Source: Clostridiales bacterium
GTDB taxonomy: Bacteria; Bacillota; Clostridia; Peptostreptococcales; Anaerovoracaceae
Reading direction: 5' to 3'
DNA: 42,536 nucleotides
Assembly: GCA_015058275.1 (NCBI GenBank)
Contig: SVCQ01000020.1
Coordinates: 1-42,536 of the forward strand
A model generated the notes under the pieces. That model did no database searches, had not been told where the DNA came from, and saw nothing but the letters and a program-made list of their open reading frames with translations. Below are positions 1 through 42,536 of this stretch, piece by piece. Positions within the stretch are counted from its first letter, which is position 1, and every line of letters begins with the position of its first letter. The position numbers and the translations under genes are program-made.

Positions 1-37
1 GAGCTTGCTCTCTGTCTGAGGCTGTCTGCTGTTTACG

Positions 38-77
38 TTAAAAGAGGCTGCCACATTTTTTCAAATGCGACAGCCCC
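38..77 (-). terminator. Possible minus-strand intrinsic terminator
   Basis: On the minus strand this stretch folds into a 13-bp stem (GGCTGTCGCATTT paired with AAATGTGGCAGCC, using two G-U pairs, loop GAAA), followed by TCTTTTAA. Read on the plus strand the same stem has two C-A mismatches, so the minus-strand reading is favoured. No minus-strand gene is visible to its right, so it may be a remnant or belong to a short RNA. Confidence 0.35.
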
Positions 78-181
78 TTGCTGTATAGGTACTGGAATAC
101 GGCGCTTGAGACTGTCCCGAGCGAGTCCGTGAGGGATTGACTCAGGCAGAGTTAAAATTGACAAGCGCATGCAAAATCCGG

Positions 182-211
182 TTGATTCTAAGGCGGGATA
201 TATTGTAAAAT
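182..211 (+). promoter_or_regulatory. Candidate promoter for the ThrE-type gene
   Basis: TTGATT at 182-187 and TAAAAT at 206-211 are separated by 18 bp in an AT-rich stretch 50-80 bp before the start codon. The match to sigma-A boxes is moderate. Apart from the possible minus-strand terminator, nothing else is seen in bases 1-259. The GAGTC/GACTC inverted repeat near 124-142 has no T-run. Confidence 0.35.
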
Positions 212-259
212 TTTTGAAATAAGTCGTATCAAACGATCATATTTCAAAAGGAAGTAACA

Positions 260-1504
260 ATGAAGGCAACAGGGAACCTACTTGGTACAATACTCGATCT
301 GGGCAGAGAGATGCTGGTCAGAGGCGGCGAGGTATGGCGCGTACAGGAGATAGTTGAGCAGCTGTGCGAGTCATTCCTCTTTGAGAGCTGGGACGTATGG
401 GTCATATCCAGCTGCATCGAGGCTACCGTGCAGACCTGGGACGGCAGAGAGTACACTCAGGTCAGATTAGTCAAGGGGAGGAGCTACGACCTGGACAAGC
501 TCGACAGACTCTACGCACTCGCTGAGGAAGTCTGCGAAAAGAACATGGGCGTCAATGAGATAAGAACGAGACTTGACGAGATCCTTGCCAGAAAAGGCCT
601 CCCGGTGAGAGAGGAAGTCATTGCGAATATCGTCTCCGCACTCGGATTCCTGTTCTTCTTTAACGGTAATTATCAGGACGCATTTGTCATTGTCCTGGCG
701 GTATTCGGCCTGATCATGTTCAATAAGACCATAGGCAAGAACGTCGACAATCTTCTTGTATACAATACGATGGCCATGTTCGTAATGGGCGTCATATTGC
801 TGGCATCGCTCACTGCCGGTTTCGGACACAGCCTGCCGGCGCTGGCTACGACCGCGGTCATCATGCTTGCCGGAGGTCTGGGTATCGCGAACGGTATCGG
901 AGACTTCATTCACGGCAATACCCTGTCCGGCCTGAGCGAGACATCGAATTCCATTCTCGGAGCTGTCGGTATCGCGCTCGGTATGATGCTGGCGATGATC
1001 CCATTCAAGGAAGTTCTCGGATCTGCGATGGCAGACCAGACTGCCGGACTCGCATCAAGTCCGTACGTACAGGTGCTGGCATGTACCGTTGGATGTACGG
1101 GCTTCTCGCTGATCTTCGGTGCAAGAGAAAAGTCACTGCTGTTCTCCGGACTCGGCGCATGCCTGACATGGATGTTCTATCTGTTCTTTACGGATATCAC
1201 AGGCGCCGGATTCTTCCTCGCCACAATGGCAAGCTCATGCTTCGTAGCGCTTTATGCGACAGGTGTCAATCTGATCACCGGCATACCGTCGGCGATATTC
1301 CTGACTTCCTGCGTATTCCCGCTGCTGCCGGGATCCAATCTGTACTTTACGGTATTCGGTTCCATCACAAACGACAAGGACATGTTCAGCTTGCAGGGCA
1401 AGACCATGTTGCTGGTCGCTGTAGGAATCGCACTCGGATATATCACGATCGATGTTGTGAGCAAATTCATAGAGGTCATAAGGATGACTTACTTCCGCAA
1501 ATAA
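260..1504 (+). CDS. Threonine/serine exporter family protein (ThrE/YjjP-YjjB type)
   Basis: This 414-residue membrane protein has the layout of the ThrE family (DUF1212). A soluble N-terminal portion of about 120 residues, starting with a helix rich in R-G-G-E and followed by an SSCIEATVQTW segment, precedes about ten hydrophobic helices from residue 130 onward. Two repeated glycine-rich membrane halves are visible, which corresponds to a natural fusion of the YjjP and YjjB parts. Family members export threonine or serine, or in the YjjPB case succinate, using the proton gradient; the substrate here cannot be told from sequence. The ATG at 260 is preceded by AAAGGAAG at a normal distance. The gene stands alone, between a candidate promoter and a strong terminator. 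Confidence 0.85.
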   Translation: MKATGNLLGTILDLGREMLVRGGEVWRVQEIVEQLCESFLFESWDVWVISSCIEATVQTWDGREYTQVRLVKGRSYDLDKLDRLYALAEEVCEKNMGVNEIRTRLDEILARKGLPVREEVIANIVSALGFLFFFNGNYQDAFVIVLAVFGLIMFNKTIGKNVDNLLVYNTMAMFVMGVILLASLTAGFGHSLPALATTAVIMLAGGLGIANGIGDFIHGNTLSGLSETSNSILGAVGIALGMMLAMIPFKEVLGSAMADQTAGLASSPYVQVLACTVGCTGFSLIFGAREKSLLFSGLGACLTWMFYLFFTDITGAGFFLATMASSCFVALYATGVNLITGIPSAIFLTSCVFPLLPGSNLYFTVFGSITNDKDMFSLQGKTMLLVAVGIALGYITIDVVSKFIEVIRMTYFRK

Positions 1505-1512
1505 TAGCTGTA

Positions 1513-1542
1513 CAGCCGGGGCCGAATCCCCGGCTGTTTTAT
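1513..1542 (+). terminator. Intrinsic terminator after the ThrE-type gene
   Basis: CAGCCGGGG and CCCCGGCTG form a 9-bp perfect stem around a CCGAAT loop, followed by TTTTATT. It lies eight bases past the stop codon and closes the single-gene transcript. Confidence 0.9.
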
Positions 1543-1552
1543 TGAAGGTGTT

Positions 1553-1586
1553 TTGGCTGCGGGTCTGTCACCGCGGCCTCTTTTTA
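1553..1586 (+). terminator. Second hairpin with T-run before pcrA
   Basis: GGCTGCGG and CCGCGGCC pair over 8 bp with one G-U around GTCTGTCA, followed by CTCTTTTTA. It could be a back-up terminator for the upstream gene. It also overlaps the region where a -35 box of the next promoter would lie. Confidence 0.55.
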
Positions 1587-1595
1587 TGGTAAAAT
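1587..1595 (+). promoter_or_regulatory. Extended -10 element for pcrA
   Basis: TGGTAAAAT at 1587-1595 is a good extended -10 box, with no recognisable -35. Transcription would start around 1601-1604, directly at the ATG at 1605. No Shine-Dalgarno sequence precedes 1605 or 1611, so a leaderless message is possible. Confidence 0.4.
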
Positions 1596-1604
1596 TAATA
1601 GGCT

Positions 1605-3932
1605 ATGCATATGACATTGAACAGTGAACAGAATAAAGCCGTAAGACAGATCGAAGGACCTGTGCTGATACTTGCGGGGGCAGGCTCGGGCAAGACCGCG
1701 ACCATGACTCACCGCATGGCATACATGGTAGAGCAGGGCATCGATCCTCATAACATACTCGCCGTCACATTTACCAACAAGGCCGCCAATGAGATGAGAA
1801 GTCGTGTGGCAGATCTTGTGGGAGAGGCTTCCGGGATGTGGATCATGACATTCCATGCGATGTGCCTTCGCATGCTGAGATACTCAAGCGAGAGGCTCGG
1901 CTACAAGGCGGGCTTTACGGTATATGATGAGACAGACAAAAAGACCCTCATCAAGAAGATATGCAAGGACCTGGGTGTTGATGACAAGGTCACCTCGACT
2001 TCCATGATCATAGCTGTGATCAGCAAGTGCAAGGAGAGAGAAGAGGACCCGGATGCATTCCTCATGAACAGCTCGGGCTTCCCCCAGGAGAAGGTCATAG
2101 CCGGGGTGTACAGGCGATATCAGGAGGAGATGATGGCGGCCAATGCCATGGACTTCGATGATCTCCTCTGGAACGGAGTAAAGCTCCTTGAGCAAAACAG
2201 GGATATACTGGATCACTACGCAAGCCGCTTCAGATACATAATGGTGGACGAGTACCAGGACACCAACTATCTGCAGTACAAGATAATACGCATGCTGGCC
2301 TCAAAGCACGGCAACCTCTGCGTCGTCGGCGATGACGACCAGTGCATATACCAGTGGAGGGGAGCCGACATCCGCAACATACTCGACTTCGAGAATGACT
2401 TCAAAGATGTGTTCACCGTCAGGCTCGAACAGAACTACAGGTCGGACGGCAATATCCTCAGGCTGGCCAATTCGGTAATAAAGAACAACAAAGAGCGCAA
2501 GGTCAAGGCTCTGTGGACAGACAGGGAGGACGGCATGCTCGTCACTTACAAGCGCCTTGATGACGAGAAGCAGGAAGCCTACTGGATAGGCTCCGAGATC
2601 GACAGGCTTCACGACGAGGGCTACAGCTATAAGGACATGGCGGTGCTCTATCGCAGGAACTCCCAGTCGAGGAGCTTTGAGGAGAAGTTCAGCTTCCGCG
2701 GTATCCCGTACAGGGTGCTCGCAGGTCTCAGGTACTATGACCGCAAGGAGATAAAGGACGTCATGGCCTATCTCCGCCTGATAGAGAATCCGGGCGACAA
2801 CGTATCCATGCTGAGGGTCATCAACGAGCCTAAGCGCGGAGTCGGAGGCAAGACACTCGCGGGCATAGAGGAGTACGCCAATGCGTATAAGATGACCGTA
2901 TACGAAGCGCTCTGCGATCCGCAGCTCCAGGCGACCTTCGGGCCTAAGGTAAGAGACGCGCTCGGCGCGTTCATCTCGATGATACAGGACATAAGAGCCG
3001 AGCAGGACAACCTGACGCTCTCAGACATATACGACAATATACTTAACCGCTCCGGCTACCTCAAGGCGCTTGAGGATGCCGGCACTATAGAGGCCGAGGG
3101 CCGCATAGAGAACATAATGGAATTCAAATCCGTCATCGCGGAGTTCGAGAGAGGTCTCTCGGACGGAAGCGTCGCCGCCGTTCAGGAGGAGATGAGACGC
3201 GAGAGGCTCGAGCTATTGGGCGAGGGCTTCGAGGCGGACAGCCAGACTGAGCTCAGTGCATTCCTCGAGCAGATAACCCTCATGGCGGATATAGACAACC
3301 ACGATGAGGATGAGGATGCGGTCGTGCTGATGACCCTCCACTCCGCCAAGGGGCTGGAGTTCCCGGTCGTATTCATGCCGGGCATGGAGAACGGCATCTT
3401 CCCGGGTACGGGAGCCTTTGATGAGGACCACAGCATGGAGGAGGAGCGAAGGCTCTGCTATGTGGGCATCACCCGAGCCATGAAGAAGCTCTATCTCACA
3501 GGCGCCCAGGTCAGGACGGTATACGGCAGGACTGACTTCCAGTCGGAGTCCAAGTTCCTCTCCGAGATGGACAGGAGCTGCATGGACGGAGATGAGACCG
3601 TGGACGAAAAGGTAAGGCTCGGCACTGGACTCCGGGGCGAGGGCTCATACACCGGAGACTACTTCTTCGGAGGCAGGGCTCACGGCAGCGCTGACGGCTA
3701 TTACGGCGATCCTCAGCCAAAGCCTTTTGACGGGCTGAGTGCGGCGAGGAGACAGACCGCAGCCAAGGCCAAGATAGAGCAGGAATTCGCCAATGGGGAT
3801 ACCGTAAGGCATCCGAAGTTCGGCGAGGGCATGGTAATAGAACAGGACGAAAAGACCATGACGGTCATGTTCGATTCGGTCGGCGAGAAGAAGCTCGGTA
3901 AGGGCTTCGTCAAAATGGAGAAGGTCGACTGA
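1605..3932 (+). CDS. pcrA: ATP-dependent 3'-5' DNA helicase PcrA/UvrD
   Basis: At 775 residues this has the usual PcrA length and all superfamily 1A helicase motifs. They are Walker A GAGSGKT at residue 25, VDEYQDTN (motif II), GDDDQCIYQWRGA (III), LEQNYRS (IV), LMTLHSAKGLEFPVVFM (V) and CYVGITRA (VI). The C-terminal end (FANGDTVRHPKFGEGMVIE) is the Tudor-like fold that binds RNA polymerase in PcrA. The enzyme unwinds DNA in nucleotide excision and mismatch repair and removes RecA or stalled polymerase. It is followed after 21 bases by ligA, a common clostridial pairing. Two in-frame ATGs (1605 and 1611) are possible starts, and neither has a visible ribosome site. Confidence 0.97.
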   Translation: MHMTLNSEQNKAVRQIEGPVLILAGAGSGKTATMTHRMAYMVEQGIDPHNILAVTFTNKAANEMRSRVADLVGEASGMWIMTFHAMCLRMLRYSSERLGYKAGFTVYDETDKKTLIKKICKDLGVDDKVTSTSMIIAVISKCKEREEDPDAFLMNSSGFPQEKVIAGVYRRYQEEMMAANAMDFDDLLWNGVKLLEQNRDILDHYASRFRYIMVDEYQDTNYLQYKIIRMLASKHGNLCVVGDDDQCIYQWRGADIRNILDFENDFKDVFTVRLEQNYRSDGNILRLANSVIKNNKERKVKALWTDREDGMLVTYKRLDDEKQEAYWIGSEIDRLHDEGYSYKDMAVLYRRNSQSRSFEEKFSFRGIPYRVLAGLRYYDRKEIKDVMAYLRLIENPGDNVSMLRVINEPKRGVGGKTLAGIEEYANAYKMTVYEALCDPQLQATFGPKVRDALGAFISMIQDIRAEQDNLTLSDIYDNILNRSGYLKALEDAGTIEAEGRIENIMEFKSVIAEFERGLSDGSVAAVQEEMRRERLELLGEGFEADSQTELSAFLEQITLMADIDNHDEDEDAVVLMTLHSAKGLEFPVVFMPGMENGIFPGTGAFDEDHSMEEERRLCYVGITRAMKKLYLTGAQVRTVYGRTDFQSESKFLSEMDRSCMDGDETVDEKVRLGTGLRGEGSYTGDYFFGGRAHGSADGYYGDPQPKPFDGLSAARRQTAAKAKIEQEFANGDTVRHPKFGEGMVIEQDEKTMTVMFDSVGEKKLGKGFVKMEKVD

Positions 3933-3953
3933 GCAGTACACGAGGTGGATATT

Positions 3954-5915
3954 ATGACAGAAGAACAAAAGAGAGAACGCATCGACTTCCTGTCGGACAG
4001 ACTCAACGAGGCTTCGCGCGCATATTACGCTGACGGCATCGAGATCATCACCAATTACGAGTATGATGAGATGTACGACGAGCTGCTCGCCCTCGAGGCT
4101 GAGACGGGATATATTAGAGATGACAGCCCGTCCATCAATGTCGGCTACGAGACGGCAGCGGGGCTGCCTAAGATCACTCATGAGATCAAGATGCTCTCTC
4201 TCAACAAGACCAAGGACAGAGACGAGCTCAGGGCCTGGCTTGGAGACCAGGTGGGACTGCTCTCGTGGAAGCTCGACGGACTTACTGTCGGACTGACCTA
4301 CGAGAACGGCAGGCTCGTACAGGGCGTCACAAGAGGCAACGGCATCGAGGGCGAGCTCATAACAGCCAATACACTCGCCATCAGGAACGTGCCTAAGACC
4401 ATCCCTCACAAGGGCAAGGTCATCGTAAGAGGCGAGGCCGTTATAAAGTACTCGGACTTTGAGGCCATCAACGAGGCCATAGAGGATACGGACGCCAAGT
4501 ACAAAAACCCGAGGAACCTCTGCAGCGGAAGTCTCCGCCAGCTCGATCCTAATGTGACCTTTGACAGAATGGTCAATTTCTACGCATTTACTCTGACGCT
4601 CTCCGAGGGAGTTGAGATAGGCAGCCGCAGAGAGAAGATGGAATGGATGAGGTCGCAGGGCTTTGATGTCGTTGACTACGTGATGGTAGACAAGGACAAT
4701 CTGATCGATGTGATCGATCAGTACGAGGCCGCGATACCTGATTTCGACATACCTTCAGACGGTCTTGTCCTGACATTTGAGGATGCAGGCTATGCCGCGA
4801 CTCTCGGCGAGACCGCCAAGTATCCTAAGGATTCCATCGCATTCAAGTGGCGCGACCAGCAGGCGGACACAGTTCTGCGCGAGATCGAGTGGAGCCCGTC
4901 GCGCACAGGCCTGCTCAATCCGGTAGCGGTGTTCGATCCGGTCGAGCTCGAAGGCACTACAGTGTCCAGGGCTTCGGTGCACAATCTCAACATCATGGAG
5001 GATCTGGAACTCGGCATAGGAGATACCGTACAGGTATACAAGGCCAACATGATCATCCCTCAGCTTGCGGGAAATCTGACGCGCAGCGGCCGCATAGTCA
5101 TCCCGGACAAGTGCCCGGTATGCGGCGGACCGACACTCATCAAAGAGGACGAGGGCACAAAGACCCTTCACTGCACGAACCCGGACTGCCTGGCCAAGCA
5201 CGTCAAGAAGTTTTCTCACTTTGTATCGAGGGATGCTCTCAACATAGAGGGGCTGTCCGAGTCGGGGCTTCTCAAGCTGATAGGCGTGGGCGCTCTTGCT
5301 ACATTCCCGGATCTTTTCAGGCTGTCTGATCACAGGGATGATATAGTATCTATGGAAGGTTTCGGCCAAAAGTCGTATGATAATCTCACAGCATCGGCTG
5401 AGAGGGCCTCGCACACCACGCCGGCGAGACTCCTCTACGGGCTCGGAGTACCGGGCATCGGAGTCCAGAATTCCAACATCATATGCAGGGCATGCCGCAA
5501 TAACTGGGATGAGATACAGCATCTCGATGAAGCTGCTCTGATCGACATAGACGGCATAGGAGAGGTGCTGGCGCGCGACTACGTCGCATACTTTAAGGAC
5601 GAGGACAACGCCCGCATGCTGGACAGGCTGCTTGAGCTACTTACTCTCGATGAGAGCTTTGAGGCCCCGGGCGTCAGGCTCCTAGGTAAGACCTTTGTCA
5701 TCACGGGGGCTCTTGAGAATTACTCAAACCGCAAGGATCTCAAGGCCGAGATAGAGGCCGAGGGCGGCAGGGTATCCGGATCCGTATCAGCCAATACGGA
5801 CTATCTCATCACAAACTTCCCGGATTCGGGCTCATCCAAAAACAGAGACGCCCGCGAGCTGGGTGTAGCTGTCATCAGTGAGGATGAGATACGTTCGATG
5901 CTCGGCAAAGAGTAA
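3954..5915 (+). CDS. ligA: NAD-dependent DNA ligase LigA
   Basis: The product is about 653 residues and joins nicks using NAD+ during replication and repair. The adenylation lysine lies in the KLDG motif at residue 106 (SWKLDGLTVGL). An OB fold follows, then a four-cysteine zinc finger (CPVCGG ... CTNPDC), helix-hairpin-helix repeats around GLGVPGIG and DIDGIGE, and a C-terminal BRCT domain beginning near KTFVITGAL. A GTG at 3945 is in frame, but the ATG at 3954 sits at the right distance from GAGGTGG (3942-3948) and is preferred. It is probably co-transcribed with pcrA. Confidence 0.97.
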   Translation: MTEEQKRERIDFLSDRLNEASRAYYADGIEIITNYEYDEMYDELLALEAETGYIRDDSPSINVGYETAAGLPKITHEIKMLSLNKTKDRDELRAWLGDQVGLLSWKLDGLTVGLTYENGRLVQGVTRGNGIEGELITANTLAIRNVPKTIPHKGKVIVRGEAVIKYSDFEAINEAIEDTDAKYKNPRNLCSGSLRQLDPNVTFDRMVNFYAFTLTLSEGVEIGSRREKMEWMRSQGFDVVDYVMVDKDNLIDVIDQYEAAIPDFDIPSDGLVLTFEDAGYAATLGETAKYPKDSIAFKWRDQQADTVLREIEWSPSRTGLLNPVAVFDPVELEGTTVSRASVHNLNIMEDLELGIGDTVQVYKANMIIPQLAGNLTRSGRIVIPDKCPVCGGPTLIKEDEGTKTLHCTNPDCLAKHVKKFSHFVSRDALNIEGLSESGLLKLIGVGALATFPDLFRLSDHRDDIVSMEGFGQKSYDNLTASAERASHTTPARLLYGLGVPGIGVQNSNIICRACRNNWDEIQHLDEAALIDIDGIGEVLARDYVAYFKDEDNARMLDRLLELLTLDESFEAPGVRLLGKTFVITGALENYSNRKDLKAEIEAEGGRVSGSVSANTDYLITNFPDSGSSKNRDARELGVAVISEDEIRSMLGKE

Positions 5916-5964
5916 TACATCAGATCAGTTTTAACTTAAGTATCCCGGAAAGGAGGACGGACCA

Positions 5965-7362
5965 ATGGAGAATGTAAATCTCGTACCTGACATGGATCAG
6001 GCTTACGATGAGTCCATCGAGAAGATCTTCGAGCTTCTTGAGGACAAGAAATACTTCCACTGCAGGGACGAGCTGCTCAAGCACAACGAAGTTGAGATAG
6101 CCGAGATGCTTGTGGACATAAGGAGGGAATACGACCTCCAGAGGATGGTCGTCCTCTTTCGTGCGCTCCCAAAGGACATCAGCGTCGATGTCTTTGCGGA
6201 GCTGAGCATAGACGATCAGATCGATATCATCAATATCATCACAGATCCCGAGATCAAATACATACTCGACGAACTCGACTTCGACGACATGATCGACGTA
6301 CTCGAGGAGCTGCCGTCCAATATCGTGGACAAGATACTGGCCAAGACTCCTAAGAGTGAGCGCCGCATGATCAACAACTTCCTCAAATACAAGGAAGACA
6401 GCGCGGGATCCCTGATGACCCCGGAGTACATCAATCTCCGCAAGACAGACACGGTAAGGGAGGCGCTCGATCACATCAAGGACGTCGGACTCGACTCCGA
6501 GACGATATATACCTGCTACGTACTCGATCGCGGGCGCAAGCTGATCGGAGTAGTATCCCTCAAATCACTGGTCATATCGCCTGACAATGTGATAGTGGGC
6601 GACATAATGCATGAGGACCCGGTGGTCGCTCATGTGGACGACGACCAGGAGGAAGTATCCGAGCTCTTCACAAGGTACGGATATCTGGCAATACCGGTAG
6701 TGGACAATGAATTCAGGCTTGTCGGTATCGTAACCGTAGACGACATCCTCGAAGTTATCGAAGAGGAGGTAACAGAGGATATCGAGCGTATGGGCGGAGT
6801 TATCGATACCACCGACAAGGAGTACCTCGACCGCTCGGTATTCCAGCACGTCAAGGCGAGGCTGCCGTGGCTCTTCCTGCTGATGTGCTCGTACTTCGTG
6901 ACGGGAGGCATACTCGCGACCTTTGAGGACGCGATGTCTGCCGTTATAGCTCTGGTTATCTACATGCCTATGCTGATGGGCACGGGCGGTAACTCAGGCT
7001 CGCAGTCATCCACGCTTGTCATCCGCGGTATGGCGACGGGCGAGCTCGAGCTCAGCGACTTTGCCAAGGTAATGTGGAAGGAGATAAGAGTAGGTGTGAT
7101 AGTGGGTATCGCGCTGAGCGTACTCAACTATTTCAGGATAGTATACCTCGATCACAATCCGCCTATGGTGGCGATCACGGTATGCGTCTCCATGATACTC
7201 ATAGTCATCATAGCCAAGCTGATAGGGTCCATGCTGCCGATGCTGGCCAAAAAGATAGGCATCGACCCGGCCCTGATGGCGGGACCTATGATGGCATCCA
7301 TCACGGACATGATATCGCTCTGCACATACTTCCTTATGGCGGGGCTCTTCCTGCACATCTGA
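5965..7362 (+). CDS. mgtE: Magnesium transporter MgtE
   Basis: This 465-residue protein has the complete MgtE architecture. An acidic N-terminal helical domain (about 20-140) is followed by two CBS repeats (about 145-265) and five transmembrane helices. The channel signature GTGGNSGSQSST is present, and so is the aspartate in MASITDMISLC that lines the Mg2+ pore. In this family the N and CBS domains bind Mg2+ and shut the channel when the cell has enough. AAAGGAGG lies just upstream of the ATG. No M-box-like leader is seen in the 49-base gap after ligA, so control is probably at the protein level. Confidence 0.96.
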   Translation: MENVNLVPDMDQAYDESIEKIFELLEDKKYFHCRDELLKHNEVEIAEMLVDIRREYDLQRMVVLFRALPKDISVDVFAELSIDDQIDIINIITDPEIKYILDELDFDDMIDVLEELPSNIVDKILAKTPKSERRMINNFLKYKEDSAGSLMTPEYINLRKTDTVREALDHIKDVGLDSETIYTCYVLDRGRKLIGVVSLKSLVISPDNVIVGDIMHEDPVVAHVDDDQEEVSELFTRYGYLAIPVVDNEFRLVGIVTVDDILEVIEEEVTEDIERMGGVIDTTDKEYLDRSVFQHVKARLPWLFLLMCSYFVTGGILATFEDAMSAVIALVIYMPMLMGTGGNSGSQSSTLVIRGMATGELELSDFAKVMWKEIRVGVIVGIALSVLNYFRIVYLDHNPPMVAITVCVSMILIVIIAKLIGSMLPMLAKKIGIDPALMAGPMMASITDMISLCTYFLMAGLFLHI

Positions 7363-7452
7363 CAGCTAACAGGATCTCCGGCCGCACCGGCCATGAGGGG
7401 TCTTAACATAACAGCAATCACTTTTTATTAACAATAGACGGAGGACAAGGAC

Positions 7453-8271
7453 TTGAACGTAAACGAGCTTAAACAAACAGCCCGCAAGGTAAGGATCGAT
7501 GCTCTCAGGGGCATCCATGCGGCGTCTTCGGGACATCCGGGCGGATCGCTCTCATCGGCGGACATCATCACTGCTCTCTACTTCAGCGTGATGAACATCG
7601 ATCCCGATGATCCGCACATGAAGGGCAGAGACAGATTCGTGCTCTCCAAGGGCCACAGCTGCCCGGCACTCTACGCAGCCCTCGCCAACAGAGGCTATTT
7701 CGATCCTGACGAGATGCTCAGCTTCAGGAGGCTGGGATCATTCCTCCAGGGTCACCCTAACATGGACAAGTGCCCGGGAGTCGAGATGTCCACAGGATCT
7801 CTCGGACAGGGCTTCTCCGTTGCAGTCGGCATGGCCATCGCAGGCAAGATGGACGGAGACAGCGGCAGGGTATTCACCATGACAGGAGACGGCGAGCTCC
7901 AGGAAGGCATCATCTGGGAGGCTGCCCTCTCGGCTGCCAAGCACGGCCTTGACAACCTCATCGCCATCGTGGACTGGAACAACCTCCAGATCGACGGAGT
8001 AGTCGACACAGTCAAAAAGGTCGCCCCTGTCGATGAGAAGTTCAGAGCCTTTGGCTGGGAAGTCTTCAGCTGCGACGGTCACGACATGCAGGACATACTT
8101 GACACCTTCGACAAGGCGCTCGCCGTCAAGGGCAAGCCTGTATGCATAGTCGCAAAGACCGTAAAGGGCAAGGGAGTATCATTCATGGAAGACAAGGCCG
8201 GATGGCACGGCAAGGCGCCTGATGACGAACAGCTCGCGCAGGCTATCGAAGAGCTTGGAGGTGAGAAGTAA
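7453..8271 (+). CDS. tktN: Transketolase, N-terminal (thiamine diphosphate-binding) subunit
   Basis: The 272-residue product covers the pyrophosphate-binding half of transketolase. It contains HAASSGHPGGSLS near the start, the GHSCPALYAAL region, and the diphosphate motif GDGELQEG with WNN about 27 residues later. The other half is the next gene, whose start overlaps this stop. Split transketolases of this kind are common in anaerobes and feed the non-oxidative pentose phosphate pathway; some act in shikimate or pentose supply. The start is TTG at 7453, set by GGAGGACAAGG just before it. An alternative name from the same superfamily is the N half of a DXP-synthase-like enzyme, but length and motifs favour transketolase. 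Confidence 0.92.
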   Translation: MNVNELKQTARKVRIDALRGIHAASSGHPGGSLSSADIITALYFSVMNIDPDDPHMKGRDRFVLSKGHSCPALYAALANRGYFDPDEMLSFRRLGSFLQGHPNMDKCPGVEMSTGSLGQGFSVAVGMAIAGKMDGDSGRVFTMTGDGELQEGIIWEAALSAAKHGLDNLIAIVDWNNLQIDGVVDTVKKVAPVDEKFRAFGWEVFSCDGHDMQDILDTFDKALAVKGKPVCIVAKTVKGKGVSFMEDKAGWHGKAPDDEQLAQAIEELGGEK

Positions 8272-9209
8272 TGGCAGACGTTAAAAAGATCGCAACGAGA
8301 GAGTCTTACGGCAGATTCCTCGAAGAGTACGGCAGGGAGAGAAAAGACCTCGTCGTAATGTGTGCCGACCTCTCCGGCTCCAACAAGACAGACTATTTTG
8401 AGAAGGCATTCCCTGAGAGATTCATCGAGTGCGGCATCTCCGAGCAGGACATGCTGGCAGAGGCTGCGGGCATCGCTCACAGCGGACACGTTGTAGCGGC
8501 AAGCTCCTTCGCCATATTCGCTGCCGGCAGATCATATGAGATCATCCGCAATTCGATCGCATACACAAATGCCAATGTCAAGGTATGCGCCACTCACGGC
8601 GGCATCACAGTCGGCGAGGACGGTGCGTCCCACCAGACCTTTGAGGACCTGGCTCTTATGAGAGTCATCCCGGGCATGACAGTAATCAATCCGGCTGATG
8701 ATCTGAGCGCAAAGGCTCTTCTCAGACAGATATTCGAGACTGACGGACCTGCGTATGCGAGGTTCTCAAGATCGGGCCTTCCTGTCATCTACGACGAGGC
8801 TAAGGCCAGGGAAGTCAAGGTCGGCAAGGCTCTCACCCTGAGAGAGGGATCAGACCTTGCGATCATCGCGACGGGACTCATGGTATCCGCCGCCCTCGAA
8901 GCTGCAGAGGCGCTCGCTGACAAGGGAGTGCAGGCCAGGGTCGTCGACATGCATACGATCAAGCCTCTCGATGAGGAGGCCATCGTCAAGGCTGCCGAGG
9001 AATGCGGCTTCATCGTGACAGCAGAGGAGCACTCCGTAATCGGAGGTCTCGGCTCGGCTGTGGCTGAAGTCACTTCGCAGAAGTGCCCGTGCAGGATAGC
9101 GATGGTAGGACAGCAGGATGTCTTCGGTGAGTCCGGCAAGCCTGCGGAGCTGCTTGAGAAGTACGGCATGACTTCGCTGGATATCATCCGTGCGGCAATG
9201 GCCAGATAG
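8271..9209 (+). CDS. tktC: Transketolase, C-terminal (pyrimidine-binding) subunit
   Basis: This 312-residue partner holds the pyrimidine-binding and C-terminal transketolase domains. The N-terminal half has FIECGISEQDMLAEAAGIA, with the catalytic glutamate of the Pyr domain, and a loop GGITVGEDGASHQ. The C-terminal half has DMHTIKPLD and the AEEHSVIGGLGSA segment. It starts at the last base of the previous gene, which implies translational coupling and equal amounts of both subunits. The active enzyme should be a tetramer of two of each. It is followed by a 178-bp structured repeat and then a terminator. Confidence 0.93.
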   Translation: MADVKKIATRESYGRFLEEYGRERKDLVVMCADLSGSNKTDYFEKAFPERFIECGISEQDMLAEAAGIAHSGHVVAASSFAIFAAGRSYEIIRNSIAYTNANVKVCATHGGITVGEDGASHQTFEDLALMRVIPGMTVINPADDLSAKALLRQIFETDGPAYARFSRSGLPVIYDEAKAREVKVGKALTLREGSDLAIIATGLMVSAALEAAEALADKGVQARVVDMHTIKPLDEEAIVKAAEECGFIVTAEEHSVIGGLGSAVAEVTSQKCPCRIAMVGQQDVFGESGKPAELLEKYGMTSLDIIRAAMAR

Positions 9210-9235
9210 CAAAGAGGCAGGATTCAGACTGCTAT

Positions 9236-9413
9236 ATAACAGACGCCGGATGTCCCCCGCCTTAACGGAGTAGGCGGCGGGTTCCATATTCGATCGTCAG
9301 TGGCGGGTCACAATCCCCGACTGACGATCTCATGAGCTGAAGCTCCCGCCGTCTGTTGACGGCGTCGCTCGCTCCAACCAAGCGAGCTTGATGGAGCTTC
9401 GCTCCTGGTTGAA
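9236..9413 (+). repeat. 178-bp structured repeat, copy 1 (omega-RNA-like element)
   Basis: This is one of three same-length, almost identical copies in the window. It runs from ATAA to GGTTGAA, with different flanks on both sides. Foldable parts in order are: AACAGACG pairing with CGTCTGTT about 100 bases on; a CCCGCC/GGCGGG hairpin; a perfect 10-bp GATCGTCAGT/ACTGACGATC hairpin; and GCTCGCT/AGCGAGC with loop CCAACCA, whose CAACCA can pair with TGGTTG at the 3' end (pseudoknot). It contains no ORF. It lies 26 bases past the tktC stop, in the same direction as transcription. Against copies 2 and 3 it has a T near 9263 and a C near 9349. Confidence 0.8.
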
Positions 9414-9414
9414 G

Positions 9415-9446
9415 GGAAGTCTCTGCAGGGGCTTCCTTTTTTATTG
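9415..9446 (+). terminator. Terminator after transketolase genes
   Basis: GGAAGTCTC pairs with GGGCTTCC (two G-U pairs), followed by TTTTTTATT. It lies immediately after repeat copy 1, so the repeat sits between the gene and its terminator and would be transcribed with tktC. Confidence 0.7.
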
Positions 9447-9500
9447 CCCTGGTGCATGTGCCGGGAGAACTGATTTTTGTACGAATATAAATACAGTATA

Positions 9501-9557
9501 TTGCAAAATAATTAGTGAATATGTATTGCATAAAAATACAATGGATGTTATATTCAT
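9501..9557 (+). promoter_or_regulatory. Promoter with candidate tandem ARG boxes
   Basis: This AT-rich stretch contrasts with the surrounding DNA. TTGCAT (9527) and TATATT (9549) at 16 bp could be a sigma-A promoter. Two overlapping sites, TGAATATGTATTGCA (9516-9530) and TGCATAAAAATACA (9527-9540), resemble the ArgR/AhrC box TGAATAAAAATTCA, and a third half-site is at 9543-9557. This would fit arginine control of the ABC transporter that follows. The match is by eye only. Confidence 0.35.
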
Positions 9558-9571
9558 ACACGTCAAGCAAG

Positions 9572-9591
9572 GGTGCACGAAGCTGTGCACC
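9572..9591 (+). other. Leader hairpin before the ABC transporter
   Basis: GGTGCAC and GTGCACC form a perfect 7-bp stem with a 6-base loop in the 5' leader, 20 bases before the AAGGAG ribosome site. There is no T-run, so it is not a terminator. It may stabilise the message. Confidence 0.5.
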
Positions 9592-9623
9592 AAAGGTAAA
9601 TAACTCAAGCAAGGAGAAGAACA

Positions 9624-10406
9624 ATGAAAAAGAAATCACTCGTACTTTTACTCGCACTGTCGATGATCTTCACCTTCGTGCTCGGCGCATGCGGAGGCGG
9701 CTCAGATGAGAGCAGCTCCGATTCCGACACACTGAAGGTCGTGACCGAGGCTACATTCGCACCGTTCGAGTCCACTCAGGACGGAGATGAGACTATCGTA
9801 GGCTTCGACCCTGACATGATGGCTGCCATCGCAGAGGATCAGGGACTCAAGCTCGAATGGGTCAACATGGAATTTGACTCGCTCATCCCGGCACTCCAGT
9901 CGGATCAGGGCGACATCATCTGCGCAGGCATGAACAAGCTCGCCGGTGACCGTGCCGAGAAGGTAGACTTCGGCGACACATACTTCGAGAGTGAGCTGAT
10001 GCTGCTCGTTACAGCCGACAGCGACCTCGCAGGCATCGACGCCGTTACTTCCGACATGAAGCTTGCCAGCCAGATCGGTACAACAGGCGGAGACATGGTC
10101 CAGGAGATGAAGGATGAGGGCAAGATCGCTGACGGAGTCGTACTCAATCAGTGGACAGACTGCTACCTCCAGCTCAAGAACGGCGAGGTACAGGGCGTAG
10201 TCGTAGACAAGCCGGTAGGTGAGGCTTACCTCAAGAGCCATGGCGACGAGGCCAAGTTCGCAGGCGATCCGTTCGGTGACCACGAAGAGTTCGCATTCGC
10301 TGTACAGAAGGGCAACACTGAGCTGCTCGAAAAGCTCAACACCGGACTTGCCAACATCAAGGCAAACGGAACTTACGACGAGCTCGTAGACAAGTGGTTC
10401 AGCTAA
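9624..10406 (+). CDS. Polar amino acid ABC transporter, substrate-binding lipoprotein
   Basis: This 260-residue protein begins with a lipoprotein signal ending in LGAC (Cys23), so it is anchored to the outer face of the membrane. The mature part is a family 3 solute-binding protein, with the characteristic TEATFAPFE start, GFDPDMMAAIAEDQGL, and the DSLIPALQSDQGDIICAGM region. Family members bind arginine, histidine, glutamine or similar amino acids. The upstream ARG-box-like sequence makes arginine the best guess here. AAGGAGAAGAAC precedes the ATG. The permease and ATPase genes follow directly. Confidence 0.92.
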   Translation: MKKKSLVLLLALSMIFTFVLGACGGGSDESSSDSDTLKVVTEATFAPFESTQDGDETIVGFDPDMMAAIAEDQGLKLEWVNMEFDSLIPALQSDQGDIICAGMNKLAGDRAEKVDFGDTYFESELMLLVTADSDLAGIDAVTSDMKLASQIGTTGGDMVQEMKDEGKIADGVVLNQWTDCYLQLKNGEVQGVVVDKPVGEAYLKSHGDEAKFAGDPFGDHEEFAFAVQKGNTELLEKLNTGLANIKANGTYDELVDKWFS

Positions 10407-10442
10407 TTCAGAAGATAATCATATAGGCGAAGGGAAACATAA

Positions 10443-11126
10443 ATGGAAGTATATCTTAAAGGATTCCTTATCGCCTGCAAGGGAATACCCGCTACTGTGG
10501 CAGTCAGCCTTATAGCAATAGTACTGGGAGCAGCCTTTGGACTGCTCCTTGCGCTGTGCTCACAGACAAAGAGCAAGATCCTGCAGGTGATAGCAAAAGT
10601 ATATGTAGATATAGTCAGGGGCACACCTATGCTGGTGCAGGCCCTCATAATGGCCTACGGTATACCTTGGCTGCTGCAGTCCTGGGGCATTGCCTTCAAA
10701 TGGGACGACTTCGGCGGCATGGCAGTGCCGGCCGTCATAGTCTGCGGCTTCAACTCCGCAGCGTACTTGTCCGAGGTAATCAGGTCGGGCATTCAGGCGA
10801 TAGACAAAGGTCAGATGGAGGCGGCGAGGTCTCTCGGGATGAGTCACGGCATGGCCATGAGGCTCATCATCATCCCTCAGGCGATCCGCATCATCCTGCC
10901 GGCATTCGCCAACGAGTTCGTAACGCTCATCAAGGAGACTTCAGTACTCGGCTACGTAGGCGTAGTCGAGATACTGAGGCGCGGACAGCTGTGGAACTCT
11001 TCGTCGTTTGAGACGTTCCCGGCTTATATCGGAGTAGCGCTTGCATACATGATCCTCACTATACCTCTGTCGAAGGTCATCAACGGCTATGAGAGAAAGA
11101 TGGCCAGAAAGGAGTCTGCGGCATGA
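10443..11126 (+). CDS. Polar amino acid ABC transporter, permease
   Basis: The 227-residue membrane protein belongs to the HisM/GlnP permease family. It has about five transmembrane helices and the coupling EAA loop, [19 protein letters not shown], at about residues 128-146, which contacts the ATPase. The N-terminal segment [21 protein letters not shown] is the usual first helix. A single permease gene implies a homodimer in the membrane. It sits 36 bases after the binding-protein gene and overlaps the ATPase gene by four bases (ATGA), so all three should be made together. Confidence 0.93.
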
Positions 11127-11848
11127 GCATGATAGAAATCAAAGGTCTCCGCAAAAGCTTCGGAGATCTGGAGGTGCTTAAGGGCATCGACCAGAACGTT
11201 GAGGAAGGCGAAGTGCTGTGCATCGTAGGGCCGTCGGGATCGGGCAAGTCGACCATGCTCAGGTGCATCAACAGGCTTGAAGAGCCTACAGGCGGCGAGA
11301 TATACATCGACGGAGAGCTGATCACGGACAAGAACGTCGACAGCATGCGTACAAAGATGGGCATGGTATTCCAGTCCTTCAATCTCTTCCCGCACAAGAG
11401 CGTAAAGGAGAACCTCACGATCGGACCGGTCAATGTCAAGAAGGCGGATAAGAAGGCCTCCGACGAAAAGGCGATGGAGCTTCTCTCGCGCGTCGGACTT
11501 GCTGACAAGGCCGACGAGTATCCGAGGAACCTCTCCGGCGGACAGCAGCAGCGTGTAGCAATAGCAAGAGCCCTTGCCATGGATCCTGAGGTGATACTCT
11601 TTGACGAACCGACATCGGCTCTCGACCCTGAGATGGTCGGTGAGGTGCTCGATGTAATGAAGGATCTGGCCAGAGCGGGCATGACCATGGTGGTCGTTAC
11701 CCATGAAATGGGCTTTGCCAAGGAAGTGGCCGACAAGGTCATCTTCATGGACGGAGGCTACATCGTCGAGCAGGGCACGCCTGAGGAGGTGCTCAGCAAT
11801 CCAAAAGAACCGAGGACGCAGGACTTCCTCTCCAAGGTGCTTATATAA
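11123..11848 (+). CDS. Polar amino acid ABC transporter, ATP-binding protein (GlnQ type)
   Basis: This 241-residue ATPase drives the transporter. It has Walker [10 protein letters not shown] at residue 36, a Q-loop in [12 protein letters not shown], the ABC signature [15 protein letters not shown], Walker [15 protein letters not shown] and the H-loop in VVTHEMGFA. The length and the Q-loop wording are typical of the GlnQ/HisP group. It starts inside the permease stop (ATGA). Its own TAA stop coincides with the first bases (ATAA) of repeat copy 2, so the element inserted without changing the protein. Confidence 0.95.
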
Positions 11849-12022
11849 CAGACGCCGGATGTCCCCCGCCTCAACGGAGTAGGCGGCGGGTTCCATATTC
11901 GATCGTCAGTGGCGGGTCACAATCCCCGACTGACGATCTCATGAGCTGAAGCTCCCGTCGTCTGTTGACGGCGTCGCTCGCTCCAACCAAGCGAGCTTGA
12001 TGGAGCTTCGCTCCTGGTTGAA
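11845..12022 (+). repeat. 178-bp structured repeat, copy 2 (omega-RNA-like element)
   Basis: This is the second copy, with the same ends as copy 1 and two base differences from it. The ATAA at 11845 supplies the stop codon of the ABC ATPase gene. Predicted pairings: AACAGACG 11847-11854 with CGTCTGTT 11959-11966; GCTCGCT 11976-11982 with AGCGAGC 11990-11996; loop CAACCA 11984-11989 with TGGTTG 12015-12020 (pseudoknot). The TGAAGCTCCCG segment near 11946 resembles what I recall from the 3' ends of IS200/IS605 tnpB elements. No transposase or nuclease gene is attached. Confidence 0.8.
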
Positions 12023-12031
12023 GTCATTATG

Positions 12032-12055
12032 CCGGGGCCTGTCCCCGGTTTTTTT
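12032..12055 (+). terminator. Terminator after the ABC transporter operon
   Basis: CCGGGG, loop CCTGT, CCCCGG, then seven T. It starts ten bases after repeat copy 2, so the repeat again separates the last gene from its terminator. Confidence 0.92.
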
Positions 12056-12060
12056 GCGGC

Positions 12061-12102
12061 CGCATGCGGATGTAACGCCTTGCATCCCCGTGCGACCTTT
12101 TT
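12061..12102 (+). terminator. Second terminator-like hairpin
   Basis: CGCATGCGGATG pairs with CATCCCCGTGCG (one mismatch, one G-U), followed by ACCTTTTTATTT. It may back up the strong terminator just before it. The rest of the gap up to ftsE (12103-12215) is AT-rich and probably holds the ftsE promoter. A TATACT near 12172 is a possible -10, but no convincing -35 was found. Confidence 0.5.
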
Positions 12103-12215
12103 ATTTGTTCAGAAAAGGCCGCGGTACTGTTAATGTTCATTAAGTTTGAGGGTATTTCATTAAGAGCATATGTATACTATACGCGTATGTTAATGCGGGG
12201 GAGACCACAATATAT

Positions 12216-13094
12216 ATGATCGTATTCAATAACGTAACAAAGAAGTACGGGGAGAATGTCGGGTTGATCAATGCATCGGTGCATATCAACAGCGGGGATT
12301 TTGTATTCCTCGTAGGTCCTTCGGGCGCCGGCAAGACCACCTTCATCAGGCTCATCCTCAAGGAGATCGATCCTGACAGCGGACGCATCATACTTGCAGG
12401 CAAGGACATCACAAAGATAGGCAGGAGAGAGATACCTGAGATCAGACAAAAGATCGGCATGGTATTCCAGGACTTCAGACTTCTCGAGAAGAAGACAGTC
12501 TATGAGAACGTAGCCTTCGCAATGGAGGTCCTCCACAAGAGCAAGAAGGAGATAAAGGAGAGAGTGCCTTATGTCCTCGAACTGGTGGACATCAAGGACA
12601 AGGCTGACAGATATCCTAATGAGCTCTCGGCAGGAGAGCAGCAGAGGGTAGGCATCGCCAGAGCTCTGGTCAACAAGCCGAGAGTACTCATCTGCGACGA
12701 GCCTACGGGCAACCTCGATCCTATGACAGCCATGGACATCATGGCTCTCCTGGAGCAGATCAACGTCAGAGGCACCACAGTGCTGATGGTCACTCACGCA
12801 AAGGACATAGTAGACAAGATGAACAAGAGAGTTGTCGCCATCGATCACGGACACATCGTGCGTGACGAGGAGGGCAGCTACGGATATACAAAGCAGAACA
12901 CCGAAGACGAGCTCTACGTACCGGGCTATGCGACATACACAGGAGTCGCCGCTGCGGCGGAGCCTGAGAGCATCGCGCCTGACTTCACACAGGAGCTCAG
13001 AGCCAGGACCGTTACAACGGCAGCGCCTTCGGATTACGATGTGGATGACATGCTGAGCGCTTATCTGGACGGCGGGGAGGATATATATGAGTAG
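12216..13094 (+). CDS. ftsE: Cell division ATP-binding protein FtsE, with C-terminal extension
   Basis: FtsE is the ATPase of the FtsEX complex, which switches on peptidoglycan hydrolases at the septum or side wall. Walker A GPSGAGKTT is at residue 34, and the signature LSAGEQQRVGIARAL and Walker B VLICDEPTGNLDP are intact. The usual FtsE is about 225-230 residues; this one has 292. The extra tail of about 65 residues is acidic and rich in Ala, Tyr and Asp (ending DDMLSAYLDGGEDIYE) and looks disordered. GGGGGAG lies about 13 bases before the ATG. The end overlaps ftsX by eight bases. Confidence 0.94.
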   Translation: MIVFNNVTKKYGENVGLINASVHINSGDFVFLVGPSGAGKTTFIRLILKEIDPDSGRIILAGKDITKIGRREIPEIRQKIGMVFQDFRLLEKKTVYENVAFAMEVLHKSKKEIKERVPYVLELVDIKDKADRYPNELSAGEQQRVGIARALVNKPRVLICDEPTGNLDPMTAMDIMALLEQINVRGTTVLMVTHAKDIVDKMNKRVVAIDHGHIVRDEEGSYGYTKQNTEDELYVPGYATYTGVAAAAEPESIAPDFTQELRARTVTTAAPSDYDVDDMLSAYLDGGEDIYE

Positions 13095-13977
13095 ACTCGG
13101 ATATAACCTCAAGCAGGCCTTTTCCCAGATGGGACGCAACAAGGGCATGTACTTCACTTCGGTGCTGGCCATCACGGCCATGATGCTGATACTGGGACTG
13201 TTCTTCGTTGCATTCGTCAACGTCAATCTCTTTGCGGCATCCATCGAAAAGGATTACAACGTAATACAGATATATCTCCATGACGGCAACAAGGCCGAGG
13301 TCAACCAGGCTGTCGAGACGACTCTGAGAGGCACTGAGGGCGTAGACGATGTCAAATACGTCAGCAAGGACGAGGCCCTTGTGACACTCAAGCAGAAGTG
13401 GGGCGAGAACGCATACCTCCTGGACAATCTGCCTGAGAACCCTCTGCCTGATTCATACATGGTATATGTTGAGGACAAGGACGCTGCCAATGCCCTGGCT
13501 GCTGCGGCTCCGGGCATCGAGGGCGTCGAGGACGTGGTATACTATCGCGACACTATCGAGAAGCTGGCACAGGTATCGCACTTCGTAGAACTCGGATCTC
13601 TGATAGCAATGGCCTTCCTCGTGGTCGTATCGATCATCATAGTGGCCAACACGATCAAGCTCACTGTGTTCAACAGGGAGAAGGAGATCGGCATCATGAA
13701 GTACCTCGGAGCGACTGACTGGTTCGTAAGAGCGCCGTTCATCTGGGGCGGCATCATAGTCGGAATGCTTTCGGCATTCATAGCGACGGGGCTCACGCAT
13801 GTCATATACACTAAGATCGTCGCGATCATCGGAGGAGATATCGCAAGGATACTCTCGGTCACGGTAGTCCCGGCGGAATTCCTGACAAAGAACGTGCTGA
13901 TCATATTCCTCTGCCTCGGCATAAGCATCGGAGTATGCGGAAGTATCATTTCAATAAGACGATTCCTCGATAAGTAA
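13087..13977 (+). CDS. ftsX: Cell division membrane protein FtsX
   Basis: At 296 residues this matches FtsX: one N-terminal transmembrane helix (about 22-45), a large extracellular domain (about 50-165), then three further helices forming the FtsX/MacB-type permease fold. The extracellular domain normally grips a coiled-coil hydrolase activator such as EnvC or PcsB, and the next gene encodes exactly such a protein. The overlap with ftsE and the 15-base gap to the hydrolase gene support one functional unit. FtsX carries no catalytic residues; it relays ATP hydrolysis by FtsE across the membrane. Confidence 0.94.
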   Translation: MSRLGYNLKQAFSQMGRNKGMYFTSVLAITAMMLILGLFFVAFVNVNLFAASIEKDYNVIQIYLHDGNKAEVNQAVETTLRGTEGVDDVKYVSKDEALVTLKQKWGENAYLLDNLPENPLPDSYMVYVEDKDAANALAAAAPGIEGVEDVVYYRDTIEKLAQVSHFVELGSLIAMAFLVVVSIIIVANTIKLTVFNREKEIGIMKYLGATDWFVRAPFIWGGIIVGMLSAFIATGLTHVIYTKIVAIIGGDIARILSVTVVPAEFLTKNVLIIFLCLGISIGVCGSIISIRRFLDK

Positions 13978-13992
13978 AGAGAAGGGCTTTTG

Positions 13993-15114
13993 ATGACAAA
14001 CAGGAAAAAGAGAAACCTTATAATAGTACTGACCTTGATCGCCTCAATGTTCTGCGCGACATTCGTATCCTCGTTTGCGGTATCGCAGGAGGAGAAGGAC
14101 GCCGCCATGAAGGAGGCCAAAGACGCACAGAAGGCTACAGAGCAGAAGCGCGAGGAGGCCAAGGCTGAGGCCAAGAAGGCAGCTCAGGCTACGGCCAACT
14201 TCGAAGAGGCCGAGAAGAAGCTCGGCGAGCTCCAGGGCGAGATCGAGGCGACTCAGGCTCAGATCAGCAACACCATGGCCGAGATAGAGGCCAAGGAGAA
14301 GGAGATCGAGGTACAGAACACCGCTCTCAACAACAGACTGACTGCCATGTACAAGACCGGCAACTCCGGCTTTGTGGATGTCATACTCAATTCGGAGAAC
14401 GTCGAGGACCTTCTGTCCAACATAGGCATGGTACAGAAGATACTCGAAAGCGACCAGGATCTCCTGCGCAAGCTCCAGAAGGATTACAAGAAGCTCAAGG
14501 CCCTCAAGGCTCAGCTCGAGGAGCAGCAGATAGCTCTCGAAGCTCAGCAGACAGAGACAGAAGAGCTCAAAAAGAAATACCAGGCAGAGGCTGATGCGGC
14601 TCACGCGGCTCAGGCTCAGAAGGAAGCAGAGGCAGCTGCGATGGCAGCGGATGCTGCAGCCAAGCAGGCAGCCGCAGAGGCAATGATCGTAGAGGCCGGC
14701 GGCCAGATACAGCTCGCACCGGGCGAATACGCATGGCCGACTGCAGCCAACTGGGAGCTGTCGGATAAATACGGATGGAGGATCTGTCCGTTCCACGGCA
14801 GGGAGTTCCATAACGGACTCGATGTCATACTGACAAGCGGTACAAACGGATCGCCTGTATACGCCATCGCTGACGGCGTGGTCACCAGGGCTTCGTGGTA
14901 CGGCGGATACGGCAACTGCATACAGTACGCTACCGGTAACGGCATAAGCGTCCTCTACGGACACCTCAGCGGGTACAACTGCAGCGAGGGACAGTTCGTC
15001 AAGAAGGGCACCGTGCTCGGTTACATAGGCAGCACCGGCGCTTCGACCGGACCGCACCTTCACTTCACGGTATTCCAGGACGGGGTCACTATAAGCCCTC
15101 TCTCTCTATACTGA
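13993..15114 (+). CDS. Coiled-coil M23 (LytM) peptidoglycan hydrolase, EnvC/PcsB-like role
   Basis: This secreted 373-residue protein has a signal peptide (about 1-30). A long Ala/Glu/Lys-rich coiled coil follows (about 32-235), and then an M23 metallopeptidase domain. The zinc ligands are all present: H273 and D277 in HNGLD, and H355/H357 in HLHF. Unlike E. coli EnvC, whose LytM domain is degenerate, this one should cleave peptide cross-links itself. Its position behind ftsEX indicates that FtsX controls it. A TTG at 13990 is in frame, but the ATG at 13993 has AGAAGGG seven bases before it and is preferred. Confidence 0.92.
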   Translation: MTNRKKRNLIIVLTLIASMFCATFVSSFAVSQEEKDAAMKEAKDAQKATEQKREEAKAEAKKAAQATANFEEAEKKLGELQGEIEATQAQISNTMAEIEAKEKEIEVQNTALNNRLTAMYKTGNSGFVDVILNSENVEDLLSNIGMVQKILESDQDLLRKLQKDYKKLKALKAQLEEQQIALEAQQTETEELKKKYQAEADAAHAAQAQKEAEAAAMAADAAAKQAAAEAMIVEAGGQIQLAPGEYAWPTAANWELSDKYGWRICPFHGREFHNGLDVILTSGTNGSPVYAIADGVVTRASWYGGYGNCIQYATGNGISVLYGHLSGYNCSEGQFVKKGTVLGYIGSTGASTGPHLHFTVFQDGVTISPLSLY

Positions 15115-15126
15115 TATAAGGAAACA

Positions 15127-16776
15127 ATGGCGGATCTTGATTCAAAAGTACTTCAGATAATAAGATCCAGGGGAATAGACGAATCGGACATAGAGGAATT
15201 CATCTCTTCCCGGCCCAGACTCGCATATGATCCATTCCTTCTCGCCAATATGCGGGAAGGAGTGGATTTACTGCTTAAGGCGGCAGACGAGGGCAAAAGG
15301 ATAGTCATCTACGGTGACTATGACGTCGATGGTATCACATCGACGGCTCTTTTGATGAAAGTGATCGGCTGCCTTACGGACAATGTCACATATTACATCC
15401 CTTCGAGGCTTGATGAGGGATACGGGCTCCACACAGAGTCCATAGACCGCATCATCGCGGACGGAGGCGAATTCCTGCTGACCGTGGACTGCGGCTCATC
15501 CTCACAGGCGGAGACCGCATATGCACGTGAGCACGGACTTGAGACTCTGGTCACCGACCATCACAACATGAGTGATCAGAGGGCCGAGGGCATCATCATA
15601 AATCCGAGGCTTCCGGAGGATGAGTATCCGTTCAAGGGACTCGCGGGAGTCGGCGTGGCATACAAGCTGGCGCTTTCGCTCGCAAGGGAGAGAGACATCC
15701 CAAAATCCGTGATGGCCGAGGTGCTCGAATTCGTCACAGTGGGTACGATAGCGGACATAATGCCCATGCTCGATGAGAACCGCACCATAGTAAAGTGCGG
15801 CCTCCGGAGCATACATCTGGGATGCAGGAATAAGGGCCTCAGGGCTCTCATCGACAGATCATCGCTCAATTATTCCAAGCTCAGGGCCGGGGATATTTCA
15901 TACGGCATAGCGCCTAAGATAAATGCCTCGGGCAGGATGGGCGATGCCACCATAGGAGTCAGGCTGCTCCTGTCTGATGATGAGGACGAGATAAACGAGT
16001 GCTGCGATGCACTCATCAGGGCCAATACGGAGCGCCGAAGGCTCCAGGATGAGGCCTATGACAGAGGGGCCGACGCGCTTGATGCAGAACTCGAAAAGGG
16101 AGACTTCGTGATAGTCGAGATCAACGATTCGCACGAGGGAGTCCTGGGCATAGTGGCAGGCAAGCTGAGAGAGCAGGTCAACAGGCCTGTGGTCGTCATC
16201 TCGAGAAACGGAGATACCTACAAGGGCACGGGACGATCCATACCGGGAGTCGACCTCTACAGCATGCTCAACAGATACAGAGACAGGTTCATAAGCTTCG
16301 GCGGACACAGCGCCGCCTGCGGCTTCACCATAGGGGCTGACATGATAGACTCTCTGAGAGAGGACCTCAACAGGGACATGAAGGCAGCCTGCGAGGAGGA
16401 TGAGTCACTGCTAGATGTGGACTACAGCAGCGATGCGTCTCTCGAGGCCGGAGACATAGACCTCGGACTTGCTGAAGCGCTCGAACTCATAGAGCCTTGC
16501 GGTAAGGACAACGAGGTGCCGGTATTCGCCGTCAAAAATGCGGAGATCTCCGACTGGAGATTCCTCAAGGACGACAAAAAGATGGCGAGATTCAGCATGA
16601 TCGCAGGTGACGGACGTAAAATAGACGCTGTCATCTTCAGAAATGCCGAGGAAGCATATATAATAACAGAGTCCGGCAGGGCGGACATACTGTGCAATGT
16701 AGAGATCAACACCTGGAGAGATGAGAGGAAGGCACAGGCCATAGTGAGGTCGGTGCTGCCGGCGGGAACGCTATAG
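15127..16776 (+). CDS. recJ: Single-stranded-DNA 5'-3' exonuclease RecJ
   Basis: The 549-residue protein has the DHH phosphoesterase core of RecJ. DYDVDG is at residue 64, VDCGSSS follows, the DHH triad is at 144-146, then NASGRMGDA and the DHHA1 motif GGHSAACGF. A C-terminal OB-like domain (from about 460) binds DNA. RecJ degrades 5' single-stranded ends in recombination and base excision repair. It starts 12 bases after the M23 gene and ends directly before the next start codon, so it lies inside the division and protease operon. That placement need not mean a shared function. Confidence 0.95.
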   Translation: MADLDSKVLQIIRSRGIDESDIEEFISSRPRLAYDPFLLANMREGVDLLLKAADEGKRIVIYGDYDVDGITSTALLMKVIGCLTDNVTYYIPSRLDEGYGLHTESIDRIIADGGEFLLTVDCGSSSQAETAYAREHGLETLVTDHHNMSDQRAEGIIINPRLPEDEYPFKGLAGVGVAYKLALSLARERDIPKSVMAEVLEFVTVGTIADIMPMLDENRTIVKCGLRSIHLGCRNKGLRALIDRSSLNYSKLRAGDISYGIAPKINASGRMGDATIGVRLLLSDDEDEINECCDALIRANTERRRLQDEAYDRGADALDAELEKGDFVIVEINDSHEGVLGIVAGKLREQVNRPVVVISRNGDTYKGTGRSIPGVDLYSMLNRYRDRFISFGGHSAACGFTIGADMIDSLREDLNRDMKAACEEDESLLDVDYSSDASLEAGDIDLGLAEALELIEPCGKDNEVPVFAVKNAEISDWRFLKDDKKMARFSMIAGDGRKIDAVIFRNAEEAYIITESGRADILCNVEINTWRDERKAQAIVRSVLPAGTL

Positions 16777-18060
16777 ATGGAAGACTTAAGAAACAACCAG
16801 ACACAGACAGACAGCAAAAAGACGCTCGGGCTGCAGATATCCGATGCGGACTATTATAATGTGAACGCTCAGGCCACTCCGGAGCCGGAAGCTCCAAGAC
16901 CGCATGCCGGTAAGAAGAGGAAGAGCAAAAATGCAGTCATTCCGTTCCTGCTTGGCATGCTGTCATGCCTTGTGGTCCTGGTCCTTGTGACTGAGGTCTT
17001 CGGTCTCGGCAAGCTGATCCCGAAGAAGACATATGATTATTACCGCGATCTCAACAGCAATTACGGCAAGTACTATGAGATCATGAAGATGATAGAGGAG
17101 GACCCTATCGCAAAGGCAAAGCCTGAGGAACTGAGCGACGAGCACCTCAAGGAGCTGCTGGCTTCGACCGGGGATCCGTACGCGGAGTACTATACAGCCG
17201 AAGAGTATAAGGATTTCGCCAAGAAATATATGTCGGATTATGTCGGCATTGGAGTAGGTGTCGTGGAGGAGGACGGAGAGATCATCGTCACGGAGGTCTT
17301 CGAGGGATCCCCCGCCGAGAATGACGGGATACAGATCGGAGACGCTATCGTCAGGATAAACGGCAAAGAGCCTGCGGATATAGACGAAGCGATATTGATA
17401 CTCGGCGGAGAGCCGGGGACGCCGGTCAGCGTCACTGTGAGAAGGAACGGCGAGGAGATCGTCATCAAAACAAACAGAGCCAGAGTCGAACAGGACTCTG
17501 TTGTATACGCGGCACTCGATGATCATCCTGATACCGGTGTGATAAGGATAGCCAGATTCATCAAGGGCACCTCGGATGAATTCAAGGATGCGGTCAGATC
17601 GCTTGAGGGCGACGGCTGCAGCAAGTACATCATTGACCTTCGCAGCAACGGAGGCGGACTGACGGATGAGAGCATCAAAGTCGCCGACTACCTGCTTCCT
17701 GCGTGCAGGATAATGAGCGAGAATTACAAGAACGGCAAGGAGACCGTATACAATTCAAAGCCTGATACTGCAGGCATACATTATGTGGTGCTGGTCGACG
17801 GCAATACGGCAAGCGCTTCGGAGATACTCACTGCCGCCATACAGGACAACAAAGGGGGGACCATCATAGGCTCTAAGACATACGGCAAGGGAGTCACCCA
17901 GAGGACCCACAAGTTTGAGGACGGCTCGGCGATCAAGATAACCGAGACTGAGTATTTCCGTCCGAGCGGCGATAAGGTCAACGGCGTGGGCATCACACCT
18001 GATGTAGAGGCCGCGGATGACGAGGTGCGTGAGGCTGCGATCAGGGAGCTTGAGAAGTGA
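16777..18060 (+). CDS. ctpA: C-terminal processing protease, S41 family (CtpA)
   Basis: This 427-residue membrane-anchored protease has a cytoplasmic N-terminal stretch of about 48 residues and one transmembrane helix (about 49-73). A PDZ domain (about 150-235) and an S41 catalytic domain follow. The Ser-Lys dyad is Ser346 in NTASASE and Lys371 in SKTYGKG, with the 25-residue spacing typical of CtpB. Such enzymes trim or activate cell-wall hydrolases and signalling proteins outside the membrane, which fits the M23 hydrolase two genes upstream. The ATG begins on the base after the recJ stop. Confidence 0.94.
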   Translation: MEDLRNNQTQTDSKKTLGLQISDADYYNVNAQATPEPEAPRPHAGKKRKSKNAVIPFLLGMLSCLVVLVLVTEVFGLGKLIPKKTYDYYRDLNSNYGKYYEIMKMIEEDPIAKAKPEELSDEHLKELLASTGDPYAEYYTAEEYKDFAKKYMSDYVGIGVGVVEEDGEIIVTEVFEGSPAENDGIQIGDAIVRINGKEPADIDEAILILGGEPGTPVSVTVRRNGEEIVIKTNRARVEQDSVVYAALDDHPDTGVIRIARFIKGTSDEFKDAVRSLEGDGCSKYIIDLRSNGGGLTDESIKVADYLLPACRIMSENYKNGKETVYNSKPDTAGIHYVVLVDGNTASASEILTAAIQDNKGGTIIGSKTYGKGVTQRTHKFEDGSAIKITETEYFRPSGDKVNGVGITPDVEAADDEVREAAIRELEK

Positions 18061-18629
18061 TAATATACTACACGCGTGAATTCAGTGGAGGACAGTCCGG
18101 GAGCCACAGGCTCCTCGAGTCTGCGATCGGGGCATACACTGGGAACAAAGCCGGTGCACTTGTGCGCGCGATGAGGACGGGAGAGAAGGGCAAGCCGTAC
18201 ATAGACAGTTTCGACTTCTTCTCCATATCTCACACGGGCAGTGCATGGGCTGTTCTTATATCTGAGGCGGAATGCGGTCTGGATATACAGGAGACCAGGA
18301 AGTGCAATATGCTCTCCGTTGCGGGGAGGTTCTACCACCCTGATGATGCCGCATCCGTTGAGGCGGCCCTCCGTGAGGATGAGGTGCAGGGGGCAGACAT
18401 GTTCTTCAGGCTCTGGGCAAGGCGCGAGGCCCTTGTCAAGGCTGCCGGTGGCTCTGCCGCAGACAGCAGCGTGCCTTCTGTATTGACGGACGCGGTCCGC
18501 ATGGACGGCATAGATTATATAATAAGGGATGTGAGCATACCCGGCATGAGCGAACTTCATGCGGCGGTGTGTCTCAGCGGGACGGAGACGGAGCCGCTTC
18601 GATTTGAGGAACTTGGCAGTGGAAGATAA
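18057..18629 (+). CDS. 4'-phosphopantetheinyl transferase superfamily protein
   Basis: The 190-residue product has the Sfp-type fold. It shows SISHTG near residue 58, the metal-binding GLDIQ (Asp76), and WARREALVKAAG, the second signature. These enzymes load coenzyme A-derived phosphopantetheine onto acyl or peptidyl carrier proteins. No carrier protein gene is in the window; the housekeeping fatty-acid carrier is the simplest target. It starts at GTG (18057), overlapping the ctpA stop by four bases. Two related adenylating enzymes lie 10-16 kb downstream, but they carry no carrier domain, so a link is not supported. Confidence 0.82.
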   Translation: MIIYYTREFSGGQSGSHRLLESAIGAYTGNKAGALVRAMRTGEKGKPYIDSFDFFSISHTGSAWAVLISEAECGLDIQETRKCNMLSVAGRFYHPDDAASVEAALREDEVQGADMFFRLWARREALVKAAGGSAADSSVPSVLTDAVRMDGIDYIIRDVSIPGMSELHAAVCLSGTETEPLRFEELGSGR

Positions 18630-19137
18630 AAAAGAAAAGAAAAATCAAAAGACGGCGATCGATGCGGCTTACTCATACCTCGCCACTCGTATGCGCACAA
18701 CAGAGGAGCTCCGAAGGCATCTCGAGGGCAAGGGCTACAGCGAAGATGAGGTCACGGAGGCTGTCAATGAGCTTATCGGCATGAGATATCTTGATGATTA
18801 TCTCTATGCGATAAGGTATTATGAATACAACAGAGAGAAGAAGCGCGGGGTGATGAGAGCCGAGCGCGAGCTGATCGAAAAGGGTGTGGACAGGGAGACT
18901 GCCCGCAACGCAAAGGAGGACTTCCTCTATGAGCAGGAGGTCGATGAGTATGCGGATGCTCTTGTGATAGCGCGCAGAGAATTGTACAAGCCAAGCGACA
19001 TAGCGGGGGAGCCTCCGGTCTTAAGAGAGCTCGACGACAGGCTCACCGCCAGGATAGCAAGGAAGCTCGAGTCAAAAGGCTTTGCGCGCGGAGATATATT
19101 CAAGGTGCTCGATGCAGTAAGGAGAGAAGCTGAGTGA
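18619..19137 (+). CDS. recX: Regulatory protein RecX
   Basis: The product of about 172 residues is made of three-helix RecX repeats, with the features AAYSYLATRMRTTEELRRHL and YLDDYLYAIRYYEYN. RecX binds RecA filaments and limits their activity. The reading frame is open from 18559, but the GTG at 18619 has GAGGA at a suitable distance and gives the normal start of the family. This makes it overlap the transferase gene by 11 bases. The stop overlaps the next gene. recA itself is not in the window. Confidence 0.87.
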   Translation: MEDKKEKKNQKTAIDAAYSYLATRMRTTEELRRHLEGKGYSEDEVTEAVNELIGMRYLDDYLYAIRYYEYNREKKRGVMRAERELIEKGVDRETARNAKEDFLYEQEVDEYADALVIARRELYKPSDIAGEPPVLRELDDRLTARIARKLESKGFARGDIFKVLDAVRREAE

Positions 19138-19805
19138 TGCAGGAGAGGTATTCACGGACGATCAAAATGACAGGTGAGGAGGGTCTAAGGCGCCTCAGGG
19201 ATGCATCGGTACTCATCATGGGAGTGGGCGGTGTCGGTTCGTATGCGGCGGAGGCCATAGCGCGTGCCGGGGCGGGCCATATCACCCTGATGGACGGAGA
19301 TACCGTGCAGGAGAGCAATCTCAACCGCCAGCTGGTCGCCCTTACATCAACGCTCGGCAGATACAAGGCCGAGGTGATGACAGAGCGCATCAGAGACATC
19401 GACCCGGATACAGAGGTAAGAGCGATATGCAGCTTCTACAGACAGGGCGATGACCTTGACCTTGCTCAGTACGACTGGATAGTGGATGCAATAGACGATG
19501 TGGATGCCAAGACGGACCTCATCCGAAGGGCGACAGAGTCAGGGGTCAACATAATCTCGGCCATGGGGGCTGCCGGCAAGTACGATACGCAGTTCAAGGT
19601 CTCGGACATATCAAAGACATCGGTTTGCCCGCTTGCCAAGGTCATGAGGAAGAGACTCAGAGAGATTGGCATAGAGCATCTGCCTGTCGTATACTCTGAG
19701 GAGAAGCCCGTGCCGAGAGACGGCGAGCTGGGGACGCTGAGCTATGTGCCGGGGGCTGCGGGGCTCTGCCTTGCGGGCTATGTTATCAGGGAGATCATTG
19801 ACTGA
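19137..19805 (+). CDS. tcdA: tRNA threonylcarbamoyladenosine dehydratase TcdA (ThiF/MoeB family)
   Basis: This 222-residue E1-like enzyme has the nucleotide-binding VLIMGVGGVGSYAAEAIAR motif near residue 23 and then DGDTVQESNLNRQ, where the arginine acts in adenylation. The KTSVCPLAKVMRKRLR stretch is typical of the TcdA/YgdL branch. TcdA uses ATP to close t6A37 of ANN-decoding tRNAs into the cyclic form ct6A. The start is GTG (19134) or ATG (19137), both overlapping recX; AAGGAGAGAAG just before suits the ATG. It is followed after two bases by the phosphoesterase gene. Confidence 0.87.
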   Translation: MQERYSRTIKMTGEEGLRRLRDASVLIMGVGGVGSYAAEAIARAGAGHITLMDGDTVQESNLNRQLVALTSTLGRYKAEVMTERIRDIDPDTEVRAICSFYRQGDDLDLAQYDWIVDAIDDVDAKTDLIRRATESGVNIISAMGAAGKYDTQFKVSDISKTSVCPLAKVMRKRLREIGIEHLPVVYSEEKPVPRDGELGTLSYVPGAAGLCLAGYVIREIID

Positions 19806-19807
19806 CC

Positions 19808-20521
19808 ATGAAGATATTTGCGATCGCAGATCTGCATCTGTCGTTTGATGAGAATATAGACAAGCCTATGGATAAGTTCGGACCCGGCTGGGAGAACCAC
19901 ACCGAAAGGCTCAGGGAGAACTGGGAGAAGCTGGTGAGCGATGAAGACATCGTGCTGATCCCGGGCGATATATCATGGGCTCTCAGGATAGAGGAGGCCA
20001 TCGCGGACTTCGATTGGATACACAGCCTGCCGGGCACAAAACTCATATCCAAGGGCAACCACGATCTCTGGTGGGGCAGGATCAACTACCTGAATTCACT
20101 TTATGACGATATAATCTTCCTCCAGAATGACTGCTATGTCATAGAGGAGGAGGGCCTGGTGATAACGGCGTCGAGGGGATGGCCGTATCCGGGATCCGAT
20201 GAGTATACAGACCACGACGAGAAGATATACGCAAGAGAGCTTCACAGGATGAGGCTCGGACTTGAGGCTGCGGCAAGCGCTGCTCCGGATGCTGAGATCA
20301 TCGCCTGCCTCCACTATCCGCCGACGAATCCGTCCGGACAGGAGACGGGCTTCACAAAGATGCTCGAGGAGTATGGCGTCAGCAAGTGCATATACGGACA
20401 CCTCCACGGCATGCCTGCCTACCAGACGGGCATAAGGGGTGATCTGAGAGGAATAGAATACATGCTGGTATCGCTCGACTATCTCGGGGCGGTGCCAAAG
20501 CTGATATACGAAAGCGAATAA
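19808..20521 (+). CDS. Metallophosphoesterase (calcineurin-like)
   Basis: At 237 residues this has the metal-binding motifs of the calcineurin-like family: IADLHLS at the N-terminus, PGDISW near residue 58, KGNHDLWW near 84, CLHYPP, and YGHLHG. It matches the group of small bacterial phosphoesterases with this DLHLS/GDISW wording, whose substrate is generally unknown. It is the last gene of the ftsE-to-phosphoesterase run. Its TAA stop coincides with the ATAA that starts repeat copy 3. Confidence 0.85.
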   Translation: MKIFAIADLHLSFDENIDKPMDKFGPGWENHTERLRENWEKLVSDEDIVLIPGDISWALRIEEAIADFDWIHSLPGTKLISKGNHDLWWGRINYLNSLYDDIIFLQNDCYVIEEEGLVITASRGWPYPGSDEYTDHDEKIYARELHRMRLGLEAAASAAPDAEIIACLHYPPTNPSGQETGFTKMLEEYGVSKCIYGHLHGMPAYQTGIRGDLRGIEYMLVSLDYLGAVPKLIYESE

Positions 20522-20695
20522 CAGACGCCGGATGTCCCCCGCCTCAACGGAGTAGGCGGCGGGTTCCATATTCGATCGTCAGTGGCGGGTCACAATCCCC
20601 GACTGACGATCTCATGAGCTGAAGCTCCCGTCGTCTGTTGACGGCGTCGCTCGCTCCAACCAAGCGAGCTTGATGGAGTTTCGCTCCTGGTTGAA
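20518..20695 (+). repeat. 178-bp structured repeat, copy 3 (omega-RNA-like element)
   Basis: This third copy differs from copy 2 at one base: a T near 20679 in the last hairpin, which changes GGAGC to GGAGT. The change still allows a G-U pair with the opposite strand. The first four bases again provide the stop codon of the upstream gene. Here no terminator follows, and the next gene begins 36 bases after the element. The minus-strand reading frames across this repeat carry the same peptide in all copies only because the DNA is repeated. Confidence 0.8.
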
Positions 20696-20730
20696 TACAA
20701 ATACAGATAGATAGACACGGGGAATCAAAA

Positions 20731-21678
20731 ATGAAGTATGCATTTATAGTCAATCCGGCATCAGGAAAGGGCAGGCACGAAAACGGAATAGTATCCGAAA
20801 TCGAGACTCTTATCAATGACAATCCGGACAAGGACATAAAGCTCTACTATACAAGGGGCGAGAGAGACGCCACAGTCCTGGCGGATATGATCGCCTCGGA
20901 GGCGGGAGAGGATATCGTCATCTTTGCCTGCGGCGGAGACGGCACCATACAGGAGACCGCCAACGGAGTGTACGGGCATGACAATGCCATACTCGGTATC
21001 GTCCCTGTGGGAAGCGGAAATGACTTCATCAGGGAGGTCGCCAAGGACAAATCAAATACCGGCGACTACTGCGACCTGAGCCTGCAGCTCAAGGGCAGCG
21101 ATGTACGCCTCGACATGATCAGACTGTCGTGGTTTGAGGAGGGAGCCGAGAAGTCCAGACTGATTGCAAACGGTATCAATATAGGATTTGACGGCAATAC
21201 GGCCATACTGGCGCATGATCTCAAGATGCTGCCGCTTGTGACCGGAACGGGCTCGTATATGCTGGCGGTAGCAAAGAACCTCGCGGCCAAGAGGGGACAG
21301 ACTCTCAGGATAACGGCGGACGGCAAGGACTTCCACAGCGGCAGGCTGCTGCTGGCGACCGCGGCCAACGGAGGCTTCTGCGGAGGCGGAGTCAACAGCT
21401 GTCCTAATGCCGACCTGAGCGACGGCCTCATAGAGCTGCTGGCGATCAAGGATCTCTCGAGGGCGAAGTTCGTATCTCTCTTCCCTAAATACAAAGCCGG
21501 CAAGCTATTTGAGATAAAAGGCGTGGAGGACATCGCTTCATATACGCAGGCAAAGAGCATAACGATAGAGCCTATGCAGGGTCCTACTATGAAGTTCGTT
21601 GCGGATGGAGAGATACTGGAAACAGGCGCGGTCAGGCTTGACATAGTGCCGGGTGCTATCAGGGTATTGACGATTTGA
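20731..21678 (+). CDS. Diacylglycerol kinase family lipid kinase (DgkB/YegS type)
   Basis: This 315-residue protein carries the DAGK catalytic domain. VNPASGKG is at the N-terminus, the nucleotide-binding CGGDGTIQE is near residue 70, and VPVGSGNDF near 92. The C-terminal beta domain ends in MKFVADGEILETG, the usual lipid-kinase closing motif. Soluble members phosphorylate diacylglycerol for return to phospholipid synthesis, including diacylglycerol left over from lipoteichoic acid assembly. CACGGGGA precedes the ATG. The next gene starts within its stop codon region. Confidence 0.9.
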   Translation: MKYAFIVNPASGKGRHENGIVSEIETLINDNPDKDIKLYYTRGERDATVLADMIASEAGEDIVIFACGGDGTIQETANGVYGHDNAILGIVPVGSGNDFIREVAKDKSNTGDYCDLSLQLKGSDVRLDMIRLSWFEEGAEKSRLIANGINIGFDGNTAILAHDLKMLPLVTGTGSYMLAVAKNLAAKRGQTLRITADGKDFHSGRLLLATAANGGFCGGGVNSCPNADLSDGLIELLAIKDLSRAKFVSLFPKYKAGKLFEIKGVEDIASYTQAKSITIEPMQGPTMKFVADGEILETGAVRLDIVPGAIRVLTI

Positions 21679-22994
21679 GCAGATACAAAAGAGAACCACA
21701 GACACGCAAGAAGAGGATAAAGATCAAAGCGCCTGCAATGGCGCTTTTGATCGTGTTATTGTCTGCTGCGATCATGACGGTGTTCGCTGTAGTGCCGGGC
21801 CTTAAGTATAACAGCGCATATGAGAGAAGCCTCATGACCCCGGTCGGCGACCCGGAGGCTGTTCCCCCTGAGATCAAGGCGAACTCTGCCATAATGTGGT
21901 CGCTCGATCTTGACAGGCCGGTATACGAAAAGAACGCAGATGAGAAGCTCTCGCCTTACAGCATCACCAAAATACTGACCTGCTATCTGGCCCTCGAGAA
22001 CCTCGATCCTGATCAGATGGTGACTGTATCCGAGAAGGCCGCCGAGCCTCTTGAGGACGGCACGACCATGAACCTCCATGCAGGGGAAGTCATAAGTGTG
22101 AGAGACCTCGTATACGGTGCTATGCTGCCTTCGGGCAACGACGCAGCCTATGCTCTTGCCGAGGCGGTGGCCGGAGACAGGAAGTCCTTTGCAAAGATGA
22201 TGAACGACAAGGCGGCTGAGTGGGGATGCACGAATACGCACTTCGTCAATCCGAACGGCTGGAAGAACGACGACCACTATACGACGGCCAGAGACTTCTG
22301 CATCATCACAATGAAGTGCTTTGAGAACGAAGAACTCAAAAAGATATCCATGACCGAGGACTATGTGGTGCCTGCCACCAATCTGTCTGAGTCAAGAGTG
22401 CTGGACAACCACACCACAAGAGCTACTCGCAAAGCGGGCGATGTCGTGACCTGCGGCAAGACCGGCGGCTGGACTTCAAAGGACTCGAGCCTGGTGCTTG
22501 AATTCGACGACGGACAGCTCGAGGGAGCGGTCGTGCTGATCAAGGACAGCGTCAAGGGCAGGCGCAATGACGCCAAGGCCCTCATAGACTTCGCGCCTGC
22601 TGTGACTCCGGGATACACTGTCTCGACAACAGACGATGAGGTCGGACTGACAAAGGTAAAGCACGGAGCAAAGACCCGCGTAGCTCTCATGCCTGAGGCT
22701 TCGACCGTCGCATATCCTGCGAGCGGCAAGACAAAAGACATAAAGATCGAGATCGAGACCGATACTCTCGAGGCTCCTGTGACAAAAGGGGATGCTGCGG
22801 GCACATACCGCGTGTACGCCAATGACAAGCTCGTCGCAGAGCGGAAGCTCCTGGCTGCAGAGGATGTCGGAACCGGCTGGCTGCCGTCGTATCTGTACAT
22901 TTCAAACATCGAGACGGTGTGCATCATCATAGTTATACTGATAGTGCTCCTTATGGGATTTGCGACCGGAAGGGGCAGGCGCAGAGACCGTTAA
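21675..22994 (+). CDS. dacF: D-alanyl-D-alanine carboxypeptidase (S11 family, DacF-like)
   Basis: The 439-residue penicillin-binding protein trims the last D-Ala from peptidoglycan stem peptides. It has an N-terminal signal/anchor (about 19-42). The active-site motifs are SITK (Ser96, Lys99), SGN in LPSGNDAAYA, and KTG in CGKTGGWT. The usual beta-rich C-terminal domain is followed by a second hydrophobic helix (about 410-430) and a basic tail, so the protein may be held at both ends. The start is TTG at 21675, overlapping the lipid kinase stop. Membrane lipid and wall functions are thus paired. Confidence 0.93.
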   Translation: MSRYKREPQTRKKRIKIKAPAMALLIVLLSAAIMTVFAVVPGLKYNSAYERSLMTPVGDPEAVPPEIKANSAIMWSLDLDRPVYEKNADEKLSPYSITKILTCYLALENLDPDQMVTVSEKAAEPLEDGTTMNLHAGEVISVRDLVYGAMLPSGNDAAYALAEAVAGDRKSFAKMMNDKAAEWGCTNTHFVNPNGWKNDDHYTTARDFCIITMKCFENEELKKISMTEDYVVPATNLSESRVLDNHTTRATRKAGDVVTCGKTGGWTSKDSSLVLEFDDGQLEGAVVLIKDSVKGRRNDAKALIDFAPAVTPGYTVSTTDDEVGLTKVKHGAKTRVALMPEASTVAYPASGKTKDIKIEIETDTLEAPVTKGDAAGTYRVYANDKLVAERKLLAAEDVGTGWLPSYLYISNIETVCIIIVILIVLLMGFATGRGRRRDR

Positions 22995-23001
22995 TAATTA
23001 G

Positions 23002-23031
23002 TTGAATCTTGCGGAGTGTGTATGTTATAAT
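23002..23031 (+). promoter_or_regulatory. Promoter of tRNA-Ser
   Basis: TTGAAT, 18-bp spacer, TATAAT, with the extended -10 bases TGT directly before TATAAT. It ends 12 bases before the tRNA, a typical stable-RNA promoter position. Confidence 0.8.
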
Positions 23032-23043
23032 CACACTCGCTGT

Positions 23044-23135
23044 GGAGAGGTACCCAAGAGGCTGAAGGGACTGGCTTCGAATACCAGCAGGCGGGTAACT
23101 CCCGTGCGGGGGTTCAAATCCCCCTCTCTCCGCCA
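23044..23135 (+). tRNA. tRNA-Ser (anticodon CGA)
   Basis: The acceptor arms GGAGAGG and CCTCTCC pair and the CCA is encoded. A long variable arm (CGGGTAACTCCCG) marks the serine type. The anticodon stem CTGG/CCAG surrounds the loop TTCGAAT, giving CGA, which reads UCG. The innermost anticodon-stem pair would be a C-A mismatch. The T arm is GCGGGGGTTCAAATCCCCC. The last 21 bases (23115-23135) recur twice downstream, which marks this tRNA as an integration site. Confidence 0.92.
23115..23135 (+). repeat. Attachment-site repeat, copy 1 (tRNA 3' end)
   Basis: This is the first copy of a 21-bp direct repeat made of the T-arm/acceptor 3' half of tRNA-Ser, through CCA. The others are at 23222-23242 and 25000-25020. 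It is the putative attL, or core of attB. Confidence 0.85.
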
Positions 23136-23136
23136 T

Positions 23137-23163
23137 GCCCTGCTAACGCAGGGCTCTTTTATT
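23137..23163 (+). terminator. Terminator after tRNA-Ser
   Basis: GCCCTGC, loop TAAC, GCAGGGC, then TCTTTTATT, starting one base after the tRNA CCA. Confidence 0.9.
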
Positions 23164-23221
23164 GCGGGGGATTTTCACCCCAAGGGGTTCCCCTAAAGGG
23201 ACTAGGCGCTGCGCGCCGTCG

Positions 23222-23242
23222 CAAATCCCCCTCTCTCCGCCA
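23222..23242 (+). repeat. Attachment-site repeat, copy 2
   Basis: This is an exact 21-bp copy of the tRNA-Ser 3' end, beginning CAAATCC and ending CGCCA. The bases just upstream (GTCG) differ from the tRNA, so it is not a second tRNA gene. Confidence 0.85.
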
Positions 23243-23244
23243 TC

Positions 23245-23276
23245 AGACCGTTGAAATTTCAACGGTCTTTTCTTTT
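23245..23276 (+). terminator. Terminator after att copy 2
   Basis: A perfect palindrome pairs AGACCGTTGAAA with its complement TTTCAACGGTCT (23245-23268), followed by TTTCTTTT. It is inside the island and distinct from the terminators after the other two repeat copies. Confidence 0.85.
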
Positions 23277-23364
23277 GACTGTATCCAAAGGCTGATTACA
23301 GTTGATTACCCTATTGGATCGCTGCAATTATATGTGCGTTTCGCTCGGTGAAAACAATCAAATC

Positions 23365-23393
23365 TTTACAGGTGGCAAAAAGTGGTTTATAAT
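23365..23393 (+). promoter_or_regulatory. Promoter of the island ATPase gene
   Basis: TTTACA and a perfect TATAAT are spaced by 17 bp. This is a strong sigma-A promoter about 60 bases before the start codon. Confidence 0.75.
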
Positions 23394-23406
23394 ATCGATT
23401 AAATAA

Positions 23407-23422
23407 CTGAATGATTATTCAG
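23407..23422. promoter_or_regulatory. Palindrome between promoter and ATPase gene
   Basis: CTGAAT-GATT-ATTCAG is a perfect inverted repeat just downstream of the expected transcription start. ATTATTCAG occurs again at about 23429-23437. It could be an operator or a short 5' hairpin. Confidence 0.4.
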
Positions 23423-23451
23423 TGAAATATTATTCAGAAAGGAGCCGGCTT

Positions 23452-24834
23452 ATGTTTATAGGACGTAGCAGTGAACTGCAGGAGCTATCAGCGGAGATTA
23501 CAGACTGGAGCAAAAGAACGGCTGTCCTAGTATACGGAAAGCGCAGAGTAGGGAAATCAACTCTGATAAAGGAGGCTGCCGGGAGCTTTGATGGTATAGT
23601 CATCAATCACCTGTGTGTCCAGAGCACGTTCGAAGGAAACCTTGATCTGATATACAGAAGCGTATCGGCTGGACTGTCTCTGCCTGATATGAAATTCGAT
23701 TCTCTGTTTGCCATGATGGATTTCCTGAGGACGCTTGATAAAAAGATCCTGCTGATTATTGATGAATATCCATATCTGAAGCAGACTAAAAAGAAAAATG
23801 AAGTGGATTCATATATGCAGACCGTGATTGACAGACTGCCGGATAATGTAAAACTGATACTTTGCGGCTCATATATTACGATCATGAAAGAACTCCTTAC
23901 GGAAGACAATCCTCTGTTCGGTAGATTCTCTTTGATACAGCATATACACGAATTTGATTATTATGATGCAGCACAGTTCTATCCGGAGCTGCCGGTAAGA
24001 GACAAGGTGGCATTCTATGCGGTTTTTGGAGGAAGTCCATATGTCTTGGAGAATCTCGATTCACAGGCTACCATACAGGAAAACATACAGCGTCTGCTGC
24101 TTCCGGAAACGGGCCTGATCCGTTCTCACATAGAGAATGTTATGTTGCGTGAAATCCAAAAAACTTTCGATGCAAGGATACTGGAGATTCTGGGGAACGG
24201 AAAGAAGAAGTATTCCGAGATCCGCTCACAGATCGGCGGTGATGAAACAGGACTGCTTGACAAACAACTGAAGATCCTCCTGGATATGGAAACGATTCAG
24301 AAAACGAACCCTATCAATCGGAAGAGTGATAAGAGAAAGCAATTCTATGAGATTACTGATAATCTGATGCGTTTTTACTTCACATTTATCTTTGGATCAG
24401 CCGGAATTATCGCAAGGATCGGGGGCGAGCAGTATTATAAAAGAAATATTGAAGGAGAATTCTTGAGACAGTTTGTCAGTAGGCGACTGGAGGGCATAGC
24501 TCTGCAATACTTCCACAGACAGGCTGTGTCCGGACAGATTCCTGATATCGAAGACTTCGGCAGCTACTGGTATGACGATCCTGATACAAAAACAAACGGC
24601 GAATTTGATTGTGTCATCAAGAGGAGCGGCGAGGAGTATGACTTTTATGAATGCAAATACTTTGACCGACCGATGACACTGGAGGAGTGCGATAAGGAGA
24701 AAGAGCAGTTAGTGACAATACAGGAAATCAAAGTTTCCAGAGTTGGATTTATATGCACAGGAGGATTTGAATCCGAGGACATGAAGAATTACATTCTGAT
24801 TGATGGGAATCAGCTGTACTGGTCGAAGCTATAG
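23452..24834 (+). CDS. AAA-type ATPase with C-terminal DUF234 nuclease-like domain
   Basis: The product is about 460 residues. The N-terminal ATPase has Walker A GKRRVGKST at residue 29 and Walker B LLIIDEYP with Asp104/Glu105. A winged-helix-like linker follows (about 235-300). The C-terminal DUF234 region has E-F-D at 384 and E-C-K at 400, the spacing of a PD-(D/E)XK nuclease site. These COG1672-type ATPases are common in archaea and patchy in bacteria; their role is not established. A GTG at 23422 is in frame, but AAAGGAG fits the ATG at 23452. Codon use is clearly more AT-rich than the neighbours, and the gene lies alone inside tRNA-end repeats, so it was acquired. Confidence 0.88.
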   Translation: MFIGRSSELQELSAEITDWSKRTAVLVYGKRRVGKSTLIKEAAGSFDGIVINHLCVQSTFEGNLDLIYRSVSAGLSLPDMKFDSLFAMMDFLRTLDKKILLIIDEYPYLKQTKKKNEVDSYMQTVIDRLPDNVKLILCGSYITIMKELLTEDNPLFGRFSLIQHIHEFDYYDAAQFYPELPVRDKVAFYAVFGGSPYVLENLDSQATIQENIQRLLLPETGLIRSHIENVMLREIQKTFDARILEILGNGKKKYSEIRSQIGGDETGLLDKQLKILLDMETIQKTNPINRKSDKRKQFYEITDNLMRFYFTFIFGSAGIIARIGGEQYYKRNIEGEFLRQFVSRRLEGIALQYFHRQAVSGQIPDIEDFGSYWYDDPDTKTNGEFDCVIKRSGEEYDFYECKYFDRPMTLEECDKEKEQLVTIQEIKVSRVGFICTGGFESEDMKNYILIDGNQLYWSKL

Positions 24835-24999
24835 AATCCTCTCGATGGGTTCAAAAACATGAAGTGCAAATTTCTTTCTCACGTCATATTGGGGTGATCG
24901 AATGCCAGTCAAAGGTTTTGGATACACTTCTGGATACACTGGAAGAGGGACGTCACTCCTTCCTTGAAATTTCAATGTTCCCAGAGTTGCTGAAATCTT

Positions 25000-25020
25000 C
25001 AAATCCCCCTCTCTCCGCCA
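25000..25020 (+). repeat. Attachment-site repeat, copy 3 (right boundary)
   Basis: This is the same 21-bp tRNA 3' end, with two extra matching bases on its left (TT). It probably marks attR, after which the ancestral downstream sequence of the tRNA resumes. Confidence 0.85.
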
Positions 25021-25022
25021 CC

Positions 25023-25052
25023 AACCCGTCGGAATTCCGGCGGGTTTTCTCT
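25023..25052 (+). terminator. Terminator after att copy 3 (probably the tRNA's original one)
   Basis: AACCCGTCGG, loop AATT, CCGGCGGGTT (one G-U), then TTCTCTTT. It starts three bases after the third repeat, where the original tRNA terminator is expected if the island inserted at the tRNA 3' end. Confidence 0.85.
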
Positions 25053-25104
25053 TTAAGAAATGTTGACTTATATAGTAGACTAACAATAGAAAGGAGATAT
25101 CAGA

Positions 25105-26016
25105 GTGAATTTACAGACTACAGATACGGTCCTGATGGTTAGACCGGCGGCATTCGGATATAACGAAGAGACTGCCGTGAACAATGCCTTCCAGCAGAAG
25201 GGCACAGGGACGGATATACAGGCTGAGGCCAGAAGAGAATCCGATGCATACATCGGTCTCCTTGAGAGCAGCGGTATCAATGTGGTCGCCGCAGAGGATA
25301 CAGCAGAGCCTCATACGCCGGATTCAGTATTCCCCAACAACTGGTTCTCCACCCATGACGACGGGACGCTGGTCCTGTATCCGATGTTTGCGGAGAACAG
25401 GCGGCTTGAGAGAAAGCCTGCGGTGCTTGAAGCGATAAAGGCGAACTTCGATGTCAAAAGGATCGTTGACCTCACTCATTATGAAGAGGAAGGGAAGTTC
25501 CTTGAGGGCACGGGCTCCATGGTCCTTGACAGGGCCGGCAGGATAGTCTACGCATGCAGATCGCCCAGGACGAATGAAGAGGTGCTGAGGGACTTCTGCG
25601 AAAGCCTCGGATATTCACCGCTTATGTTCGATGCGTCTGATGCAGGCGGAAGACAGATCTACCACACGAATGTCATGATGCATATCGGAAGTGATACGGC
25701 GGTGGTCTGCATGGAGTCTATAGGTGATGCAGAAGAGAGGGCAAGGGTAAGGTCTTCTCTTGAGGAGAGCGGCAGGACGATAGTTGAGATCACGCATGGC
25801 CAGATGGAGCACTTCGCGGGTAACATGCTTGAGCTCCGTAGCAGCCGGGGCGAAGCCTGCCTCGTCATGTCGAAGACCGCACGCATCGCTTTATCCGAAG
25901 ACCAGCTCAGCGTACTCGGCTCCGGCAGGAGACTGATAACTCCGGATCTTGACTGCATCGAGATGAACGGAGGGGGCTCTGCAAGATGCATGCTCGCTGA
26001 ACTCTTCGCAAAATGA
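25105..26016 (+). CDS. ctlX: Citrulline hydrolase CtlX-like protein (guanidino-group-modifying/pentein family)
   Basis: This 303-residue pentein-fold enzyme has the wording of the CtlX/arginine-deiminase-related family. It shows PDSVFPNNWFSTHDDG near residue 71, LYPM, EGTGSMVLDR, and the histidine segment YHTNVMMHIG. The nucleophilic cysteine is near the end in GGGSARCM (Cys295). CtlX members are reported to hydrolyse citrulline to ornithine, ammonia and CO2; other close relatives act on dimethylarginine. The start is GTG at 25105, fixed by AAAGGAGAT. It is the first gene beyond the island and is followed by an amino acid symporter. Confidence 0.85.
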   Translation: MNLQTTDTVLMVRPAAFGYNEETAVNNAFQQKGTGTDIQAEARRESDAYIGLLESSGINVVAAEDTAEPHTPDSVFPNNWFSTHDDGTLVLYPMFAENRRLERKPAVLEAIKANFDVKRIVDLTHYEEEGKFLEGTGSMVLDRAGRIVYACRSPRTNEEVLRDFCESLGYSPLMFDASDAGGRQIYHTNVMMHIGSDTAVVCMESIGDAEERARVRSSLEESGRTIVEITHGQMEHFAGNMLELRSSRGEACLVMSKTARIALSEDQLSVLGSGRRLITPDLDCIEMNGGGSARCMLAELFAK

Positions 26017-26041
26017 ACCGTGGTTCAGACCGAGTCCGCAA

Positions 26042-26070
26042 TTGTCTGGGACGGTCATGTTTTGTATAAT
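26042..26070 (+). promoter_or_regulatory. Promoter of the symporter gene
   Basis: TTGTCT, 17-bp spacer, perfect TATAAT, 49 bases before the ATG. The symporter is therefore transcribed on its own. Confidence 0.75.
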
Positions 26071-26118
26071 TAACTGATTAATATGTACATAACTCTTTAG
26101 ATAGGGGATTACCTGATA

Positions 26119-27786
26119 ATGTTCAAGTTTATTAGCAGAAAAGCAGCGTTTCCGGTGAATGATCCGCGGTGCATCGAACAGTGCATGCAGTTCATCCGGA
26201 CAGAACTAAAGACGGCAAAGGTAGAGGGAAGACATGCGATAAGGGCGCAGCTTCTCTCCGAAGAGATGCTGGCAACTCTTATCGCGAATGCGCCGGACGG
26301 GGAAGTCCGCGTCAGCATCAAAAAGACTTTCGGCGATACGAGCATCAATATCAGCACCAAGGGAGATGAGATCGACCTGTACGGCTATGAGACTGATATC
26401 AGCGGAGACCTGGATGATGAAGAGGCCGAAGCCGCGTTCAGAGCCATCATACTCAAATCTCACGGCGAGAACTTCAAGTACGGCCATAAGAATGGCATAA
26501 ACAACGTACGCATAATGACGGGCAAGGCGCAGATCTCGTCCATCAGGCTCACGCTCGGAGCGCTCGTGCTGGGTATAGTCTTCGGACTGTTTATTAAATT
26601 CGTGCTTCCGGAGGCTGCATGCACCGGTATATGTGACTATCTGCTGACTCCTTTCAGCACTGTGTTCATGAATGCACTCAAGATGGTTATCGCACCTGTT
26701 GTGTTCTTTTCGATCGTCAGCTGTATTTCCGGATTCGGAGATCTGTCTGAGCTCAAAAGGATAGGAGTGAGGGTGATGCTTATGTATCTGCTCACAACAG
26801 TGCTCGCCGTCTTGATGGCCTTCGTTGTAACCAACCTTATCAGCCCGGGTGAATTCGGCGCGGCGCTTGCCATGACAGGGACACAGGCAGTGGAGGTGAA
26901 TACCGATGTGGATACATCCATACTGACCACGATAATCAACATAGTACCTTCGAACTTCATAAGGCCGTTCCTTGAGGCGGATACCCTGCAGCTGATATTC
27001 CTGGCTATAATAATAGGTATCGCCGTAGGAAAGATCGGTGAGTACACGCCGGTACTGTGTGAGTTCTTTGAGGCGTGCAATTCGCTCTTCCTCACACTGA
27101 CATCGATGATAGCGAAATTCATACCGGTGGCGGTATTCTGCTCGATCTCACTGATGTTCGTAAACCTGGGAGGCTCGTCCTTCCTGTCAATGGCCGGTTA
27201 TTTCCTGACCAATGTGCTGGAAATAATCATAATGCTGTTTATATACGGACTGCTGATACTCATCATCGCCAGACTGAACCCTATCACATTCTTCAAGAAG
27301 AACAGAGAGGGCATGGTCACAAGCTTTACTCTGAGCTCGAGCACGGCTTCTATGCCTATCAATATCAAGACCTGTACCGACAAGCTCGGGATATCGCCAA
27401 AGGTGGCCAATTTTTCGATACCGCTCGGAGCAACGATCAACATGGACGGCACCTGCATCAGTCTGGTGCTTTCCGGACTGTATCTGGCAAAGATGTACGG
27501 AGTCACGGTGCCGGTATCCATGATGGGGCCTCTGGCACTCACTATCATACTGCTGTCGCTGGGCTGCCCGGGCGTACCCGGAGTCGGACTCGTATGCCTT
27601 GGTATAGTACTTCAACAGATCGGAGTCCCTATCGGAGCGATGGGACTGATACTCGCGATCGATCCGGTACTGGACATGTTTGACACCATGTCGAATACTA
27701 CGGGCGATGTGTCCTGCGCCCTCATTACGGCCAAAAAAGAGGGCTTACTGGATATGGATATATATAACGACATGAGCAGGAGCTGA
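26119..27786 (+). CDS. Dicarboxylate/amino acid:cation symporter (SLC1/DAACS) with N-terminal HATPase-like domain
   Basis: Residues from about 140 to 550 form a sodium- or proton-coupled glutamate/aspartate/serine-type transporter. The hairpin motif reads SSSTASMP and the helix 7 motif NMDGT; about eight membrane helices are visible. The first 135 residues are extra compared with the usual ~410-residue family. They look like a degenerate RsbW-type ATPase fold: LLSEEML in the place of the N-box, STKGDEIDL in place of G1, and a closing LKSHGENFKYGHKNGINNV. The N-box Asn and the G2 glycines are missing, so ATP binding is doubtful. The gene has its own promoter and follows the citrulline hydrolase gene. 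Confidence 0.88.
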   Translation: MFKFISRKAAFPVNDPRCIEQCMQFIRTELKTAKVEGRHAIRAQLLSEEMLATLIANAPDGEVRVSIKKTFGDTSINISTKGDEIDLYGYETDISGDLDDEEAEAAFRAIILKSHGENFKYGHKNGINNVRIMTGKAQISSIRLTLGALVLGIVFGLFIKFVLPEAACTGICDYLLTPFSTVFMNALKMVIAPVVFFSIVSCISGFGDLSELKRIGVRVMLMYLLTTVLAVLMAFVVTNLISPGEFGAALAMTGTQAVEVNTDVDTSILTTIINIVPSNFIRPFLEADTLQLIFLAIIIGIAVGKIGEYTPVLCEFFEACNSLFLTLTSMIAKFIPVAVFCSISLMFVNLGGSSFLSMAGYFLTNVLEIIIMLFIYGLLILIIARLNPITFFKKNREGMVTSFTLSSSTASMPINIKTCTDKLGISPKVANFSIPLGATINMDGTCISLVLSGLYLAKMYGVTVPVSMMGPLALTIILLSLGCPGVPGVGLVCLGIVLQQIGVPIGAMGLILAIDPVLDMFDTMSNTTGDVSCALITAKKEGLLDMDIYNDMSRS

Positions 27787-27830
27787 ACCCTGCAAATATA
27801 TTAGAGTTTTGATGTAAACGGAGAAAAAGG

Positions 27831-29696
27831 ATGACCAAGAGGGAACAGGAGAAATTACAGGCCATTCAGGCCGGGATAATGACGGGCTCGATAGCTGACC
27901 AAAAGGCGTGGAAGTTCGTCAGAGAGATGAATTCCTGCACAGAGGAGAAGCTCGGCAAAATCGCTCTTATCGATGGCAGACGCAAGTATACCTACAGCCA
28001 GTTCTTCCGCTGCTGGGACAGATACGCGGAGGTCTTTGCCGCGCTTGGCATTACCGAGCATAATGGCTCGAGGGTCGGTATGATCGGAAATGTATCGGCG
28101 GAGTGCATTATCGCGTTTTATGCTCTCAATATGCTGGGGGTATCGGTATCGATGCTGCCTGTCGAGGAGAGCCGCAACGAGAAGCGTTGGTGCAAGACCA
28201 TCCGCAAGGAGGGCATCACAGATCTCGTTATCGCGGGGACCTACGCGTGGCCGGGACAGCTGCGCATCATCGCAGACCATGGAGAGGAGCTCGGCATCCG
28301 CAAGGCCATCGTCCTGCCTACATACGTGGACGGGCCTTATGCCGCTCCTATAGAGAGGCTGCAGGCAAAGTTCTATGAGCCGATCTACAGGCTCTCTCCG
28401 GACGTGCTGGTCATGGACGAGCTATTTGACGAATATGAGACTACGGCCTTTAGCGAGGGCCGCAAAAAGAACGACGAGGCTGCCGTAATAACCCACACAT
28501 CGGGGACGACTAAGGGCATACACAAGCCTATACCTCTGTCGGATCTGGCTATAAACAGCGCTGTCCTGAGCATGATGAGGCATCCGGCTTTCCAGCAGTT
28601 CTCCGGAGGCGGCACTATCGCTCTTACAAAGGAGATGACTGCCGCGTACTGCCTGGTCAATATGGTGCACGCGCCTCTGGCCCTCGGTCTTACAAATGTG
28701 ATCATACCTATGGGAGCATTCAATCCGAACTTCCATAAGGCCATAAAGAAATACAAGATCAGTATCCTGATGACAAGCGCTCAGCAGTTCGAGGCATGGA
28801 TGGAATGCCCGGCCAAGACGGATTTTGACTTCTCGAGTCTTGACTTCGTGACATTCGGCGGATCATATGTATCGCCTGATACACTCAATAAGATCAATAG
28901 CTTTATCCGCAAACACAAGGGCCATGCAAAGGCCTTCAGCGGATACGGTCTGTCGGAGGTCGGAGGAGCATGCATTATGCCTGACCCGGGCAGTGAGACG
29001 GCCGATACCATCGGAAGGCCTCTGCCGGGAGTCGAAGTCCGCATCTACGATGAGGATAAGGGCGTATACTACAAGCTCGAGGACGGAGCTCACACAGGGG
29101 GACTCTTCATATCCTCTCCGTCGATCAGCAGCGGCCGCATAGGCGACACTGTGTTCTTCGAGACGGAGGAGATAGACGGCAAACCGTATATCTGCACCTA
29201 CGATCTTGTCAGCACGAGCGGTGACGGGACTCTGACATACGCGGGCAGGATGAACCGCTTCTTTGCCAATAATGAAGGCGTGGAATTCAACGCGGGCATC
29301 ATAGAGACGGCCCTGTCCAAACAGGATGGCATAGAGGCCTGCGCGGTAGTACCTGAATACGACAAGAGCGTGTACGATACGATACCGGTGCTCTACGTAC
29401 AGACAGAGGGCGGCGGAGCCCGGAGGATAGTCAGAAACGCGCTGCTGCAGGCATTTGAGGATCGCGATAAGTTCGATACCGATCAGCTGCCAAAGCAATG
29501 CGTCATAACGGACAATATACCGTATAACGCCACCGGCAAGGTCGACATCAATCTGATCACAAAGGGCTATGTTGACGGCACAGCATATTCTATAGAGGGC
29601 GTCGTAAGGGACGGCCAGCTGACAGACATCGATTTCAGACGTATTGAACGCGAAAGCAAGAGCAGCGGCATGGGCTGCGATCAGCTCTTCGGTTAG
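27831..29696 (+). CDS. Adenylate-forming enzyme (AMP-binding, class I), paralog A
   Basis: The 621-residue protein belongs to the acyl-CoA synthetase/NRPS-adenylation superfamily. The P-loop is TSGTTKGIHKP at residue 223, one residue longer than the common TSGTTGxPKG. Further motifs are SGYGLSE (A5), TYDLVS (A7), GRMNRFFANNEGVEF (A8) and NATGKVD (A10) with the catalytic Lys570. It should activate a carboxylic acid as an AMP ester; the acceptor is unknown and no carrier domain is attached. It is clearly related, including its N-terminal DQKAWKFVREMNS stretch, to the gene at 34520 and to the C-terminal part of the gene at 31805. The start has GGAG seven bases upstream. Confidence 0.87.
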   Translation: MTKREQEKLQAIQAGIMTGSIADQKAWKFVREMNSCTEEKLGKIALIDGRRKYTYSQFFRCWDRYAEVFAALGITEHNGSRVGMIGNVSAECIIAFYALNMLGVSVSMLPVEESRNEKRWCKTIRKEGITDLVIAGTYAWPGQLRIIADHGEELGIRKAIVLPTYVDGPYAAPIERLQAKFYEPIYRLSPDVLVMDELFDEYETTAFSEGRKKNDEAAVITHTSGTTKGIHKPIPLSDLAINSAVLSMMRHPAFQQFSGGGTIALTKEMTAAYCLVNMVHAPLALGLTNVIIPMGAFNPNFHKAIKKYKISILMTSAQQFEAWMECPAKTDFDFSSLDFVTFGGSYVSPDTLNKINSFIRKHKGHAKAFSGYGLSEVGGACIMPDPGSETADTIGRPLPGVEVRIYDEDKGVYYKLEDGAHTGGLFISSPSISSGRIGDTVFFETEEIDGKPYICTYDLVSTSGDGTLTYAGRMNRFFANNEGVEFNAGIIETALSKQDGIEACAVVPEYDKSVYDTIPVLYVQTEGGGARRIVRNALLQAFEDRDKFDTDQLPKQCVITDNIPYNATGKVDINLITKGYVDGTAYSIEGVVRDGQLTDIDFRRIERESKSSGMGCDQLFG

Positions 29697-29719
29697 TATT
29701 ACCAAAAGGAGGATATGAT

Positions 29720-30007
29720 ATGTATAAGGGATTTTTAGAGGACCTGGAGTATGTAGCGGGTCTTTTCTTTAAGCCGTTTGAGGATTGCTGCGCAGGAGAA
29801 GACAGCGAAGACGAGGATAAAGGCAAAGAGCATAATTGCGGTCTTGGCTGCGACGGATTCGCCTGCTGCAGGGATTCCGATGATGATGACGAGGATGATG
29901 AAGAGGACGAACAGTCCGGACCTTCAATCATGTCAGAGGGACCGGTCGCGGATCTCCTGAAATGCCTCTTCGAAGCATCTGATACGGATTACGATTACGA
30001 GGATTAA
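29720..30007 (+). CDS. Small Cys/Asp-rich acidic protein A, function unknown
   Basis: This 95-residue protein is strongly acidic. Its centre reads CDGFACCRD followed by a tract of 14 residues that is nearly all Asp and Glu. Other cysteines occur as a CC pair near residue 23 and in the sequence before the motif. The motif C-D-x3-C-[C/F]-R-D plus Asp tract recurs twice in the protein at 34135, also beside an adenylating enzyme. AAAGGAGG precedes the ATG by seven bases, so it is surely translated. It could be a metal-binding protein, a substrate/carrier, or a modified-peptide precursor. I recognise no family. Confidence 0.75.
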   Translation: MYKGFLEDLEYVAGLFFKPFEDCCAGEDSEDEDKGKEHNCGLGCDGFACCRDSDDDDEDDEEDEQSGPSIMSEGPVADLLKCLFEASDTDYDYED

Positions 30008-30012
30008 TTTAA

Positions 30013-31776
30013 ATGAATACAGACACTCATCTGCTCAATAAGATGTTCAGGGGGGTTCTGATCACGAACGCCATCAGCATTGCGGCAGGTATCGTCTGTG
30101 TAATGATCGACGGTATCATTACCGGACAGTTCCTCGGAGCTGACGCCGTAGCGGCCTCGGGCCTGCTGCATCCTGTTGTCATGGTGGTAAACCTCCTGGG
30201 AGGACTGCTGGGCGGGGTAGGCATCATGTGTACCCGCTATCTGGGTAAGGCCCGGCTCGACAGGGTAAATCAGGTATTCAGCGTAGCGGTCATAGCAGGC
30301 TTTACCCTGACTGCGGCCTTTATGGTACTGATATACGCGTTCGCGCCGGCCATAGGCTCAGCGCTGGGATCAAAGACGGGTTCTCAGGAGATCGTCAGGA
30401 TGATCAGCGACTATTTGAGGGGCCTGGTAGTGGGCATGATGTTCATGCGATTCACCGTAATGCTCGCCGGACTGATGATGCTCGACAATGACAAGAACTG
30501 CAGCATGATCTCTATGGGAGTGGTGTTTGTTACGGATATCACCTTTGACCTTGCCAATGTGCTGGTCTTCCACGGAGGCATGCGCGGCATGGCGCTTGCG
30601 ACGTCATTCAGCTACATCTGCGGATTTATGGTCATACTGAATCACTACCGCAGGAAAGACAGGATCATCCACTTCACGACGAAGGGTCTCAGACTCAAAG
30701 ACCTCGGAGATATATTCCTGAGAGGCATGCCGAACGCCATCAATATGGGATGCTCGGCGCTCAGGATGCTCGCCTTCAATGCACTGCTTTTGTCCATAGC
30801 GGACAAGACGGCGGTTGCAGGCCTCTCTATCGCCAATAGCGCGTTTACGTTCATAGTATCTCTGGTACTGGGCATGTTCATCACAGCCTCGATCCTCAGC
30901 AGCCTCTATTACAGTGAGGAGGACAGGCGAGGTCTGGAGCACGTGATAACGCTTTCGGTAAAGATCACCATCATACTGTTCATCGGTGTGGGACTGCTGA
31001 TCGCGATATTCCCAAAGCCTGTAGCGATGCTGTTTGTAAGACCGGATGCGGTCGATGCCGTCGGCCAGGGGGCCAGGTTTATGAGATTCTGGGCCATACA
31101 GTTCCTGTTCATGGCTGTCAGCTTCCCGATCAGCGGTACCTACCAGGGTACGGGACGTCTCAGACAGAATTATTTTATCGATATAATGCGTGAGGGAGTT
31201 CTGCCGATAGTCTGCGTGACGGCGCTCGGTAAGGCCTTCGGGCTCCGCGGAGCCGAAGTGGGCTTTGCGCTCGCGGGTCTGCTGACACTTGTTATGCTCT
31301 ATCTGGTACCGACCGTGTGCAACAGGAAATTCCCTCTCAGGGCCAAGGACTTCCTCATACTCTCCGATGACTTCGGAGCGAAGCCGGAGGAGCTCTACGA
31401 GGCTTCCATGCACGATATGGATGAGGTGATAAAGGTCTCCGAGGATGTAAGACAGTTCTGCCTCGACAGAGGTACGGGCGCGGGCAGAGCTATGATGATG
31501 GCTCTCTTCGTAGAGGAAATGGCCGGCAATACGATCGCATACGGATATCGGGAGGGACAGCACGGGACTGTTGACCTGAGGTTCGTCCTCCACGACGGTA
31601 CGGGGACGATCAGGCTCAGAGATGACGGCAGACCTTTTGATCCGGTGATGTGGCTTGAAAAGAACTCTACCGAGGATCCGGCGTCGGGACTCGGTATACG
31701 CGTAGTCACAGGGCTTGCAAAGCAGGTCAATTACATGACATCAATGGAGATGAACAATCTCACGATAACCTTATAA
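30013..31776 (+). CDS. MATE-family efflux transporter fused to an RsbW-like HATPase domain
   Basis: Residues 1 to about 445 form a twelve-helix MATE antiporter (MIDGIITGQFLGADAVAASG at the start). From about 465 to 587 there is an anti-sigma/GHKL-type ATPase domain. Its N-box is EEMAGNTIAYGY (Glu501, Asn506), G1 is DDGRPFDP at 537-544 and G2 is GLGI at 559-564, all apparently intact. Ordinary MATE proteins are about 450 residues, and such a tail is not part of the basic fold. It could couple transport to ATP binding or to protein phosphorylation. The gene starts five bases after the small acidic protein gene. Confidence 0.9.
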   Translation: MNTDTHLLNKMFRGVLITNAISIAAGIVCVMIDGIITGQFLGADAVAASGLLHPVVMVVNLLGGLLGGVGIMCTRYLGKARLDRVNQVFSVAVIAGFTLTAAFMVLIYAFAPAIGSALGSKTGSQEIVRMISDYLRGLVVGMMFMRFTVMLAGLMMLDNDKNCSMISMGVVFVTDITFDLANVLVFHGGMRGMALATSFSYICGFMVILNHYRRKDRIIHFTTKGLRLKDLGDIFLRGMPNAINMGCSALRMLAFNALLLSIADKTAVAGLSIANSAFTFIVSLVLGMFITASILSSLYYSEEDRRGLEHVITLSVKITIILFIGVGLLIAIFPKPVAMLFVRPDAVDAVGQGARFMRFWAIQFLFMAVSFPISGTYQGTGRLRQNYFIDIMREGVLPIVCVTALGKAFGLRGAEVGFALAGLLTLVMLYLVPTVCNRKFPLRAKDFLILSDDFGAKPEELYEASMHDMDEVIKVSEDVRQFCLDRGTGAGRAMMMALFVEEMAGNTIAYGYREGQHGTVDLRFVLHDGTGTIRLRDDGRPFDPVMWLEKNSTEDPASGLGIRVVTGLAKQVNYMTSMEMNNLTITL

Positions 31777-31804
31777 ACCAAAAGGGACGAAAAGGAGACG
31801 ACAA

Positions 31805-33601
31805 ATGGCAATTCAGACAGATATTTGTGGAGCCGATACCATCAGAAGAGAATTGGTGCGCATCGCTATAGAGCGCATCCAGGGGATGAGGTTCGGCAGA
31901 GCCAAGGAGAGAAAACGCCCTGAGCCTGAGAAGCCGAGTCCTAAGACCATATATGAGGTCGAGGACATACTCAACAACCCGTATATGAACAGGGAAGAGG
32001 TCCCTCTCGCCATGGACATTTTTAAACCGGTCGTACCAGAGGAAACGGAGCTTCCGGTCATAGTGTATATACATGGCGGCGGTCTCGTAATGGGAGACCA
32101 CAAAATGGCGAGAGACTACGGAAGGGCTCTTGCAAGCAGGGGCTATCTGGTATTCTCGATCGAATACAGGCTGGCGCCGAGGGCCAATTCATGCGAGCAG
32201 CTTGACGATGTCTGCGCGGGCATGGACTACGTCGGACGCAGGCTGGTCGATTTCAATGTAGATTTCTGGAGGATGTTCCTTACCGCCGAGAGCGCGGGGG
32301 CCTTCCTCGCGATATATGTGGCTGCCATGAAGAGGTCCGTGAAGCTTCAGGAGGCTATCGGATATGAGCCGACACGCATGTCGTTTAAGGCGCTGGGACT
32401 TCACGGCGGCATGTACTATACGGACAGGGATGACCCTATCGGCTGGGTGCTCAAGGACCAGTTCTTCGGAGAGAAGGTAGCCGATGACAACTTCATGCAG
32501 TATCTTGATCCGGAGCACGAGGAGATAATCAAAAATCTGCCGCCTGTATTCATGACCACGAGCAGGGGAGACTTCCTTAACAATTACAGCCTGATGTATC
32601 ACGATGCTATCAAGAAGGCCGGACGCTCGTCACATCTTATGTACTTCGGGGATGAGGATCTCGGGCATGCCTTCGCTGCCATGGAGCCTTACCGCGCTGC
32701 CAGCATCGATGCTCTGGACAGGATGACGGATTACTTCGAGGAGTCGGTAGAGCGTTATAAGAAGGATCTCAGGAGGATCAATAAAGAGCAGCTGGAGCTT
32801 GCCGGTATAAAGGCGCGTATCGAAGACGGCAGCATCACCGGACAGAAGAGCTGGCAGTTCATCAAGGAACTCAATTCGTACAGCAAGGACGGGCTCGACA
32901 GCGTCGCTCTCAAGGACTGCAAGAGAGAGTATACATACAGACAGATGTTCCGCATGTGGGAGAGCTACGCGGAGGTCTTCTCGGCACTGGACATCACAGC
33001 AAAGAATGATTCGAAGGTCGGGCTGCTCGGAACGGCCGCTTCAGAGACGGTGATCGCATACTACGCTCTCAACATGACAGGAGCTTCCGTGTCCATGATC
33101 AGCAGGAAAGATGTCCGCGGCATCGATAAATGGAAGAAGCTGATCGAAAAGGAAGGCATCACCGATCTGGTGGTCAACGACGTGAAGACAGGACCTGGGA
33201 TCGTCAGAGAGCTCATCGATGCCAAAGAGGAGCTCGGAATACGAAATATCATAATGCTCCATGCGCCTGTCGAGAACAGGCCGGGTGTCTGTGACAGGAG
33301 ATACATACAAAAACAGAACAGGAGAGAGTTCAGGAGGATAAAAGGTCTGCTGATGATGGAGAAGCTGCTCGAAGAGCATGAGGCATATCCTGTATCATAC
33401 AGCGACAAAACGCCTTCGGACAGCGAACTCAATGAGGCTGCATGCGTACTGCTGAGAGACGAAGGCTCCGCAGAGCTCAGCGGCAGGGAGATCACCGTCA
33501 ACACCGGAGATGTGATGAGGTCCGGCGTGATGACAGACGACGTACATATAACGCTCGCGCTGGGAGGCAGGATCGTGTTTGAGTTGACAAAAAACGCATA
33601 G
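31805..33601 (+). CDS. Alpha/beta hydrolase (HSL type) fused to a truncated adenylation domain
   Basis: Residues 60-310 are a hormone-sensitive-lipase-type esterase. The oxyanion motif HGGG is at 90-93, nucleophile Ser163 in AESAG (usual GDSAG), Asp256 and His288. Residues 330-598 match the N-terminal half of the two adenylating enzymes nearby (DGSITGQKSWQFIKELNS, then YYALNMTGASVSM). Where those have the P-loop TSGT, this protein jumps from SYSDKTPSDSE straight to LNEAAC, a loss of about 20 residues. It then ends soon after, lacking A5-A10. The adenylation part should therefore be inactive and may serve binding or pairing. GAAAAGGAGACG precedes the ATG. Confidence 0.85.
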   Translation: MAIQTDICGADTIRRELVRIAIERIQGMRFGRAKERKRPEPEKPSPKTIYEVEDILNNPYMNREEVPLAMDIFKPVVPEETELPVIVYIHGGGLVMGDHKMARDYGRALASRGYLVFSIEYRLAPRANSCEQLDDVCAGMDYVGRRLVDFNVDFWRMFLTAESAGAFLAIYVAAMKRSVKLQEAIGYEPTRMSFKALGLHGGMYYTDRDDPIGWVLKDQFFGEKVADDNFMQYLDPEHEEIIKNLPPVFMTTSRGDFLNNYSLMYHDAIKKAGRSSHLMYFGDEDLGHAFAAMEPYRAASIDALDRMTDYFEESVERYKKDLRRINKEQLELAGIKARIEDGSITGQKSWQFIKELNSYSKDGLDSVALKDCKREYTYRQMFRMWESYAEVFSALDITAKNDSKVGLLGTAASETVIAYYALNMTGASVSMISRKDVRGIDKWKKLIEKEGITDLVVNDVKTGPGIVRELIDAKEELGIRNIIMLHAPVENRPGVCDRRYIQKQNRREFRRIKGLLMMEKLLEEHEAYPVSYSDKTPSDSELNEAACVLLRDEGSAELSGREITVNTGDVMRSGVMTDDVHITLALGGRIVFELTKNA

Positions 33602-33616
33602 GATGATAGATTTAGT

Positions 33617-33635
33617 TAGGTACTTAAATATCCTA
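33617..33635. promoter_or_regulatory. Candidate operator upstream of the MarR gene
   Basis: TAGG-TACTTAAATA-TCCTA is an imperfect AT-rich inverted repeat about 30 bases before the marR start. Its size and position suit self-regulation by MarR. The promoter boxes themselves are not clear. Confidence 0.35.
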
Positions 33636-33665
33636 TGTTGATAGATGATAAGGAGGAATGCCGCA

Positions 33666-34133
33666 ATGAAAAAGACAATAGAAGAACAGCTCTTTGAGCA
33701 GATAATGAAGGCGCCTCGCGCAGTCAGAAAGTCTGCATTTGAGGCTATATTCGATGATGATGAGGACAAGGGATTCATCTTCCCGTTCCGCCGCCCGGTA
33801 TTCGCAAGAGACAGACTTCTCACAGCGGTAAACGATTATGAGGGCGGAGTCAGACAGAAGACTCTCACAAAGGACCTCGACATCAGCCCTGCTGCCGTAT
33901 CCGAGCTCGTATCCAAGCTCGAGAACGACGGTTACGTAGAGAGAAAGGTCGACCAGAGCGACAAGAGAGCTACTCTCATCACTCTCACAGAGCTCGGAGC
34001 TGCCAGAGCGGCTGAGCTTGCGGACGACAAGAACGACAGATACGAAAAGACCTTCAAGGCTCTTACAGCCAAGGAGAGAGAACAGCTGCTGAAGCTCCTC
34101 GAGAAGCTCACAGCTGATGAAGAGGAGGACTAG
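33666..34133 (+). CDS. MarR-family transcriptional regulator
   Basis: The protein is about 155 residues, with the MarR winged helix. The recognition part is KTLTKDLDISPAAVSELVSKLENDGYVER and the wing is DKRATLITLT, followed by the dimer helices. The N-terminal region has an unusual acidic patch (FDDDEDKGF). MarR proteins are usually repressors released by phenolic or fatty-acid-like ligands. The frame is open from 33645, but the AAGGAGG at 33650-33656 fits the ATG at 33666. It heads the run marR, Asp/Lys protein, adenylating enzyme, membrane protein, and probably controls it. Confidence 0.88.
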   Translation: MKKTIEEQLFEQIMKAPRAVRKSAFEAIFDDDEDKGFIFPFRRPVFARDRLLTAVNDYEGGVRQKTLTKDLDISPAAVSELVSKLENDGYVERKVDQSDKRATLITLTELGAARAAELADDKNDRYEKTFKALTAKEREQLLKLLEKLTADEEED

Positions 34134-34134
34134 T

Positions 34135-34519
<385 letters not shown>

Positions 34520-34542
<23 letters not shown>

Positions 34543-36340
34543 TCAGAAATGCTGGCAGTATATCAGGGCGCTCAATTCGGCAGACGATGAGCGCCTTGAT
34601 TCTATTGCTCTTACGGACGGAACAAGTGAGTATTCGTACAGGCGCATGTTCCGCAAATGGCAGCTCTACGCGGAGGTGTTCTCGGCCCTCGAGATCTGCG
34701 GTGACAACAGATCGAGAGCAGGCCTTACGGGCATACCGTCAGCGGAGACTGTCATAGCTTTTTATGCTCTCAATATGACGGGAACTTCGGTATCCATGAT
34801 ACACAGCGCAGACCTCAGGGATGAGAAGAGATTCGGACGCATGATCAGGGAGGAGGGCATTACCGATCTGGTGCTTGCGGACAACCTGCTGGATCCGGAG
34901 CTCCTGGAGCGCATACTCAGAGATCATAAGGCGCTGGGACTTCGCAGGGTAGTGGTGCTCCGGATACCAAAAAATGAAGAGGGGCTGTCCGACGAGGACA
35001 AGCTGCGCCTCAGGATGATGCAGAGGAGGATGCGCGAGTTCAAGGGCATACTCTTTATGGATGAGCTGTGCAGGCGCTATGCCGCATATGAGATAGCTAC
35101 GGGATACAAAAATGACGAGGCCGCTGTGATAGCCCATACCTCCGGAACCGTGAACGGGATACACAAACCCGTACCGCTTTCGGATAGAGGACTCAACGAG
35201 GCGGCGGCAAGCCTCCTTGATGATGAGAGGTTCAGTGAGCTTCGGGGCAGAGCCGTGAGCGCTCTATTCCTGGATATGTCGTCGGCATACGCCATGACGG
35301 ATATGGTGCATCTTAGCTTTGCCTTTGGAGGTACGCTTGTAGCTGTGCCGGGAGTCAGGTATATGGAGGACATTGCTGAGGTGCTTGAGAGGCATAAGGT
35401 GAACGTGCTCTTTGCCACGGGTGCCTACATGAACGCTATGATGAAGCTCAAGCAAAAGCCTGACCTGTCGGCCCTTGAGTTCGTATTCGTCGGTGGAAGC
35501 CGCATGTCCGCGTACTCAAAAGGCAAATACGACGGCTTCCTCGCGGCTTGCGGCTCGAAGGCGAGAGTCACGGCCGGATACGGACTTTCGGAAACGGCCG
35601 GAGCATGCATACTGTCTGACCCCGACAGAGAGGACGATTCTATGGGCAGACCTCTTGCGGGAGTGAGGGTCAAACTGTATGATGAGGATGATGATAAGTT
35701 CTATGACCTGTCCGACGGGCCGAGGAGGGGAGTGCTGTATATATCCTCACCTTCGGTGAGCGGAGGGCGCATAGACGGGAGGCCTTTCTTTGACCTCGAG
35801 GATACAGGCGAGGGCATGTACCTCAACACCTACGATATGGTGGATGCCGGAGCCGATGGATATCTGAGATACGCAGGGCGCATGAACAGATACTTCGTCA
35901 ACAATGAGGGTATACGCTTTGACGCGGGCCTGATCGAGGCTGCGTTGTCAGCTCAGCCCGGTATAGACAGCTGCTGCATCACTCCGGGATACGACAAGAC
36001 CATGCATGACACCATACCGGTGCTCAACGCGGCGGTCTCCGGCAGCGACGGATCAGCTACGGAAGTTATCGAAGATGCTCTAAGGGCTGTCTTTATCGAA
36101 GGAGGCCTGATCAGGGATACAAATCTCCCGGGCCAGTGCCGGATAGCGGACAGGCTCCCGATGAGCGATACAGGCAAGCCTGACGCGCGCCGCATAGCGG
36201 GAGGCGAAGTTAAGGGCAGACTATACCGCATCGATCCAAAGCGCTCTGAGGGAGTGCTGAGGGATATAGAACTCGTACCGTACAGGGACGCGCCCGGACT
36301 TCGCTCGGGACTCCCTGATGAACTCGAAAGAAGTGAATGA
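34520..36340 (+). CDS. Adenylate-forming enzyme (AMP-binding, class I), paralog B
   Basis: At 606 residues this is a second complete member of the same subfamily as the gene at 27831. The P-loop is TSGTVNGIHKP at residue 207, A5 is AGYGLSE, A7 is TYDMVD, A8 is GRMNRYFVNNEGIRF, and A10 is DTGKPD with Lys553. Differences in the P-loop and pocket suggest a different acid from paralog A. The start overlaps the end of the Asp/Lys-rich protein gene and the stop overlaps the membrane protein gene (ATGA), so the three are translated together. No carrier or condensation domain is present. Confidence 0.87.
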
Positions 36341-36894
36341 CAATGAACGCTCCTGTAATAGCAAATCTGATCCTGATAATACTTGAGATCATCGGGATTT
36401 CAAAAAGCCGCAGCCGCGGTTTGATACTGCTGATTTTCTATACTCAGCTGTCCAATATCGTGACGCTGATATCGTCGGTCGCGTATCTCATAAGCAGCGG
36501 CTCGCCTCTTACGGTCGCGCTGAGATATCTCAGCACCGTTATGCTCGCCATGACGGTCCTGATAACGCTCTTCGTGCTCATACCGGCCGGCATGGGCTTT
36601 GCGGATATGATGCTTTCGGGCAACGGACTTTACCATCACACCCTCTGCCCGGCGATATCGATCGCATCATACTTCCTGTGGGAGCAGCATTCGTCGCAGT
36701 GGTTCATTCCGGTCATAGTGACCCTGATCTACGGCATTGTCATGCTGTACCTCAATTACGCGAAGATCATTGAAGGCCCGTATCCGTTCTTCAGAGTTTA
36801 TGAACAGAGCAAAAAAGCCTCCGTACTGTGGATGATCGGGCTGACTGCCTTCATATCACTGATATCACTGGCTGTTGTCTTCCTGGCTAGGTGA
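36337..36894 (+). CDS. Membrane protein resembling the FAR-17a/AIG1 (Pr6Pr) family
   Basis: This 185-residue protein has about six transmembrane helices. The order YTQLSNIVTLISSVAYL, then LRYLSTVMLAMTVLITLFVL, then LYHHTLCPAISIASYFLWE resembles the FAR-17a/AIG1-like membrane proteins. In animal AIG1 and ADTRP a membrane threonine and a histidine hydrolyse fatty-acid esters of hydroxy fatty acids. Here a Thr in FYTQLSN and a His in LYHHTLCP are at plausible places, but equivalence is an inference. The ATG overlaps the stop of paralog B by four bases. A terminator inside its 3' end closes the operon. Confidence 0.6.
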   Translation: MTMNAPVIANLILIILEIIGISKSRSRGLILLIFYTQLSNIVTLISSVAYLISSGSPLTVALRYLSTVMLAMTVLITLFVLIPAGMGFADMMLSGNGLYHHTLCPAISIASYFLWEQHSSQWFIPVIVTLIYGIVMLYLNYAKIIEGPYPFFRVYEQSKKASVLWMIGLTAFISLISLAVVFLAR

Positions 36895-36910
36895 CAGCAG
36901 CCCTTTTTTT
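36870..36910 (+). terminator. Terminator of the adenylating-enzyme cluster
   Basis: GGCTGTTGTC and GACAGCAGCC form a 10-bp stem (one G-U), followed by C and seven T. The stem begins inside the coding region and spans the stop codon of the membrane protein. Confidence 0.85.
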
Positions 36911-36999
36911 CTATACAATGAAAGATACACTGGTACTCTGTAACAGTTAAAAGTGTCTTTCTGAACGAAGTGAAAATACACCCTTTGAGGGAGGAATAT

Positions 37000-39981
37000 A
37001 TGAGATACACCATAAACAATACAAATTACTGCGATTTCAGCGTATTTGAGGACAACAAGCTGCCTCCGAGAAGCTACTTCATACCTTATCCGGACCGCGA
37101 GTCTGCGGAGAAGGTATCAGGCAAAGACGTGAGATACAGCTCTCCAAAGGTAAAATGCCTTAACGGAGAATGGGATTTCAAATTCTATGACAGGCCTACG
37201 CTGCTCCCTGCCATACTCGACACAGACTCCACGAATTTCGACAGGATCGACGTGCCTTCGTGCTGGCAGTTCAGGGGCTACGACAGGCCTTTTTATGTCA
37301 ACAGAAGATACCAGTTCCCTTACGATCCGCCAAAGATCCCGGAGACAGACAGGGTCGGCAGGGTATTCAGTTTCCAGGCTGACGACAATCCGGTCAGGCC
37401 TAACTGGAGGGACCCGGGCGAGGAGTACAACTTCGTCGGCGTGTACCGCACCATCTTTCAGACCGAAAGAGGAGAGAAGGAGACCAGGAGATATACGCTC
37501 TCTTTCCTCGGTATCGCATCATGCGCCGATGTATACATGAACGGAGAGCACGTCGGATATACAGAGGGATCGCATAACACGGCCGAGTTCGATGTCACTC
37601 CGTATCTCCGCGACATGTTCAACGAACTTGTTGTGGTCGTGCGCAGATGGTGCAACGGAACTTACCTCGAGTGCCAGGACATGTTCCGCAATAACGGTAT
37701 CTTCCGCGATGTGCTTCTGAGGATGACGGATGAGAACGACTTCTGGGACATAGACTTCACCCCGCGCAAGGCCGGCAAGGAGTGGTATGCCGCGGCCAAG
37801 GCCGATCTGTACGGCGAGGGAGAAGTCACATTCTCGCTTATGGGACGGGGAGTATCCGAGTCAAAGACCGTAAAGACACAAAACGGCAGAGCCGAGGTGA
37901 TGTTCAGGAACCTCGCTCCGCAGGAGTGGAACGCCGAGGAACCTGCGCTCTACGATCTGTTCATTGAGACAGAGGGAAGCTGCGTCAGGACGAGAGTCGG
38001 CTTCCGCGATGTAAGGATAAACGGCGACAAGTTCCTCGTGAACGGCAGGCTGGTCAAGTTCCGCGGAGTCAACCACCACGATACGAGTCCGGCAGGCGGA
38101 TACACGATGACGCCTGAGGAACTCGAACGCGACATGAAGATCTGCAAGGAGTTCAATATAGATACTGTCAGGACCTCGCATTATCCGCCGGATCCTTATC
38201 TGCTCGAGCTCTGCGATGAACTCGGCATTTACGTCGTGGATGAGGCGGACATTGAGACCCACGGCTGCGTTGAGATGAAGCTGCCCCGCAGCTACAACCG
38301 CATCAGCAATGATCCGAAGTGGGAGGCCCACTATGTGGACCGCGCGGCGAGGATGTACCAGAGGGACAAGCTGCATCCGTCTATCGTGATGTGGAGCCTC
38401 GGCAACGAAGCCGGAGGCACTCACAATACTGACGCCGAGTACAACTACCTCAAGGGACACTCGACGCTCCCGGTACACTACGAGAGCGCCGTCCACACCA
38501 GGAGGAAGGCATACGATGTGGCGAGCGAGATGTATCCGCCTGCCGAGCGCGTACACGAGATAGGCGAGAAGAAGTACAGGATAAAGCAGCTCTGTGACAG
38601 GCCTTACTTCCTCTGCGAATACGCTCATGCCATGGGCGTCGGCCCGGGAGGCATGGAGGATTACTGGAAGGAGATCTATTCCCACGACAGCCTGACAGGA
38701 GGCTGCGTATGGGAGATGGTCGATCATGCCGTGCTGCACGAGGACGGCAGCTATACTTACGGCGGAGACCACGGCGAATGGGAGCATGACGGCAACTTCT
38801 GCGTTGACGGACTCTTCTATCCTGACAGGACACCTTCCACGGGAGCCCTTATTACCAAGTTCATATACCGCCCGGTACGCGTCAGATGGCTCGGCGGAGA
38901 CAGATTTGAGATATTCAACACCATGGCCTTCTCGGAGGGCTGGAGGTATTCTCTTAAGCTCGTATGGAGCGACGGCAGTGAGCAGGATATCGTGCCTGAG
39001 TGCGGACCTCTTGAGAAATGCATCATGCAGATAGAGACGGCGCCGCATATAAAGGCGGCCGATGAAGCCGGCACGGACTGCCTGCTGACAGTGATCACTA
39101 CAGACAAAAAGACAGGGTCCGAGGCTGCCCGCGAGCAGCTCGTGATAAAAGAAAACATCCCTAAGGCGCCTGCAGGAGCCGGCAGCTATCCTCTGCCGGA
39201 TATCCTGAGCGAAGAGGGAGACAGCCTGTCATTCAATATAGGCGGCGTGGAGATAAGACCGGCCGATCCGTATACTCTGCTCTTCCGCGCGCCGGTGGAC
39301 AATGACCTGCTCATCGGCGGACTCATGGATCTGACAAAGAACTATGTAGGACAGAGGAGCGAGCTGGTATCGGTTGAGAGAACGGACAAGCGCCTGACGA
39401 TCGTATCAAAGATCAAGTGCGAAAAGGCGGAGTTCGAGTGCACTGACACTTACGAGGCGGCTTCTGAGGACGGCAGGTCCGTGCTCGTGACATCGCGCCT
39501 CCACTGCACAAAGAGCTACAAAGGATACCTGCCGAGATTCGCCAAGGCCTTCAGATTCGATGAGTCATTCGATGATGTCAGCTACTACGGCAGGAGAGGA
39601 GAGTCCTATGACGACATGAAGGACCAGGCCCCGATCGAAGTTGTGAACTGCAAGGTTGCAGACATGACGGAGCCTAACATCAAGCCTCAGGAGAGCGGCA
39701 ACCGCTCCGACACGAGATGGGCGAGCATAAGCGACGGCAGGAGGATCGTTAAGTTCACTTCCGCCGGCAAGGCTTTCGACCTCGGCATCAAGCCGTACAG
39801 CGACCGTGAGCTTCTGTCAATGAAGCACAGGGAGGATGAGATAAGGACGGGCACATACGTCGCCATATCCGCCTTCCAGCAGGGCATCGGCACCGGCATA
39901 TGCGGTCCGGGGACAGCTGACGAATTCAAACATCCGGTAAAGGGGGACTACGAACTCAGATTCGTGATCAGCGTAGAATAA
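37000..39981 (+). CDS. lacZ: Beta-galactosidase, glycoside hydrolase family 2 (LacZ type)
   Basis: The product is about 993 residues with the five-domain LacZ layout. A sugar-binding jelly-roll (about 45-200) and an Ig-like domain are followed by the TIM barrel from about 325, opening with FRGVNHHDTSP. The acid/base Glu470 is in SLGNEAGG and the nucleophile Glu540 in FLCEYAHAMG. The large C-terminal beta-sandwich domain follows. It should release galactose from lactose or other beta-galactosides, and with no signal peptide it works in the cytoplasm. The frame opens at a GTG at 36970, but GGGAGGAAT fits the ATG at 37000. No sugar transporter or regulator is adjacent. Confidence 0.95.
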   Translation: MRYTINNTNYCDFSVFEDNKLPPRSYFIPYPDRESAEKVSGKDVRYSSPKVKCLNGEWDFKFYDRPTLLPAILDTDSTNFDRIDVPSCWQFRGYDRPFYVNRRYQFPYDPPKIPETDRVGRVFSFQADDNPVRPNWRDPGEEYNFVGVYRTIFQTERGEKETRRYTLSFLGIASCADVYMNGEHVGYTEGSHNTAEFDVTPYLRDMFNELVVVVRRWCNGTYLECQDMFRNNGIFRDVLLRMTDENDFWDIDFTPRKAGKEWYAAAKADLYGEGEVTFSLMGRGVSESKTVKTQNGRAEVMFRNLAPQEWNAEEPALYDLFIETEGSCVRTRVGFRDVRINGDKFLVNGRLVKFRGVNHHDTSPAGGYTMTPEELERDMKICKEFNIDTVRTSHYPPDPYLLELCDELGIYVVDEADIETHGCVEMKLPRSYNRISNDPKWEAHYVDRAARMYQRDKLHPSIVMWSLGNEAGGTHNTDAEYNYLKGHSTLPVHYESAVHTRRKAYDVASEMYPPAERVHEIGEKKYRIKQLCDRPYFLCEYAHAMGVGPGGMEDYWKEIYSHDSLTGGCVWEMVDHAVLHEDGSYTYGGDHGEWEHDGNFCVDGLFYPDRTPSTGALITKFIYRPVRVRWLGGDRFEIFNTMAFSEGWRYSLKLVWSDGSEQDIVPECGPLEKCIMQIETAPHIKAADEAGTDCLLTVITTDKKTGSEAAREQLVIKENIPKAPAGAGSYPLPDILSEEGDSLSFNIGGVEIRPADPYTLLFRAPVDNDLLIGGLMDLTKNYVGQRSELVSVERTDKRLTIVSKIKCEKAEFECTDTYEAASEDGRSVLVTSRLHCTKSYKGYLPRFAKAFRFDESFDDVSYYGRRGESYDDMKDQAPIEVVNCKVADMTEPNIKPQESGNRSDTRWASISDGRRIVKFTSAGKAFDLGIKPYSDRELLSMKHREDEIRTGTYVAISAFQQGIGTGICGPGTADEFKHPVKGDYELRFVISVE

Positions 39982-39995
39982 AGAAGGGACTGTAA

Positions 39996-42419
39996 ATGGA
40001 GAAGTACGAAAGGGACCATCTGGAGATACTGAGACCGTATCTGCCCGAATGCATGGTGCTCCTCAAAAAGAACGGAGCCTTCCCGCTCGATAAGCCGTGC
40101 AGGATAGCGGCCTATGGCAGCGGCGTAAGGTATACCGTCAAGGGAGGCACGGGCTCAGGCGAGGTCAACTCGAGATACTTTGTGACGGTTGAGGAGGGGC
40201 TCAAAGAAGCCGGCTTTGACGTGGTATCAGACGCGTGGGCCGAAGCATATGCTACGGTACTCGAGGAAGCCAAAAGGAAGTTCCATGCGGATATCAAAGC
40301 CAGGGCGAAGGCCGAAAAGATCAACATGATCGCGGCGTCCATGGGAGCTGTTATGAAGGCGCCTGAATACAGGATAGACATGGACATGGACTGCGATGCC
40401 GCTGTATATGTGGTGTCACGCATATCCGGCGAGGGCAATGACCGCCTGGCTGAGAAGGGCGACTACATGCTGACGGACAGCGAGGTCAGGGACATACGTC
40501 TTTTGAATGACGGTTATGAGAAGTTCATGCTGGTCATCAACGCGGGAGGCCCGGTCGACCTCAGTCCCGTGATGGACTGCGGCAATATACTCGTGCTGTC
40601 GCAGCTCGGAGTGGAGACCGGATCCGCGCTTGCGGACGTGCTTCTCGGCAGGGCTTATCCGTCAGGCAAACTCGCGACGACCTGGGCGCCTTACGCAGAC
40701 TATTGCAAGGCCGGAGACTTCGGTCTGAGAGATGACTGCGAATACAGAGAAGGCATATACGTAGGCTACAGATACTTTGATTCATTCGGCGTGAAGCCGC
40801 TCTTCCCGTTCGGCTACGGCCTCGGATATACGGACTTCACTGCAGATAAGGCCAAAATAAAAGTGGCAGGACCTCGCGTGGGAGTATACGCGAGGATAGT
40901 AAACACCGGCAGCTTCAAGGGCAAGGAGACGCTTCAGGTATATGTGTCCTGCCCGTCAGGCAGGCTCGACAGAGAGACCAAGAGCCTGGCAGCTTTTACC
41001 AAGACAAAGGAGCTGAGACCGGGAGAGTCTGAGATCGTCCACGCGGTATTCGACATCCGCGATCTGGCAGGCTTTGACACCGCCTCGGCGTCATACGTGC
41101 TCGAGGCCGGAGACTACATAGTGCTCACGGGCACTTCGAGCGATGATGTAAGGCCGTCGGCCATACTGAGGCTCGAGGAAGAGCATGTTGAGAGGAGATC
41201 GAAGAGGCTCTTTGCCGGTGCGGGATTTGAAGACATTAAGAGCGATGCAAGAAATATAGATACAGGCCGCATGAAGCCTGTGATCATGGATCTTTCCGGC
41301 TGCATCACCCAGTGCGCTGATGAAGAGTCTGAGGACAGGCCTGAGATCACCACGGCGATTGCCAACATGACGGCATCCGACCTTGCCATGCTCAACACCG
41401 GCTCGTTCAAGGCGGGGCTCATTCAGAACACCATAGGCGATGCTGCGACAAGTGTGGCCGGGGCTGCCGGAGAGTCGACGTCTCTGTTCAGGGATGCGGG
41501 CATATCCGGCATAATAATGTCGGACGGCCCTGCGGGCGTAAGGATAGCAAGAGAGTATTACGAGGACAGGAAGGGCAGACATGCGGTCGGATCCGCGATC
41601 CCTGAGAGCATCATGGAGATGTTGCCGGGGGCTGTGCGCACGGTCATAAGAGCAGTGACCGGCCCTAAAAGGGGCACTGAGATCAAAAATCAGTACTGCA
41701 CCGCGATCCCTATCGGTACAGCCATAGCACAGAGCTGGAACACGGACTTCGCTGAGATATGCGGAGACATAGTGGGCAGAGAGATGGATATTTTCGGCAT
41801 CGACCTGTGGCTTGCGCCTGCTCTCAACATACACAGGAACGTACTCTGCGGACGTAACTTCGAGTACTTCTCGGAGGATCCTCTCATAAGCGGCCTGTTT
41901 GCGGCTGCCCTGACCCGGGGAGTGCAGGCTCATCCGGGGCGCGGGGTCACGATCAAGCACTACGCTGCCAACAATCAGGAGACCAACCGCTATGCAAGCA
42001 ACAGCGTCATAAGCGAGAGGGCTCTTCGCGAGATATATTTAAGAGGCTTCGGTATCTGCATCAGTGAGGGGGATCCGGTCTCTGTCATGACTTCATACAA
42101 TCTGATTAACGGCATTCACACATCCGAGAGCCGGGCTCTTACGGAGGTCCTGAGATCGGAGTTCGAATTCGACGGTCTTGTCATGACCGACTGGGTGGCC
42201 GGAGGAGACATCCTGCTGATGAAGGGCTCTAAATACGGTACACCTGATCCGGCCCTGGTCGCAGCGGCAGGCTGCAGCCTGTTCATGCCGGGAAGCAAGG
42301 GGGACTACAAAAGGATAATGGCTGGCCTCAAAGAGGGAAGGGTCACCGTCAATCAGTTAAGAGAGAACGCAGGATATCTGATACGCGTACTCGAGCGACT
42401 CGGCAAAAAACACGGATAA
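39996..42419 (+). CDS. Beta-glucosidase, glycoside hydrolase family 3, with reversed domain order
   Basis: This 807-residue enzyme carries the GH3 parts in the order C-domain, FnIII-like, N-domain. The alpha/beta sandwich with VLLKKNGAFPLD is first (about 15-275). The FnIII region follows (about 285-390), and the (beta/alpha) barrel is last (about 455-800). Barrel motifs are DGPAGVR, GRNFEYFSEDP, KHYAANNQE (Lys654, His655), MTSYNLING and the nucleophile Asp732 in VMTDW. Reversed GH3 enzymes are known from Butyrivibrio and Ruminococcus. No signal peptide is present, so it acts on imported cellobiose or glucosides. It begins 14 bases after lacZ and is probably co-transcribed. Confidence 0.93.
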   Translation: MEKYERDHLEILRPYLPECMVLLKKNGAFPLDKPCRIAAYGSGVRYTVKGGTGSGEVNSRYFVTVEEGLKEAGFDVVSDAWAEAYATVLEEAKRKFHADIKARAKAEKINMIAASMGAVMKAPEYRIDMDMDCDAAVYVVSRISGEGNDRLAEKGDYMLTDSEVRDIRLLNDGYEKFMLVINAGGPVDLSPVMDCGNILVLSQLGVETGSALADVLLGRAYPSGKLATTWAPYADYCKAGDFGLRDDCEYREGIYVGYRYFDSFGVKPLFPFGYGLGYTDFTADKAKIKVAGPRVGVYARIVNTGSFKGKETLQVYVSCPSGRLDRETKSLAAFTKTKELRPGESEIVHAVFDIRDLAGFDTASASYVLEAGDYIVLTGTSSDDVRPSAILRLEEEHVERRSKRLFAGAGFEDIKSDARNIDTGRMKPVIMDLSGCITQCADEESEDRPEITTAIANMTASDLAMLNTGSFKAGLIQNTIGDAATSVAGAAGESTSLFRDAGISGIIMSDGPAGVRIAREYYEDRKGRHAVGSAIPESIMEMLPGAVRTVIRAVTGPKRGTEIKNQYCTAIPIGTAIAQSWNTDFAEICGDIVGREMDIFGIDLWLAPALNIHRNVLCGRNFEYFSEDPLISGLFAAALTRGVQAHPGRGVTIKHYAANNQETNRYASNSVISERALREIYLRGFGICISEGDPVSVMTSYNLINGIHTSESRALTEVLRSEFEFDGLVMTDWVAGGDILLMKGSKYGTPDPALVAAAGCSLFMPGSKGDYKRIMAGLKEGRVTVNQLRENAGYLIRVLERLGKKHG

Positions 42420-42434
42420 ATTGTTAACGCAGAA

Positions 42435-42485
42435 GAGACAATAAACGGATAGTTTTTGTCTCCCATCTTTAACAGTTGGGAAGAC
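42435..42485 (+). promoter_or_regulatory. Overlapping alternative hairpins after the GH3 gene
   Basis: GAGACAA (42435-42441) can pair with TTGTCTC (42456-42462). Alternatively the overlapping GTCTCCCA can pair with TGGGAAGAC (42458-42485, one bulge). The two are mutually exclusive and lie just before a terminator. This could be a leader controlling a gene beyond the window edge, or simply a 3' end. Confidence 0.3.
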
Positions 42486-42492
42486 GTAAATA

Positions 42493-42529
42493 GCCGGAAC
42501 TCTTGCAATTTCAAGGGCCCCGGCTTTTT
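42493..42529 (+). terminator. Terminator-like hairpin at window end
   Basis: GCCGG pairs with CCGGC, enclosing an inner CTTG/CAAG stem, followed by TTTTT. It probably ends the lacZ-GH3 transcript. Confidence 0.65.
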
Positions 42530-42536
42530 GCATGTT

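Follow-up and report, generated by a model that had tools for sequence, protein, structure and literature searches.

A clostridial gene cluster that pairs ANL adenylate-forming enzymes with small motif proteins, which may act as scaffolds

Gene content of the locus

The window, by which we mean the whole stretch of 42,536 nucleotides that was analysed, is contig C5 of a Clostridiales genome of 1.82 Mb that is 83% complete. On one strand it carries, in this order, the genes for enzyme 1, SmpA, a MATE-HATPase protein, an esterase joined to a truncated enzyme, a MarR regulator, SmpB, enzyme 2 and a membrane protein, SmpA and SmpB being our names for the two small proteins:

27831..29696, + strand: ANL adenylate-forming enzyme 1, 621 aa, C-terminus SSGMGCDQLFG (Pfam PF00501, E 4e-40; one of 5 related enzymes in a starred set)
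29720..30007, + strand: SmpA, 95 aa, with a conserved N-terminus MYKGF.., a Cys motif, an acidic linker and a putative docking C-terminal peptide (8 sequences, all adjoining an enzyme or enzyme fragment)
29849..29875, + strand: motif CDGFACCRD, the single copy in SmpA (motif search)
29951..30004, + strand: C-terminal peptide DLLKCLFEASDTDYDYED (itself a seed of the 18-residue matrix, with which it scores 59 bits; profile E 2.7e-14)
30013..31776, + strand: MATE exporter with a fused HATPase_c_2 domain (Pfam)
31805..33601, + strand: HSL-type esterase in fusion with a truncated member of the enzyme family, a decayed third copy (Pfam, alignment)
33645..34133, + strand: MarR-type regulator (Pfam)
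34135..34542, + strand: SmpB, 135 aa, with a MICE..RG N-terminus, two Cys motifs, a poly-Asp block and a Lys/Ala/Pro block (7 sequences, profile)
34222..34248, + strand: motif CDGLPCFRD, first in SmpB (motif search)
34294..34320, + strand: motif CDKAPCFRD, second in SmpB (motif search)
34520..36340, + strand: ANL adenylate-forming enzyme 2, 606 aa (Pfam PF00501, E 1.5e-35; one of 6 related enzymes in a starred set)
36337..36894, + strand: small membrane protein with no Pfam match (homologues in loci L041, L042 and L079)

A reading of this DNA from the sequence alone had described two complete, related adenylating enzymes, each with an adjoining small motif protein, and this arrangement was confirmed: both frames are open, the two products are 42% identical, and both match the Pfam AMP-binding family. 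SmpA starts 23 nt downstream of enzyme 1 with AAGGAGG just before it, and SmpB overlaps enzyme 2 by 23 nt; a start of SmpB at 34117 is less likely because GAGGAGG immediately precedes 34135. The esterase named in the sequence-only reading is indeed present and of HSL type, but it does not stand alone, being joined to the truncated third enzyme. The joined frame aligns at 59% over 604 columns to the first 606 of the 941 residues of an intact relative, L031, and its enzyme part is without the P-loop and the C-terminal half. Pfam gave no support to the name AIG1-like for the product of 36337-36894. Elsewhere in the window, a CtlX-type citrulline hydrolase (25105-26016, above the NCBIfam cut-off) is followed by an SDF symporter.

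The enzymes and their family

The source genome holds six complete copies of the enzyme and one truncated copy, four of the complete ones lying outside the window. The enzymes have the AMP-binding fold; the matches listed in the fold searches (50 each) are ANL enzymes and, in one search, esterases. Their catalytic residues are intact, with the A3 (P-loop) Lys, A5 Glu, A7 Asp and A8 Arg each present in 110 of 110 enzymes and the A10 Lys in 109 of 109. The position of the A8 Lys is occupied by Asn in 109 of 110. The A4 position, aligned to FDLS of DltA, is acidic in 98 of 110 (Asp in 75, Glu in 23), and is Asn or Lys in two enzymes of the L013 type; an acidic A4 residue holds the alpha-amine in the amino-acid-activating subgroup (DltA and NRPS A domains). 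The acidic A4 residue would predict amino acids as substrates, and the enzymes would perform acyl or aminoacyl activation. Compared with known members of the ANL superfamily (4-coumarate:CoA ligase 5bsw, DltA 7r27, amide bond synthetases), they differ in the exchange of the A8 Lys for Asn and are further set apart by the acidic A4 residue, by their tails and by their small partners. In a tree of the enzymes with at least 480 aligned positions, short or broken ones therefore being left out, the paralogue classes keep apart across species, which argues for separate roles.

A contig scan with the six enzyme paralogues of the source genome as queries returned 66 loci, of which 64 were kept; two from Xanthomonas (Gammaproteobacteria; L088 and L089, 22-27% identity) were excluded from every count. 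The loci come mostly from gut and rumen bacteria, among them Lachnospiraceae, Oscillospiraceae, Coriobacteriaceae, Erysipelotrichia and Chloroflexi, and carry one to five ANL enzymes. Few genomes have the enzyme, and its distribution is patchy (5 of 47 genus genomes, 5 of 296 family genomes), with multiple copies where it is found. Several loci derive from one genome (L031, L064 and L079; L042 and G041; L027 and L061; L025, L041 and L062; others too) and are thus not independent genomes, and since all were retrieved via the enzyme, proximity to the enzyme is partly built in.

An HSL-type esterase was found in 53 of 67 loci, fused in 43 of them. Transporters of the MATE type occur in 18 of the 67, of the MFS_2 type in 10 and of either type in 20, and a Met-rich small protein in 16. 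By eye, ORFs with a C-terminus resembling that of the MarR-type regulator of the window precede SmpB in L042 and L079. The neighbours may make and export a small product, for which the MATE protein is a candidate exporter. The joining of esterase and ligase would fit the release and activation of an acid as well as a dissociated assembly line, and favours neither.

Further arrangements were seen around other members of the family. A sister operon in the source genome (L012, contig C36, 7327-15225) encodes an enzyme with a Met-rich tail, a second enzyme, a Met-rich 144-aa protein and an esterase-enzyme ending in DFDFED, and related operons recur across many of the loci compared. On contig C14 of the same genome (L013, 2369-7227), an enzyme paralogue lies by a LanM-like lanthionine synthetase and a peptide of 75-76 aa ending in ICDGVEIC. 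Five loci (L024, L025, L026, L041, L048) hold an LPG_synthase_C plus GNAT protein, identified by Pfam in L041, or its BLAST relative, and five from Coriobacteriaceae/Atopobiaceae (L034, L045, L046, L047, L060) have a second Gln/Ala-rich protein in common (L046 4123-4860, for example). NRPS-like genes or a phosphopantetheinyl transferase adjoin the enzymes in L054 (1-6561, an ORF named by eye, and 17397-17975), L033 (12580-15618) and L050 (14650-17055).

SmpA and SmpB adjoin the enzymes and share a Cys motif

The small proteins had been suggested to be partners of the enzyme, and this is well supported: each of the 15 homologues found (8 SmpA and 7 SmpB, those of the window included) adjoins an enzyme of the family or an enzyme fragment. 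Every SmpB lies directly upstream of an enzyme (7 of 7), a broken one in L025; SmpA adjoins a broken enzyme in L041, and in G041 its enzyme is cut at the end of the stretch compared. Homologues without an adenylating neighbour, which would have spoken against a partnership, were looked for, and none was found. Searches free of enzyme anchoring (SmpA in the genus, SmpB in the family, the C-terminal peptide in the class) yielded few positive genomes: SmpA was detected in 4 of 47 genus genomes and SmpB in 3 of 296 family genomes, in each case all within the five enzyme genomes. A fifth SmpA match among the 47 genus genomes (G012, E 0.005) has stops inside and unlike gene surroundings, and was not counted. 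In nine chosen enzyme genomes, the SmpB profile found matches in six.

In the eight SmpA sequences, that of the window included, an N-terminus MYKGF..D..YV..L and the Cys motif are followed by an acidic linker, and the C-terminus resembles DIMKCMFDASDIDYDYED. The seven SmpB sequences have the N-terminus MICE..RG, one to three Cys motifs, an Asp block and a Lys/Ala/Pro block, without the C-terminal peptide of SmpA. SmpB is a block polyampholyte, the charge over 20 residues being -11 in the Asp block and +7 in the Lys block. The Cys motif occurs in all 8 SmpA and 7 SmpB; single Cys positions vary, and in L026 the motif is replaced by GMGCD repeats in the middle of SmpA. In the DNA form searched, it was found three times in the 1.82 Mb genome, each time inside the window (reversed control, 0), and the pattern was not found near the four enzymes outside the window and elsewhere in that genome. 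Chance at the given composition of the proteins does not explain the motif: composition shuffles produced it in 8 of 200,000 cases for SmpA and produced two copies in 0 of 200,000 for SmpB.

The concern that conservation might reside in the Asp tract alone was not borne out, as the N-terminus, the motif and, in SmpA, the C-terminal peptide are also conserved. In G032, moreover, the SmpB profile hits the motif of SmpA (E 1.4e-4), so that the shared motif exceeds an Asp run. Pairwise codon changes in the first SmpB motif were 83 synonymous and 37 nonsynonymous. The most conserved stretch of SmpA, which the sequence-only reading did not list, is its C-terminal 18 residues; across six sequences the corresponding codons showed 101 synonymous and 49 nonsynonymous pairwise changes, compared with 66 and 72 in the N-terminal 18 codons, where purifying selection is less clear.

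No family model fits the small proteins. At E 0.01, neither Pfam nor NCBIfam gave a match for SmpA or SmpB of the window, carrier (PP-binding) models included, and such NCBIfam hits as the small proteins did give are weak and lie far under the cut-off. Other identities were considered and set aside. PADLOC, searched for a defence system, gave no match for four window proteins and one weak match for the esterase-enzyme of the source genome (E 0.001). As to a phage origin, the enzymes hit PHROGs families of unknown function (E 1e-8 to 1e-12); SmpA has a weak PHROGs match (E 0.009), which falls in its acidic stretch.

The C-terminal peptide occurs free or fused to an enzyme

In many of the enzymes the C-terminus is a long tail, rich in Met/Pro/Gln or with Cys repeats, whose last residues resemble those of SmpA. 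Fifteen seed ends of this kind (type A) were made into an 18-position matrix, which was used to score 6016 ORFs in the 67 loci; the seeds, as well as a profile (A5) holding most of the peptides later matched, make these hits in-sample. Type A peptides were found in 24 loci (17 to 61 bits), one per locus even with up to five enzymes, and are carried by 13 free small proteins, 10 enzyme tails and, in L039, an ORF cut by the contig end. ORFs above 10 bits numbered 29 of the 6016; 28 of them lie inside an enzyme ORF or at most 66 nt from one, and the 29th (L041) lies by an enzyme fragment. Five of the 29 are ends of a second kind (type B), and the first unrelated ORF scored 3.4 bits. Cys-containing units of the form G-x-[GA]-C occur up to 11 times in fused tails. 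Cys is missing altogether from 5 of the 24 proteins or tails that bear the peptide.

The type B peptide (..NGRKSIDFDFED or ..ARDIDFDIED, that is, DFDFED/DFDIED) mostly ends the esterase-enzyme of a sister operon with two or three enzymes. It makes up 23 of 47 assignments, made by eye, and 5 of the 23 exceed 10 bits with the type A matrix. Neither type was assigned in 20 of the 67 loci, some owing to contig ends, and the locus lists behind this tally were entered by hand.

Whole-genome scans of 29 handles, which identical coordinates reduce to 27 distinct genomes, gave a strong type A match in 23, one per genome except in G712, whose two matches lie on the contigs of the enzyme loci L025 and L041; of the remaining enzyme genomes, one gave a weak match and three gave none. 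The copy at 29951..30004 was the sole one that the profile scan found in the source genome, and among 391 genomes of the class the peptide was clear in the source genome only, with two further weak partial matches. These class- and whole-genome scans thus add that no clear copies of the peptide were found elsewhere. A general sorting tag was also considered: the pattern DY.YED-stop gave 8 matches in the 296 family genomes (reversed control, 4), 3 of them SmpA, and of the other five, two read as C-termini of unrelated proteins and three gave no such ORF.

Structure prediction for a fused relative from L057 gave a confident enzyme part and a tail (residues 586-826) predicted to be disordered, with pLDDT mostly below 50 and weak predicted helices at 671-693 and 807-815; the C-terminal peptide was not docked on the enzyme in this model. 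In the model of the esterase-enzyme from the source genome, pLDDT is below 50 in the linker (932-997) and confidence climbs toward the C-terminal end, averaging 77 over the last six residues, of which two are drawn as strand or bridge; this rise hints at docking of the predicted C-terminus. SmpA and SmpB are likewise probably disordered, the fused tail of L057 being the one for which disorder was predicted.

The small proteins as putative scaffolds, and alternatives

We propose, at about an even chance of being right, that the small proteins serve the ANL enzymes as dedicated scaffolds or adaptors without catalysis of their own, which gather these enzymes and the esterase. SmpA would be the free version of the tail that other family members carry on the enzyme: a linker that is disordered and repetitive, often contains G-x-[GA]-C units or is rich in Met/Pro/Gln or acidic, and is closed by a peptide. 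The conserved C-terminal peptide, amphipathic and aromatic-acidic, would dock on a partner, and one peptide per cluster would pull one to five ANL enzymes and the esterase into one assembly; SmpB would be a second polyampholyte, lacking the peptide, with its Asp and Lys blocks and its tie to enzyme 2. The occurrence of linker plus C-terminal peptide once per cluster, free or fused, suits scaffolds or docking tails above carriers or precursors. One point against a scaffold is that some tails retain Cys units, for which a mere spacer would have no use.

An alternative is that the small protein is an acceptor, on whose Cys (or Lys) the enzyme would load an acid or amino acid after adenylating it, making it a phosphopantetheine-free carrier or a modified product. 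The presence of the Cys motif in every SmpA and SmpB and the many G-x-[GA]-C units of the tails favour this idea, and the exchange of the A8 Lys, a residue we take to be tied to the second half-reaction, would mean that this half-reaction may be unusual. We nevertheless regard it as unlikely: the Lys block is confined to SmpB, and the substrate or carrier suggested by the sequence-only reading is left unsupported because of the Cys-free members (5 of 24) and because no carrier domain was found in SmpA or SmpB of the window; in 10 of 24 loci, moreover, the peptide is part of the enzyme.

Tails and Met-rich small proteins might also coat a granule or droplet in the manner of phasins and anchor the enzymes to a storage body. 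Three enzyme tails match Phasin_2 weakly (E 0.06, 0.13 and 2.3), all under the curated cut-off, and the Lys/Ala/Pro block of the L027 SmpB has a weak histone-H1-like match (E 0.005), a make-up that also occurs in histone-like phasins. As PHA synthase (PF07167) was found in 0 of 11 enzyme genomes, the source genome being 83% complete, with a positive Caulobacter control, we consider this role quite improbable. It is very unlikely that SmpA and SmpB are ribosomal peptide precursors which are processed and exported, with the enzyme and esterase as tailoring enzymes. The LanM-like synthetase and 75-76-aa peptide by one enzyme paralogue of the source genome, the variable repeat number in L026 and the adjoining exporter would fit such precursors, but the C-terminus is the most conserved end of SmpA, the same sequence ends a large enzyme in 10 loci, and no RiPP enzyme was noticed in the gene maps of the window, L024 and L026. 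That the peptide is a cargo signal for a protein shell, as of a microcompartment, is barely credible, for although it ends a predicted-disordered tail as in CsoS2, the BMC shell family PF00936 is missing in 13 of 15 enzyme genomes, the source genome included (the BMC genes of G711 and G713 lie on contigs other than the tagged locus), and each cluster has a single tagged protein instead of many cargos.

Discussion

The nearest working analogues of the proposed scaffold are CsoS2 and the docking peptides of NRPS systems. CsoS2 is described, in the part of the source consulted, as the disordered repetitive scaffold of alpha-carboxysomes, the mutation of whose repeat cysteines left growth in air intact (PMC11365436). 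The likeness would lie in disorder, Cys-containing repeats and a conserved C-terminal peptide; in contrast, most of the genomes compared gave no shell proteins, a cluster of ANL enzymes takes the place of the partner, the tail is sometimes fused to the enzyme, and SmpA of the window has a single motif and no repeats, with disorder predicted for the L057 tail. NRPS/PKS subunits, according to the portion of a second source consulted, have disordered C-terminal docking ends that are short linear motifs of fewer than 15 residues (PMC9113145), to which the C-terminal peptide, of 18 residues here, is alike in that it is proposed to join activating-enzyme subunits, whereas NRPS-like genes occur at few of our loci. 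In such NRPS docking pairs the acceptor is a beta-hairpin domain. In the open-access library searched, under the terms used, no title or abstract opening among the papers listed describes such a system.

More broadly, the loci may represent a class of shell-less assembly in anaerobes of the gut and rumen that belong to several phyla. Stand-alone ANL enzymes and an esterase would be gathered on a disordered hub (a free gene or a tail) and would form a dissociated, carrier-free line whose acyl or aminoacyl product is exported; this generalization is tentative and open to doubt. If true, bacteria would have a further way of organising metabolic enzymes, one that is simple, portable and needs no shell, with the same peptide, free in some species and fused in others, as a natural experiment. 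The findings flag a rumen and gut family of activating enzymes which probably produces or consumes an uncharacterised metabolite and for which the peptide offers a test handle.
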